Under the pieces are notes generated by a model. That model was not told the origin of the DNA, ran no database searches, and saw nothing but the letters and a program-made list of their open reading frames with translations. A DNA stretch of 64,000 bases, taken from positions 2,425,362-2,489,361 of the forward strand of contig MU271148.1 in assembly GCA_021432605.1 (NCBI GenBank), in the 5' to 3' direction. The translations under genes and the position numbers were made by a program. This DNA comes from Coniochaeta sp. PMI_546. Lineage: Eukaryota; Ascomycota; Sordariomycetes; Coniochaetales; Coniochaetaceae. Below are positions 1-64,000 of this stretch, piece after piece (position 1 is the first letter of the stretch; each line of letters begins with the position of its first letter).

Positions 1-509
1 TAGCTTGAGCAGCTGAGGGGCAACCCCAGAGAACCAGACTTCAGGTTTGACCCGCTTCGGCGGCACCGAAAGCATGGTAGACGCCAGGCTCAATGCCTCA
101 TGTGTGATATTCGCGCCTTGTTTTTGGGGAGTGGCCGCTTCGGATGTCTTCACCGTACTAGACGGATGAACCGCGAAAACGAACTCCAGTGTCCCACGGA
201 CGCCATCAGGACGCAAGGGTAGCGTCGTCAAGATGGCCACCAGTTCTGACCGCAGCCATGGGGGCGCATGGTCCGGGCGTATCAGAATGTTCAAAGCTGG
301 TATGAGGGATAGTGTACCTGTCCTGAAGCAAGTTCAGAACAAAGTTGCCATATCATAGGATACCGCTCGACCTACCTGTGGACCAAGTCATCAAGAGCGC
401 GCTTACCCTCTGTCTGGACCTCTGGTGACGAATTCGGACTAAAAGCTTTGTTTGCATATTCAGCTATTGAGCGAACGAGGTCCTGCCGGGTTTTCTGTGC
501 CAAGGACAT
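1..509 (-). CDS. RNA polymerase II assembly factor Rtp1/Tango6-like, 5' part only
   Basis: The gene runs leftward off the window, so only the first about 150 codons are present. Exon 1 is 509-376 (ATG at 509-507). A 53-nt intron (375-323, donor GTAGGT, acceptor CTTCAG) restores frame into exon 2, which is open to base 1. Exon 2 has phrases I associate with the fungal Rtp1/Tango6 family: an FVFAVHPSS stretch, ANITHEAL, and EVWFSGVAPQLLKL. Rtp1 is an armadillo-type protein that helps nuclear import and assembly of RNA polymerase II in yeast; that role is family knowledge, not visible here. The family assignment rests on remembered motif similarity over a short N-terminal piece, so it is probable rather than certain. 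The intron and coding frame are well supported. Confidence 0.65.
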
Positions 510-749
510 TATGCCCTTTGCGAGTTCGGGCCCTCGAAAGTCGCCGTCACTCCTGATCTAGACGAGATTTGCGCTCCACGCCGTTTCAAACCGTCCTATG
601 TAAGAGCTGGGCTTTCGGACGCAGCTACTTCGGAATAGCGAAGTGGTGTGTGTCTGTCCTAAATAGCTGGCGGATATACGAAAAATATATGGCCTAGATG
701 CAGCTGTGAGGAAAGTTCACCACCCATAAGACTTCAACTTCACGATGAC

Positions 750-1304
750 ATGCCTTCCTCATTATTCGCACTTGCCACTAACCTAGCCGGAGAGAGCAGG
801 ATGACCCACTTCTTTTCCCTGCTCCACGTGGCGCCGTGTCCGCAGTCTTACCATTTATGGACTAGTGTCAATTCGGCGCGTCTTCGACACGCTTCGTGGA
901 ATTGGCGATTTCAACCATCCTCTCCTTCTGACAACTACAATCACCTCTTCGACCTGTCTTTGCCTCGGAGTCTGCAGGAGATGCGATCAGGGTTGATGCC
1001 ATGTTATGCGAGCTTGGGAACGGACGAACAACCTCGAGACCTGATCAGTAGAAGTTCTTTCACAGCTCTCGAAGCCACCTCAATGCACGACGCCTCCCCT
1101 TCAGTCCTCCGATTCCTGTTTTCCGAAAGGAATGTTCACTTGAACCTTTCGGCACTGGACTGGTTGTTCACGTCACTCCCATCTTCTGAACCTGTATCAG
1201 GTATCAAGCTTGACGCGGATGGGATGCGTGATCTCGTGCGTTCCTTCTGGGGCAGCGAGCCAGGCCTGCCGCGAGAATGGGTCTCGGAACTTAACCCTAA
1301 GTAA
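750..1304 (+). CDS. hypothetical protein, 184 codons, single exon
   Basis: An uninterrupted 184-codon frame starts 240 bp upstream of, and divergent from, the Rtp1-like gene. The product is Ser/Leu-rich with several Trp and no signal peptide, membrane segment or recognisable motif. An internal ATG at 801 is an alternative start. I do not recognise a family. Its length is more than chance usually gives in the surrounding intergenic DNA, but no splice structure or domain supports it, so it may be spurious. Confidence 0.3.
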   Translation: MPSSLFALATNLAGESRMTHFFSLLHVAPCPQSYHLWTSVNSARLRHASWNWRFQPSSPSDNYNHLFDLSLPRSLQEMRSGLMPCYASLGTDEQPRDLISRSSFTALEATSMHDASPSVLRFLFSERNVHLNLSALDWLFTSLPSSEPVSGIKLDADGMRDLVRSFWGSEPGLPREWVSELNPK

Positions 1305-2737
1305 TCTGTTGGTTATCACCGAGTCTTGCGCTTATAGTCGTCCAAGTCGCCTTTTAAGTCTGATTCAATTACCAGCAACGTCGGGCGCCGCTGAGAAGTG
1401 GTCCGGGCCGAGCCAGGAACGATGAAGACGGACAGGCGAGGAAGACATTCCAGACATCTCCGGATGCGTGAGCGGTTTTTCACTATGAGCCGGTATGGTA
1501 AGAGCCTCGCGTAGAGGTCGCTCGTCAGGATTGTACCACTGGAACCAGTACTCTGGTCAAGAGGGATTGTTCTGGTGATATGGACTGCCAGTCTGACGTG
1601 GAAGATACGCTTAACGGGTGCTCCTGGTCGTGGGGTTTCCATCTAGTGACGGCTCTTCGTGAGCGTACCACGAGGGTACAAGGGAGAGCGCAGTGTTGGC
1701 CACAAACGACCAAGCCCCGACACTTCACTCCTGCCTAGGATTTGCCTCGCCAGAATCACCAAAGTCTTCCTGCGGTGAGCGAGGATCATATGGCTACAAA
1801 CGGAAAGGTCAACTGGGCTTGGTGCCTCTCACTTGCATCACTGTTACGCTCTCGGCACCTTTGCTACCCATCCACTTCTACCACTCAACCACACGCAGGC
1901 GATACCGGAGTTTCTAAGACATCCAGACTGGCAGTCTGTTCCCAGGACCGTGCTTGGCAACAGCCAGGGCACGTCATAGAAGCATGTAATCCGACCAGGC
2001 GCATCAACCTGTCCTCGAATGGCTTTTCATTCGATCCGGCAGGACGCCAACCTCTTGCCTGGTACCTCCGGGTATCAGGTATTGTTCCTTCGGTGTACCT
2101 ACTCTGGGCTCACACCCGAAGATGATAGCGCGGTTTTTACGGATGTTTTTGTTCGCGCGGTCTGCCCTCCTTAGCCGGTCGCTTGCGATCCCGATGGAGC
2201 GGAAACAAAAATTTGTCCAAGTTGGCAGTGCAGTCACACGGAAAGATTTTCTCGATCCGGTATCCTGGTCCAAGTTACGCTCATTCTCGCTGGTTCGACT
2301 TCTGGTGGTATTGATGATTGCGGCTCCTAATGTGGAATGGATCTGTTAAGAGCCCTGACCTGGTCGGCTCCTGGGGATATTCTACAGAACGATAAAAGCT
2401 GTGCCGGGACCCATCTTGAGTTGGAGTCAGAGCTTCGTGCTCGTCTGGTGCAGTGGATATCCTCTTGTATCTATTCTCAGGCTTGCCAGCGAGGGAGCCT
2501 GCTAAGAGGATCGGCTTCCTGGGAAGCGGTCCTGGCTGTCCCTCTCTCCAGCGATGGCGGGAGGGCGGCCCCTCAAAACGCTGAGGATAAGTCACCCCGC
2601 CTGTAGAAAGTTTGATACGATTGCTAACTAACTTGCGAAGATACCTACAATCATTGCGACAGACTTCACTTGACTCAAGTATAACTAGAATAGTTCGCAA
2701 GAGCGAACGGAGAAAAAGAAAAGAGAAAAAATCAATT
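1305..2737. other. intergenic, no supported gene
   Basis: Several overlapping short frames occur on both strands (longest about 139 codons), none with a recognisable motif or consistent splice structure. I see no repeat or mobile-element signature. Confidence 0.5.
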
Positions 2738-2854
2738 TGACTGGAGCGCGATTCGAACGCGCGCCTCTTACGAGACCAGGTTATCCCAACTCTTCAGAGA
2801 GGAAAGTGCGTGAACACTTGAATCTGGCGCCTTAGACCGCTCGGCCATCCAGCC
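2738..2854 (-). tRNA. tRNA-Leu(CAA) with intron
   Basis: The reverse strand folds as a class II tRNA. The acceptor stem is GGCTGGA/TCCAGTC with one G-T pair and discriminator A. The D-arm is Leu-type (GGCCGAGCGGTCTAAGGC). The anticodon CAA lies at 2820-2818, the long variable arm is TCTC-GTAA-GAGG, and the T-arm is GCGCG-TTCGAAT-CGCGC. A 35-nt intron (about 2816-2782) follows the base after the anticodon, the position used in yeast tRNA-Leu(CAA). No CCA is encoded, as expected in eukaryotes. It reads UUG codons. Confidence 0.95.
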
Positions 2855-3351
2855 AGGTTACATCGCTGATGCGATTGGAAATCAACGCCGCTTAGGGGCT
2901 CTGAAGTCCGCTGCCCACCTGCAAGCAGCGCCATCCAAGAAGAACGGTCGGATTCTTCCAACCTAAAGTATTCATCCTAGTGTAAATCGTTGGATCTGGA
3001 TTTCCCAAGTCCTTGGCACCGTTGTAGATCCTAAAAGGCTTGATTCACTAGTCGTTGCGACCCCCTTGGCAGTTGAGCCAATGATGATTGTCAGTGACGT
3101 CAACAGCTTGAAGTGTAATTCGGGGTACTTGCATCCGCGACGCGCTACGCCTCGGAGATGAAGCAACCTGCATCTTACTGGTTAAATCGCATTGTTTCAT
3201 GACTCGTTCTTCTGGAGGTAATCCTGAACTTGGTTCTCCCATCTCTCGCTTTGTTTTCCTTCAAAACTGTACAAATGTCATTCTGTCCTTCGCTTTGATC
3301 GCGGAGAGGAACTGGACCCGTCGCTTGTGACATCCGGTAACAGTCGACAAG
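2855..3351. other. intergenic, promoter side of the App1-like gene
   Basis: No gene is supported. It separates the tRNA-Leu, transcribed leftward, from the App1-like gene on the plus strand, so it should hold that gene's promoter. No clear TATA element stands out. Confidence 0.4.
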
Positions 3352-4934
3352 ATGGCGCTCCGTACCGTGTCTCACCTGTTATGGCTTTTGCCATCGGTCC
3401 TCGCTATTCCTGCACCGCATCCTATGATCACGCCTGCCCCGGCACTTGTACCACGAGATCCGGGAGTTGTTGCAGAAAGACAGCTCGATAGCATCGGAAG
3501 CTACATCGGCAGTGTCATCAGCGACATTGGTAGCGATGTCTCCAGCTTCGTCGCATCCGGCGTTCCGCAGTTCTTCGCAGGACTACCGACCGGCACCCAA
3601 GTTCAAAAGTCACTGGGTATATCAGACTCAGACCTTGCGGCAACGCCAACCCAAGTCCTCAATGTCCCTGCATACGGCAACTGGACCAACGCAGGCTGGA
3701 ACGTTCGCGTGCACGGCAACGTCTTCAAGCAGCCAAACATATCGAGGGAGAAACTCGATGACCTTGCCAATATCTTCCTCATCGATGTAGACATCAAGAA
3801 TCTCCCAGCGGACCAGCAGGCTCAAGCCAGGAACCTGACGTCCGAGATATATGTGGTGCAGCAGAGGCACGTCAACGTCACTGTGACCTTTGCCAACGAC
3901 GTTGCCGTCAAGCCAGAGACAGACAGCGGTGCGATAAACGCCGCCGGCGGTGCCCAGGTTATACAATTACCCTACGAGACGACGGATGAAGGCGACTTCG
4001 ATGCCTTCCTGGTGTTGTTCAACAGCACAGGCCCGAACGGTGGCCACATGATGGGCGGAAACGAGACGGACCGGATCCAGACTCTCAACATGTATATCAA
4101 TGGCACCGACACCGGAAACGCGACAGCATACCTGGTGCCCCCGAGAGGCCTCACCGTCGTCTCGGACATTGATGATATCCTCCGCGTCACGAAGATCTAC
4201 GACCCAAAGGAGGGACTGTTGAACTCCTTTGCTCGTCCTTTCACTCCTTGGCTGAACATGCCCGAGATATATGCCAACTGGTCCAAGACGGTGCCCAATT
4301 TGCACTATCACTACCTGACGACTACGCCTGAGCAGGTCACCAGGAATTACATGGAGTATGTATCGCTCGTCGTGCCAGGCTACACTTTATTGCCCTTGAC
4401 TGACTGACGTGCCGCAGCTACATCTACAAGACCTACCCGCTAGGGAGCTTTGACACCCGTCCCCTCAACTTCTCCGACGTATCCGCAACCCTCGCGATCC
4501 GCAAGTTCCTCCTCGACCGCATCTTCCAGACCTTCCCGCAGCGCAAGTTCATCCTCGTCGGCGACACGAGCAACTCGGACATCATGAGGGACTACCCCCA
4601 GCTGACCAAGGACTACCCCGGCCAGGTGCAGTGCATCTTCCTCCGCAACACGAGCAGCACCGACTCGGCCGACAGGTTTCCCTACGACACCTCCGGGTTC
4701 AAGGACCTGCCGCAGAACCAGTACATGTTCTTCAACGTCCCCGACGATCTCAAGAACCTGGACATTGTCAACGGCCAGTGTTATAACTCGACTGTCAAGC
4801 AGAACTTGACGTTTAGCGAGCAGGGGCTGCCGTTTGGTCTTTCGAAGAATGCTGCTGGTGCAGTCAGGGCGTCGATTCTGTTTGAGACGGCGGCTGTTGC
4901 TTTCGTTGTAATGATTTTAACAGTGTTCACATGA
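3352..4934 (+). CDS. secreted, probably GPI-anchored App1-like (DUF2183) protein
   Basis: Two exons (3352-4355, 4418-4934; intron with donor GTATGT, acceptor GCCGCAG) encode 506 aa. The N-terminus is a signal peptide (hydrophobic core about residues 8-18, small residues before AIPAPHP). The body has many N-x-S/T sites, consistent with secretion. The C-terminus ends in small residues followed by a hydrophobic tail with nothing after it, typical of a GPI signal. Residues 265-285 read LTVVSDIDDILRV, the phosphatase motif of the App1 family (Mg-dependent phosphatidate phosphatase in yeast), but the usual DxDxT Thr is Ile276. The later LVGDTSNSD segment matches the family's second acidic motif. 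App1 in yeast is cytosolic; this looks like the extracellular branch, whose substrate I do not know. Confidence 0.85.
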
Positions 4935-7900
4935 TTCAGCTCAACCATGAGGGATGCTTTGGATGGGAAGCATGGGGTCGTTGGTTCGTTTGACATGCGA
5001 TATTTCTTGTTCAAGCTTTGGCCAGAGGACGTTGTGGGTGTCTTGTTAGAGACGCCACGAGTCAGAGAACCCAGAAACTGCGTCCTGGCATTGGCTGTAT
5101 TAGGATGTGGGTGCGAAAGCTGGAGCTCGTCGTTAATTTGATTCGATGTCGGCTCTGCCAATTATCAATAATTCTTGGCGAGGAAAAGGGGTTTAGAGCT
5201 GAACAAGAATAGGAGTCTTGAGGCAGCAGTGGATGTAGAATGCAGCTTATGCTCTCCCGGCAGCTGGCTTTGAAAAGGCGAAAAGGCGCAAACGACGTGC
5301 CATTCTGTCTAATACATTTCTCAAAGCCCACTTCATACGATTCGAAAATGCTTTTCTACTGCAAAGCCTGTTGCCAATGGTGATCACAATAGTCAGTTCG
5401 CTGCCATATAAGAGATATCCGGACTCGGTAGCGAAAGCACTCGCTATGGCCACCGGGCAAGACCCTTCGAAAATGCAACAAAATTGCACCTTCCTTTGAA
5501 GCCGATATAGACACACCTTGCCAAAAATTCCGGCTGCAACAAGGCTCCGCGGATCGCATCCGGCGGTGTTGTGCGACCGTTTCAAGGTCAAGCCCTCGAA
5601 CAGATTGAGCACTTTCCCTGAGGGCACGGTGACATACACGATGCCACCACCTTTCTTTCTCGGCCCCAAGGCAATCTAATCTGCCCGAGCGCAGGCGAGT
5701 ACCTAATCGTGCAGGCTGTCAGACTGCGGCTGACGGTGCTGCGGCAGGTATAACATGCATACGCATAAGCGTGCCGCAATAGGTGACCGGCAAGCGTTAC
5801 ATGGCGATACTACAAGGCATCAAGCAACAAACAGGATTGGGTGGGGGTTCAGCGTTGGACGCCTGGTCAGAAGTGACAGCCTTGCTCCATTGTGACAAAT
5901 ACTCTTCTATTGATCTCGTGTTTGATTAAGCGTGCTATAGCCCGACTTTTAGTGTACTGCAATTCGACGTAAGGGCACAAATATGTGTTTGCCCGTGTTT
6001 GATTTTACAATAGATATGCGCCAGTGATTTCTCTACAGAGCGTTGGTGATAGATATCCTGTCAGGCCTGTCTAGGTATCGAGATCAAACTTTGAGGCATG
6101 TCACACGCATAATTGGATATCGGGCCGCAGCAAAACCATATCTCCATCGGCTACACAGAAGTTTCGGTACCGGAGAGGAAGATAGATTGAGCAGCAACCG
6201 AGGAAATTGCTGGGAAGCAGACTTGCAGCTCGCGACATATGTTTGACCCTGTTATCCATGTGGCGCGGTATCCGTTCTGCCAACCGGCCAGGATTCGCAT
6301 CACGACAACACCCTTGTAACGACCTCTTGCGGGATTTGGGGACCTTGGTGTTTATGCGCATATGCAAGCGCCACTACATTCGTCATTGGCCATTATGGGG
6401 GCGTTATTGAAGATGCTGACGTATGATTGTCAAAGATCGAACCTGATCGGGCAAGCTTCATATGCAGGAGCTTTCATAGCCTTGTTGGCTCGGAGAAGGC
6501 ATGTCGAAAAGGATCTTGAACCTTTGAGCGCAGACCCAGCCGTTTGGTAACCCAAGAGTAGCAATCGCACAAGTAAGCCATATGTTGTAGGCTTCGTCCT
6601 GGATCGTGTTCAGCAGTGTAGGAGGACATGCATATCGACGCAATTGCGGGTTTTGGTTGCCAGTACACAGTCGGGACATTGAAAGCACTTCATGGCACTT
6701 CAACATATCCTGTGATGGAGGCCTGGGATGCCAACCAGTCAGACATGAACGAAGTATGATAATTGTCCACCCAGTCTTGCCAAGCTCGGAATACTCAGGT
6801 TAATAATGTCGTGGATGAGGAGCTTCTTATCATGCTGCCTTCATTGCCATTGAGCCGAAGCCTATCAAGTATCAAGTTCCCGTCACAGTTTCGGCGCTTT
6901 CTCCGAGCACTATTGAGAAATGATGCGGCCTCAAGCCACAGGAAGAGAGAGAAGGCCTGACAAACAAAGTGCAAATACAACCATGAAAACTTGAAAACGC
7001 TATCCCTGAGTCCACCGTCAGCGAGAAGAGTGGTCACCAAAGCGGCCGGCTGCATCCAAGCCGCATGAAGCTTGGTCCAGTCTGGTAGGTAGTCAGGGTA
7101 CGTGTAGGTTTCCAGGTGAGTCGAAATAGAGTAGGTCGGGAAGCAATGGAGCGCTGTGGTTGGTGAAGTGTGGCATGCCGTCCAGCAGCGACCGTACTCT
7201 GGTATGGGTGTGGTATGACGAGATATTGGCATACAAGGGGAGGAGGAAGCGATTATCTAAGCTAGCGGGGGCGCCTCTAACCACAATCGGCTCGCTTGCG
7301 GGATCTTTCCGTTCCTCGGCCATGTGGATCGCTGCCGAGTGGATCAAGTGGCGGTCCACTGAGACAACCTCTGCCCGTCTGCCATCATCCACCCGTCATC
7401 CACCCACCAAACATTTCTCCCTCTTTTTGCTCCATCAGCCTCAATGGGCTGTTCCTGGCCTCACTTCTCCCCAACTTGAATGCTGTACGACCCTTTGTAC
7501 GACTCGAATGGCGTGGGTATGTGTGAGTTCAACGGATCCGTGTGGGGATCGCGAACCCGCAGCGCTTGGAAACCCCCGCGACTGGTCAGGCGAACCGACC
7601 AAGGACATTCCAGGGCTCCAGCACCATCTTCGAAGTCGACAAGTGTGTCTCCATTCAAGACTCCTTGGCTGAATTCGAGTTTTCCATGATGGGGGGTGCA
7701 ATGCTTATGCGCCTAAGCAGCCTATTTGCTGTCTCTTGATCGCGGCATTGTCTTTAGTCCCTACTAAAGAATCCTTGATGCCGAGTGACGAGTGGGTTAC
7801 TGTGGTGTCCGACATTTCTATCATATATCATATTTCCCCCGTCATGTCGTTCCGTCTAGGCGTCTTCCACCAGCCTTCTCCTTGAAGCATCTTGCAATGT

Positions 7901-8533
7901 GGGCCTAGTTCGGCTCTTCCAGTCCTCGAGTTTGTCTTAGTACGGTTACATTTTGGATCTCCAGCATCGTGAAGGTGTATCAAGTGGTACGACTTGGATC
8001 CGCAACAAGCTTGAATTTCACTAAATGTTCTATCAAATCTTATCGAGACTCTAGGATCTGTGATCATCGAGGCTAGGCATGGGTGTCAATGGATGCCAGG
8101 GAGGTACGCCACAACCAGAGCGGACCCCTGTTCAACCATCCCGGCTCCTTTTCACATCCTCACATATTACTCCTTCGCTGGCACAATCTGAGCTGCCTAT
8201 ACTTCCTCAACAGCTTCGATTCTGATCGGTCCTCAGATCGGGTCCTCTGCCCTGCCTTCACTGCTAGGTGGTCCATAACCGCAGGCGAATGACCCGACGT
8301 CGCTACGTGAATTCCGACATCTACCCGCTTATATATATAGAGCGCCTCCCTCGCACTCTTTCAACCACATCGTACTGTCGCAACACACTCCATACGACGC
8401 GACGACCCGCGGGTTCAATAGCAGTGCTAAATTGACCAAGTACCTCTCTCGCAGACTCTCCGCCTCCAAACCTGACATCACGTCAGCGAAGCTCTGCAAA
8501 GATCTATCAACTTTTGCGCAGCCAGCATTCATC
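4935..8533. other. long gene-poor stretch
   Basis: About 3.6 kb with only short, overlapping frames on both strands (up to 170 codons at 7160-7672). None has a recognisable motif, coherent splicing or repeat structure. I see no long terminal repeats or transposase words. It may hold noncoding RNA or decayed sequence; nothing can be asserted. Confidence 0.5.
8330..8339 (+). promoter_or_regulatory. TATA box of the small Cys-rich gene
   Basis: A run TATATATATA lies 195 bp upstream of the ATG at 8534 and is followed by a C/T-rich stretch. The placement fits a TATA-type promoter with a leader of roughly 150 nt. The leader length is inferred. Confidence 0.5.
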
Positions 8534-8954
8534 ATGAGCGGAAGCGGTGGTTTCCCCAAATACCGGTGCAAGTACTTCTCAACCCACGGCTGTGACAAAT
8601 GGGTCCTGGTGATGAACGCACCATGCCCCTACTGTGTCGTAGGTCTTGCATTTTGCACTCCTTGGAGTATCGGGCGTGTTCTGACCGTGTATACTATAGG
8701 CCGCTGGTCGTGATGCTCTCGACTTGCCTGCTGAGCAGTCCTTCATTCGTCCTCGGGAGGTCTGTCTCCCAGTCGTCCACCAAGGGACGATAACCTACAC
8801 GATAATGGATCTTGTGCAGACGGGCCAGCCTGGGAGTTATTGGGCACTGCGGCGCAAGACCACCCAGCAGCCACTGATGCCCACCATTACGACCAGTGAC
8901 ACGCCTGGGATCGTGTTGCCGACCACCGGGATGGGCACGCATGCCATCTATTAG
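8534..8954 (+). CDS. small Cys-rich putative zinc-binding orphan, 119 aa
   Basis: Two exons (8534-8638, 8700-8954) are joined by a 61-nt intron with donor GTAGGT and acceptor ACTATAG. The splice is phase 0 and the joined frame is open to a TAG at 8952. Residues 12-34 contain Cys12-x7-Cys20-x10-Cys31-x2-Cys34, a plausible single zinc site. The rest is hydrophilic and ends in a Thr/Pro/Gly-rich tail. No signal peptide or membrane segment is visible. I do not recognise the family. The consistent splice, the upstream TATA box and its isolation in a 6-kb gene-poor region suggest a real, possibly lineage-restricted gene. Its cysteine spacing is loosely like the modules of the gene at 22492, but the last ligand is Cys rather than His. 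Confidence 0.6.
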
Positions 8955-11117
8955 AACTGGAAGGAAGCTTGACGCCGTGGAGCAGCAGTGATGACGCCCT
9001 TTCTATAATGTTAAACCTCGACGGTTGAAGGAGATGAGAATCTATGAAAAAATCAAGGGCCACACCGATGGCGGCCATCACACCTCAAGGATTGAAGGGA
9101 GACGAGGTTTTGTTTGACGGTGCGCATGACGCTGCACACGACCAGATTGTTACTGGTCCCCAGAAGGGGTTCCTAGATGTTGCGGCGCTATGATCTTGGC
9201 CGAGTCTGCAAGCACATCTGTTTACAAGACAGGAGATCACGAATACGTGACCTCACCTGAGCTTAGATAATCATTTAATGAGAGAGGTACATACAACTTG
9301 GCTTCTGCCGTACGACCGGCCAGTGACGGGTTTAGCAATCCACTCGCAGTGGTTTCCCCACGGCTCAACAGATGTCACATGCGTCCAGAATAAGCCAGTA
9401 AACAGAGGTGTTGCGGAGTTCTTAAGGGCTGGCATTCTGAGCTGTCACAAATGCGACCTATATGTTCGGACTGGAGGGAATATCGTGTTTCCACAGCGGA
9501 AGGGCCTCGGGCGCTTGCCCAGACGGGAAATATCTACCAGAAGACACGACGATTTCGCCATCACTCTCTTGATATTTCATCAGCGTAAGTAGGAGGCTGT
9601 TGTGATGAGTCCAGTGTGCGTGCGATGCGCAAGTTTTCGCCGTATGTGGATCCGGAACATGCTGTCACATGGTCCCGGGGATTGGAATCGAAACGAGGTT
9701 CGTTTTCCGCACCCCCGTTCCCCATTCCCAGAGTCCAAGAAAGGTCTGTACCAGGGGCCGGCTCGGCTCCAGCCACGGTCCTCCGACCACCCAACCGACT
9801 TGCATTTGGTGGGCCGGCTAATTGGCCGAGCAGCAGCTGTCAGATTCCTTGCACAGCTGAGACAGCTCCCATTTTCCACAGCCTTGGCGAATTGTGCAGC
9901 GTGCTTTGACCCTTCGTTGACGGGGAGGCTCTCAGATGTCTCGGCAGTGACGCCGTTGCCAAGCCACGATCGGGTGAAGTCGAGTTTGCTGGGGGGTTCT
10001 TGCGCCATCACGTGGAATGAGATTATGAGCCCCTACCCATCAGTGGGTCATCGGAAGCTCAACCGCTAGCGTCGTCCGATTCACCATTTGCAAAACTCTG
10101 AGCTAAGTCAAACAGGGGTGGTCCTGGTAGGGCTTCTAGGGGACGAGCCGACAGTGCTGCGCCATCCCGCGGAAGATGACTAGAACCACGGAAGGAGAGC
10201 AGAGAAGGAACCGAATAAGGGGAGATGACTAGTGGTCGACAATGGACGAGCTGAACGTCGATCTTATCTATCTTACACACACGAGGGCAGTCTAGGCACC
10301 AAACTTACATTCTTAACAGCATGCTTCGAGTAGAGTTATATCCTTGGAAGGAAAAGATTTCGAGATCTTTCATGTATCACCCTCTGGCTTCTCTGGGGTT
10401 GAGAAGCTTTAAGGACCAGAGAGCTACCCCTTCTGAGTACCGAGACCCAGCAATGGCAATTAAGCTCGCCCCAACAATATCCCTAGGGATTTAGCAGGCA
10501 AGGTAAGCTCTTCCTCCATGTTCCACCACCGGGGTTGGATGTGGGGCCATACTGTGTGACCCAAGGACGTAAGGACACATAGAATGTCTGACCCATCAAT
10601 TCCTCCATGGCTTCTACACCTATATGTGTGTTAAGTGATACCGTACCTGGCTTATTGACTCGATGACGTGGACACTCAATTGTCTTCTATGCTTATATTT
10701 AGCTAAGAAGCAAAGACGCGAGGCATACCTCTCGGTGACAAGTACGCCTCCTTTTCCTCGTGCGTTAGACATATGAATACCTGGGTAGTTTGACCGCTTT
10801 CCAAAAATCAAGTTGACTGAGACCATGGAGAGGGTGGTGACATACTTGTATACCCTATGTAACTATCAATGCCGAATAAGCAAAACGAGCCAGAGATTGT
10901 GAAGAAAGGGAAGCCCAACGCCTGTTTCATATGAGAACGGAACCGAAACACCAAATCATGGATGCCGTCCAACGAGGGTCGGAAAGGGGTATACCAAGTG
11001 AATGCTAGAATGAAAAACACCAGCCGATGACAAAAAGCAGTCCCATACAAAGGAGAAACCCAACGGAAGGTGAACTATTCAAGACGGGAGGTGTGGGGAA
11101 GGAAATCATCTTCAAGC
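8955..11117. other. gene-poor intergenic stretch
   Basis: About 2.2 kb with overlapping anonymous frames only (longest about 155 codons at 9602-10069, no motif). No repeat, tRNA or mobile element was recognised. Confidence 0.5.
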
Positions 11118-12943
11118 TTAGACGCTTTGTCTGGGTTCGACTGGTGTGTTTCCCATGACACTGATATCATCCTCATCCACGCTCCGAGTGCGCGAAGTGG
11201 CACGGGTTTTGTTAACGACTGCTCCGGCGCCGACAGTCTCCGGACCTTCCTCGGTAGCCTTTGCGCCATCACGAAGCTCCCAGCTGCCCGTCCGCTCATG
11301 ACGGACGCCGCCCTTAGCGTAGGAAAGGTCGTTGTCGCTGGCCATCTTCTCTGCCCCCTTAAAACCACCCAGCGTGCCGTTACGGCGGTCTTGACCCGAA
11401 GTCGAAAACCTCACGACGCCCAGCAGAACAGCGGCGATTAGCAGCAATCCAAAAAGGCCACAGGTAACAGCCGCTCCGATCGCACCTGCGACAGCGGGGT
11501 CGATCTTTCCGCCGCTCCCGCTACTGGAAGTACCAGAGGACGTCGAGCCCGAGCTTCCGCCGGAATTACTTTGGAGCCCCGAGCAGAAGAGATTGATGCT
11601 TGCGCAGACATTACACCACGCGGCAACACCGTCCAGAGAGACTGCTTGCATGCCGCTGGCGAAATCGGAATATCTCATGACCGATTGCGAGTTGCCGTTA
11701 CCAAAGAGTGAGTACTCCACGAAAGGGGTGCCGGAGATGCTGCTGTTACGGTAGAGGAAACGTACCCAAAGGTCGTGGACCGCTGGGTACGAGCCATTTC
11801 CGCCATTGGAGAACAGCTCGAAAACCATGGCTGCTCCAGGGTTCGGCAGCGGTTCAAAGTTGTCTGCAGAGGGTCCGTTGACGAGACCAGACAGTGCGAA
11901 GAAGGCGATCATAGGTTCAAAGGAGCCGAAAAGGAGATTCAGCTTGTTTGAGCTTCCGCGCGATGCCATGTTGAGCTTCAGCCTTTCGAGAACTTTGGCC
12001 GCCAGCGTTCGACCGGAAATGGCGCGAATCATATCGCCCTCCACTGCGCCGGAAGCGGAGAGGTTTCCGTTCAGGTCTCTTTGTTGTAGCCCGGCATAGA
12101 AGGCCAACATGGCGAGATCGGAAGATGTCATCTTCGAGTGCGTCGTGTTGTCGTGGTTATACTGGTAAGCGGCGTACTCGTAAAGGTCAGTAGCATAAAA
12201 GAAGTTTGCCATGCTGAGCGGGAAGGCGCCCGAGAAGATTGTTCCCCAGAGTCTTTGATAAAAGCCCAGCGTGTCATCGTGTACCTTAATCGCCGAAGGA
12301 TCTTCGGTGAAGTTGAGAATGGACTCGTAATACTTGGAGCACGTTGCTCTGCCGTTAATCCTACCGCATAGCCATGTAAGCTTCCCCGTGTCCTCCAGAG
12401 AATGCTGGGTAAGACATACCAAATGAAGTCCGGGTCGAGCGTGGAGAGAGTCTCTATGTCCGGATACTGGTAGCCATTGAGCGGATAGTCGATCAGGCTG
12501 CCATTAGCCAGCGCTGCCGCTCTCAATCCACCGGCGCTGTTAGCAACAGCCAGGTCCACCGGCGGATAGAGCCCTTGCATGAACGCGAGCGCACTAGTAC
12601 TAACGTAACCATCATTGGTGCTGATGGCGGAGGTCTCGTCGTTGTCGATCGCAAGTGGCGACATGCCTTGAATGGTGGCATGCGCGGTCACTGAAGTCTG
12701 TGCGTCGGTGTAGTTACTATCCACAAGGTATCGGGTTCGAAACATGGACCCTTGCGCAAACATCTGTTGAGCTCCGATGGGTGTGAGACTCTGTGTCGTG
12801 TACACGCCACGAGCAGGTGTCGTCTCGCCATGGTATATGTATGCGACCGAAGACCAGACGCGCTCATTACTGGATTGCGCGGAACTGGTAGCTAGAAGCG
12901 CGACCAAGCTGACGACCAAGGCCAAGGTAGCCATGTTGAACAC
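11118..12943 (-). CDS. membrane-anchored histidine-phosphatase-like protein, probably inactive
   Basis: Two exons (12943-12420, 12360-11118; 59-nt intron, donor GTATGT, acceptor GCGGTAG) give 588 aa. In order: signal peptide (about 1-22), a luminal domain resembling branch-2 histidine acid phosphatases, a Ser/Gly-rich linker, one membrane helix at about 464-492, and a charged cytosolic tail of about 95 residues. In active members the nucleophile motif is RHGxRxP and the proton donor is HD; here they read YHGETTP (residues 37-43) and GS in the LFGSFEP segment. The catalytic His is kept in the first motif, but the flanking Arg and the HD pair are missing. A receptor-like or binding role is my inference. 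An antisense frame inside exon 2 is a shadow. Confidence 0.75.
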
Positions 12944-14077
12944 AGTGCCTGGCGACAGTCCTATGGCAGTCGCGGCGAAATTCTAGGAGATTTGTGACGA
13001 AGGTCTCAAACCCGGTTCAGTTGGAAGGGTAGTCTCCTACCGAGAGATGAGTATGCCGAACAAAGAGACGTCTGGAGTAGAGACTAGGTACAGGAAGTAG
13101 GACATGAAGAGAGGGCGGTGAGGATATGGCGAGGGGAAGATTGTTGCGGGAAGAAAGTTGAAGGAATGTTCCCAGGATTGGAAGAGGAGGAGAAGTAGGA
13201 GGAGGAGGAGGAGAGCTCCCTTGTCGGATCTGTTCCCTCATCTGGGCTATGGACCAGCCACACTTCATGTAAGACGCAAGAACGAGGGCAAGAATACATC
13301 ATTGTTTGCGGGAGCTGCGGGCTGCAAGCTGCAAGGTTGACTCCCACCCAGAGGGGTCATCCGTCACTTGACGGCAAGGCATATGGTACCAACCCCCAAG
13401 GGAGCCACCGCCGAGGAAGAGGGGCAGCTCAAAAAACAAAGTGGGATGAGGAGGAGCTCGATAAAGCTCTCAGCTCAGAGCTCTTATCGGCGTACCCTGG
13501 TCGATACATGTGGTAAGCGACAAGGATCAGGCCGCTCTGGACAAATCATGATCGTCGACTTTGAGTGCTTGCAGCTGAGTGTGCACTAGCGTCTCGCCTA
13601 ACTACCCTGGAATGGCGCCCTACCTGATCTGCGATAAGACGAGAAGATCAGCCTTCACGAAAAGACGAACGCGGAGAGAGTGCCCGGATTCCTACAGCAA
13701 GGAAGGCTTCTTTCTGAACTGTTTGCAGCCGAGGAAGAACAGAAATTGCAGGAAACTTCCGATCAAGTCGTCATAGTTCGAGAGTTTAAATCACCGCTTC
13801 AGCCGATCTTCCCCGCAGTTATCGAAGTATCCTTGGCGGAAGTCTCGTAAGCCAACAGGAAAAAGAAGAAAAAGGGCGTCACCGAGACGGTGAGGTGTGT
13901 GTCATGGTGAGAGGACAAGAAGCTGGGCGCTCACTAAGTGCGCCTCCAAGCCCAACAGTTTAATTCCCAGAGAGCCGCTCACATGCGACGCGTGAGGGAG
14001 CAAGTAACAAGAACATTTTGGACGCCAGCTGATAAACCGAATTGAAATGGCCACCAGACCGACATGCCGGTCCTGAT
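12944..14077. other. intergenic, promoter side of the phosphatase-like gene
   Basis: The 5' flank of the phosphatase-like gene and the 3' flank of PRMT5. It contains a purine-rich tract (listed separately) and no supported gene. Confidence 0.45.
13179..13215. repeat. GGA/GAA purine-rich microsatellite
   Basis: An imperfect run of GGA and GAA triplets, about 37 bp. It lies upstream of the phosphatase-like gene, so on that gene's sense strand it is a pyrimidine tract about 240-275 nt before the ATG. CT-rich leaders are common near fungal transcription starts. Confidence 0.7.
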
Positions 14078-16552
14078 CTACATCAAACACGCAACCTTGC
14101 GACTGCTGTGAAGCTCCGAGGCGCCGACCTTGATGCGTGTCTTTGGTCCAACCCAGGCAAAAGCCTCGACGAGCCATTCATACCAGACACTCGTGTCGTC
14201 AGTCTGGCGCCACATGCTGACTTCGAGCTCCGTGTCCTGGGGGAAGTATAGGGGTTGCTAGAAACATAATAGTTAGCGAGACTGCAGTATGCTTCGAGGT
14301 AGTGGTGGTAAAGTACCCTTAGCGGGAAGAAGATTGGGAACCAAGAAATCATGTCCTTGCTCTTCCGGTCGATCTGGTCCGGGACCGTACTAATCTCGAC
14401 CAGCTCCTTCTTCTTATTTATCGGCGCGTAGAGGGTTGACTCGAAATAACCGGCCAGGCCATGAATGACACCACGAGACCGGCAAACAAAAGTGAGATGG
14501 CAATGCCTGGCGTTGTGTTCATTGGCGCCACTGGAACCGGACATGCTCCCTACACCAGGAGTGGTATACTTGGCAGCCAAGCCGTGCTCCTCGATGAAGT
14601 CGTCCGCGCGGCTGACCTCCACCGGATGGCTGAACTCCCACGCTTCCTGGAACCGGTGCAGAAGCGGGACACTTTGGCAGACGAAGTCAATCGCGAAGAG
14701 ACGCACCACCCACGGCGTATCAAACGCGTTCGGATCACTTGCGATCCGGGACCCAAGGTCTGCATGAATTCGGGGAGTCGAAATCGGGCTGAGATGTGCG
14801 GTGTAAGATGCCGGTATTGAGATTCCATGCGGCCGCGCGATATGTTGTTGGATACCGTCAATGCACTCAGGCGATAGCTCATTGTCGCCGAAGGATCCCA
14901 GAAGTTCTGTCACCAGGATGTCGACCTTGGTGGTGATATTATCGTAGCCCTTGGGCGTAGGTCCCGTCCAGCCACGCATGTCTGTTTTGACAACAGTTAC
15001 CTGGCCATTCCATTCGCGCTCGTTCTGTCGGAGAAGGTACACATAGGCATTCTGGTTCTTCTCCAGGGCCCATAGCTGAATCGCAGTACCTGTGGTGGCT
15101 GCCGCCCGCAGTACACGTGTAACTAGGGGACCGCGGCCGGCTCCAGCTACAGCAACAATGAGCTCCGGCTCGGTGTGTCCTTCATATGGAAGTGATGACG
15201 TTGGCTTCTTGAACTCTTTCCAGTCCCTCATGGCTTCGGTGATGGCGAGTTCGTACTGGTCATACTTGACAGGATCGCCTTCGAACATCTCGTAGGTGGC
15301 GGATTCAAGGTTATCCGAGAGCGGTTGCAATGGCGACTGGAGCCAATCCTGAAATGTTATCAGGGTCGGTGATTCGATGTTATCATATGGCGGCTGGTTA
15401 CGCTCAACATATCTCATATAAGAGACGTGCGCGTTATAGTTGTCTCTCCTGTTCTCCTGGAGAACTTGCTTCGCTTCAGCAAGAGAGGGAAAGTCCAACG
15501 ACTTCGTGCTGCTCTTCTCGGCAAGGTTCTTAGCGTCAGGGCCAACATCAGACAGAATTAACCACGGAGCATTTTTCAGGCGCATATAGCGGTTGAGCAT
15601 TTCCTGGTGATGTCGACTTAGCGATGGGTTGCCCGTCCGATTTACTTGAAAGATATTGGAGCTGAAGGTCAGGTAGTGTAATGGTTCCGCAAACCAGCGG
15701 TCCTGAAGTTCCCGCTCTGGCAGCCGTTTTGGAATTCGAAGAGCAACGAATAGACGCATGCTATAGGTGCAAGCGGTCCTGATAGTGTGCCAGCTATCCC
15801 ATGCACTGAACAGATCAATTTCAACACTCGGGTCCTTCTTCTCGGCAGTTGCTGCACCAAGGGTCGTGGACAGCAGTTCTGTTTTCTCCTCCAGCCCAGG
15901 CTCGCGATACATGGGCATGTGCACGATAATGTTGGCGCGAGTAGACACCCGAAGGAGCTCATTGATCGCGCGAGCGAACTGGGCAACTTCCTTGCCGCTT
16001 TCATCGCTCCGGGGTCCTGGAACGATGATGCTCCTTACACCACAGAAGTTGGCATAAGCGACCTCTAGGTTCAAGGCCTGCCTGGATATGCTTGAAATCA
16101 AAGGGTCGGATGAGCAAAGGTCGATCCATGGACTGGTGTAGGCAACCAACGAGCTGACATAACTGCTGGGGAAGAGGGTGGTGTCCTTGTCGGTAAGGGC
16201 TGGCACTATTGGGACTGGTAGCGAGGCGTTGGCACTCTGGCTCGCAGAGAGGCCTCGCTCTTGTTTCCATTCCTCGCGTTCTTGTAGGTGACTTTTATAT
16301 AGCTCGACAACTCGCTGCCGAAAGTGAGCATTTGTGATAGGGGTTGTCACAAAGCTAAACTTGTGGTTCAATTCTGATTAGCGTACCCGGCCGTTCGTCA
16401 ACAACGAGAGAACTTACACCATTGTTCAGGACCTGGTAATACTGGTCCTCTGGGAGAGTCTCAGTTCGGTCCGAATCATGCTGGCCGAGGTAGAAGTTGG
16501 GCCGACTCTGGAATTCCCCAGACTCTGGATTTAGAGAGCTGCTTGAAGCCAT
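14078..16552 (-). CDS. PRMT5: type II protein arginine methyltransferase (PRMT5/Skb1)
   Basis: Three exons: 16552-16418, 16359-14317, 14257-14078, giving 785 aa. PRMT5 makes symmetric dimethylarginine on Sm proteins, histones and other targets. The N-terminal TIM-barrel part is followed by the SAM-binding motif VAVAGAGRGPL, then ELLGSFGDNELSPE, which carries the two catalytic Glu and is nearly identical to the human sequence. ATYEMFEGDPVKY contains the Phe typical of symmetric-type enzymes, and the C-terminal barrel ends in VWYEWL...GASELHSS. Intron 1 is placed with donor GTAAGT and acceptor CACAAG: the nearer CAG is only 4 nt from the CTAAT branch site, and the AAG choice restores a GFxF motif aligned to the human barrel start. 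It is divergent from PRP43 over a 607-bp promoter. A start 26 codons upstream is possible. Confidence 0.95.
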
Positions 16553-19565
<3,013 letters not shown>

Positions 19566-20180
19566 GGAGCAGCCGGCTATGGGAGATAACACTTGGGTGT
19601 TTCCCAAGAAGCATCTTGCGAGAATTATAGCTTGAAGGCTGGGAACTGTGCACTTACGCATCAGGATTAGGTTAAACGATTTTATGTGCGAAAATCATAA
19701 GAGGACCAGGTAGACTACCAAACGGCGAACATGATATCCCAATCTGGAAATTTTTGCGAAAGAAGCCAAGTCTCACTTCTATACCACTCGTTATGGTGTG
19801 GACTGTCAAGCAGCATCGTTAGAGAAAGCATTGTCCCGCGCATCGGCCATCGCTACAATCATCACGGTAGTGGTGTAGTTGTATCAGCTCTCCGACATGT
19901 ATCAGCCATTGTCGCGTGGCCATCGAGGAATACTGCATCTTATCGAGCATAGGTTAAGATCCAGATCTTTGCTGCCGTGCTCCCTCGATCGGACGATAAC
20001 TAGTGTAAGGTCACACGAAGATGATTCACAGTTAGGGACGCCGTTGAGTAAATCATATCGACGCAGGGACAGATAGGTGATTGAACCATGACAGACGCCA
20101 CATGCTCTCGTCTAGCTACCCCATGTGGCAACAATAGCAGAGGAACCCACCACTGAAATACAACAGCGATCTTCCCCCTG
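19566..20180. other. intergenic between convergent genes
   Basis: 3' flanks of PRP43 and the unknown gene at 20181. No gene or motif recognised. Confidence 0.5.
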
Positions 20181-20765
20181 TTACTTTGAAATGCTCAACT
20201 TGACATCCAAAACCCAATCGCATACCTCGGTAGCAGTCGCCTTCGCAAACTCCTCGGATGCCCACCTCCACACGGTTGGATCTGACTCCCACACGATCTC
20301 CCTGATCCGCGCATCGGCATCTTCGAGCTCGCCATCATCATCGAGACGCACCCGTATCCTCAACTCGACCATCTTCACGCCACACCAGCTGCGATGCATG
20401 TGTATCGCCGCGTTGCCCGCGGTGTCTGGCCCATCGGAGTAGACGAACCACTTCTCCTCCATGACTGTCGGGCAGAAGCCGTTGAGCAACTGGTGCACTT
20501 GATTGGCCGGTACGGAACCCTTCCACTTCGTCGACACCGGCTTCTTGAATGGTTTGAGTTCCCATTCCTCGGGTTCAACACGGCGCGCCGAGGGCTGTCC
20601 TTTCTGGCCGTATACAGACCAGTGTTGGGTGGCGGCAATGTCGTCCCGTTCAGGGGATACTTTCGGAGACATTTTCTCGACTCCTAGATACGTGGTAATT
20701 TGACTTTGAGCCACGTTATATTCTGACCTCGGACTGGTTGGAGCGGTAGTTGGCTGATTCTTCAC
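20181..20765 (-). CDS. conserved-looking cytosolic protein of unknown function, 194 aa
   Basis: A single exon of 194 codons; Met at 20670 is an alternative start giving about 163 aa. The first about 80 residues are polar and probably disordered. The C-terminal about 115 residues look folded, with alternating hydrophobic strands, a KWFVYSDGP segment, an HMHRSW motif, a DDDGELEDADARI acidic stretch and a WESDP/WRWASEEF end. I recall a similar EDKWF...HRSW module as an accessory domain next to macro domains in some proteins, but that is weak memory and no macro domain is present here. No signal peptide or membrane segment. Function unknown. Confidence 0.7.
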   Translation of the reverse strand: MKNQPTTAPTSPRSEYNVAQSQITTYLGVEKMSPKVSPERDDIAATQHWSVYGQKGQPSARRVEPEEWELKPFKKPVSTKWKGSVPANQVHQLLNGFCPTVMEEKWFVYSDGPDTAGNAAIHMHRSWCGVKMVELRIRVRLDDDGELEDADARIREIVWESDPTVWRWASEEFAKATATEVCDWVLDVKLSISK

Positions 20766-22491
20766 CGTTGCTGTGTGAGACGTTGAACGTTGGAGGCTTA
20801 ATATTTCCCTCCTTTCTGTTCATGAACGATCACGGACATGCCATGCTCTTATAGAGCATGTGAAGCTTCATCCGATCCATCGCGATATCTTGAAGCTTGT
20901 GCGATCCTCCTGGGTATATTGTCCGATATGCACCTGGATATGCAAGTGCCTACCTAGGCTCACAAACCGACCCTAGGCGACACCCAGCGTTGAGAAACGC
21001 ACCCCGGGTCCCACGACATGATGCACGCTTCCCTTCCAGCCGCAATCATGAGACGACCTCCTCTGCCCAACGGGCGAGCGAAAACAGCCACTGACGCATT
21101 TCTCGTCCAACCCTAAAACTGTCAAAGTTTGCCCCCAGCCGAAGATCTGGGGGATTAGAGCAGCACCACGGCGATCGACAAGTGACAAAATCGGGTTTTC
21201 TCCTCCCTCACGACTCGGCCCTTCCTGATGGCATGTTTGATGTATTAGAACCTCGAACCATTTCATTTCCCGTGCCTGGGACAGAGAATATAACTTGAGA
21301 TGCTTTGCTCACCACAACTTTATTGGCGGCGGACTTCCGATCACCGCGCTATGATCGGGAGACATTCACTTTGCGTCCTGTCGGCAAGTCGCCTTACTTT
21401 TGATCACCACGCTATTGTCAAGCACTTCCTAATCGCTTGCCTTTCCTGACTCGCTCACTGTCGCGATCGTTTAGCGATATGTTGGACTGGTCCGAGACAA
21501 ATGGGAGTTCGGCGATAGGTCCGCTCGCCTGGTAGAACGATGGATCGACAACATTCCTACCCAGGCTGGCCGCATCAGCACCCGAGGATAGCAATTGCTT
21601 GCATCCTTTGCGATCGACAGTCGCGATAACTTAGGGTCACAATTGCCCGGGATCGTCATCTTTCACTTGAGTACCCGAGATCGAACCTCCAAACATTGAA
21701 GCGTATAACACTTGTTGAGAAACACAATCGAGTTTGGGTTGCATGAGATACAAGGTCACTCAGGCTGGGAAGATAAGTGAAACTTCTGAGTCGTCCACCA
21801 GGCTTACAGATGATGCTCCTGCTCAGTTGATTGCTTCAACCAAACACCATAATATGGCCAGACCTGGACGCACAAGGAAGCCACCTTCACCCACAACACC
21901 CACAATAAAGCAGGCTACTCAAGTAGCCGGACGGCAGCCGTCTGCATCGAGCTGTTTTTCTTTCTGGGGCTCTCCGTGGGAGTGCGCACGCGACACATGG
22001 CAAGAAGAGTGTCTTGGCATCAAAAGCCAGAGCACCCTCTCCATTTGAGAAGCGATGTCCCGAAGATGTGTGTCCGTAATATTCCATATAAGCCTTCCCC
22101 TAAAGGCGCATTTCCGCCCGGCCAGTGGCGGTGTTTTGGCGACCGAGATCGACGGTCTGCACTAACAGCTGTCCCTGCATTGGCGCCTCACCTGCTTCAC
22201 GGGGTAAAGTGCAGGTCTTAAGGCAGGCTGAGGAACATACCACACCGCAAGTAACAATGGCGGTGTTCGACGCCCGGCATATATGTCTGGAGCCCAAAAA
22301 CAGCAAGCTGTTTTGGGCTTTGTATGGGATTCTATAGATATGTATAGGTATGATCCCAGGATCTTCGAAAAGCAGGGTGTTATCCTTCGTATGTGACAAG
22401 AGAGCTCCTGACTGTCAGACTTGGTTGTAACGTCTACACGCACTTCTCCAAAAATCAAACACTAGTTATAGCCTTATAACTTTCAGCGGAG
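20766..22491. other. intergenic, upstream of the multi-exon finger gene
   Basis: About 1.7 kb without a supported gene. A 105-codon frame at 21734-22048 has no motif and does not splice obviously into the downstream gene. The stretch 21330-21660 has several short CGATC-containing words and a degenerate 18-bp direct repeat (GATCACCGCGCTATGATC near 21338, a related copy near 21400). A telobox-like AACCCTAAA lies at 21109-21117. A hairpin is listed separately. Confidence 0.45.
22291..22319. repeat. inverted repeat / hairpin
   Basis: AGCCCAAAAACAGC and GCTGTTTTGGGCT are complementary with one bulged A, separated by only AA, so the element can extrude a 12-13 bp stem. It lies about 170 bp upstream of the finger-gene ATG. 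It could be a regulator-binding palindrome or an RNA hairpin in the 5' leader; nothing favours either. Confidence 0.6.
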
Positions 22492-24475
22492 ATGAACCGT
22501 CGAGAGCAGTTCAAGCCAGAAAACCAGTGCCGAGCTGAAGGTTGCAATGGCGAAGTCTTCTTCAAGATAATCCAGGGAGATGCTGCCTCTGATAGGAGGC
22601 AGATGGGCAACAGGAGTCCTCTGACTCCTGTGAATGGAGGACACCCGCATAACCAGCAGATACGAATGTTCCCTGAAGGGTCGAGGATTCTTTCCACTTT
22701 CTGCAAGAAACGTACATGCTCACCAGAGCTTCAAGCCTTGCGATAGATATGCTTACAGAGGTCAAACAGATACCTGCAGCCTATTCCTCACAGACGAAGG
22801 GTGCACTTTCAAGAAGCCGATCCATGATACGGTCTGCGCAATCCGTGAGTTTCCAATGACGGCATCTGCGACGATAGAGTATATGTATAGCTGACATGTC
22901 ACAGACACCAAGTGTCCCATCCCGGGTTGCGCCAGGGCGAAGTCCCAGTATCTCGACGCGGGCACTGCCCAGGGTGGGCCGTCCAAGTATCTTCGCCACG
23001 ACTTCTGCCCAGATCGTGAGCCACCGCCTTCCCCAAGGTCCCAAGAGCCCGCTTCCTGACTTCCAGCGACAACAGACAAGTGCGTAGTAGCGAAGTGCCC
23101 TCAGCGACGGGTGTTGTACCAGTCAACTGGACAAGCTCCCAGCGGACAGCAGGGGCGGTTCCTCACTGTCTGTCAACAGCGTAAGTTACTTCTCAGACAC
23201 ATGGCGCCACCATTTTACTGACTGTGTCCAGACCGTTGTAAAGCGGAAGGCTGCGTCGAACAGAGCCAAGAGGGCCGAAACAGCTGTCGAGATCGTGCGT
23301 GTTCCCTAGTCTAACCAAACGATGGCCATCTCTCGCTAACGCAGTGGGCAGACGAATGCAGGACGCCGGAGTGCCGCACAATAGTCGAAGACGGCTACCC
23401 CTTCTGCGCGATTCGTAAGGCGCCCATCCATGGCTTCCACCGAGGTCAATGCTGACAGCCGAGACAGATATCAAGTGTACTGTAGCCAACTGCGGCAATG
23501 CGAGATATCTGCCCAAGGGAGCAAAGGATTACCTCTTGGGCTGCGAAATGCGTATGTGTAGTCCCTCGCAATATGTGTATTTCAGGCGTTGCTAACCGGG
23601 CCTCTAGATGTAACTTGTGCAGCCGTTGGGTGCTCGAAGCTGAAGGTCTTGGGATCAACGTTCTGTCTCGGCCATACATGCCAAGAGCGAGGTTGTGATA
23701 TACAAGTTACAGAGGGGATGTATTGCAGAATCCGTATGTTGCTCGATTATAGGCATGTTGTGATCAGAACTGACCAAAGCAGACCGCTGCGCATATGAAT
23801 CGTGTCGTGGTGCCAAGTCCTGGAAGGAAGACCGTACCGGTGGGGAGTACTGCGGTTTGCGTAAGTATTCATTCTGAGTGGTCCATAGTAAGAATTTAAG
23901 AACTGACAGGAAGCTGAAACAGATACATGCCGTACCGAGAAATGCCGCGAGAGTGTTAGCAACCTTGCCTTGTACTGCGGGAAGCGTAAGCACGGATGCA
24001 CTTTCGGAATTCTAGGACAGGTCACTGATACGAGCTCTAGACAAATGTTCCGAGGTAAAGTGCTTAGCCAAGGTATTGGATGAGCAGCTTTGCACAGACC
24101 GTGAGTAGCGCTCCTGAACCTCCGCCTCCGCCTCGGCTGTGACTGGTCGAGAGAGAATTGTATTGACGAAATTGAAACGTAGACTTCAAAGCCCTGTACA
24201 TCGCCAAAGGACGGGGAGAGGCAAGTGCCGGAGTAGACGAAGCTCCACGACAGCGATGCCCTCCAGCGAAGAGCATCACCTACCGCCGACAGTCTGATGA
24301 AGAGTGGCGCAACGGCAGTAGCTCGAGCACGGCGTACGATACCAACCACGCCAGACCTCAGCCAGACCGTAGGGCTACCGTGAGCTTGCAAATCGAGTCA
24401 GACTATGATGACGACACAAGGAAGTCTGTCCCTAGCCGAATGAGCCATAATGACGAGGAGGTTGATCAGTGGTAG
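22492..24475 (+). CDS. 12-module Cys3-His repeat protein with one module per exon
   Basis: Twelve exons: 22492-22711, 22770-22844, 22905-23015, 23076-23180, 23232-23294, 23352-23414, 23468-23551, 23608-23733, 23783-23860, 23923-23985, 24041-24100, 24183-24475; 446 aa. Each module reads C-x4-C-x(8-26)-C-x2-H (C-x8-C in module 2, and a much longer loop in module 1), for example RCKAEGCVEQSQEGRNSCRDH. All eleven introns (49-82 nt) split the terminal His codon as C|AY in phase 1, so every internal exon is a multiple of 3. Modules 8 and 9 share exon 8, where CAT-ACA-TGC is uninterrupted. The last about 95 residues are a polar tail ending acidic. No signal peptide or membrane helix. The pattern suggests zinc-binding beads; it superficially resembles WRKY19-type zinc-finger repeats. 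I do not recognise a characterised homologue. Intron-by-intron frame agreement makes the gene model strong; function is unknown. Confidence 0.85.
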
Positions 24476-24792
24476 GCGGTGTTTTAGTTTCAGAATGGTA
24501 GTCACGGGTGCCGGTTAAAACTCTCTGGGGGTATCTCTGTTTTATTTCAGACGCGTCGTTTACAGGTTATCGCAGACGCCAATTATGTGCGAAGTATACC
24601 GATTCTCCCGCCGTCTAAGAGAGTCAGCGAGCTGCATGTGAAAGCCACGACGGGGAGCTCACTCTCGGTAGCATGTAGAAGAACTTGCAACCATCCACGT
24701 AGTCCATCCAACCTCATGCCCCAAGCACAGGATCCTGACACGCACCCATCCACCTTCGCAAACCGTCAACCTCTCATCGAACCCAGCTCCGC
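24476..24792. other. short convergent intergenic region
   Basis: 317 bp between the 3' ends of the finger gene and HUB1. Nothing recognised. Confidence 0.5.
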
Positions 24793-25425
24793 TCAATCAC
24801 CAGTGTCAACCTCCAAATCCAGCTGCACGCCCGAACTGATGCCGTAGTCCTCCAACGAAAGCTGGTCCTTGAACGGCCTCTCCCCTTGCCGTTTCAGCAA
24901 GATCTCGTGTGGTTTCCGTCCCACCCTCGCGGCGACCAGCACTCGCAAGTCCTTGATCTTGTCCGACGGGAAACAAGGTATCTGCGCCTTGGTGCCCAGC
25001 CGGTCGTTGACGGTTATGACGATCATCTCCTCTCCTCCAGAGGCAGGTGCCGGCGCCGGTGCTGCTTTGGGTGCCTTCTTCTTCTCTGAGTCCTTGTCCT
25101 TTGAGCTACGCTCTTTGCGCTTGTCGGAGTCCTTGTCCCTGTCCCTGCCACCGTCTCTGTCCCGCCGCGAGCTGTCGGGCCTGTAGCGGTCGTCCCTTGC
25201 CCTATCGCTGTCCCGGTCTGCCCTGTCCCGGTCACGATCGCGATCTCTCCTGGGCGAACGGTTGCGGTAGCCGCGGTCTAGTCCGCGGTCGCGACGGTCT
25301 TCGTCGTCATTCGTGCTTCGCTTCTCCTTCCAGCGAAAACCGCCGCTGCTTTTTCCACTTCGTCGTGGTGGTGAGCGAGAGCGCGAGCGAGGGCGCTCTG
25401 CTCTTGGTGGTGGTGAGTCTCCCAT
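24793..25425 (-). CDS. HUB1: Hub1 ubiquitin-like modifier with N-terminal RS/RD-rich extension
   Basis: A single exon, 210 aa. Residues 134-210 match Hub1/UBL5: MIVITVNDRLG at the domain start, then FKDQLSLEDYGISSG near the end. Hub1 binds spliceosomal proteins such as Snu66 non-covalently and affects splice-site choice. Canonical Hub1 is only 73 residues and ends in a double Tyr; here a 133-residue leader of RS, RD and Lys-rich repeats precedes it, and the end is LDLEVDTGD with no Tyr pair and no Gly-Gly for conjugation. The leader resembles the RS-like regions of splicing factors and fits a nuclear location. Met at 134 lies at the normal Hub1 start, so a short form by internal initiation cannot be excluded. 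Confidence 0.88.
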   Translation of the reverse strand: MGDSPPPRAERPRSRSRSPPRRSGKSSGGFRWKEKRSTNDDEDRRDRGLDRGYRNRSPRRDRDRDRDRADRDSDRARDDRYRPDSSRRDRDGGRDRDKDSDKRKERSSKDKDSEKKKAPKAAPAPAPASGGEEMIVITVNDRLGTKAQIPCFPSDKIKDLRVLVAARVGRKPHEILLKRQGERPFKDQLSLEDYGISSGVQLDLEVDTGD

Positions 25426-25793
25426 TATCTGGTCTGGAGGGGCAGATAGAGGTGTAATGTTAAGTCACAGGTTGAAGAGCAGAGAGAGGAGCACTTGACG
25501 TAGGGCTCAGAGGCAAGTGTGGCGGGGCAATTGTGGCTCATTTACGACCGAGACGATAGCCCAAACTTTATCAAATGGAAAATTGATGTTCACGTGATCT
25601 GGCGTCGCAGTTCGCGTCAAAGCGTGAGTCACGTCACAGCGCGCCTTTCGGACGACAACGAGCTTCTGGGTCTGGTGAGCTACATACACAAGGAGCGACT
25701 TTTGCCTTGGACAGTATCAGCTGGGACACATTCACGCCTGTCAATTCATCTACGTTCTGGTCAAAATTGAATCTGTGACCCGAAAATTCCATC
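25426..25793. promoter_or_regulatory. divergent promoter of HUB1 and the MGMT gene
   Basis: 368 bp between two divergent start codons. No clear TATA box. It contains TGAGTCACG at about 25624-25632, which carries an AP-1/Gcn4-like TGAGTCA core. Confidence 0.4.
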
Positions 25794-26231
25794 ATGGCCT
25801 GCACAGTCACCACCACCATGACCACAACCTCAGTCACGACCAAAGAGGTGTCGAAACCGTCAGAAAACTTAACAGATCTCAAGGCTCGCATCTTACGCTC
25901 CCCATACACCGACTTTCAGAAGGCAGTCTGGCTAGCAAACCTCCAGATCCCACGCGGCTGCGTATCGACCTACAACATCATCGCCCTGCACCTTAAATCC
26001 TCGCCAAGAGCTGTCGGCAACGCTCTCAGACGCAACCCGTTTGCGCCACAGGTTCCGTGCCACCGCGTGGTTGCCACGAACGCGACTCTGGGCGGGTTCA
26101 AGGGAAAGATTGCTCGGCGAGATGGGGAGGGGATCACACTTATTGAGAAGAGGACGTTGCTGAGGAAGGAAGGGGTTCGGTTCGATGAGAAGGGACGTGT
26201 ACTTGGTACGCCGTTTTCTGGATTTGTGTAG
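25794..26231 (+). CDS. MGT1: methylated-DNA--protein-cysteine methyltransferase (MGMT/Ogt type)
   Basis: A single exon, 145 aa. It repairs O6-alkylguanine by moving the alkyl group to an active-site Cys in a suicide reaction. The signature PCHRVV is at residues 88-93 (Cys89). It is preceded by FQKAVWLANLQIPRGCVSTY and the helix-turn-helix RAVGNALRRNP that inserts the Arg finger, and followed by GGFKG. The first about 30 residues are Thr-rich and poorly conserved. The N-terminal Ada-like domain of longer enzymes is absent, as in compact fungal forms. It is divergent from HUB1 with a TGAGTCA-type site upstream. Confidence 0.93.
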   Translation: MACTVTTTMTTTSVTTKEVSKPSENLTDLKARILRSPYTDFQKAVWLANLQIPRGCVSTYNIIALHLKSSPRAVGNALRRNPFAPQVPCHRVVATNATLGGFKGKIARRDGEGITLIEKRTLLRKEGVRFDEKGRVLGTPFSGFV

Positions 26232-26763
26232 GATGATCTAGGTCAAGAAAATATGTAATGAGAACTTTCGAGGGTTACGCGGCGTTATCGGGAGCTTGAC
26301 GAGGTTGTTACTAATGCATTCCACCATGTAGGATACACATGTCAGTGTCCACGAAAACAAATTCCCATAGTCTGGAAACACAAAAAGGAGCATAGGTATC
26401 TCCAAGTTCCATTTTTCTTCTTCTACTCTGTAAGCCACGCAGTCTCAATGACAACATGCTAACGCCTGTTTCCCCTGTATATGCAGTTTCATGATGCAGA
26501 GGTTTTCCACTTTCCCAGAGTTCCTTAACGCTCACAAGAACACACCAGCAAAAAAGAACGAGGCCAAGCCATATTCCTGAATGACACAGTCGTTGTACAA
26601 GCATGCTTTTTAGTATCCATCCTGGCTGCCGTGCCTGATGAACGTAGGATGTAAAGCAGGAAAGAAATCAGAGCCCGTTGTCGTGCATCGGAATGACGAG
26701 CAAAGCGACAGATTAGATAATCACCCGTGTGGCGGCGTCGCGTGCAGCCGTGACAGAACCTTA
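26232..26763. other. convergent intergenic region
   Basis: 3' flanks of MGT1 and the YAG7-like gene. No gene recognised. Confidence 0.5.
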
Positions 26764-28404
26764 CTAGGACTCTTCGGCCGCGGCGGCGGGAGCACCCCCG
26801 CGACGCGGGCCACCACGTCCACGGTAGCCACCGCGCTCACCACCGCGCCCGCGGCCACGGCCCTCGCCACGGAAGCCTCCACGGCCGCGATATCCTCCAC
26901 GCTCGCCGCCGCGTCCTCCGCGTCCGTGGGAGCCGCCCTCCCGATCTCCGCGACCGCGGTGGCGGTGTACGGCCTGGAAACCGTCGCCCTCGGCCTGAGT
27001 GGCGGCAGCAGGGGCCTCGGTGGCAGGCTCCGGGTGGTCGTCGGCCCAAGATTGGGTGTTGCTTGGAGCAGCCGGGGTAGCGGCCAGACCGGTCTCAGTC
27101 TCGGCAGGGTCGCGGGGGACGTTCACCCACTCCTGGGATTCAGCGAGGTTGTTGGCGGGGTTCTCGGTATCCCACTGGGTCTCTCCAGCAGCGTTGGCGG
27201 CGCTATCGACAACATTGGGTGTGCTGCTGACATTTGTCGACGTCTCTACGGAATGACCGTTTGTGAAGGGCTTGGTTGAACCCTCGTCAATCTCCGTCAG
27301 ACCGGCGTGGGCAATTGTAGGGTCGGATGCAGGAATGTCTTTGGTCTCCTCCTTTGGCTCCTCGGCCGGCTCAGGAGCTTCAGCCTCGGGCTGCTGGAAG
27401 AGAAGTCCGTAAGCGGCGGCCGCAGCCTTGACTTGAGCATCTATCAACTATTAGTAGAAGTCCCGACAGCATGTAAGTTATGGTAGAATCTGGCTTACAG
27501 GTGGTCTTCAACGTCTCACTGCTGGTGCTGCGTGTCGGCTCCTCTGCACCTTGCACCAGCTTGAGCATGGTGGCAACAGCATTTTCGTCTCCAGAATAGA
27601 CGTTCAGGAGAACGCCCTCGAGCGCAAGATTCTCGTCCAGCTGGCTATCCGCCTCCTCGGCCCGGCGGGCTGCGGCAAGTCGGAGGAACTGAGAGACAAC
27701 GAGCAAGTTGTCGTGCAAGGTCTTGGCGGAGTTCTTATCAGCCTCATCCTTGAACTGTGCCAGCGCAGCCTGGTGCTCCTGCTCGAGCTTCTCGGTGAGG
27801 GACTTTTCGAAAGCAGCCTTCTCACTTGCTAGACGACCGCGGTACTCCTGGTCGACCTTCAGGTACTGTGTCAGTTGCTCCTGAAGCTGAGCGAGCTGAG
27901 CCTCGAGGCCAGGCTTCTTGAGCACCTGAGCCTTCTGGTCTGCGTTGATGATCTTGGCGGCAACAAGCTCGTCGAGGCTCTTGTCGGGATGGCTAGCGAT
28001 GAGAGAATCGGTTTTGGAGGCATTGGCCTGTGAACAACAGTGTTAGTGTGTGGGCAACGGAAGAAAGTAGGAACGGGGTCGGGTACTCACGATCTTTTTG
28101 TTCACATTCCGGATATTCCTAAGAACAGGTTCACGGTCAGAAAATCCAAGGTACAACCTACGTAGCATGACAAAGGCGAGAATGCGACTCACTTGCGAAG
28201 CTCGCGTACGTAGGGGCTGTCGTCCTCCTCATCCTTACCGCCGCCGGAGGCTTGCTTGTCAGGAGTCAGAGTAGCAGCGGGGACCGGTGACTCGGTTCGC
28301 TCAGCCTGAGCCTTGGCCTTCTTCTTCTTGGAAGACTTCGACTCGGTAAGAACTGAAGGGTTCTGGATGACCTCAGCAGCCTTCTGGATGATCGAGGCTG
28401 CCAT
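26764..28404 (-). CDS. YAG7-like protein with C-terminal RGG repeats
   Basis: Four exons: 28404-28193, 28118-28091 (28 nt), 28027-27499, 27440-26764; 481 aa. The N-terminus is Lys-rich (SKKKKAKAQ) and polar, and leads into a DDSPYVRELRKNIRNVNKKI segment encoded across the microexon. A helical coiled-coil region (about 80-190) follows, rich in Glu/Gln/Ala, and corresponds to what I recall as the YAG7 dimerisation domain. A disordered acidic middle comes next, then about 70 residues of RGG/RGRGG repeats and an Ala-rich end. RGG boxes usually bind RNA and are Arg-methylated; PRMT5 or a type I enzyme could act on them (inference). The yeast relative is poorly characterised. The family name is from memory; the architecture is plain in the sequence. 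Confidence 0.8.
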
Positions 28405-29157
28405 GCTGAGAGACGGTGACAGTTAAATATCCGTGTTCTGCGGTGAAATCGGCAAGATCTGTTGGGTAAGGTGGTCGATACTGAGGTGGAGGCGGAGCTA
28501 TGTCGTAGCCTTGCGATTGCGGACAAGAACGAGGGAGTTAAGATGGCCCAGTGGAGACAGAGACTTATCAATGGATGTTGATGATCAGAGAACGGAGGTA
28601 GGTAGTGATTTAGGAAGATAATTGCAGAGGTGACAAAGTTTCGGACACGGATTTTGATTTTTGGTTTGACGCAAGATTGAATGAAGCCTCCCAAAGTTGC
28701 CTGCTTCCCTGCCTGCGGTGGTACACAGACCACCTAAGCTAGTTGAACCCCACAATCCACTAAAGCAGCCCAAAACTGCGGGACTGGCGCCCATAACGAA
28801 GCAGACCGAATCAGTAAGAAGCTTGTGAAGCTCCCACGACCATCCCGGCTGCTTTTTCCACCTCTGGCTGCTCACTTAGTTACCTACCTAACTAAGGTAG
28901 TGTAAAAGGAATGCTCCTTTTCGGGCCACGATGGCGCATCACCGACTGTTCCTTTCATCTTTCTGCTGATCGTATTGCATCTTCCATAAGCTGCACCTGG
29001 GAAGCCCCGTAGGCCCACGTCATACTCATGAGAGTTGACTTTCTTTGTGGCTTGATATGCCTGGCACACCATGATGAATCTACCGCCCTGACTCCCTGGT
29101 GAATCCATGTAGATAGGACGGTTCATGAAATGATCCGTCTCTATGGGTTATCGTCCT
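28405..29157. other. intergenic, promoter of the YAG7-like gene
   Basis: Upstream of the YAG7-like gene (reverse strand) and downstream of CENP-W. No gene recognised. Confidence 0.45.
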
Positions 29158-29559
29158 TCATCCTTTGAACTTGGCCAGGGTGTCCTGAATGAAGTCAGTA
29201 TTCATACCATGATCCAGGGGATGCGGAGACAGGCGTACTGCAGTCACTTTCCTGACACTTCGCGCCGTGATGCCTCTCTCCCCTCCCTTTTTAGACTCAA
29301 TGGCGGCTTCCTTGACCAAACTGCGGTTGCTGTTAGCTGCGACCCTGGCACAAGCTGTGTGCTTCATCTTACGATTGCATGAACAGCACGTAGTCGAGAA
29401 ATATCTAGAGTTCATGGGTCAGAATGAGGGCAGGAAACGCATCTTGAAGGAGTCCTAGCCTACCGTGACGTCTACATTCTTGCTAACATTGCAGTTCGAG
29501 TGTGCTTTGACAATCTTCTTGACGGTTGCACGCGGGTAGAGCTTCTGTCCGGGTGCCAT
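29158..29559 (-). CDS. CENP-W-like histone-fold kinetochore protein, 78 aa
   Basis: Four small exons: 29559-29464, 29404-29373, 29320-29239, 29184-29158. Introns have donors GTAGGC, GTAAGA and GTACGC with acceptors CTCTAG, CCGCAG and ATTCAG. The 78-aa product is one histone fold: KLYPRATVKKIVKAHSNC (helix 1 and loop), a hydrophobic central helix (IFLDYVLFMQSLVKEAA), then GERGITARSVRKVTADTL (loop 2, helix 3). This is the CENP-W (fission yeast Wip1) pattern. CENP-W pairs with CENP-T in the CCAN at centromeres. The start at 29559 gives the usual length. Tiny genes split like this are easily missed by automatic prediction. It is divergent from prefoldin 4 over 426 bp. Confidence 0.88.
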
Positions 29560-29985
29560 GCTCGCTTCGTCGTTGTCTAGTAGATAGAGATTGTAGCTAA
29601 CACGCGACTTGAGCGTGTTTGGTGCCGTTCGCCTCGTAAAGATTATGCGCGCAGTATCGTAGTCGTCGCCCGAAGCAAGATAAGACAGCGTTGGTCGCAT
29701 GCAGTGGCAGGTGTGTGCTTCGCCGGAACTAGACGTCAATTATCTTCGCTGTACCAAGGCTGACTTCGAGTGTGACTTCCACGTTATCAAGATGGCCGAA
29801 CGATTTGTTGATGGGTGCCTATCGATGAGCAGCCAATCGTGGGGTAGCTGTGGACCCCACATTAATCTTCTTCACGGCCCCTACCAAACCGAGCACTTGT
29901 TGCGTTGACAAGCATTCAGCAATCTGAGACCAGCCCGCAAGGACCATAGCTCTTATCCAAGACATCGCTTCACAGGACTGCCAAG
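29560..29985. promoter_or_regulatory. divergent promoter of the CENP-W gene and PFD4
   Basis: 426 bp between divergent start codons. The reverse frame upstream of the CENP-W ATG stays open for 60 codons but has no family similarity, so it is treated as leader. Confidence 0.4.
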
Positions 29986-30563
29986 ATGAACCGACGCATG
30001 GTATGAATACACGCGCACTATCTCAGTTAGACATACTGCTAACCATTTTGTAGCTCACCAAGGAGGATGAAAAGGAGGCCGGCGATGAGATCGAGGTGCG
30101 GAGAGAGGATCAAGACAAGATCAACCGCTTTAGCAGGTTGCATCAACGCGAACTTGTTCTTGAGGATGAGCTGAAGGTCAAGAGTGTAAGAGACTCCCCT
30201 GCGTCCTTGTGGGAGCCACGCTTGCTTACGAAGTGAACACTTCCAGAAAGAGAGAGAAGAGCTCGACGACATTACCATGGAGCTCGAGCTGGCCGATGAA
30301 GATGAACTAGTCCGGTGAGCTATTATTTGCGTCCACTAATATATGCCTGTCATATCTAATGCCCATCTAGGTACAAAATTGGTGATGCTTTCTTCCATGT
30401 ATCTCTGCCCGTTGCGCAGGAGATGCTTGGGCTATCCGCCGCGCGCGTCGAACGGGACCTGAGAGAGAAGGAGGAGAAACTGGAGGATATTAGGACGGAG
30501 ATGACTGCCCTCAAAGTTGACCTCTACTCCCGGTTCGGCAAGACCATCAACCTGGAGGTGTGA
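29986..30563 (+). CDS. PFD4: prefoldin subunit 4
   Basis: Four exons: 29986-30000 (15 nt), 30054-30185, 30247-30314, 30371-30563; 135 aa. Prefoldin is a hexameric chaperone passing unfolded actin and tubulin to the CCT chaperonin; subunit 4 (yeast Gim3) is a beta-type subunit. The sequence shows an N-terminal coiled coil (EVRREDQDKINRFSRLHQRE), the ELADEDELVRYKIGDAF segment with the beta hairpin, FHVSLPVAQEML, and a second coiled coil ending LYSRFGKTINLEV, as in the family. Length and order match. All splices keep frame. Confidence 0.95.
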
Positions 30564-31601
30564 TGCCCTCAGTGGTGCAATAAGTCACTCCTGGCGACAT
30601 GACTAGCCCACCAAGGCGAGGAACGTCCGGAATACCCTAAGGAAGGATGGGGTCCGCTTCACTCACGAAGAGTGTGCCAGCATGCGTGGCCAAAGCAGAC
30701 GGAGGTGCCTTCTGCCGTCCAGAGCGTCCAGAGCGTCCATCGCAAATCAACTTTACACCTTCTGGGCCATGATGGAAATGTCAAGACCATAAAGGAAAGA
30801 CAGATGATTGGGCCATTACACGACCAGACGACCAGACGAATAGATTATCGTACGAATAATTCGGGCGTGAACTACGTCTCAATAGTGAGCGTAATTGTAC
30901 CACGGCCGTGTGGGGACAGCGTTCCGGCACGGCTACTTGAAGCTGACGGCGGGACCGGGGCCGTGACCTGCGTTGCGGAGCTTGCAGCGAATCAAGAAGT
31001 TCACAATTGACCATCCGGATCCGATTCTGCGTTTATGACACGGCAGCAATGCTACCTCGACACAGGGCCGATTGAAGCCCGATATCGCATGGTCAGTGGA
31101 CCTTTTGCAGCCCTATCGGCTATTGTTCGACCATTCTAGTGAGAGGAGTGAGCCTCCCCCGCGGTTCACCATACCCGGGCCCCGCAACGCTTGACGCCAT
31201 GCCGCTTGCCGGGTATGACGGAAATCCATAACACCTCGAGCAAACATCGTTCCTGACATGTCGTCCGACCAATCATCACACGACATTTTGGTGTCTTAGA
31301 AGCTGCCGGGAATATCTCATTGCTAACACCGTTTAATGTCTTTTCCGCCCTCCGCACCAGGTCCGATGGCAAGCACCTCATTGTGCAGGGTCGCCCGCCC
31401 TTTCTATGTCATGGAATTGTGCCCTCATGACGATGTTGCATCCTCTTTCCTTCTCCTACTCAGTTCCCTTCCTTCATTACTGTAGATGTCATTTCGCTGT
31501 CCGACCTTTCGAGCTTCGTAGATGGGTCTGGCACGGCATTTGTGTTTCCTGAAATAGAAAAATCAGACTCGACCTAGGATTTCACACACGGTAATGAACC
31601 A
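30564..31601. other. intergenic
   Basis: About 1 kb upstream of the DHA1 transporter. Only short anonymous frames; nothing recognised. Confidence 0.5.
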
Positions 31602-33424
31602 ATGGAGGAGCTACATAGGAATGACAGCCGTGAGTCTAATCATCTGCCATCTCAACGAATGGGAAGTAACACCTCGGAGGTGGTAACAGCGTGGTGGAGG
31701 GGCTGGCCATCCATATAGGACACTTAGACGAACCCGAACAATACACGGAAAAGAAGTCGGGCGAGGACAATGGCAACGAGTCAACCTCATCGTGTCCAGA
31801 TGACGACATTACCGTCCTAGCATGGGAGATAGACGACCCTGAGAACCCATACAACTTTTCGAAACCTCGGAAAAACTTCATCATCTTTGTCTCCGTCATC
31901 TGCATCTTAAACTCAACCCTCGGGAGCTCTCTACCTAGCAACGTGGTCCCCAAGCTTGCGGAGGAATGGAATATTGAGTCTACTTATCAGAGGATTTTGC
32001 CTATCTCTGTGTATATCATCGGTAAGTATTGCTCTTAGTAATGGTACGTTTAGTCTAGTTGTTAATAGTTCTACATATCTAGGCTATGTTATGGGTAAGT
32101 CACTTCAAGCTAGGATACTCGTGGCGGAGACTAACAGCAGACCAAAGGCCCGATATTCTTTGCTCCAGCATCTGAGCAGTTTGGGCGTCGCCGCATAACC
32201 CTCGCCTCATTCTTCTTCTTCACTATGTTCACGATGGCATGTGCCCTGGCACGAAGCTTTCCTTCGTTCCTGATCTTCCGACTCTTCTCCGGTATCTCTG
32301 CGTCGGGTCCTATGGTCATCGCAGCCGGAATATTCGCCGACATATTTGGGGACCCGAGATCGAGAGGAAGATCAATGGCATTCTTCATGGTGGCTACGGT
32401 GTTCGGCCCGCTCATCGCCCCCATTATATCCGGGTTTTGCGCTGATACCATCGGCTGGAGGTGGACTTTCTGGATCGGCACTATCTTTGCCGGCATCACC
32501 ATGCTCCTGCTGATAACCCTCCCCGAGACTTATGGGCCGATCCTGCTGCAACGACGGGCCGTCCGTATGAGAAAAGCAGACCCTGAGTCCAGAGTCTATG
32601 CACCCCACGAGATAGAACGGCCGGACCTGAAGAAGCTAGCTACCGTTGTCCTCACACGGCCTATCCGCATGATGATGAGCGAGTTGATAGTCAGCCTGAG
32701 CTCCGCCTACCTGTCTCTAGTCTACGGGGTGTTCTACATGAGCTTCTCAGCCTATCCCATCATCTTCCAGGGCGTCTACAAGATGTCACCTGGCGTATGC
32801 GGTCTGACATACTTGGTCATAGGTGCTGGGGCATTCCTCTCGCTTGTACCTTTCTACTGGTGGGACGACTACCTCTTCCTCAAGCAGCAGAACAAATCTT
32901 CGTGGGCCCATCAGGAGGAATACCGCAGGCTGCCGCTTGCGTGCGTCGGAGGCCCGCTCTACGCCATCTCCCTCTTCTGGCTGGGGTGGAGCGCACGGGA
33001 GGACGTCCACTGGGCCGCGCCGATGATGGCGGGCCTCTTCTTTGGCATGGGCTGGATGCTCATCTTCATCGCCCTGCTGAACTATCTCACCGATGCGTAC
33101 GAGATATTTGCGGCATCTGCAAATGCGGCGGCCGCTGTGGCACGTTCGATCGTGGCTGTCGTTCTGCCGCTTGCCACGACGCCGCTATTCAACCGGTTGG
33201 GAATCGCTGGAGCCTGTAGTCTTCTCGGCGGCTTCGCGTTGCTTTTCTCGTGCGTGCCGTTCCTGTTCATCTGGCACGGTGTGAAGATTAGGGCGAACTC
33301 CAAATTTTGCATATATCTCAAGCAGCGGAAGGAAGAAATGGCGCGGAAGGCTGAGGAGCAGAGGTCGAACTCGGAGATGAGGGTGGTGGACGAGGCCGGC
33401 GACGGGCCTGAAGAAGTGGTCTGA
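31602..33424 (+). CDS. major facilitator superfamily drug:H+ antiporter (DHA1 type)
   Basis: Four exons: 31602-31629, 31719-32021, 32083-32094 (12 nt), 32148-33424; 539 aa. The hydrophilic N-terminus (residues 1-70) ends in the ENPYNFSKPRKN motif that precedes TM1 in fungal DHA1 pumps. The 12-nt exon encodes GYVMG, joining TM2 to the FFAPASEQFGRRR loop, which carries motif A. A RLFSGISASGP segment follows in TM4/5, then GWRWTFWI and the second six-helix half; about 12 TM in all. Substrates of such pumps are toxins and drugs. The exon 4 acceptor must be CCAAAG to keep frame; a CAG 7 nt upstream would break it. The only in-frame ATG requires the first 89-nt intron. It lies 0.9 kb upstream of a Zn2Cys6 gene. 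Confidence 0.88.
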
Positions 33425-34303
33425 ATAGGGTACATACAGCAACCTACCTCAACTGGCTCGGGAACCAAAACCAATTTGTGAGAGATGTGGGAGCCAAGGC
33501 AGAGAGAGGTAGGATACTGCGAAGGGTGAGCAAAGGCCGAGCAGAATGCCACCCTCTTAATCTCGTTATTGCAGGTGGAAGGATGGGTTCAATAACAAGG
33601 GTAGATCTTCCGAGGGAAGGCACCATATTGCACATAGATGAAAAGCTACTGTCGTAGCTTCCTCCAAGTAATCAGCTTTAAACCGGTACTTGCCTTTCGC
33701 TCAACGCCAATGTCGCACCTCCACTTTGTTCCCGACTCGATCCCACGCACAATTGGCAAGAATGTCTAACTCGACCAAGGGATGGAATTCCTCAAGGTCA
33801 GAGTAGTTGGTTCCGAGCTTCTTATGTCCTTGAAAGGGTTCTTCGTCTACTTCACAGGTGAAGACTAGCATCATGCATGGTGGCCTTGCGCTTCGGATGG
33901 GCCGGTAAGCATTCTCCACTGACGTACGTAGTGCCTTCGTCAAGTGTACAAATAGACGTCAACCTGCCACAGCTGGTCCTTTCTGTTTTCTCATAATTAT
34001 CACCACTGCAAACTTGGTAATTACTCTGGTAAGGGGGTTGAAGCTCATTGCCAACACGTGTAACGGAAAGCCGAGCTCTGGACCCACAAAAATGTCCAAG
34101 TCCGAGCGGTCTGAGTCACAGCTCGGCTGCATCGGACATTGGAAGGATTCGTGTTGTAGGATCCGCACCATCTTATCAGATGGATTGATAAAACTCGGAT
34201 CTCCGCACCTAGTGCATTTGCAATTACACTTTACCTCCGTCCCACGCCTCACATGAGCACGCGTTCACCTGAACACTTGTAATATCATTCTTGGATTTTC
34301 GTC
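33425..34303. other. intergenic between transporter and regulator
   Basis: 879 bp, probably the promoter of the Zn2Cys6 gene. No gene supported. Confidence 0.45.
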
Positions 34304-46311: not shown

Positions 46312-48167
46312 TCATGCACGGTTCGCCTCTGTTGTCCTCTTTGTCCTCCAATGCACTCCACGGGTCAATATGAGCCACACAAGGGGCACCTTCAACAATA
46401 GCAATACTGCATACAATGCAAAGCACCAGCCTAATCCCACTCCGTCGGCCAAGGGCTGCATCACCGCTATTGCTCCGCCTGCCCCCAGATATCTAACTAG
46501 ACTGCACGCGCCTTGAGCAGTGGCTGACCTATCCCTGTTCAGATCGGTGAGAAGAGTCGCCGACATCTAGACGGCATTTAGCGTTAACTTTTGCGTTCTC
46601 ATCCAAGAAACGACGGTCGAACGTACGGTGAAAATGCCAGCCGTTGTTAGTCCAATCATGAATTGCATGATTATCATGACTGAAATATGCTGTTCGACAG
46701 AAGTTAGAGATGTTTCGCGGCGGAATGGAGACAGACAACTCACCGCCTTGGTCATAAGAGCCAAGCCATACCCGACACTCCCAAGGGCACTGGCAATGAC
46801 GAGGATGTATGCCCCCTTCAGACGAGCCGCTTCGATTGGGAAGTCTGGTGAGTCGCCATCGAAGCTTGAGTCGCAGGCGGACAGCTTGGCAATCGAGACA
46901 CGATAGGTCCTGTCCAGATACTTGCCTAAGTGCAAGTCAGTAGCTTATACAGACATGCTCATGGATCGACAAACCTGTGAGGAAAGCAGCAACTGCGCCA
47001 GCTACGCGTGCCGGGAGATATATCAGCCCAGCAGTGAGATAGTCGAGCTGATATATCTCAACACACTGGACACCAAGTGACGCTTGAAGCGCCATTTTGA
47101 CCGCGTACGTCAGTGAGTATAGAAGGATGACAATCAGCAACTCTCCGTTCCCGAGAATGCGAAGACAGGCAAAGGGGTTCGGACACGAGAACTTGGGTTT
47201 CTTGGCGGGGGACGAATGTGTCCTCAGCTCATCGCTGTGGAAGATGAAGAAAAGGCTTTTGTAAACTCCCCGTGGCTTGACACTCCCGTCTCCGACGATA
47301 CTGCGCTGTGTCTCTGGGTAGAAGAGGAGCATGAGGAGGAAGTGCGACGAGGTCAGGATGACAAGGAACCGGAAGATCCATCTCCAGCCTAAGTGTTGCG
47401 TGATAGTTCCCCCTATCACTGGGCCGACACTGAGGGCGAACTGAATCCTGAGGCTTGTGTCAGTCCTCACTGAATAGTTAGACGTTGAAAAGGGTTGAGG
47501 AGGACCGACAAGAGGTCAAACATGCCACAGTAGCCACCGCGTTCGCTGCGCGTAGTGACATCAGCAATGACCCCATATGCGACTGCAATTAGTCCTGTTT
47601 TAGTCCTACACATCAGCAGATATAGAAGTACAACCTAGAAGGTCCCCTTCAGAACTCAAACACACCAGACGACCCAGCACTCTGCACCATTCTCAGCACC
47701 AACAACGCGGGGAAACTTGTCTGCAAAGCAATGCCGATGTTGGCGCCAATGAAGAACGCGAACATGAGCATGTAGATCGGTCTCCGACCGCTCTGGTCTG
47801 CCATACTGCCCATGAACGCCGGGGCGACGGCGGCTACCAGGAGGTAGGACGTGATGGTCAGGTTGACCAGGGTTATCGAGACGTGCAGCTCGGAGGCGAT
47901 GGGGACCAGCGCTGGGTAGTAGATGTAGCTGCATAGTGTCGAGAACGCGCCGGCTACAGAGGCGAGGAGGATGATGACGCACTTTTGGGGTGTGGTGAAG
48001 ATCGAGTAGGGGGTCTGGGTCTGTACGATGAGGTTTGGGCTCGCTGGCTCGGAATCACTAGGCTGTGTGGTGGTTGCTAAGACGTGCTCGGACTTCGTAG
48101 CCTGGGATCCGGGGACTGGATGACTAGAGGTTTCAGGCTGCGCTGCCATGCTTGTTCTTGACTCCAT
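46312..48167 (-). CDS. MFS transporter, QDR-like DHA1 subfamily
   Basis: Six exons: 48167-47666, 47594-47510, 47447-46975, 46925-46744, 46689-46627, 46566-46312; 519 aa. The N-terminal about 75 residues are polar. TM1 begins near KCVIILLASVAGAFSTL. Motif A reads GSMADQSGRRPIY, and QSAGSSG at the end of TM4 continues across the first splice into VAYGVIADVTTRSERGG. GPVIGGTI is motif C-like, and TM7-12 follow a long central loop. The C-terminus has TLLTDLNRDRSATAQGACSLVRY, matching the corresponding segment of yeast Qdr proteins. QDR pumps export drugs, polyamines or spore-wall dityrosine depending on paralogue; the substrate here is unknown. Intron 2 (donor GTCGGT) is non-consensus and the least certain. 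It is convergent with the NACHT gene, 123 bp apart. Confidence 0.87.
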
Positions 48168-48506
48168 GGAGGGATGCCTCTTAGGTTGAAGACGAGATCT
48201 ACTGGGTGGATCCTTGGCGAGAATGAACTTACGTCGGCGTCCGAGTCGGGTGGAAAAGCGGTCTACATAGAGACTATGCAATATTGCAGAGTCGCGGCTA
48301 CATGATGAAGCGAGAGCCAACGGAACGATTTGCATGAGCGGGGCAGTATAGCGAGGTAGACATCGATTGCGATTGAAGCTGTTGGTCTCAATTTGGACTC
48401 ACAGCAAACTGTTATCTTCTCCTACGAGGCATTTCCCTTATAAATCTAATCCAATATGACCCGTTCTTCACAGATACGTGTGCTGAATGCACGACTCGCG
48501 CAGACA
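48168..48506. other. short intergenic region
   Basis: 339 bp between the QDR-like gene start and the CFEM receptor 3' end, both on the reverse strand. Nothing recognised. Confidence 0.45.
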
Positions 48507-49963
48507 CTATTGCCCTGGCAGTCTCAGCTCTAACTGAATGCCGCCTGCATCATCATGGGCATGAATGCCACTCCGCATAGATGCATCCTCACGGCTTCGA
48601 GTATGTTGCCGACTAGGCCTAAAAAGCGTTCGAGACTCGTACCCAGCTCCATGAGTGTTTGGCAAGCTGCGACGTCTCAGTTTACCGATCGAAGCAATGA
48701 GGCTGGGCGAGATGCGTGTGACCAGGACGCGTATGGCGGGCAAACTGACAACGATGATGGACACCGCGGCCTCGAGACCAGTCCATATGAGAGCATCGGT
48801 GTAGTCCCAGGTTGGATTTGACGAGCGAGCAAAGTAGACGATCGAGCGCAGTCGGATGCAACTGGTCATGACGATGAATATGCCCAGGGAGAACATAACC
48901 ATGACCTCGATCTTGGAGCGCCTCGATATCTGGAGTCTCGCCAGGAGCGGCAAAGGCAAGAGTAAGATGGCGACGTCCTGCGCAATGCTGAAACCTGCAG
49001 CCGTGAAAGCTAGAGTGTTGATTTCGACGCACGTATGGGGGCCGTAGTTGCCTTTCCACCCCTCCCACGAGTAGCTGATTGGTATGCACTGGCAGATTTG
49101 TATGACGAGAAATACCATGCCGGAGATGCTCACCCATATCATAACAATGTAGCAGGCCACTCGAAAACCTGGGCTGGGAAATATTCGTAGATAGAAGAGA
49201 ACAATCGAGATCTTGGTGAGCGTGATTATAGCCAGGTACATGCTCTCGGCGATGAAGAAGAGCTAGGAATACCTCATGTTAGTTGCAGTCTACAATCGCT
49301 GTCTAGGGATATTGATAACATGCCTTCAGCGCATAAGTCAGGGTGTTTTCGTCGATTGTCCAAATATCGGCTCCAAATCCCCTTTGTCCGGCTTTGTAAT
49401 GTCAGCGTTAGGAAGACTTCTAAATCCTATGTGAGAGAGACGACACTACCGATCTGTCCAATGACCTCAAAGGGCACCCATATCAGAGTGACGACGAGCA
49501 TCACATAATCATCTAGCTCGAAATGCGCCGCAGTGTACCACCTCGAGAACAGCCTCGAAAGAGCACAGATGAATGCTGGTATCTCAACCGCGAACGTTGC
49601 AAGAATGTCCGGTTTTCTTGATCTCCGCGTCTTATGACATATATCTGCCTCGAATCTCACAGTGTCTTGATTCATCAGTCAGGCTTGAACGGTGCCTACT
49701 TGGCAGAAAACTCACATACCTATTCCTTCGATAACTGTACAGCTGGTTTGCAGACACTTTTCGACTTCAGCTTGTAAATCCTCACTGTTGCAAATACATG
49801 AGATATTCGCGATCGTATTGCAAGGTGACAGAACAACTTTGTCCAGGATGCAGGTCAATCCACAGGGAGGAAGTTCTGAAGGTGTTCCAGCGTGGCCATT
49901 TGTTCTCGTGACGGTGTAGCAAAGAAGGGTGACAATCCTTAACAATGGTTTCCTGCCAACCAT
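48507..49963 (-). CDS. CFEM-domain, Pth11-type seven-helix receptor
   Basis: Four exons: 49963-49720, 49644-49450, 49391-49324, 49262-48507; 420 aa. A signal peptide (about 1-23) leads into a CFEM module with seven Cys (PPCGLTC, LSPC, SCIC, KC, TSC; residues about 33-75). A rhodopsin-like seven-helix region (Pfam Rhodopsin type of fungi) follows, with AFICALSRLFSRWY in helix 1, AIITLTKISIVLFYLRIFP, CQCIPISYSWEG, and DVAILLLPLPLLARLQISRR near helix 5/6. A cytosolic Ser/Arg-rich tail ends the protein. Pth11 in Magnaporthe senses surface cues for appressorium formation; here the ligand is unknown. Intron 2 needs a TACAAAG acceptor. Intron 3 begins GCATGT after AAG, a GC-AG intron, because no GT donor keeps frame. 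Confidence 0.87.
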
Positions 49964-51534
49964 ATCCTACCGCCTGATAGTGACCAAGATGCACCCAGAT
50001 GACTGTGTAAATAAGGTTGGGGAAAGAAAGCTCAGAAGAATACCCAAGGCAAGTGGTTGCTGATCGGGGAAATGAAGGAAAGGCGAAAATCGCGAGAAGG
50101 CAGGACACGTACTGTGATAATATATGATGCCTGACTTGGAGCATAGAGATACACCTAGACAGAATGAAGGTATCACGGTACCTTTTGAGTGACCATTTTG
50201 AATGATTCTCAAGCTCGTCAACATCGGCTTGCCGACAGTGTCATAGCATCATCCAGAATCAACCCTTGTTAGATTTCACCTTCTCCAGGCTCCTCACCTC
50301 TCGGCGTACCCGCCTGTGTACTGACAATCGCTGTAAGAGGTTTGAAGCTGACGTTACACCAAGGAACTAAGTACAGAGTCAATACGGCTAAGGTTACCAA
50401 AGTACAGGCTTGACCTCTACGGAACCAAAGTTGCTCATTGCAAAGCTAAGCTTCTTTGGAACGGATCGTGTTCAACACAGACTAGATTGTTGTGAACACA
50501 GAGCAAATCTAGACGCCAATTACTATGCTGTGAGAGGGCATGTGGTGGCATCCCCAAGTTGTATCCGTCGGGTGTACTTCCAAAGCATGTTTGCCAAGTT
50601 CGTGATAGGAATTGTCTAACACCATGCCAGATAAAGTTCTCAGCGCTTGGTTTCGGATCGATCCTGCCTCTGGCTACAGTAGGAGGTCATTCTCGGACAA
50701 TGTACACATACTTCAGCTAAGGTGGGACGTAACTATTTCACAATCACTCCGCACTGGCAGCCGCTCCCGCAGCCGCTTGTCACAGAGCGGCGGCACGCGC
50801 GCAGTAAGCATTAGAGGCAGATGAAGGGTTAGGTTATCAAGTCCCTAGCAATGCTCCCTGCTCGGTAAGCTCGAGCGATCCACGAGTTCACTACGGTTAC
50901 TATAGCAATCTCCATAGGTGCTGAGGTGTTTGGGGGGAGAGTTGAAACTGAACATTATATTCACGCCCGTCTCTGCATCAAATCGACATTAGAATGTTAA
51001 ACGCAGCAGATCGGTCGTACAGTCGCAGCTCTGATTGGTCTCGAGCACCAAGCTTTGAAGCGCCTATGGAAGTGTCGAAAAGCATCCGGGTCTGATTCCT
51101 CATGGCTTCCCTCTCGGTGCGTATTGCGTGGCCAGCGGTGAGATATGGCCCCCAAGCGGAGCCAAGCGTCGCACCCAATCCTTCGGATGTCGGATTTCGT
51201 TTGACCCATCGCTCCTACCAATGATGGTCTCCCCTCTCGGCCCTTGACCATTATTGACAAATACCAGCCTGTTGTATTGAAGCCACACCCGGAGCTAGAA
51301 CGTCTGGAGATGGGTAGATCATGGTGCCGGGCTTTGAGTGATCGCGTAGTCGCTTGAGCCAGTCGCATGTATCCGGCCATTCGGGCGATCACTTGCGTCA
51401 GGAGGATCACAGCAGGAGCAAGGGTACATAAAGGGCATGTCTCCCACCAGCTATTCAAGGTCTGTCTATTTCGGACCCCAAGGTCGCCTTGATTGCTTGC
51501 CCTCGTACCATCACCTGTTCTGTCTTTGGAAACC
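49964..51534. other. intergenic between divergent genes
   Basis: About 1.6 kb between the CFEM receptor and the NmrA-like gene. Several anonymous frames on both strands; none supported. It should contain both promoters. Confidence 0.45.
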
Positions 51535-52657
51535 ATGTCTCTCGTTGTTGTTATAGGAGCGACGGGATCGCAAGGCGGCTCAGTCGTCAGTGCCTTGTCC
51601 AAGAACCCCAAGTACAAGATTAGGGCCCTCACTCGCAATCTTGAGAGTGAGGCCGCGAAGAAGCTCGTCTCCCAGGTATGCCATTGCCTCATGCTTGGTG
51701 GTCTCTTCTTCGCATACTTCTCCCTTGTAAGAGCTGAGTCTCACTCACTACGACAGGGCATCGAAGTCGTATCGGCAGATGTCAACGACGAGACCAGTTT
51801 GGTCAAGGCTTTTGAGGGAGCGGAGGGTGTCTTCGCAGTCACCGCATACTGGTACGACATATCATTTACCCGAAAGGTCCCCTCCATCACCGAGCTGATC
51901 ACACTGACACCCTCACCACAGGCCCTCAATTCCAGCTCTCGGTCGAGACGGTGCTGGCGAGGAAGAAGTCCAGCAGTTCAAGAACATTGCCTACGCGGCT
52001 GACAAGACACCCACGCTGAAGCACCTCGTCCTCAGCACCCTGCCCAACTGCGACAAGATCTCGGGCGGCAGGTTCAAGGTTCCCCACTACGACTACAAGC
52101 AAAAGGCTGTCGATTGGATCAAGACCAACAAACCCGGCCTCTGGGCCAAGACGACCGAGTTCTGGCCCGGCTGGTACACGTCCAACCTCGTCCGCCCTCC
52201 GCGGATACTGGGCTTCATCCCCGTGCCCTTGACGGGCGCGTACTACCTCGTCCTGCCGTCTAAGCCCGGAGGCATCTTGCCCGTGGCCGGCGATCTCGAG
52301 ACCAACGCGGGCATTATCATCGAGGCTCTCTTCGAGAAGGGCAGCGCGGCGTTTGGCAAGATCGCCATCCTCATCACGGAGTACCTGCCGTTGACTGAAG
52401 TCGTGGCAGAGTGGTCCAAAGTCACTGGCCGGCGTGCGGCCTACGCAGAGGTGACGGACCAGGCTATGGGTACTGTCTGGGGCGAGTTTGGGCTCGAAGC
52501 TGCGTCGCAGCTCCGCTGGAGCGAGCAGTATCCGGACTGGCACTCGTTCGAGCCAGGGCGGCTGATCAGTGTGGAGGAGCTCGGTGTTAAGGACAAGCTT
52601 ATTGGGTATAATGCCGCCTTGACCGCTCTTAAGGAGCAGCTCGTGGTGGATCTGTAG
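51535..52657 (+). CDS. NmrA-like NAD(P)-binding protein
   Basis: Three exons (51535-51675, 51757-51851, 51922-52657) give 323 aa. It is an atypical short-chain dehydrogenase fold. The N-terminal dinucleotide motif GATGSQGGS (Gly8, Gly11, Gly14) is followed by RALTRN at the end of beta 2, VVSADVND, and GVFAVTAYW with the splice inside the Trp codon. The catalytic Tyr-x3-Lys of active reductases is not evident. NmrA in Aspergillus and Neurospora senses NAD(P) and restrains the GATA factor AreA/NIT2; many paralogues have other roles. The joined frame after intron 2 (donor GTACGA, acceptor CACCACAG) runs unbroken through HLVLSTLPN and WPGWYTSN to the stop, so the model is firm. Confidence 0.9.
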
Positions 52658-53016
52658 ATTGCATTAGTCCGACGGTGGTGTTAGCCTTCGTCTTCGGACT
52701 TGGCACCTTTTTTCCCTTCTCTCTTTTCATGTCGAGCATGCAGGACTGGACGCGCAAATGATCCGAGTCCAGTGACTGTTTAGCAAGCAATAGGAACAAG
52801 TGTTTTGTGCACTGAGTTGGGAGACTTCCCTAATCGGCGCTGTAGTCGGCATAGCAAGTTGTGTGACTAAATGCCTGAATTATGAATAGGGTGGGGTTTA
52901 GCTTAGAAGCCAGGCTAACATGCACAGCCTGGTTGAGCAGCCCAACGTCGAGTTCCGTCAAACAACCGACCATCGAGAATGAGTAACCGTATTGACAATC
53001 AGACCTCTTGATCGCA
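52658..53016. other. intergenic, promoter of the HET gene
   Basis: 359 bp. No gene or clear promoter box recognised. Confidence 0.45.
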
Positions 53017-55308
53017 ATGGAGAACCAAGCTGCACCGTCCCTCGAACCAAGCTACGATCTTCCCAGCCAGACATCCATCAGGCTTCTCAAGATCACTCAT
53101 GCCCACATTCCCGAGGAAGGGGAGCGGTCTGTCTGGTTCACGATATCGTGCTTCGAGCTGGACGAGGCCCCGGATTACCTGGCTCTCTCATACACATGGA
53201 CGGATCCCATGCGATCGGATGTCTTCTCCACCGACGAAAGCGAACCTGGTGTCAGCGGCCGGCCGCTAGTTGCGAGTAGCGCACCTGATACTCGTAGTCA
53301 CGACCCGGATGATACACCTGCGTTCATAGGAGACCGAAAATACAGAGCTACCAAGAATTTGCGCGACGGCCTGGCGCAGATCCTGCTGTCAGGTTTGGGC
53401 AGCAACTGGATCTGGGCGGATGCCGTGTGCATCGACCAAGAAAACGACGCCGAGAAGGAGGTGCAGGTGGGCATGATGGACGAGATCTACTCCAGGGCAA
53501 TGGCCGTCGTCGTCTGGCTGGGCGCCGATACGACGGACCTGGACGAGTTTGCCTGGATCCATGGCGAGTTCTTCGAGGCGCTCAACAGGTTCATCGTGGA
53601 GAACGGTGTAGAGGCGGTACAGGGGCAGCAGGGTCTCGATCCGGCTTTCACGTCGAGACTAGGCGTCACACCGCCAGGCGGCGACTGGACGGGTGTTTGG
53701 CATAAGTACTTTAGCTTCTGTCGGCGACGGAGATGGTTCTCGCGGGTGTGGATTGTGCAGGAGGTTGTCTTGGCGAGACACGTGATTGTGCTCTGTGGGC
53801 CGAAGGACATCGAGTGGGCGAGGATGGTGCTGATGGCTGAGATGGTTGTGCTTCTGCAATGGCAGACTCAGGTAGGCGTGGGTGTAGATAAGGGCTTTGG
53901 GAGGGCGCTGGGAGATGAGGTGGTCCGGCTGTCTGCGGTCACGAAAATGATGCTGATGGCGATGCCGTCGGACATCAACGACAAAGAGCGTGCGGATGGT
54001 ACCGATCCAGCCGATACAACCAGCGTGATGGGTGACGCAGCGTCAAGCAAGGGCGAGCAGAGACGGAGATGGTTTACCGCCTTCCTGGAGCTCTTGTTGC
54101 ATACACGCGTATACTCCGCGACAGATCCGCGTGACAAGATATACTCTTTGATCGGAGTTTTAAAAAAGATCTTGCCACCGGGCATGGGCCTGCCATTTCG
54201 ACCCGACTATTCGAAACAGACGACACCGCGAACCTTGTTTTCATCCATAACGTCGATATTCCTGCGGGAGCTGCCGAACGTGAAAGCGCTCTCCTTGGTG
54301 GAGGATAGAGCAAGTCGAAAGATCGAGGACTTGCCGTCTTGGGTCCCCGATTATACTTGCCATCTCACCGGAAGCCCTCTGATAAGCCTTAGAAAAAGTC
54401 AATATGCTTTTGACTGCGATCCAACCACAGCAGACTCGCATGATGGCTCAGAGGTTCACCGCATATTGGACGGCCACCTCGTCGTCCAGGGAGCGGAGTT
54501 CGACAGCGTCGTGGCCACCGCGTCCCCCATGTGGCAGGTACTCAGGACACAGGTAATCGACGACTGTCTGGCTCTGTGCGAAAAGCTGAACCCAGAATAT
54601 CTGCAAACACACACTGGCCCAGGCGAGGTCTTGTGGAGGACCATGGCAGCGGACACTTTCGAACAACAGCCAGCTCCAGAGAGTCTTGCAACCAGCTTTA
54701 AATCATGGGTCTCTGCGCGACTAGCCGTCCAAATCACGGAAAAAACACTGGTGCGCGACGATGCGACCGGCCAAATGACGCTCATCGGGCTGAATGGAGT
54801 GCTTGATGAGGTTATAGCGACGCGATCCCTCAACATTCTCGCACGTCTGCGCGTAGAAGACAGGGAGGACACACAGGATGAGTCCAGATGCATCCCGAGC
54901 GTCGAAGAAGTCTTCCACGTGGCGCGTCAGATGTATGACTTCCAGTTGCGCTATATCTGTGCCAAGCAGGGCATCACCGTGGTCGAACCGCACCAGCCAC
55001 AGCTCAGCGTCGAGGAAACAACGATGCGGATCGAAGGCCAGGCGGCCGCTTTCAAGCATGCGATATCGCCTGTCCTCCCTTTTAGGCGACTGTATAGAAC
55101 TGCGAGGGGGTATCTCGGCCTCGGGCCCGCTTCTCTCAGACCGGGAGATCGAGTGTATTTGTTGCGAAGCGCCAAGGTACCGTTTGTATTGAGAGACCAT
55201 GGAAGCGGAAAGTTCGAGCTGATGGGGGAGACGTATTTGCATGGGTTTATGGATGGTGAAATGGCGAGGAGGGCTGGAAACTCAATATCGGATATCACGC
55301 TTGTCTGA
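53017..55308 (+). CDS. HET-domain (heterokaryon incompatibility) protein
   Basis: A single exon, 763 aa. The HET domain spans about residues 55-230: YLALSYTWTDP (first block), WIWADAVCIDQENDAEKEVQV (second block, with DAxCIDQ) and MDEIYSRAMAVVVWLG (third block), then RRRWFSRVWIVQE. The C-terminal half has the AYSATDPRDKIYSLIG-type element common in these proteins and ends with GDRVYLLRSAKVPFVL and a GETYLHGFM motif. HET proteins trigger regulated cell death on non-self contact; the HET fold is TIR-like. Whether this paralogue acts in incompatibility is unknown. The lack of introns and a position within 7 kb of the NACHT receptor are typical of accessory immune-like loci. Confidence 0.92.
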   Translation: MENQAAPSLEPSYDLPSQTSIRLLKITHAHIPEEGERSVWFTISCFELDEAPDYLALSYTWTDPMRSDVFSTDESEPGVSGRPLVASSAPDTRSHDPDDTPAFIGDRKYRATKNLRDGLAQILLSGLGSNWIWADAVCIDQENDAEKEVQVGMMDEIYSRAMAVVVWLGADTTDLDEFAWIHGEFFEALNRFIVENGVEAVQGQQGLDPAFTSRLGVTPPGGDWTGVWHKYFSFCRRRRWFSRVWIVQEVVLARHVIVLCGPKDIEWARMVLMAEMVVLLQWQTQVGVGVDKGFGRALGDEVVRLSAVTKMMLMAMPSDINDKERADGTDPADTTSVMGDAASSKGEQRRRWFTAFLELLLHTRVYSATDPRDKIYSLIGVLKKILPPGMGLPFRPDYSKQTTPRTLFSSITSIFLRELPNVKALSLVEDRASRKIEDLPSWVPDYTCHLTGSPLISLRKSQYAFDCDPTTADSHDGSEVHRILDGHLVVQGAEFDSVVATASPMWQVLRTQVIDDCLALCEKLNPEYLQTHTGPGEVLWRTMAADTFEQQPAPESLATSFKSWVSARLAVQITEKTLVRDDATGQMTLIGLNGVLDEVIATRSLNILARLRVEDREDTQDESRCIPSVEEVFHVARQMYDFQLRYICAKQGITVVEPHQPQLSVEETTMRIEGQAAAFKHAISPVLPFRRLYRTARGYLGLGPASLRPGDRVYLLRSAKVPFVLRDHGSGKFELMGETYLHGFMDGEMARRAGNSISDITLV

Positions 55309-55429
55309 CACCACTCGATCAACGACGCTTTCCCCGGGTAGTGGATTCCTCCCAAAATACGCAGACCATTGTGCGGTTGGTCACTTTGCCAACGGCGGTG
55401 GCAACGAGGAGCTTTTTGTGCTACTGATG

Positions 55430-56674
55430 TCAAGCAGTTTGGTGTTTGCTCTCCCACCAAGCCTTGAGATTCGCGACATCACACCAGTCAAGCTCCTTCG
55501 GCTCTTCGAACCACCATCGTGCACCGTTCTTCGGTCGATCACTGGCATACTTTTTGAGACTGCCGCCGTCGAACCTGTGATTCTTGACCCCAAGGATGAG
55601 TACGACGCTCCCAACAGCAGGATCGAAGTCATCGGGATCGAGGAAGACAGTCAACAGGACTTGTTTGGATGTTGATGGATCGGTGAGGCGTGCCGTCCTC
55701 TGGTGATATGGAGGTAGGTGTGAGGGCTCGACGTCCGACAGGGATGACACGACCGCCAGAACGTTCACCATCCAGTTTTGCTTGTATGGGAGGTTGGGAA
55801 CAAGCCTCAACGGAGTGAGCTTTACTGGCTTCGTAGGGTCATCGGTAGACCAGGGGAGAGGCTCGCTTGATTGGCGGGCGACAGTGCTAGAAGCCTTGGT
55901 TGAAGGTTTAGTCAAGTTCATGTCCGGTCGCAATGCTTCCAATCTGGGTTGATCGGAAAAGTCAAGATCATCGTCGTCAAGATCTGCAATGCTCCCGTGA
56001 TCTAGACTGCCGTGTAGGTTCGATGTTGCCATGTTCAATGTTCCCTTGTCTGTAGTGGCTGGCAGGGGTGCCTTGTCCGTCTTTGCAGCAGCCACAGGTC
56101 CTTCGAGCTTCGGGCTGGGTTCTGATTCCTCAGCTAAAACAGCCACATCTGGCGGGGGTGCCTGTTTTTGGGAGTCCAATATCTTCATATAAGCAGTATT
56201 CCAGCCTACGGTGACAGGGTTTTCGAGCAAGAGGTACACCATCTTTTGTGCTCCAATCTCCCTCTTCCGCTTCTTTCCAGCGGGAACAGTCAAGTGATCA
56301 TCTGCTCCGTCTCCCTGATCATTCGCACCATCGAGAATATCAAGGAAGCGTAGCTCAAAGCTGTCGACTCGAACATAGCATCCTGCATATATCTGGCCGT
56401 TGTCTACGGGTCCGTGCGCCTCGCCTTTCAGGACCGCTTGTACACACTTTATGCCATCACTAACGAGCAAGCGTATGGCTCGATATCGTCTTCTTATAGG
56501 GCTCAATGTGTCAATGCCCTCCACCAAGAAGACGGATCCGGGAATGCAGTAGCGCGTTCGCAGTAGATCCTCAATGATAGGCTTGACCACGAACGGTTGC
56601 GTTGGATCCGAAAAGACTATATCGCTTCTGCCATCTGAAGCGGATGCAGCGGTGTTTGACGGCAGGGAGGACAT
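55430..56674 (-). CDS. probable OB-fold nucleic-acid-binding protein, 414 aa
   Basis: A single exon, 414 aa. Two folded-looking beta-rich regions flank a disordered middle (about 175-270, rich in Pro, Ala, Asp). The N-terminal one (about 25-160) contains GSVFLVEGIDTLSP, YRAIRLLVSDG and GCYVRVDSFELRFL, a strand pattern like an OB fold. The C-terminal one (about 285-405) contains NLPYKQNWMVNVLAVVSSL, VLLTVFLDPDDF, GSVVLILGVKNHRFDGGSL and WWFEEP, again OB-like. I do not recognise a named family. Roles in DNA replication, repair or telomere binding would suit two OB folds, but this is inference only. It is divergent from guanylate kinase across a short promoter holding telomere-like words. Confidence 0.8.
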   Translation of the reverse strand: MSSLPSNTAASASDGRSDIVFSDPTQPFVVKPIIEDLLRTRYCIPGSVFLVEGIDTLSPIRRRYRAIRLLVSDGIKCVQAVLKGEAHGPVDNGQIYAGCYVRVDSFELRFLDILDGANDQGDGADDHLTVPAGKKRKREIGAQKMVYLLLENPVTVGWNTAYMKILDSQKQAPPPDVAVLAEESEPSPKLEGPVAAAKTDKAPLPATTDKGTLNMATSNLHGSLDHGSIADLDDDDLDFSDQPRLEALRPDMNLTKPSTKASSTVARQSSEPLPWSTDDPTKPVKLTPLRLVPNLPYKQNWMVNVLAVVSSLSDVEPSHLPPYHQRTARLTDPSTSKQVLLTVFLDPDDFDPAVGSVVLILGVKNHRFDGGSLKKYASDRPKNGARWWFEEPKELDWCDVANLKAWWESKHQTA

Positions 56675-56976
56675 GGAATCGCAGTCATTGTCGAGTCGGG
56701 TCGTTTGAACGAGTCGCGTCTTCTTGGGGAGACGCGACTATCCATTAAACCATCCCCATATACGACCCTAACCCTTAACCAAAAATCCCACCGCCTGCTC
56801 TCTCCTTGGCCCCACACACGATTCTGCCAGGGAACTTTCTCCAGGATTCACCGCCAGGAACATTGCCCACGCCTCCTTCAATGCTGCCTCGTCTCCTACT
56901 TACCTCTCGCCGAGCCTGTAACTCTCCTTTGACTCTCGTCAGTCATTCTCACAGCTACATCCGACACCTCCACAAA
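56675..56976. promoter_or_regulatory. divergent promoter with telobox-like motif
   Basis: 302 bp between the OB-fold gene and the GUK1 ATG at 56977. CCCTAACCCTTAACC at 56766-56780 contains two AACCCT-type words, similar to the telobox bound by Myb-like telomere-repeat factors in promoters of growth genes. Its activity is not shown by sequence alone. The last 96 bp can also be read as a GUK1 N-terminal extension. Confidence 0.5.
56881..56976 (+). other. GUK1: possible mitochondrial presequence extension of GUK1
   Basis: An upstream ATG at 56881 is in frame with the GUK1 start at 56977, with 32 sense codons between. The encoded stretch starts MLPRLLLTSRRACNS and continues with Ser, His, Leu and Arg; it has five Arg, one Lys and no acidic residue, as mitochondrial targeting sequences do. 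Two starts could give mitochondrial and cytosolic isoforms. Confidence 0.5.
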
Positions 56977-57642
56977 ATGGCACCCAGTAAGTCCACCAAC
57001 GCTTCCTCTGGCACCCTCCACAGTACACCCCGCTAACCCAAAATCCCCCCAGCAACAATCTCCTCCCTTCCCCCCGACACCCGGCCCCTGATCATCTCCG
57101 GCCCCTCAGGCGTCGGCAAGGGAACCCTCTACAACCTCCTCTTCTCCCGCCACCCGGACACCTTCACCCTCTCCGTAAGCCACACGACCCGCGGCCCCCG
57201 CGCCGGCGAGCAGGACGGCGTGCACTACCACTTCGTCACGCCCGAGTCCTTCGAGGCCCTGGTACAGAAGGGCGGCTTCCTCGAGCACGCCACCTTCGGC
57301 GGCAACCGGTACGGCACGCCAAAATCCGTGGTGGACGAGGCCAGGGCGCAGAACAAGGTCGTCGTGCTCGACATCGAGATGGAGGGCGTCAAGCAGGTCA
57401 AGCAGACGGGGGTGGATGCGCGGTACGTGTTCATTGCGCCGCCCAGCGTCGAGGAGCTGGAGAGGAGGTTGAGAGGGCGGGGTACCGAGAAGGAGGAGAG
57501 TATACAGAAGAGGCTGAAGCAGGCTAGCGTCGAGCTGGAGTATGCTAAGACTCCCGGAGTGCATGATTTGATCATTGTCAATGATGATCTGGAGAAGGCG
57601 TATAAGCAGCTGGAGGAGTTTGTTTATAAGCCAGTTGAGTAG
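56977..57642 (+). CDS. GUK1: guanylate kinase
   Basis: Two exons (56977-56986, only 10 nt; 57053-57642) give 199 aa. It phosphorylates GMP to GDP with ATP, an essential step of guanine nucleotide supply. Visible motifs: GPSGVGKG at 20-27 (P-loop), SVSHTTRGPRAGEQDGVHYHFV (GMP-binding region), FLEHATFGGNRYGTP, VVLDIEMEG with the Walker B-like strand, and the lid Arg residues in RRLRGRGTE. Length matches fungal cytosolic enzymes. The phase-1 intron (donor GTAAGT, acceptor CCCCCAG) is required. The exon is very GC-rich in its first 250 nt. See the separate entry for the in-frame upstream start. Confidence 0.96.
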
Positions 57643-58233
57643 TCGTGTGTGTGGTTTGGATGGGATTGGGACTGAAGCATTGGAAGAGAGGGAGCTTCAA
57701 GCTTCATTACGGCATTAGAGAGCGCAGCGTGTTCGGCTTATTGCATGGTCCTGCGTCTTGCACAGCAGTGGATTGGTCATTGGTCACAGTACCTTATAGA
57801 AGAGTCCGGGTCCAGGCGAGGCCATAACTTTCGTTGTATTCCGTCAGGTATCAAAACTTAAAGACTAGCCGGCTCTCTATTAGACGATGGAGGGCTGGTT
57901 GGTGATTAAAGAAACAAATAAAATAGGAGGGAGAACATGTGAACGTGCTTCGCCAACGGTTGGGGGAATACTAAAAGGAAATAAGGCTAACTACTGATTC
58001 GCAACACATAAACACCTTTTCGACAGGGGGTATGACCTTCCGACCGGATCGCGCTCTTCGATCTTTGCTAACTCCACCTCTTGCCGCATCGATATCTGCT
58101 TCAGCAGGCTCGCGCCAGAATGTCTCGACTTGTCGTACTCGTAAGGGTACAGAGCCATGGCTGCATCGGTCTATGGCTTTAAGCTTGACCGCCATGGTCG
58201 TGCGAAAAAGCCTGCACACGGAGCGGATCATCC
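57643..58233. other. convergent intergenic region
   Basis: 3' flanks of GUK1 and septin CDC10. Nothing recognised. Confidence 0.5.
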
Positions 58234-59402
58234 CTAGTTGTAGCCGTTCATGGTCATCCGCTGCGAGCTCCTGCTCAACTCGCGGTCGGCAGAGGGGCTG
58301 ATCGGCCTGCTGCCGTGGCCTTGTGCGCTGCTCTCCTTCAGGGCAAGAAGCTGCTTCGCGCGGAATGTCTCGTAATGGATCTGCGAGGTGGTCTCAATGA
58401 GATCCTGGAGGTGCGTCCTGAGAAGGAAATCCCGGAGGTAGACGAATTCGCAGTGGTTCTCATCCTCGACGTTGATGACACCCCACCTGTTCTGGCGGCC
58501 ACGGACCTGCTTGCCGTTGACAATGATCGACTTCTCCGAGCCGACGACGGCAAAGGGGATGAGGTTCTGGGGAGTACGTCAGCTTTTCCGTGTTGATGCC
58601 AGGATACGCACATCATTCATGACCTACCCTGATCTGGCTGTTGACGTTCTTCTCCTCCTCGTCAAATTCATCATTGTCGTAGGGGTACATCTTCAGGTTG
58701 TGGAAGGCGAATTCCTCCTTGATACGAGCCTTGAACTCTTGTCGCTCCTCGAGCGTGAGCGAATCGGCTTTGGCGATAACGGGAACGACGTTGACGACGT
58801 CGGAGAGCTTCTTCAGCACGACAATGTCGATAGGCTTCAGTGAGTGGCCGGATGGCTGGATGAAGAACAGGCAGCAGTGGATGCGGGTGTCCTGGATGTA
58901 GCGCTCTCGTTGAGCGGTGAGCTCCTTGCGGAGGTAAGCCGAGTGCTGGTCCTTGATGTACTTCACGATAGGGTCCCAGCACCGGTCGTTGTTGATGAGG
59001 TCGCCGTACCCGGGAGTATCGACGATGTTCAACCTCAGGCGCACACCGTTCTCCTCGATGATGTGCGATACTGGGTGAATCTCGGTCGTAGATCGGATGA
59101 CTTCTTCGGGGTGTAGTCTACCCTTTGACTCCATGAGGTGCGAGGCGAAAATAGTGTTGATCAGGGTAGACTTGCCCAAGCCAGTCTGGCCTATAAGTAG
59201 AGGCAGACACGTCAGTCGAGACGCTCTCGCGATCATTCGGTAGTGTGAACTGGGAGCTGCCCCAGCAGTTTCGAGACTTACCAACGCAGATGACGTTGAA
59301 CTGGAATCCACGCTTCAAGAGCTTGCGCTCGATCTGGGACGTGATGCTGTCGAAACCAACATGGCTCTGAGGGTAGATGGTAGCTGCGGGCATGGTGGCC
59401 AT
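58234..59402 (-). CDS. CDC10: septin, Cdc10 class (AspD-like)
   Basis: Three exons (59402-59282, 59190-58628, 58566-58234) give 338 aa. Septins are GTP-binding proteins that form heteromeric filaments at the septum and hyphal branches. GQTGLGKST at 41-49 is G1, VDTPGYGD is G3 and AKAD is G4. The septin-unique element reads QLLALKE after TSQIHYETFRA. The opening VGFDSITSQIERKLLKRGFQ and the short C-terminus without coiled coil mark the Cdc10 class, the central subunit of the rod. Splices: donor GTAAGT with acceptor TTATAG, and donor GTAGGT with acceptor CCCCAG, both frame-true. It is divergent from MRPL32. Confidence 0.95.
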
Positions 59403-59931
59403 TTTGGCGGTCTCGACTTGGAATTCAAACGAAGCTCACGTAGCTCAATTCAGGGTCCTTGTTCAAAAAGGGACTGTAGAATCGCAGGCGATGAGGCGCT
59501 CGAGGGATTGGTGTTTTGGAGTCTGGAGATCGTGGTTGTAAGATCTTCAGGCAGTTCCACAGAGATTTATCAGGTAATGCTTTTCTTGCGTTCGCACTTT
59601 CCGGCTGCTCGATTGCTCCTTCACACGATGGCCAAACAATAATTTCCAGAGTCCAGGGGCCGGGCGAAGTGCTGGGGAAAAGGGGAAAGGGGAACTCGGC
59701 CTCTGATTGGAGACGGCTAGTCTGTGCAGCTGGCAGTTGATGATTGGCTGGCAGTCAGAGCTCTACCCCTGCCAATAGAGCTAGACCGCTTTTGCTCTAA
59801 TGCGAGGCTTCGATCTGGGGTTCAGCAATAGGTTGACCCACATGAACTTTTTCTCGAACCTCGCGATCCGGACGCTCGACTGACGACTGGATATCAAACG
59901 AGGATCCGGTTCACACGACTACCAACACACA
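59403..59931. promoter_or_regulatory. divergent promoter of CDC10 and MRPL32 with CCAAT boxes
   Basis: 529 bp. Three CCAAT cores: inverted at 59706-59710 and 59743-59747, direct at 59772-59776. CCAAT-binding HAP complex sites are common upstream of mitochondrial genes in fungi, which suits the bL32m gene 160-225 bp downstream. Confidence 0.55.
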
Positions 59932-60414
59932 ATGGCTTCCCTCAGATTAGCGTCGAGCTCATCGACGCTCCTTCCAAGACTCTCAGCAGCGACATTCTCC
60001 TCCACATTCCGGTTCGGCACTGTCTACACGCGCCAGCTATCTCTTCCAGCGTTGCCGTCTCTCCTCATCGCAGTTCCAGCCTCGATTCAGTGGAGCTTAC
60101 CTTCAATACCATCACTGCTAGAAGGGATCTGGGAGTCGATACTACGGGCCGTACCAAAGAAGAAGACATCACATTCGAAGAAGCGACACAGGCAGATGGC
60201 CGGAAAGGCGCTAAAGGACGTGACATCTCTCTGCAAATGCCCCGCCTGCGGACAGACCAAGAGGATGCACTACCTCTGCCCGCACTGCCTAGAAAGTAAG
60301 CATGTGCTACTCTGCCATTAGCATACAGAAGGCTGACATGGTATTCTAGAACTTAGGACGCTGGGAAGAACCAAGGAAGCGGAGGCAGGCGAGAGCGGCG
60401 AGACGGCGGCATAG
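59932..60414 (+). CDS. MRPL32: mitochondrial large-subunit ribosomal protein bL32m
   Basis: Two exons (59932-60295, 60350-60414) give 142 aa. The N-terminal about 72 residues are Ser/Leu/Arg-rich with almost no acidic residues, a long mitochondrial presequence. The mature part starts near AVPKKKTSHSKKRHR, the conserved bL32 N-terminus, and carries a zinc ribbon with CPAC at 103-106 and CPHC at 116-119. In yeast and mammals bL32m is cut by the m-AAA protease, controlling ribosome assembly. The intron (donor GTAAGC, acceptor TTCTAG) falls inside a Lys codon. CCAAT boxes upstream fit mitochondrial-gene regulation. Confidence 0.94.
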
Positions 60415-61024
60415 AACGTGGAAGGACGAGGGCCGCCACAACAACAACCTGCTGACTGATGCAGGATATACAATAAGCCATGTTTGGAGCCGTGTCGAAC
60501 TGGAGTGGCCTACCTTTGTGCTTGGAGCTCTTTTTCGACCAGGACACAGGAGGACGCTCTGGCCATTGGCGACGTGTTTGTGCTGAAATGTATACCACAC
60601 TTGTACATATGTATACTACAACAACAATATCTAGAGTCGGGGATCATATATCTCCAGATCAGGAGGGGTCGAAGAGTTCAGAATTAGTTCCAATACTTGT
60701 TCCGTTTGAGTAACTCGCAGGATTTCATATTCCTGAGACAACAAAGGATAAGGGGAGTCTTGCAATAAGTCGCACCCCCGAGCACAAATGCATACATAAA
60801 AGTAAAACTGCCATAGTCCTTATGCCTAAGCTACTGCCTGAACCAGTCTTCTACCACAGTTTTTGTTGGTGAAATCAGCGTCTCGTCAGCAGCAAATCTT
60901 CTATCATCTTTTGCTGAAGCACCTGCAAACGACGTCACAACTTGGACCCCACATTGTCGCAACACTGCAAACCACTTCCACCGTCAACTCTACATACTCC
61001 CAGAGAGCACATGGATCGGTAGCA
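60415..61024. other. intergenic, MRPL32 3' flank and SKI8 leader
   Basis: 610 bp, two genes in tandem. Nothing beyond flanking sequence recognised. Confidence 0.45.
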
Positions 61025-62200
61025 ATGGTAAGTCGATGGATTTGGGTAGTTTTTATTCCTGAAGGACAAGCAGTCTAACGACCTTCTAGTCGAAACAATA
61101 CCTCACACTGCACACAGTGGACAATGGTAAGTTTGTGCCCCTCCAACCATCACCCACCACCCCCGCCATCGCCGAGCTCACCACTCCCTCCAAACCACAA
61201 TTCAACTGTCCCTGTCACAGCGTTCAGTAGCTAACACCCTCCAGCCCACATAGCGGACATATTCTCCCTCGCGGCAACCAGATCCTGCCTCCTCTCAGCC
61301 AGCGGCTCCTCCACCCTCCACGTCCACTCCACAACCACATCCTCCTCCTTCCCGCTCATCCAGTCCATATCCAACGCCCACCGCCTCGGCATCCACCACA
61401 TCTGCACCTCGCGCGGTGGGCCGGGACACGTGGCCGTCTCGGCCGGCTTCGGCGGCGAGCTCAAGGTCTGGACCTGCAAGGACACGGGCGACTGGGTGCT
61501 CTTCCACGAGATAGCGCCCGACAAGTCCCACGCCTGGGCCGTCGCGCTCAGCGCCGACGAGAACTTCCTCGCTGCTACCACGGAGGACGGACGGGTTGTT
61601 GTCTGGGATCTGACGGCCAAGAGCAAGGTGCAGACCTACGAGACGGGCAGCACGAGCACGGGCGGCGGTCCGTTTGGACTGGCTGTTGATCTCAGCCGGG
61701 ATGGGAGGCTGACGGCTAGCGGGCACCAGAATGGAGGGGTGTACGTGTTCAATAACGATACGGGCAGGATGGTGTACAGTCTATCTGGGCTTGCGAAGCC
61801 AGTGAGGGCCGTGGCCTTCTCGCCCGGGAACAAGAGACTTGCTGCTGCCGGCGACGCGGGGATTATCGCGCTCTACGACATGGAGCACGGCGAGCACGTT
61901 GGCAACATGGGTGGTGGGGGACTAGGCAACGCGTGGATCACGAGTCTGGATTGGAACGAGACGGGAGAGTACCTGCTGAGCGCGTCGCTTGATGGGAAGG
62001 TCAAGGTGTGGGATGTTGCGCGGGGAGCGTGTGTGGCTACGCACAGCGAAACGGACAAGGCGCTTTGGAGCGCGCGATGGCTTCCTAGGTCTGACAAGGC
62101 GCTGGGTCCGGGCATGGCTAAGGGCGAAATGTTTGCGACTGCTGGCGCGAATCGGAGCATCACCTTTTATCGCGAGGCTACTGGGATAGACACACGTTAG
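61025..62200 (+). CDS. SKI8: WD40 protein Ski8/Rec14
   Basis: Three exons: 61025-61027 (the start codon alone), 61090-61126, 61245-62200; 331 aa. Ski8 is the propeller scaffold of the Ski complex that feeds mRNA to the cytoplasmic exosome, and in fungi also acts with Spo11 in meiotic break formation. The N-terminus MSKQYLTLHTVDNAHIADIF matches yeast Ski8 (MSK..., AHDADIFS). Blades are visible as LKVWTCKDT, RVVVWDL, GVYVFNNDT, IIALYDME and KVKVWDVARG, ending RSITFYREATG. ATG is followed at once by GTAAGT; the acceptors TTCTAG and CTCCAG keep frame. A start exon of three bases is unusual but the homology supports it. Confidence 0.92.
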
Positions 62201-62824
62201 GGTGGCAGAGTTGGTGAGAGTCAAGAATTATGGACAGACGGGCAACCCAAGACTTTCTTGAGAGCGTAGGCGCGGTTAGATAAAAGCAGCCTGATGATCA
62301 GGTTTGTAGAGAGTCCAGGTGCAAAGGGAGCTAGAATGCCGCTGAACTGCTAAGGCATGGTAGTGAAGAAGGTGATCGTCGTGAAACTCTCACGATGTCA
62401 GACCCAGCCACACATTGCAACTTTTACTGCCCATGGGATTATACATAATTCTTCGTGAATGCTTCTATTTGCAATTTTCACAGGGATTCAGTGATCTTGT
62501 TAACGTCGTCACCTTGTCTAAGTTCGCGTACACATAACCCTAACCCTATTTGGGTGGGATACCTCACATGCGGGTCATTTGCCTGCTAGCAGTTACCTGG
62601 CCGACGGTCACTGCCAATTCGACAGCCTTCCACTTCAGCCTCGACCTTGGTACGTCACTCCAGCCAAACATCAGACAACGATACTTCTCACCCAGCATCA
62701 GCGTTTCTCATTTATTCTCTATTGAAAACACCTGCATCTGTGCCGCATTTCATCTACTTAGAGAATCCTTAGTGATTTTCTCCAACAAGCCGAAGACAGT
62801 CCCTTACCTCACATATCAGCCAAA
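62201..62824. promoter_or_regulatory. intergenic with telomere-like repeat, promoter of POLD4
   Basis: 624 bp. TAACCCTAACCC at 62535-62546 is two perfect telomere-type units (TTAGGG on the other strand), about 280 bp before the POLD4 ATG. Two units are enough for a telobox but far too few for a relic of a telomere. Confidence 0.55.
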
Positions 62825-63462
62825 ATGCCAACAACTCGCAGGTCATCAGGCGGCCGCGGAGTGATCACCACTGGAAAGCAGTCGAAGCTCTCCTTCAACA
62901 ATAGAGTCACCAAACCCGTCCCAAAGTCTGTCAAGGCCTCTGCAGCTTCATCGCCCCTTAAGAAGGAGCTCATCAAGGAGAAAGTCGAGAAGGATGAGGC
63001 TGAGGACATTGAGGCCGACGAGCAACTCCAGCAGGAGGTCGAGCAGGAGCCCATCAAGGTCGATGTGACCAAGTCAGATGCGGAGCTCAAGGCAGCAAAG
63101 ATCAGCGATGCAGCCATCCAGAAGTACTGGCGGAAGGTGGAGGCGGAGCGCATGGCCAAGCGGGTGCACCAGGAGGACCTGACGACTAGCGAGAAGGTGC
63201 TTCGGTACTTTGACGTCAGCTCGCATTATGGAGTAAGTTCTGCTTTGTATCTGCGATCCTTGAAGGATGTTCTAGCTAACATTTCCCGAAGCCTTGCATT
63301 GGTATCACTCGCCTTAAGCGCTGGCAGCGAGCTCAGAAGCTGGGCCTTAACCCGCCTATCGAGGTCCTCGCTGTCCTGCTCAAGGAGGAGGCAAAGGGCA
63401 ACAAGGGCATCGAGAAGGCGCACATCGACACAATCATGAACTCCACCACTATTGGGGCGTGA
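62825..63462 (+). CDS. DNA polymerase delta subunit 4 (Cdm1/p12)
   Basis: Two exons (62825-63232, 63292-63462) give 192 aa. The small subunit stabilises the Pol delta holoenzyme. The N-terminus holds a PCNA-binding-like segment (TGKQSKLSF at 17-24, not a perfect PIP box). A Lys/Glu-rich linker is followed by the conserved C-terminal domain: KYWRKVEAER, EKVLRYFDVSSHYGPCIGITRLKRWQRA (first block, interrupted by the intron after HYG) and LGLNPPIEVLAVL (second block). The acceptor is CCCGAAG, an AAG site with branch GCTAAC 15 nt upstream; no CAG or TAG restores the frame. Length suits fungal homologues. Confidence 0.92.
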
Positions 63463-63643
63463 TCTTAGTCGGAATGCTTACAAGTTACTTTCGGATGTAC
63501 GATTAATGATCGGGCGTTTACGGAGGACGGCGTTTGCAGGACGGAAGACTGGCTACCACATGTTTTGCGGTTTGCAGAATACCAGCTGGGCTTGCGCATT
63601 TGCTTCTAGGGTATCTTACCAGTATCAACAATGATATACTTGT

Positions 63644-64000
63644 TTAGTACCAGATACTCCTGGTCCTGTGATGAGGCATGCTCTCCTTTCCTGCAGCCTC
63701 CATCTCCTTCATCGTATCGTACAAGAAAAAGTCTATCAATATGGCGTTTACCTTTGCGTCTGGGTGCTGGCGCAAGATCTCCCTCCGTATTAGCTCGACG
63801 CACCAGATGCTACAGCCTACGAGCAGCTTGTCAGCAGATGCTGGTCCGCGTGGTATTCGGCGGCTCACTCACCTCTCATCTGCAACTCCCAAATGGAGCC
63901 GCTTTCGATCAACTGGCCCGCTCTGACAGCAGCGTCCAACTTGGGGCTGTATGACATGCATCCCAAACCGCACAGGATCTGCGGCACGCGATAGTCCGCG
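63644..64000 (-). CDS. queuosine 5'-phosphate N-glycosylase/hydrolase (Qng1, DUF2419), 3' part
   Basis: The gene enters from the right edge; two terminal exons are seen (64000-63873 and 63816-63644) with a 56-nt intron (donor GTGAGT, acceptor CTCGTAG). About 100 C-terminal residues are present. Family landmarks: ADYRVPQIL, GCMSYSP, SIWELQMRGCSIWCVELIR spanning the splice, and NAILIDFFLYDTMKE. Qng1 releases queuine from queuosine 5'-phosphate so that queuosine can be salvaged for tRNA anticodons. The catalytic Asp residues lie in the ADYRVPQ and DFFLYD segments seen here, as far as I recall. Confidence 0.85.

Follow-up and report, generated by a model that had tools for sequence, protein, structure and literature searches.

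How a small ascomycete gene could come to carry an intron at the end of almost every one of its protein modules is the question raised by positions 22492 to 24475 (gene A) of the window, a 64,000-nt stretch of the Coniochaeta sp. PMI_546 genome (33.5 Mb, 24 contigs). The strain comes from the interior of healthy Populus deltoides roots (PMC6757388).

Gene model and splicing

The spliced model of gene A joins 12 exons across 11 GT-AG introns and encodes a 446 aa product (Table 1), which is 100% identical over 446 residues to the deposited hypothetical protein BR93DRAFT_692158 (P0001) of Coniochaeta sp. PMI_546. The deposited gene model was made independently of the sequence-only reading from which we started, and the start at 22492 and the stop codon ending at 24475 given in that reading were both correct. 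The locus is, as predicted from its sequence, a real fungal gene. Its introns are 49-82 nt long (n = 11) and have a GC content of 0.502, compared with 0.549 in the exons; if read through, nine of them would bring in an in-frame stop and the remaining two (49 and 55 nt) would shift the frame. Additionally, a branch-point-like motif was found 10-17 nt upstream of the acceptor end in every intron, with exact CTRAC in eight, using a loose motif set and no shuffle control.

The placement of the 11 introns is uniform: each interrupts the last His codon of a C-x2-H module end in phase 1, after its first base (C|AY), just as had been claimed from the letters alone. The gene A span holds 12 such codons, the sole uncut one lying in exon 8 between modules 8 and 9, and none of the six other His codons is cut by an intron. 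Because these 12 codons occur in 1012 nt, uniform random placement would put all 11 junctions on them with a probability of about 10^-24. The ten internal exons measure 60-126 nt with a length divisible by three in every case, and exon 8 carries two modules in the spliced model, so that these parts of the sequence-only reading also hold. Two others had to be amended: its count of 12 exons and 12 modules is right, but the modules are in exons 1-11 and exon 12 has none; and the form C-x4-C...C-x2-H that it gave to all modules is kept at the C-x2-H His of the 11 introns, but not at the start of module 2, which is C-x8-C. Module 1 bears an insert of about 50 residues.

Table 1. Parts of gene A, in window positions.
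Feature	Position	Strand	Basis
Exon 1: start codon and module 1 (C-x4-C, long insert, FCKK-H)	22492..22711	+	spliced model, deposited protein
Intron 1: 58 nt, phase 1, His codon C|AT	22712..22769	+	
Exon 2: module 2, C-x8-C variant	22770..22844	+	spliced model, deposited protein
Intron 2: 60 nt, C|AC	22845..22904	+	
Exon 3: module 3	22905..23015	+	spliced model, deposited protein
Intron 3: 60 nt, C|AC	23016..23075	+	
Exon 4: module 4	23076..23180	+	spliced model, deposited protein
Intron 4: 51 nt, C|AC; stretch also omitted by C. ligniaria P0002, in another frame	23181..23231	+	
Exon 5: module 5	23232..23294	+	spliced model, deposited protein
Intron 5: 57 nt, C|AC	23295..23351	+	
Exon 6: module 6	23352..23414	+	spliced model, deposited protein
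Intron 6: 53 nt, C|AT	23415..23467	+	
Exon 7: module 7	23468..23551	+	spliced model, deposited protein
Intron 7: 56 nt, C|AT	23552..23607	+	
Exon 8: modules 8 and 9, only internal junction without intron	23608..23733	+	spliced model, deposited protein
Intron 8: 49 nt, C|AC	23734..23782	+	
Exon 9: module 10	23783..23860	+	spliced model, deposited protein
Intron 9: 62 nt, C|AT	23861..23922	+	
Exon 10: module 11, missing in annotated C. ligniaria P0002	23923..23985	+	spliced model
Intron 10: 55 nt, C|AC	23986..24040	+	
Exon 11: module 12	24041..24100	+	spliced model, deposited protein
Intron 11: 82 nt, C|AC	24101..24182	+	
Exon 12: 96-residue module-free tail ending DEEVDQW (P0002 too) and stop	24183..24475	+	

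The C. ligniaria protein P0002 retains the modules of exons 8, 9 and 11 together with the tail and lacks that of exon 10, an absence that could be due to exon loss, skipping or annotation. Its first part aligns to gene A exons 3-7 in a shifted frame: introns 3 and 7 are translated through, precisely the 17 codons that make up intron 4 are omitted, and the removal of introns 5 and 6 is not clean, with the codons immediately ahead of the intron 6 acceptor retained. Since exons 3-7 are out of frame and introns 5 and 6 are unclean, the C. ligniaria copy may be either wrongly modelled or decaying, with the exon DNA largely present.

Two paralogues with introns at the same codon position

A protein search of the PMI_546 genome revealed two further loci, one on the same contig as gene A about 2.1 Mb away (L018) and one on a different contig (L019), which we call paralogues B and C. 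In hand-built models, B encodes 522 aa with 17 modules by parsing and C encodes 557 aa with 18 modules, each with three introns, which occupy 3/16 and 3/17 internal module junctions, respectively. The sequence-only reading had made exon duplication depend on the introns of homologues keeping their place in the modules: all six introns of B and C are at C|AY and none elsewhere, giving one shared codon position for 17 of 17 introns over the three genes. Both paralogues have nine modules in a single exon, and C has seven more in its last exon. Intron 1 of C requires an AAG acceptor, module 1 of B ends in Cys and not His, and module 17 of C is C-x4-H.

Deposited proteins agree with these junctions: P0006 (C. 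ligniaria) with all three of B, P0007 (a 5'-shorter PMI_546 model of B) with the third of B, and P0004 (C. hoffmannii) with all three of C, the AAG-acceptor junction among them. In addition, P0003 and P0008 read through an intron at the module-end spot, where Arg replaces His. The proteins of other species support the splicing predicted for B and C in PMI_546, the one genome covered by our DNA-level comparison, and not introns in their own species. Searches with B and C (E 1) gave no further family members in PMI_546, and the family count is a lower bound. The genome and protein searches, which depend on words in common and on comparable length and may overlook single modules, brought up members of this family and no unrelated proteins with the module.

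Some annotations of this family were also seen to differ. The deposited PMI_546 model of B (P0007, 335 aa; L018 1364-3119) is without the 5' part backed by P0006. When P0004 was compared by eye with P0005, the C. hoffmannii model of paralogue C omitted about 100 residues, that is, several modules, which may be either an annotation artefact or an exonic intron. In P0009 (Cytospora schulzeri), also by eye, C-x2-Arg ends two modules where B has introns, perhaps from an unspliced or wrongly spliced C|GT.

Module similarity, ligands and structure

The score for module order was reached by 16/500 shuffles for A and B, 91/500 for A and C and 17/500 for B and C. In B and C alike, the best matches by single-module Z to modules 1 and 2 of A are not the modules of the same number. 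The within-minus-between module similarity is slightly positive, yet 114 of 1000 shuffles reach it, and modules of one protein are no more alike than modules of different proteins. Single modules hold little signal. Regarding the introns, the best pair is no better than shuffles (77/200 reach it), and the mean pair score is 0.96 versus a shuffled mean of -0.82 (sd 0.48), an excess that may or may not stem from shared splice signals and composition. The interpretation given in the sequence-only reading is thus far supported in part. As to the growth by exon duplication that it proposed, the paralogue introns agree in position, but module similarities do not put the copies in order.

The presumed zinc ligands changed far less than the aligned residues as a whole. 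No ligand differed in A (0/16, from exons 8, 9 and 11 only; all aligned residues 25/88; hypergeometric 0.0025), one in B (1/57, the pattern-caught ligands, fewer than 17 x 4; 96/435; 4e-6) and one in C (1/27, from modules 12-18 only, against P0005; 70/164; 1e-6), which points to selection on the C, C, C, H ligands in the compared parts of the three genes. In the tail of A, 47/96 residues changed. By eye, the tails differ, that of A ending in DEEVDQW, that of B being Gly/Tyr/Pro-rich and that of C Arg/Glu-rich, and no signal peptide is visible in the gene A protein.

AlphaFold models built with 8 and 7 sequences reached best mean pLDDT values of 56.3 and 59.6 (pTM 0.35 and 0.34), with the five-model spread going down to 33.9 and 32.9; the central modules are better and the tails of low confidence, and the models are weak overall. 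The first of them matched no solved fold. Pfam assigned 0 families to the gene A protein, and its scan gave nothing above cut-off in gene A, the paralogues or the scanned homologues. One module of paralogue C resembles Zf_WRKY19 (PF24906), also a short zinc module, at E 0.082 and 13.2 bits, under the cut-off of 27; gene A and B gave no match to it, and its best place in the genome (18.7 bits) is inside paralogue C. Matches below cut-off to this family also occur in 5 of 14 control genomes, so that such scores are near noise. This likeness and those to CxC6 considered below are leads, not membership.

Origin of the array

The reading that we prefer, to which we give a probability of about 0.62 as a whole, is that of an exon-duplicated array predating the paralogues, with introns mostly lost in B and C and a string of zinc modules serving as scaffold. 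An ancestral one-module exon of phase 1-1 would have been duplicated together with its intron, producing the array before the split into three paralogues; the array is probably older than this split, and the module-end introns probably ancestral. Gene A would have retained introns at all but one of its 11 internal junctions as well as the one before the tail, and B and C would have lost most of theirs exactly. As the internal exons are multiples of three with phase 1 at both ends, each could be gained, lost or skipped with the frame and the neighbouring zinc sites intact. It is likely that every module holds a single zinc ion via C, C, C and H and is an independent folding unit, which would make the protein a string of independent contact points. 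That it works inside the cell as a multivalent scaffold, with RNA or proteins as its partners, is a tentative and rather doubtful proposal, although the differing tails of A, B and C fit different partners for a common scaffold.

Other histories could lead to the same pattern. The ancestor may have been intron-poor, with A alone multiplying one intron-flanked exon at a late stage and B and C multiplying modules inside large exons; the nine-module exons of B and C and the seven further modules in the last exon of C are in line with this, as is the 5' location of those introns whose order would allow them to be shared (the ones following modules 1, 2 and 3). We regard this history as unlikely. 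Repeated gain of introns in an intronless array, with C|AY as the preferred site, would account for a best intron pair not above shuffles, but it is quite improbable in view of the single codon base used by all introns of three genes, of the uncut other His codons of gene A, and of a spot that differs from the proto-splice site, AG|G.

The introns could also have been picked to fit the pattern, since sites were hand-chosen in both the sequence-only reading and our follow-up and the deposited model may itself be a prediction; the identity of that model, the branch-point-like motifs in all gene A introns, the agreement of the paralogue junctions with proteins of other species and the ligands kept in exons 8, 9 and 11 leave such an artefact scarcely credible. 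Lastly, the array might descend from a cysteine cluster of transposon origin, of the type of CxC6 (PF18721), found beside KDZ transposases and later domesticated. Likewise a cysteine cluster, CxC6 resembles P0002 (E 0.015, 15.9 bits, cut-off 27.5) and an exon of paralogue C (E 0.68, 10.7 bits), but both scores are under the cut-off, the remaining 7 of 9 scanned sequences gave no match, and the two matches in the genome are weak (E 0.37 and 0.93) and outside genes A, B and C. A KDZ transposase was not matched in the PMI_546 genome, though the control genomes were equally silent. We consider this origin very unlikely.

Comparison with known modular genes

The review PMC8001218 (Patthy 2021) raises the question of what has confined exon shuffling to Metazoa, states that the domain types used in it are all class 1-1, and describes a greater contribution to extracellular proteins, although titin and some others are intracellular. 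As in the metazoan class 1-1 modules described there, those of gene A have a phase 1 intron on either side and are in tandem and on frame-neutral exons: nine of the ten internal exons hold one module and one holds two, with all 11 introns in phase 1. Unlike them, gene A is fungal, has no visible signal peptide and has its introns in a probable metal-ligand codon; furthermore, its modules are tandem copies in one family rather than modules known to have moved between unrelated genes. Outside animals, tandem repeat exons with a nearly uniform intron phase and a varying exon number are also described, in PMC6564038, for the leucine-rich repeat arrays of Tetrahymena, which differ in having phase 2 introns, exons of exactly 90 bp, and more than 1000 genes per species in most.

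A class 1-1-type architecture in a compact ascomycete gene is of interest given the description of exon shuffling as Metazoa-restricted in PMC8001218. Exon-modular evolution outside animals in a Sordariomycete family is conceivable at somewhat less than even odds: a zinc module, probably intracellular, would have turned into a class 1-1 exon and been multiplied via its introns, and whole modules would still come and go as exons, as with the exon 10 module absent from the C. ligniaria protein, and possibly also by frame-neutral skipping. Gene A and its intron-poor paralogues form a small, tractable system in which comparison of genomes and RNA could distinguish duplication of exons from exact loss of introns and from exon skipping, and they expose an unnamed zinc-module family and apparent mis-annotation by gene callers (P0002, P0007).

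Neighbouring features

ORFs lie near gene A at 14083-16371 (-), 17160-19403 (+) and 24793-25425 (-). The neighbour ORFs include PRMT5, a helicase most similar to Prp43 and a UBL5/Hub1-like protein whose N-terminal extension is long, all of which we take to be tied to splicing, a grouping that may have arisen by chance. The window also contains an Ascomycota telomerase RNA (RF02462) at 913-2586 (+), matched over the whole model with 548 bits.
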